Shown here piece by piece: positions 1 through 7,844 of a stretch of DNA of 7,844 bases. The stretch's first letter is position 1, and every line of letters begins with the position of its first letter. The position numbers and the translations under genes are program-made. The notes under the pieces are model-generated. The model made no database searches and was not told the origin of the DNA. It worked only from the letters and a program-made list of their open reading frames with translations. Origin of the DNA: a candidate division TA06 bacterium SM23_40 (GTDB lineage Bacteria; LJUI01; SM1-40); assembly GCA_001303705.1 (NCBI GenBank), contig LJUI01000133.1, positions 1 through 7,844 on the forward strand, written 5' to 3'.

Positions 1-810
1 GGATCGTACGGTGGCGGCGGGATCGCTTGCTGGTGGCTTTCGTTCCCGATCATCGACCTCAACACGATCGTGGGCAACACCTCTCTGTCTGATCCGGGTG
101 GGGGAGTCTACTGCCACCAGTCCTCTCCGACCCTGGACATCAATACGTTCTCAGGCAACGTTGCTCCTTACGGCGGAGCGATCGGTTGCGACTATTACGC
201 TTCTCCGGCGGTGACGAACTGCATCCTCTGGGCGGATAGCGCAGGCACATTCCAGGAGATCTATCTGGGCCTCTTCGCGACAGTCACCGTCGACTATTCG
301 GACGTCCAGGGCGGCTGGTCGGGGACAGGCAACATCAACGCCGACCCGAAGTTCGTCCTCCCCGGTCAGGGGGACTACCGTCTGCTCTGGGGTTCGCCCT
401 GTATCGATGCCGGCGATCCTACCTGGCCCAATGATCCGGACGGCACGCGCTGCGATATGGGAGCGCACCCGTTCGACCAGAGCCGGCAGCTCACGCTGTA
501 CCTCACGCCCCATGCTTCCCACGTTACGCCCGGCGGGCAGCTCGGGGTGACCTACACCGTCATCAATCGGCAGGCGCAGCCCGTGCCGTTTACGGTATCG
601 AGCGATGCGGTCCTGCCGAACGGGAATACGGTGAACGTTCTGGGGCCGAGCAACTACACCCTCCCTGCGAATTTCACGGCGCAGCGGACCTTCACCCATA
701 ACGTGCCAGCTGTCGCACCTGTTGGGGACTATCTGTATCGGTCTCAGATCACGCCGCAGGGCAGCCCGAACCCTTACGATCAGGATCAGTTTGCATTCCT
801 GAGTCCATAG
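1..810 (+). CDS. Secreted right-handed beta-helix repeat protein, C-terminal part (5' end outside window)
   Basis: The frame is open from base 1 to a TAG at 808-810, giving 269 visible residues. The gene starts upstream of the window, so an ATG at 70 is internal. Seen: about three glycine/asparagine-rich rungs of the type GGGI-C-SPIIDLNTIVGN (residues 1-75), the segment NINADPKF (about 113-120), the closing segment SPCIDAGDP..DGTRCDMGAH (about 134-156), then a roughly 100-residue beta-rich domain beginning LTLYLTPHASHVTPGG and ending FAFLSP. By family knowledge, such rungs form a right-handed parallel beta-helix (pectin-lyase-like fold), usually on exported proteins that bind surfaces or carbohydrates. 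The C-terminal half closely matches the next gene and is less like the third. No type IX or LPXTG sorting tail is visible. No catalytic residues can be assigned; an adhesin or surface role is inference. Confidence 0.88.
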   Translation, partial: GSYGGGGIACWWLSFPIIDLNTIVGNTSLSDPGGGVYCHQSSPTLDINTFSGNVAPYGGAIGCDYYASPAVTNCILWADSAGTFQEIYLGLFATVTVDYSDVQGGWSGTGNINADPKFVLPGQGDYRLLWGSPCIDAGDPTWPNDPDGTRCDMGAHPFDQSRQLTLYLTPHASHVTPGGQLGVTYTVINRQAQPVPFTVSSDAVLPNGNTVNVLGPSNYTLPANFTAQRTFTHNVPAVAPVGDYLYRSQITPQGSPNPYDQDQFAFLSP

Positions 811-811
811 C

Positions 812-857
812 GGCGCAGTATCCACGATGTGGCCGTGGTCGGAGCTGTGTCGTTCGA
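812..857 (+). repeat. Intergenic repeat, copy 1 of 2 (46 nt)
   Basis: This stretch directly after the first beta-helix gene is identical over 46 nt to 2517-2562 after the second gene. It begins GGCGCAGTATCCACGATGTG. No copy follows the third gene. It marks the duplicated unit as gene plus downstream leader. The flanking coding ends differ at several positions, so the block is at least as conserved as coding DNA. Confidence 0.9.
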
Positions 858-895
858 CTGCGAGACCTCGACCACCTCGAGTAGAGGTTCTTCCA

Positions 896-933
896 CCGGG
901 CCTCTCCGTGGAGGCCGGCAACCAGAAGGAGGG
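896..933 (+). promoter_or_regulatory. Leader stem-loop followed by Shine-Dalgarno of the second beta-helix gene
   Basis: The arms GGCCTC (899-904) and GAGGCC (911-916) pair around loop TCCGTG. Two further C-G pairs (896-897 with 917-918) form if G898 is bulged. The SD AAGGAGGG follows at 926-933, four bases before ATG 938. The same order of stem-loop, SD and 4-nt spacer occurs before the third gene, which favours 938 over ATG 935, whose spacer is only one base. Confidence 0.6.
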
Positions 934-937
934 TATG

Positions 938-2515
938 ATGAAGACGGTGGCAACTCTCGTGTGCGGAGCCGCAGTCCTTTTGCTGTGTGCGAGCGCGTGG
1001 CCGGCAGTGTTGAACGTGCCCGGCCAGTATCCGACAATCCAGGCCGGGATCGATGCCGCGGCGATCGGGGACACGGTGCTCGTCGCTCCCGGCACCTACA
1101 CCGGGAACGGGAACCGTGACCTTCACTTTTCGAGCTCCCTCCCCGCCAAGGATATTACGGTCATGTCCTCGGGCGGGCCCTGGGTGACGATAATCGATTG
1201 TCAGGGGTCCAGCTCGAGTCCCCACCGGGGGTTCATCTTCCAGTGTTGCGAATCCTCGAACTCGGTCGTACAAGGGTTCACCATCCAGAACGGGTGGACC
1301 ACCGAGGGCGGAGCCATCAGCTGCCTGAGCTCATCTCCGACGATCACCGGGAACGTAATTCGGGCGAATACCGGCCAGGATTTCGGAGGCGGGATCTGGT
1401 TCAGCCAGTATTCACATCCGACCATCACGAACAACTTCATTCTGGAGAATCAGTCCGATGCGGGCGGCGGGATCTGCTGTTATCTGTATTGCATCCCCAC
1501 CATCACCGGCAACCTGATCGAAGGGAATACCGCAGCCGGGATGGGTGGTGGAATCCAGGTGTACGACGGGGGACCCTGGCACGGTCCGCTCGTGACTGGC
1601 AACACGATCAGAGGCAATTCGAGCGGCGCCGGCGCCGGCGGCATCGGCTGCTCGAACTCCTTCGCGACCATCATCGGCAACAGGATCGAGGGGAATGTCG
1701 TGCAGTCCGGTTCTGGCGGCGGGATCTTCTGCGGGTTGTCGTCTCCGATCATTGATCTCAACACGTTCGTGGGCAACAACTCAGGATCGTATCCGGGCGG
1801 CGGTGTCTACTGCTACTGGCAGGCTTCTCCGACCATGGACATCAACACGTTCTCAGGCAACTCCGCCTCCTACGGCGGCGCTGTCGGCTGTGACATGCAG
1901 TCTCATCCCTCGGTGACGAACTGCATCCTCTGGGCTGATGTGGCCGGTGCGCCGCAGGAGATCTACGTGGGTCCCATCGGCTGCAGCATCACCGTCGACT
2001 ACTCAGACGTTCAGGGTGGCTGGCCGGGCACGGGGAATATCAACGCCGACCCGAAGTTCGCGCTGCCGGGCCAGGGGGAGTACCGTCTCCTCTGGGGTTC
2101 GCCCTGCATCGACGTCGGCGACCCCACGTGGCCGAGTGATCCGGATGGCACGCGCTGCGACATGGGAGCGCATCCCTTCGACCAGAGTCGGCAGCTCACA
2201 CTCTATCTTACGCCCCATGCGTCCCATGTCTCGCCCGGCGGGCAGCTCGGGGTGACCTACACCGCGATCAACCGGCAGCCGCAGCCTGTTCCGTTCACGG
2301 TGTCGAGCGATGTTGTCCTGCCGAACGGGAATGCGGTGAACGTAGTGGGGCCGAGCACCTATACGCTCCCTGCAAACTTCACGGCCCAGCGGCTCTTCAC
2401 TCACAACGTGCCGTCTTCTGCACCGGTCGGGAACTACCTGTACCGGTCCAAGGTCGCGCCGCCGGGGAGCCCTAACCCCTATGATCAGGACCAGTTCGCA
2501 TTCCTGAGTCCGTAG
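938..2515 (+). CDS. Secreted right-handed beta-helix repeat protein (525 aa), second array member
   Basis: The start is ATG 938, four bases after AAGGAGGG and aligned with MKTVATLVC of the next paralog. The frame is open back to ATG 827, but that codon has no SD and would bury the signal peptide. Residues 1-23 form a type I signal peptide (MKTVATLVCGAAVLLLCASA then WPA). Residues 24-57 (VPGQYPTIQAGIDAA...GDTVLVAPGTYTG) are the usual opening of secreted beta-helix proteins. About eight rungs of the form SPTITGN.I.GN...GGGI lie at about 125-345. The closing segment SPCIDVGDP..DGTRCDMGAH is at 388-412, and a beta-rich domain spans about 419-525. The mature protein has about 15 cysteines, including two CC pairs, many at equivalent rung positions. 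The likely location is the periplasm or cell surface. No enzymatic motif is recognisable, so binding or adhesion is inference. Confidence 0.93.
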   Translation: MKTVATLVCGAAVLLLCASAWPAVLNVPGQYPTIQAGIDAAAIGDTVLVAPGTYTGNGNRDLHFSSSLPAKDITVMSSGGPWVTIIDCQGSSSSPHRGFIFQCCESSNSVVQGFTIQNGWTTEGGAISCLSSSPTITGNVIRANTGQDFGGGIWFSQYSHPTITNNFILENQSDAGGGICCYLYCIPTITGNLIEGNTAAGMGGGIQVYDGGPWHGPLVTGNTIRGNSSGAGAGGIGCSNSFATIIGNRIEGNVVQSGSGGGIFCGLSSPIIDLNTFVGNNSGSYPGGGVYCYWQASPTMDINTFSGNSASYGGAVGCDMQSHPSVTNCILWADVAGAPQEIYVGPIGCSITVDYSDVQGGWPGTGNINADPKFALPGQGEYRLLWGSPCIDVGDPTWPSDPDGTRCDMGAHPFDQSRQLTLYLTPHASHVSPGGQLGVTYTAINRQPQPVPFTVSSDVVLPNGNAVNVVGPSTYTLPANFTAQRLFTHNVPSSAPVGNYLYRSKVAPPGSPNPYDQDQFAFLSP

Positions 2516-2516
2516 T

Positions 2517-2562
2517 GGCGCAGTATCCACGATGTGGCCGTGGTCGGAGCTGTGTCGTTCGA
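2517..2562 (+). repeat. Intergenic repeat, copy 2 of 2 (46 nt)
   Basis: Identical over 46 nt to 812-857 and placed at the same distance after the stop codon of the preceding paralog. Beyond it the two leaders diverge, with substitutions and a net 3-nt length difference, until they converge again at the SD. Confidence 0.9.
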
Positions 2563-2600
2563 ACGCAAGACCTCGGCCACATCGAGTAGAGACTCATCCA

Positions 2601-2641
2601 CCGGCTTCTCTTCCGAGAGGGACCGGCAACGAGAAGGAGGG
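2601..2641 (+). promoter_or_regulatory. Leader stem-loop followed by Shine-Dalgarno of the third beta-helix gene
   Basis: Arm 2601-2611 (CCGGCTTCTCT) pairs with 2616-2626 (AGAGGGACCGG) around the tetraloop TCCG, with one mismatch and two G-U pairs. The SD AAGGAGGG follows at 2634-2641, four bases before ATG 2646. The stem occupies the same place as the one before gene two although its bases differ. Confidence 0.55.
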
Positions 2642-2645
2642 TGTC

Positions 2646-4199
2646 ATGAAGACGGTCGCAACTCTTGTCTGCGCAGCCGCAGTCCTTTCCCTGTGTGCGA
2701 GCGCGTGGCCGGCTATTCTCTACGTGCCGAGCCAGTATTCGACGATCCAGGGCGCGATCAATGCGTGCTCAGTCGGCGACACGGTAATGGTAGCCCCTGG
2801 CACCTACACCGGCAGCGGGAACCGTGACCTCGACTTCGGCGGTAAGGATATCTGCGTGATGTCGTCGAACGGTCCGTGGGTGACGGTTATCGATTCTCAG
2901 GGGAGCAGCTCGAATCCCCACCGGGGGTTCATCTTCCAGAACAGCGAGACCCCGAGCGCGACAGTGCAGGGATTCACGATCCAGAACGGATGGGCGGGCG
3001 ATGGCGGCGCTGTCTCCTGCCAGAACTCCTCCCCGACGATTACGGGGAACGTGATGCAGGGGAATACTGCCCAGTACATCGGTGGCGGCATCTCCTTCCT
3101 CGGGGGTTCCTCTCCGGTCATCACCGGCAACTTCATCCTTGCGAATGGAGCGAATGCCGGTGGGGGGATCTACGGCCAGGATCCGAGTACTCCCACCGTC
3201 AGCGGCAACCTGATCGAGGCGAACGCGGCTGCCCAGGATGGGAGCGGGATCGCCTTCGGTCCACTGTGCGGGGGAACCATCAGCGGCAACACGATCAGGG
3301 GGAATGCCGGTGGTGGCATGGGCGGTGGGATCGCCTGCTATGCGTCCTTTCCCAGCATAGTGGGGAACAAGATCGACCTGAACTCAGGACCCATGGGCGG
3401 CGGCGGGATCGCGTGCTGGTACTTCTCGTCTCCGACGATCGACTCCAACACCATCGTGGGGAACGTAGCCGGGTCGAACCCGGGCGGAGGGATCTGGTGC
3501 TGGCAGTGGTCCTCTCCGACCATGGACCGGAATACGTTCAGCGGGAATTTCGCCGGCAACGGGGGCGCCATCGGGTGTGATATGGGGTGTACGCCCACGG
3601 TCAGGAACTCCATCCTGTGGGCGAATGTCTCCACCACGAACCCGGAGATCTACGTCGGTCCCAACAGCTCTACCATCACCGTCGACTACACCGATGTCCA
3701 GGGTGGTTGGCCCGGGACAGGCAACATCAACGCCGACCCGAAATTCCTGTTGCCTCCCCAGCTCGACTTTCGCCTCCTCTGGCCCTCGCCCTGCATCGAT
3801 GCTGGCGATCCGACACCATCGCTCAACGATCCAGATGGCACACGTCGCGATATGGGAGCCCACTACTTCGACCAGGGCCCGACCCTTACGCTCTATCTCA
3901 CACCCTCCAGTTCCCATGTCACACCCGGCGGTCAGCTTCGGGTTAGATACACGGTCATCAACAGAAACGCCGGGCCAGTGACGTTCTCGGTGGTGAGCAA
4001 TGTTGTCCTGCCGAACGGAAACACACTGAATGTCCTGGGGCCGAGCTCATATACGATTCCCGGCAATGTGACGGTGCAGCGGACGCTCACCCATAACGCC
4101 CCGGCCGCCGCACCGGTCGGCCACTACCAGTATCAGTCGAGCATCACCGGAATCCTGAACCCGCCGCCGATGCAGGTGTTCGGATTCCTCGTGCCGTAG
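2646..4199 (+). CDS. Secreted right-handed beta-helix repeat protein (517 aa), third array member
   Basis: The start is ATG 2646, four bases after AAGGAGGG; an in-frame ATG at 2532 has no SD and is rejected. Residues 1-23 form a signal peptide (MKTVATLVCAAAVLSLCASA then WPA). The opening segment VPSQYSTIQGAIN...APGTYTG is at 27-56. About eight rungs lie at 127-338, clearest at SSPTIDSNTIVGN (261-273) and SSPTMDRNTFSGN (289-301). INADPKF is at 361-367, the closing segment SPCIDAGDP...DGTRRDMGAH at 381-406, and the C-terminal beta-rich domain at about 412-517, ending FGFLVP. It is clearly paralogous to the two upstream genes but the most diverged, with about 10 cysteines in the mature protein against about 15 in the second. 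It is the last array member: no repeat leader follows its stop. A surface binding role is inference; no catalytic site is identified. Confidence 0.93.
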   Translation: MKTVATLVCAAAVLSLCASAWPAILYVPSQYSTIQGAINACSVGDTVMVAPGTYTGSGNRDLDFGGKDICVMSSNGPWVTVIDSQGSSSNPHRGFIFQNSETPSATVQGFTIQNGWAGDGGAVSCQNSSPTITGNVMQGNTAQYIGGGISFLGGSSPVITGNFILANGANAGGGIYGQDPSTPTVSGNLIEANAAAQDGSGIAFGPLCGGTISGNTIRGNAGGGMGGGIACYASFPSIVGNKIDLNSGPMGGGGIACWYFSSPTIDSNTIVGNVAGSNPGGGIWCWQWSSPTMDRNTFSGNFAGNGGAIGCDMGCTPTVRNSILWANVSTTNPEIYVGPNSSTITVDYTDVQGGWPGTGNINADPKFLLPPQLDFRLLWPSPCIDAGDPTPSLNDPDGTRRDMGAHYFDQGPTLTLYLTPSSSHVTPGGQLRVRYTVINRNAGPVTFSVVSNVVLPNGNTLNVLGPSSYTIPGNVTVQRTLTHNAPAAAPVGHYQYQSSITGILNPPPMQVFGFLVP

Positions 4200-4584
4200 G
4201 CTGATGGGCTTGGGCATCGAATGGAGGGAATTCCCGACGGGAGGGGGCTGGTCTCGGTGCCCCAGATGTAGCCAGGCCAGATGTGCTCGAGAGGAAGCAT
4301 CACAAACGCGCAGCGCGCCTCTATGTGAGGCGCGCTGCGCTCGTGCCGGGCCGTGCTCCACGGCGTACGGCTGATGTCGCCGGGGATTCTGGCTCCGTCA
4401 AAAGCCGTGTCCGGGCCGAGGTGAACGTCGGCGGGGTACAGCCTCGGCCGAGGGAGTGTTGCCGTCGAGCGTGATACCCCAGGCAGGGATCATCGATACC
4501 GCCCGGTGCGTGCCGGAGAAGTACTACTTGTCGTGATCCAGTTTTGGGATCGGCGATCCTTGCCTGCTGAGCGAGAGCGGTATG
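4200..4584. other. Non-coding or unassigned stretch downstream of the beta-helix array
   Basis: I see no ORF with convincing composition or start signals on either strand here. It contains the 14-bp hairpin at 4308-4340 and a short palindrome CCTCGGCCGAGG at 4442-4453. Short frames on both strands lack an SD and any recognisable motif. If the minus-strand transcript proposed from the promoter at 5191-5205 exists, this is its 3' end. Confidence 0.5.
4308..4340 (-). terminator. Strong hairpin, probable terminator at the convergent junction
   Basis: The arms GCGCAGCGCGCCTC (4308-4321) and GAGGCGCGCTGCGC (4327-4340) are perfectly complementary over 14 bp around a 5-nt loop. Read on the minus strand, the stem is followed by GTTTGTGATG, a weak T-rich tract. 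Read on the plus strand it is followed by TCGTGCCGGG, with no T tract. It therefore fits better as a minus-strand terminator, though it could also stop transcription from the third beta-helix gene, whose stop is 108 nt away. Confidence 0.5.
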
Positions 4585-4651
4585 TGGGTGGGGCCTCGGG
4601 CCAGACCGCCTTGTGCCGCTAATACCTCATAGCGCCGAGGCCCTCCACCCA
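4585..4651. other. Large branched inverted repeat, possible structured RNA element
   Basis: TGGGTGG (4585-4591) pairs with CCACCCA (4645-4651), and GGCCTCGG (4592-4599) pairs with CCGAGGCC (4635-4642). This makes 15 bp interrupted only by a 2-nt bulge. Inside, CGCTA (4617-4621) pairs with TAGCG (4630-4634), directly abutting the outer stem. I do not recognise it as a known riboswitch or transposon end. Confidence 0.4.
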
Positions 4652-4881
4652 ATGGGGCAACACAGACTGTCGTCCCTCTCAACCTCGTGAGGACACGGCT
4701 CAAGAGAGCCGGTCACCCGCGACTTTCCGCGATGTATCCTCGGCCCCCGACCGTACAGGGCTGTGCTCCCAACCACCGGATAGGGAACTACTGGAGCAGA
4801 AGGAGCGGGTTCGCCCGGTCGATCGTACGGGCTGAAGATCACATCCGCGGTTCCCGCGCGGAGGTCTGGCCTGATCGCCAT
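4627..4881 (-). CDS. Possible small protein (84 aa), unrecognised
   Basis: This is a minus-strand ORF with ATG 4881 and TGA at 4629-4627. A textbook SD GGAGGT lies five bases before the ATG. The protein begins MAIRPDLRAGTADVIFSPYD and has no motif, signal peptide or membrane segment that I recognise. Third-position GC is only slightly raised, so coding is unproven. It lies downstream of the candidate sigma-54 promoter and 24 nt after another small ORF, as in a short operon. The SD is base-paired in a hairpin with the ATG in its loop, which would imply translational control if the gene is real. The alternative is a chance frame in a structured non-coding RNA. Confidence 0.2.
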   Translation of the reverse strand: MAIRPDLRAGTADVIFSPYDRPGEPAPSAPVVPYPVVGSTALYGRGPRIHRGKSRVTGSLEPCPHEVERDDSLCCPIGWRASAL

Positions 4882-4893
4882 TCAGGACCTCCG
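4859..4893 (-). promoter_or_regulatory. Hairpin sequestering an SD and start codon
   Basis: On the minus strand CGGAGGTC (4893-4886) pairs perfectly with GACCTCCG (4866-4859). An inner CTGA/TCAG stem (4885-4882 with 4874-4871) closes a 7-nt loop that starts with ATG 4881. The SD GGAGGT is inside the outer stem. This geometry resembles translation-blocking hairpins such as RNA thermometers; function depends on the 84-codon ORF being real. Confidence 0.35.
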
Positions 4894-4905
4894 GGGGAGT
4901 CTGTC

Positions 4906-5130
4906 CTAACAGCTCAGGAGCCCGGTCGGCAGACAGCAGTACGAGGGCGTGCCCAGACAGACCCTCGTCCTTTTCGCGTGCGGCGTAGGCATCGGAATGG
5001 TTGATCCCCCTCCCTGATGGGGAATGTGTGCCGATCCATGTTCTATCGGTGCATGAGCTGCCCAGATCCGATAGTGGGCGCGGGTGACTCCCGCGTGTGT
5101 CCCTGGGAGAGCTATTGACTGACCCATCAT
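4906..5130 (-). CDS. Possible small protein (74 aa), unrecognised
   Basis: The minus-strand ORF runs from ATG 5130 to TAG at 4908-4906. The SD AGAAGGAGGG (5145-5136) ends five bases before the ATG; 13 nt around it are identical to the SD region of the second beta-helix gene. A GTG at 5136 in the same frame overlaps the SD and is unlikely to be the start. The sequence begins MMGQSIALPGTHAGVTRAHY and includes several His and Cys residues; I see no known domain, signal peptide or membrane helix. Its main support is context: the ATG lies about 50 nt downstream of the start predicted for the sigma-54 promoter. Codon composition does not clearly separate it from non-coding DNA. Confidence 0.25.
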   Translation of the reverse strand: MMGQSIALPGTHAGVTRAHYRIWAAHAPIEHGSAHIPHQGGGSTIPMPTPHAKRTRVCLGTPSYCCLPTGLLSC

Positions 5131-5190
5131 GTTCACCCTCCTTCTGGATCGAGCGTGGCCTGTACTGGCCTTTGCTCATGTGCTTCTTAC

Positions 5191-5205
5191 TGCAAGAACC
5201 GTGCC
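5191..5205 (-). promoter_or_regulatory. Sigma-54 (-24/-12) promoter
   Basis: Read on the minus strand the sequence is GGCACG GTTC TTGCA, matching the sigma-54 consensus TGGCACG-N4-TTGCA at every defined base except the first (G for T). The spacing between the GG and GC dinucleotides is exactly 10 nt. Transcription would start near 5179-5181 and run towards lower coordinates. The gene just upstream encodes a sigma-54 activator, and a strong SD with ATG lies about 50 nt downstream. I found no other site in the window that matches both boxes. Confidence 0.7.
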
Positions 5206-5282
5206 CACTCAGGGTGGATTCATCCAAGTGCTTGGGGTACAGGGTATTCCGGCAATAGTCCTGCGTGGCCATGCCGCCCGCC

Positions 5283-5314
5283 AAACGAAAGAAGAGGCCA
5301 AATATGGCCTCTTC
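5283..5314 (-). terminator. Intrinsic terminator of the sigma-54 activator operon, overlapping a palindromic motif
   Basis: The arms GAAGAGGCCA (5291-5300) and TGGCCTCTTC (5305-5314) are perfectly complementary over 10 bp around a 4-nt loop. On the minus strand the stem is followed by TTTCGTTT, a T-rich tract typical of factor-independent termination. It lies about 85 nt after the activator stop codon and would separate the operon from the downstream sigma-54 promoter. Confidence 0.65.
5296..5309. promoter_or_regulatory. Candidate activator-binding palindrome, proximal copy
   Basis: GGCCAAATATGGCC forms GGCCA/TGGCC half-sites around AATA. Its centre is about 122 bp upstream of the start predicted for the promoter at 5191-5205, a usual distance for a sigma-54 enhancer site. 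It is shared with the terminator stem. Its role as a binding site is inference. Confidence 0.4.
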
Positions 5315-5364
5315 AGGCACATGGATTGAGCTAACCTATTGAAGCACTGTGACGCCCGGGCCGC

Positions 5365-5378
5365 GGTCAAATATGGCC
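5365..5378. promoter_or_regulatory. Candidate activator-binding palindrome, distal copy
   Basis: GGTCAAATATGGCC matches the proximal copy at 13 of 14 bases. It is centred 69 bp further upstream (about -191 from the predicted start) and 20 bp beyond the activator stop codon. There is no T-rich tract next to it, so a terminator role does not explain its conservation. A paired enhancer site is the inference. Confidence 0.4.
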
Positions 5379-5397
5379 GGTGCGGAGGAAAACGGTG

Positions 5398-6939
5398 CTA
5401 TGACCCCAGGTCCAGCTTCTTCATCTTGCCTCTCAGGGTGGAGCGAGGGATGCCCATGATACGGGCCGCCTCAGCTTTGTTGCCACCCACCCGGGAAAGG
5501 ACGCGACGGATGTACTCCCTCTCCAGCTCCTCATAGGAGAGTGGCCGACCCTGCTGGTCCGTGAAAACATTGGCCGGGGTGACCACCGGGACGGGTGTCC
5601 GCAGTTTCTCCGACAGGTCCTTGAGGGTGATCCTGCTCCCTTTCCTGGCGAAGATGACTGCCCGTTCGATCTCATTCTCCAGTTCCCGGACGTTGTTTTC
5701 CGTCCAGTCGTAATTCTTCAGAGCCTCCAGCGCTCGTGCGTCGAACCCGCGCAGCTCCTTTCCCTTCTCTCTGCTGTACTTGTCCAGGAAATGCTGTGCC
5801 AGAAGCGAGATATCTTCCCGTCGGTCTCTCAACGGAGGCACATCGATCGTTACCACGTTTATTCGGTAGTAGAAATCCTGGCGGAACCGGCCCTCCTGGA
5901 TTGCATATCGCAAATCCTCATTTGTTGCGCAGACGAGGCGGACATCTACCTTAGTCGTCTTTGTGCCCCCAACTCTCCGGATCTCGTTCTCCTGGAGGAC
6001 CCTGAGGAGCTTGATCTGCATGGGATGACTTGTATGGTGTATCTCATCTAGAAACAGAGTCCCGCCCCCGGCTGCCTGGAATAGCCCCTGTTTGTCTATG
6101 GCGCCGGTGAACGCGCCCCTGACGCTGCCGAAGAGCTCGGCCTCCAGGAGCGTCTCGGGCAGGGCGCCACAATTGAGAGCCAGGAAGGGGCCGCTCTTTC
6201 GCTTTCCGTTGTAGTGAATCGCTTTGGCGATCACTTCCTTCCCGCTCCCGGACTCTCCTGTGATGAGTACCGTGGAATCATCGTCCAGGATCTGGGTGAC
6301 GCTCTGGAAGACCTTCTGCATCGCCTTGCTCTGGCCGATGACGCCGGGAACGTCGTACCGCTTCCCGACCTCTTCGCGAAGGGTGATGTTCTCTGTCAGC
6401 AGTCTATCCATCAGGTTCGCGTTGCTGATGGCGATTGCGGCCAGGTTGGCGAAAGCTTCCAGAAACGCAGCGTCTTCTCGCGTGAAGGTCTTCACGTATA
6501 TTCGTTGATCAATATAGAGAGTGCCCAGAGGGTCAGGTCGTCCCGGTACGATGAGCGGTACACAGACGAAAGAGAGGATATGCAGGCCTCGCACACTCTC
6601 GGCGTTTCTGAATCGTGCGTCCGACTGGAGATCAGCACTCATGATAGTCTTTTTATCCTTGAGTGCCGTCTGAACGATGCTCGTGCTAAAGGCGATATCT
6701 TCCTCCTCCAGGGTCTCCGAGGCGACAGTGCGATAGGTTTCGCCGGACTCGTCTGTCAGAATGATCATTCCCCTCTCTGCACCCAGTCTGGCGATGGCGG
6801 AGTGGAGCACCTCGTCGAGCAGCGTCTGTACGTCTTTGATCTGATTGATCCTCTGGCTGAAGGAGAAGAGGGTCATCAATCGATCCTGAGACAGGGGGTA
6901 TTCCTCGTCTCCCTGGACCTGATCAGCGTCGACGCTCAT
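5398..6939 (-). CDS. GAF-domain sigma-54-dependent transcriptional activator (bEBP), 513 aa
   Basis: The order is GAF sensor, AAA+ ATPase, Fis-type DNA-binding HTH. Residues about 30-175 look like a GAF domain ([11 protein letters not shown] ends it). Walker A GESGSGKE is at 228-235, the sigma-54-contacting loop GAFTGA at 275-280, Walker [11 protein letters not shown] at 291-300, a sensor I-like ATNEDL at 338-343, arginine-finger region [11 protein letters not shown] at 351-361, and a sensor II region NNVRELEN at 415-422. The [23 protein letters not shown] is at 487-506. All catalytic motifs are intact, so it should hydrolyse ATP and remodel sigma-54 RNA polymerase. There is no response-regulator receiver domain, so control is probably through GAF ligand binding or the partner TPR protein. 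The start is ATG 6939, with AAAAGGAGG (6959-6951) 11 nt upstream. The TPR gene stop ends only 20 nt before it, indicating one operon. Its target is probably the promoter at 5191-5205. Confidence 0.95.
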
Positions 6940-6959
6940 AGGGTCCCGGCCCTCCTTTT

Positions 6960-7844
6960 CTATGTATGCTTGGCCATTCTTAGATCGTCGTGCAATTCGA
7001 CGATCTCTCTTTTGCCAAGGTAGAATTGTCTCAGTCCTTCCTCGAGATTCGATGTGATCGACTCGACTATCTGTGCAGCAGCATCCAGGTGCTCACGTGC
7101 GGGTACGTGTTGTGCTCTCCTGAGGAGGACTCTGGCGACACAAAAGTGTGCCCGCCACAGAAGCTCTCTCATCCCGCGGGGCTCGGCGATTTCCAGGACC
7201 AGAAGCTCTCTCATCCCGCGGGGCTCGGCGATTTCCAGGACCTGGCCGGCATGAGATTCCGCCTCGTCCAGATCGCCCTGCGCAAGGCGGATTCGGGCGA
7301 GAATAAGGTGGGCGCGGGCGATATACTGCGGCTTCCCCAGGTCTGCTGCGAGGCCGAGCAGTTCCTCGGCGTACTTAGTGGCCTGGGGATCACGATTCTG
7401 GGTGGTCTCTATCTGTGCCGCAAGGCTAAGGGCCTCTGATATCGATTCAACGATTCCAAGCTCCCGGAGAATCCGCAATCCCTCTTCTACATCGACGCGC
7501 GCCTCTTCGTCGTCCCGTCTGAAGTGCTTGACCAGTGCCGCATCGATGAGTGACGCGGCGCGCATCGATCTTGTCCCGACTATCTGGGCAGTCCGTGTAG
7601 CCTCCTCAAGCGCCTCCAGCGCCCGGTCCTGGTCGCCGATCTCCAACCAGACTCTGGCCAGACAGTGTTGTGCATCCCACTCTCCGGCCTTGTCGCCGAT
7701 CTGCTTGTGAATAGCCAGGGCCTCCTCCTGGTGGCCGAGAGCAGCCCGATAGTCTGCGCGGCATGTATGGATCGCTGCAATGCAGCACAGCGCATCGGCC
7801 TCGCCAAGTCTGTTCCCGATCTCCCGCTCGATCTTGAGTGACAG
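6960..7844 (-). CDS. Tetratricopeptide-repeat protein, C-terminal part (5' end outside window)
   Basis: The frame is open from the window edge (7844) to a TAG at 6962-6960, giving 294 visible residues. The N-terminus lies outside, and a TTG at 7646 is internal. Several helical TPR units are visible, for example EEALAIHKQIGDKAGEWDAQ (about 40-59), DQDRALEALEEAT (about 71-83) and LILARIRLAQGDLDEAESHA, with the expected small and aromatic residues. By family knowledge TPRs are protein-interaction scaffolds. Large proteins joining a Ser/Thr kinase or AAA domain to TPRs, GAF and a sigma-54 AAA+ module are known, so this may be the sensory half of such a system encoded separately; the missing N-terminus would decide. 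An exact 14-residue duplication (visible residues 202-229) breaks the repeat spacing. The stop lies 20 nt before the activator ATG, so the two are co-transcribed. Confidence 0.9.
   Translation of the reverse strand: MSLKIEREIGNRLGEADALCCIAAIHTCRADYRAALGHQEEALAIHKQIGDKAGEWDAQHCLARVWLEIGDQDRALEALEEATRTAQIVGTRSMRAASLIDAALVKHFRRDDEEARVDVEEGLRILRELGIVESISEALSLAAQIETTQNRDPQATKYAEELLGLAADLGKPQYIARAHLILARIRLAQGDLDEAESHAGQVLEIAEPRGMRELLVLEIAEPRGMRELLWRAHFCVARVLLRRAQHVPAREHLDAAAQIVESITSNLEEGLRQFYLGKREIVELHDDLRMAKHT
7159..7242. repeat. Exact 42-bp tandem duplication inside the TPR gene
   Basis: Copies at 7159-7200 and 7201-7242 are identical and directly adjacent. Being 42 bp long, the duplication keeps the frame and repeats the 14 residues VLEIAEPRGMRELL. 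The absence of any difference between copies suggests a recent slippage event or an assembly error. Confidence 0.95.

Follow-up and report, generated by a model that had tools for sequence, protein, structure and literature searches.

In Pseudomonas and Azotobacter, the gene for the activator CbrB is followed by crcZ, which specifies a separate sigma-54-dependent non-coding RNA and is directly activated by CbrB via several upstream subsites (PMC8871633). In Desulfovibrio vulgaris, the mapped target of DVU0679 is a small RNA, Dv_sRNA2, encoded just downstream of the activator gene, and that of DVU0653, likewise just downstream, proved to be a missing gene annotation (PMC3333781; PMC4641369). 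More broadly, sigma-54 activators and promoters are found close to genes concerned with the exterior of the bacterial cell (PMC3162934). The locus considered here lies in a stretch of 7,844 nucleotides (the window), which constitutes an entire contig (C96) of a 2.88 Mb genome in 189 contigs. Our best reading of it is a well-formed, dedicated, and locally controlled sigma-54 promoter, which follows an activator gene on the same strand and is predicted to serve an unannotated RNA or a small or decayed gene.

The Activator, Its Upstream Neighbor, and the Promoter

Three elements, all encoded on the minus strand, form the upstream part of the locus:
6960–7844, minus strand: TPR protein, encoded immediately ahead of the activator and truncated at its 5' end by the contig boundary
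5398–6939, minus strand: GAF - sigma-54 AAA+ - HTH_8 (Fis) activator, 513 aa, with the Shine-Dalgarno sequence AAAGGAGGG before its ATG
5206–5191, minus strand: sigma-54 -24/-12 promoter element GGGCACGGTTCTTGCA, predicted start at about 5180

The activator is intact, with Walker A, the GAFTGA loop, Walker B, and the DNA-binding HTH_8 all present, and the genome encodes RpoN, the DNA-binding domain of which was found with an E value of 7e-58. A paralogue on contig C4 combines Ser/Thr kinase, AAA, TPR, GAF, sigma-54 activator, and HTH modules in one 1835-aa protein, a fusion which suggests that the activator of the window may be signaled to via the TPR (possibly kinase) protein encoded next to it. 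The fusion paralogue itself precedes a sigma-54 site, and the region around it (L080, contig C4:7000-19500) carries three such sites within about 4 kb after the fusion protein. The TPR gene of the window contains, at 7158–7242, an exact 42-bp in-frame tandem duplication by which 14 residues are repeated, and which is either a recent event or an assembly artefact.

The promoter element differs from the consensus TGGCACGNNNNTTGCW by a single mismatch, the first base of the -24 element being G in place of T, while the GG and GC dinucleotides and the exact spacing within the consensus are preserved at 5206–5191. The original prediction had named the minus-strand core GGCACG-GTTC-TTGCA at 5205–5191, which is present as claimed with both dinucleotides and the spacing intact, and had placed the end of the activator about 200 bp upstream, in agreement with the stop at 5398, 191 bp away. 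Its chance figure of 0.004 holds for the exact 11-base core under uniform composition, but a 16-mer with at most one mismatch gives about 0.05 per 7.8 kb. When the reversed pattern, again with at most one mismatch allowed, was used as the chance background over the whole genome, it produced 20 matches, against 41 for the genuine 16-mer, 10 of them perfect. Taken alone, the promoter sequence is thus suggestive, good but short of conclusive, and the strength of the site derives from its position after the activator gene.

Activator-then-Promoter Layout Across the Genome

The genome contains 18 full-strength sigma-54 activators, and the layout was counted for the 17 complete ones (gene end present) by scanning both strands from the stop. 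In nine of these 17, the present one included, a site with at most one mismatch lies 145–443 bp past the stop on the same strand, against about 0.05 expected from the genome-wide density of sites; the opposite strand after the 17 stops holds no such site, and the reversed pattern has no match within 450 bp past the stops. Therefore, an activator followed by a sigma-54 promoter is a standing layout in this genome. Among distant homologues of the activator in other genomes, a site just downstream was seen in only two of about 20 loci with a recognized activator.

At the other eight activator-adjacent sites, a gene-like ORF begins within about 160 nt; among the products are a prepilin, a lipoprotein, a secreted protein of beta-helix-like type, and response regulators. 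The present locus is unusual in that its promoter faces DNA unlike a normal protein gene.

The Interval Between Activator and Promoter

The interval between the two carries the following features:
5365–5378, no strand assigned: candidate upstream activating sequence, distal copy GGTCAAATATGGCC, centered at -191
5296–5309, no strand assigned: candidate upstream activating sequence, proximal copy GGCCAAATATGGCC, centered at -122, within the hairpin 5291–5314
5291–5314, minus strand: perfect 10-bp hairpin with a T-rich tail, a possible activator terminator and/or enhancer dyad

The 191 bp that separate the activator stop from the promoter contain two copies of GGYCAAATATGGCC, 69 bp apart, and these are its sole exact occurrences in the 2.88 Mb genome. 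Repeated dyads, as sought at about -80 to -200 for an enhancer, are represented by two copies, at -122 and -191. A palindromic pair of near-identical 14-mers appeared in 1 of 3000 dinucleotide shuffles of the interval, a figure to be read as post hoc, the motif having been noticed before the test. Its uniqueness in the genome makes the duplicated dyad a good candidate for the binding sites of the activator, and we infer that the adjacent activator would bind both copies. The regions before the other eight activator-adjacent promoters show no common dyad motif, only scattered repeats.

A terminator had also been predicted between activator and promoter. The hairpin at 5314–5291 is indeed there, but one dyad copy lies inside it, and binding of the activator is probably at least part of its role. 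The distal copy (5365–5378) forms no stable hairpin, and a protein-binding site accounts better than a terminator by itself for a core that two copies share but that folds into a hairpin in only one, both roles being possible.

The Downstream Region and Its Product

Beyond the promoter, the minus strand carries:
4308–5180, minus strand: predicted transcript of about 870 nt, from the sigma-54 start to a terminator-like hairpin, with no coding frame by score
5137–5145, minus strand: Shine-Dalgarno sequence AGAAGGAGG before the ATG at 5130
4906–5130, minus strand: 74-aa ORF after this Shine-Dalgarno sequence and ATG, with a negative coding score and no family
4308–4340, minus strand: terminator-like hairpin, a 14-bp stem followed by GTTTGTG, perhaps shared with the convergent beta-helix genes

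Every frame between about 5180 and the hairpin at 4340–4308 fails the coding test. The Shine-Dalgarno sequence and ATG that were expected about 50 nt past the predicted start (~5180) are in place, at 5145–5137 and 5130, in an AAGGAGG-ATG arrangement found in 0.55% of shuffles of the region, and so strong a pair is a hint of translation. The 74-aa ORF that they introduce has a coding score of -6.8, whereas genuine genes of this size should score about +11. Pfam offers no family for the downstream region or the ORF, the genome holds no paralogue of the latter, and homologue searches with the 159-aa and 74-aa ORFs gave marginal matches only. DNA similar to the downstream region was found neither in its own genome nor in the 290 genomes searched, and an Rfam search of 4200–5400 gave no match up to E = 1. 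We do not claim a large structured RNA, for which the first folds gave a z of -4.4 over 876 nt, local structure being ordinary when compared with other intergenic windows from this genome. Over the 870-nt region, structure exceeds that of shuffles only modestly (z about -2.8), its 300-nt windows resemble other intergenic DNA of the genome, and much of the excess near 4300–4340 is due to the terminator hairpin.

The promoter may serve a non-coding RNA, a small protein of atypical kind, or what is left of the beginning of a lost gene; in view of the coding score and of the precedents known, we rank the RNA highest. Most likely, the product would be either a regulatory RNA comparable in type to CrcZ or Dv_sRNA2 or a transcript with a short ORF, rather than a conventional protein gene. 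Of the original prediction of a dedicated switch for a missed gene or RNA, the first part, a sigma-54 promoter under the control of a neighboring activator, is supported by the recurrence of the layout, rpoN, GAFTGA, and the unique duplicated dyad at enhancer distance; the part concerning the product is less certain, the 74-aa ORF scoring as non-coding and both DNA and ORF being without a homologue. More specifically, the product might be a regulatory RNA peculiar to this lineage, about 870 nt long, unlike any Rfam family and switched on by the TPR/GAF-linked sigma-54 activator via a private enhancer pair, a reading that we put forward as tentative and rather doubtful; if true, the RNA would exceed typical bacterial small RNAs in length.

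Several neighboring and distant features are recorded here in their own right. Three head-to-tail paralogous beta-helix surface-type genes occupy 1–4199 of the window; the beta-helix protein has 146 matches in the genome, and some genes of the family lie under sigma-54 sites. The idea that contig C169 supplies the upstream portion missing from the beta-helix operon was rejected, as the contig ends do not overlap. Elsewhere in the genome, a perfect sigma-54 site on the minus strand (L010, contig C61:4401-4416) has a long G+C-rich hairpin with a T run about 15 nt beyond it. It faces a convergent gene from the 3' side, the first residues of that gene being protein-kinase-like, and it is a candidate for a very short sigma-54-dependent small RNA. 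Another perfect site, on the plus strand (L014, contig C109:17874-17889), is followed by about 830 nt in which no ORF looks coding.

Proposed Mechanism and Alternative Explanations

We favor, with a probability of about 0.6, a local dedicated sigma-54 switch that leads from the activator (6939–5398) through the dyads to the promoter and an RNA from about 5180. The GAF activator would probably receive a signal from the TPR, possibly kinase-linked, protein encoded upstream, and would bind both copies of the GGYCAAATATGGCC dyad in the intergenic stretch that follows its own gene; dyad-bound, it would loop to Esigma54 at 5206–5191, hydrolyze ATP, and open the promoter, and the resulting RNA would extend on the minus strand from near 5180 as far as the hairpin at 4340–4308, a length of at most about 870 nt. 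The model starts from what the DNA contains, namely an intact activator, RpoN, a promoter sequence placed non-randomly behind that activator, and a duplicated dyad unique in the genome, and extends from there to activator binding, transcription, and a product, each of which would follow as set out above.

Alternatively, the promoter may drive the 74-aa protein from the ATG at 5130, or may once have driven a gene, for example for a beta-helix surface protein, the coding part of which was lost or broken while the promoter and ribosome-binding site were left. The rarity by chance of so well-placed an AAGGAGG and ATG (0.55% of shuffles) speaks for this, as do the Shine-Dalgarno sequence CCAGAAGGAGGGT, which is the same as that before a beta-helix gene in the window (922–934), and the sigma-54 sites that precede beta-helix family genes on contigs C42 and C169; the score of the ORF (-6.8 against about +11), which has neither a Pfam match nor a paralogue in the genome, and the lack of similarity between the region and beta-helix DNA nevertheless make it unlikely, if still worth keeping in view. 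A chance match, in which the promoter is non-functional and the hairpin 5314–5291 is simply the terminator of the activator, seems to us improbable: over the whole genome, chance would account for about half of the sites that have no more than one mismatch (20/41), several sites in the genome fall within coding genes, and no gene follows this one, but sites after 9 of 17 activators against 0.05 expected, on the same strand each time, and a duplicated dyad unique to the interval, with a second copy that forms no stable hairpin, argue against it.

The RNA might also read through into the convergent beta-helix operon (minus strand below 4199) or interact with it as an antisense RNA. For 4.2 kb beyond the promoter, its strand carries nothing else, and the convergent genes encode surface-type proteins, sigma-54 control of the cell exterior being a recognized theme (PMC3162934); a strong terminator-like hairpin stands 108 bp before the end of the operon, however, and we regard such a role as very improbable. 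Under the favored reading of a local dedicated switch, the significance of the locus lies partly in the genome around it, where about half of the activators precede their own sigma-54 promoter and regulator-target pairs can be read from gene order, in a lineage without close sequenced relatives. For one of these pairs, the target would escape standard annotation, and its candidate enhancer motif is testable.

Comparison with Known Systems

As in the case of cbrB and crcZ, the promoter lies downstream of the activator gene on the same strand and as a separate unit, the separation here resting on a predicted hairpin only. CbrB, however, is a response regulator paired with the kinase CbrA, whereas the present activator carries a GAF domain and lies beside a TPR protein gene, and CrcZ sequesters Hfq/Crc, whereas the region here is devoid of A-rich motifs of that type; with no Rfam match up to E = 1 and no such motifs, we reject the downstream RNA as a CrcZ-like Hfq/Crc decoy. 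In keeping with the theme of sigma-54 control of the cell surface, other activator-adjacent sites in this genome precede prepilin, lipoprotein, response-regulator, and beta-helix-like genes, but at this locus no surface gene follows the promoter. The locus resembles those of DVU0679 and DVU0653 in combining a sigma-54-type activator with a candidate unannotated or RNA target just downstream, although these activators are of the response-regulator type and from another organism, and the expression of Dv_sRNA2 was confirmed by tiling array, whereas the transcript of the present locus is predicted from sequence. The arrangement of an activator with a sigma-54-dependent small RNA is thus already known, and the locus is probably best read as a further example of it, from a distant lineage and with a different kind of activator.
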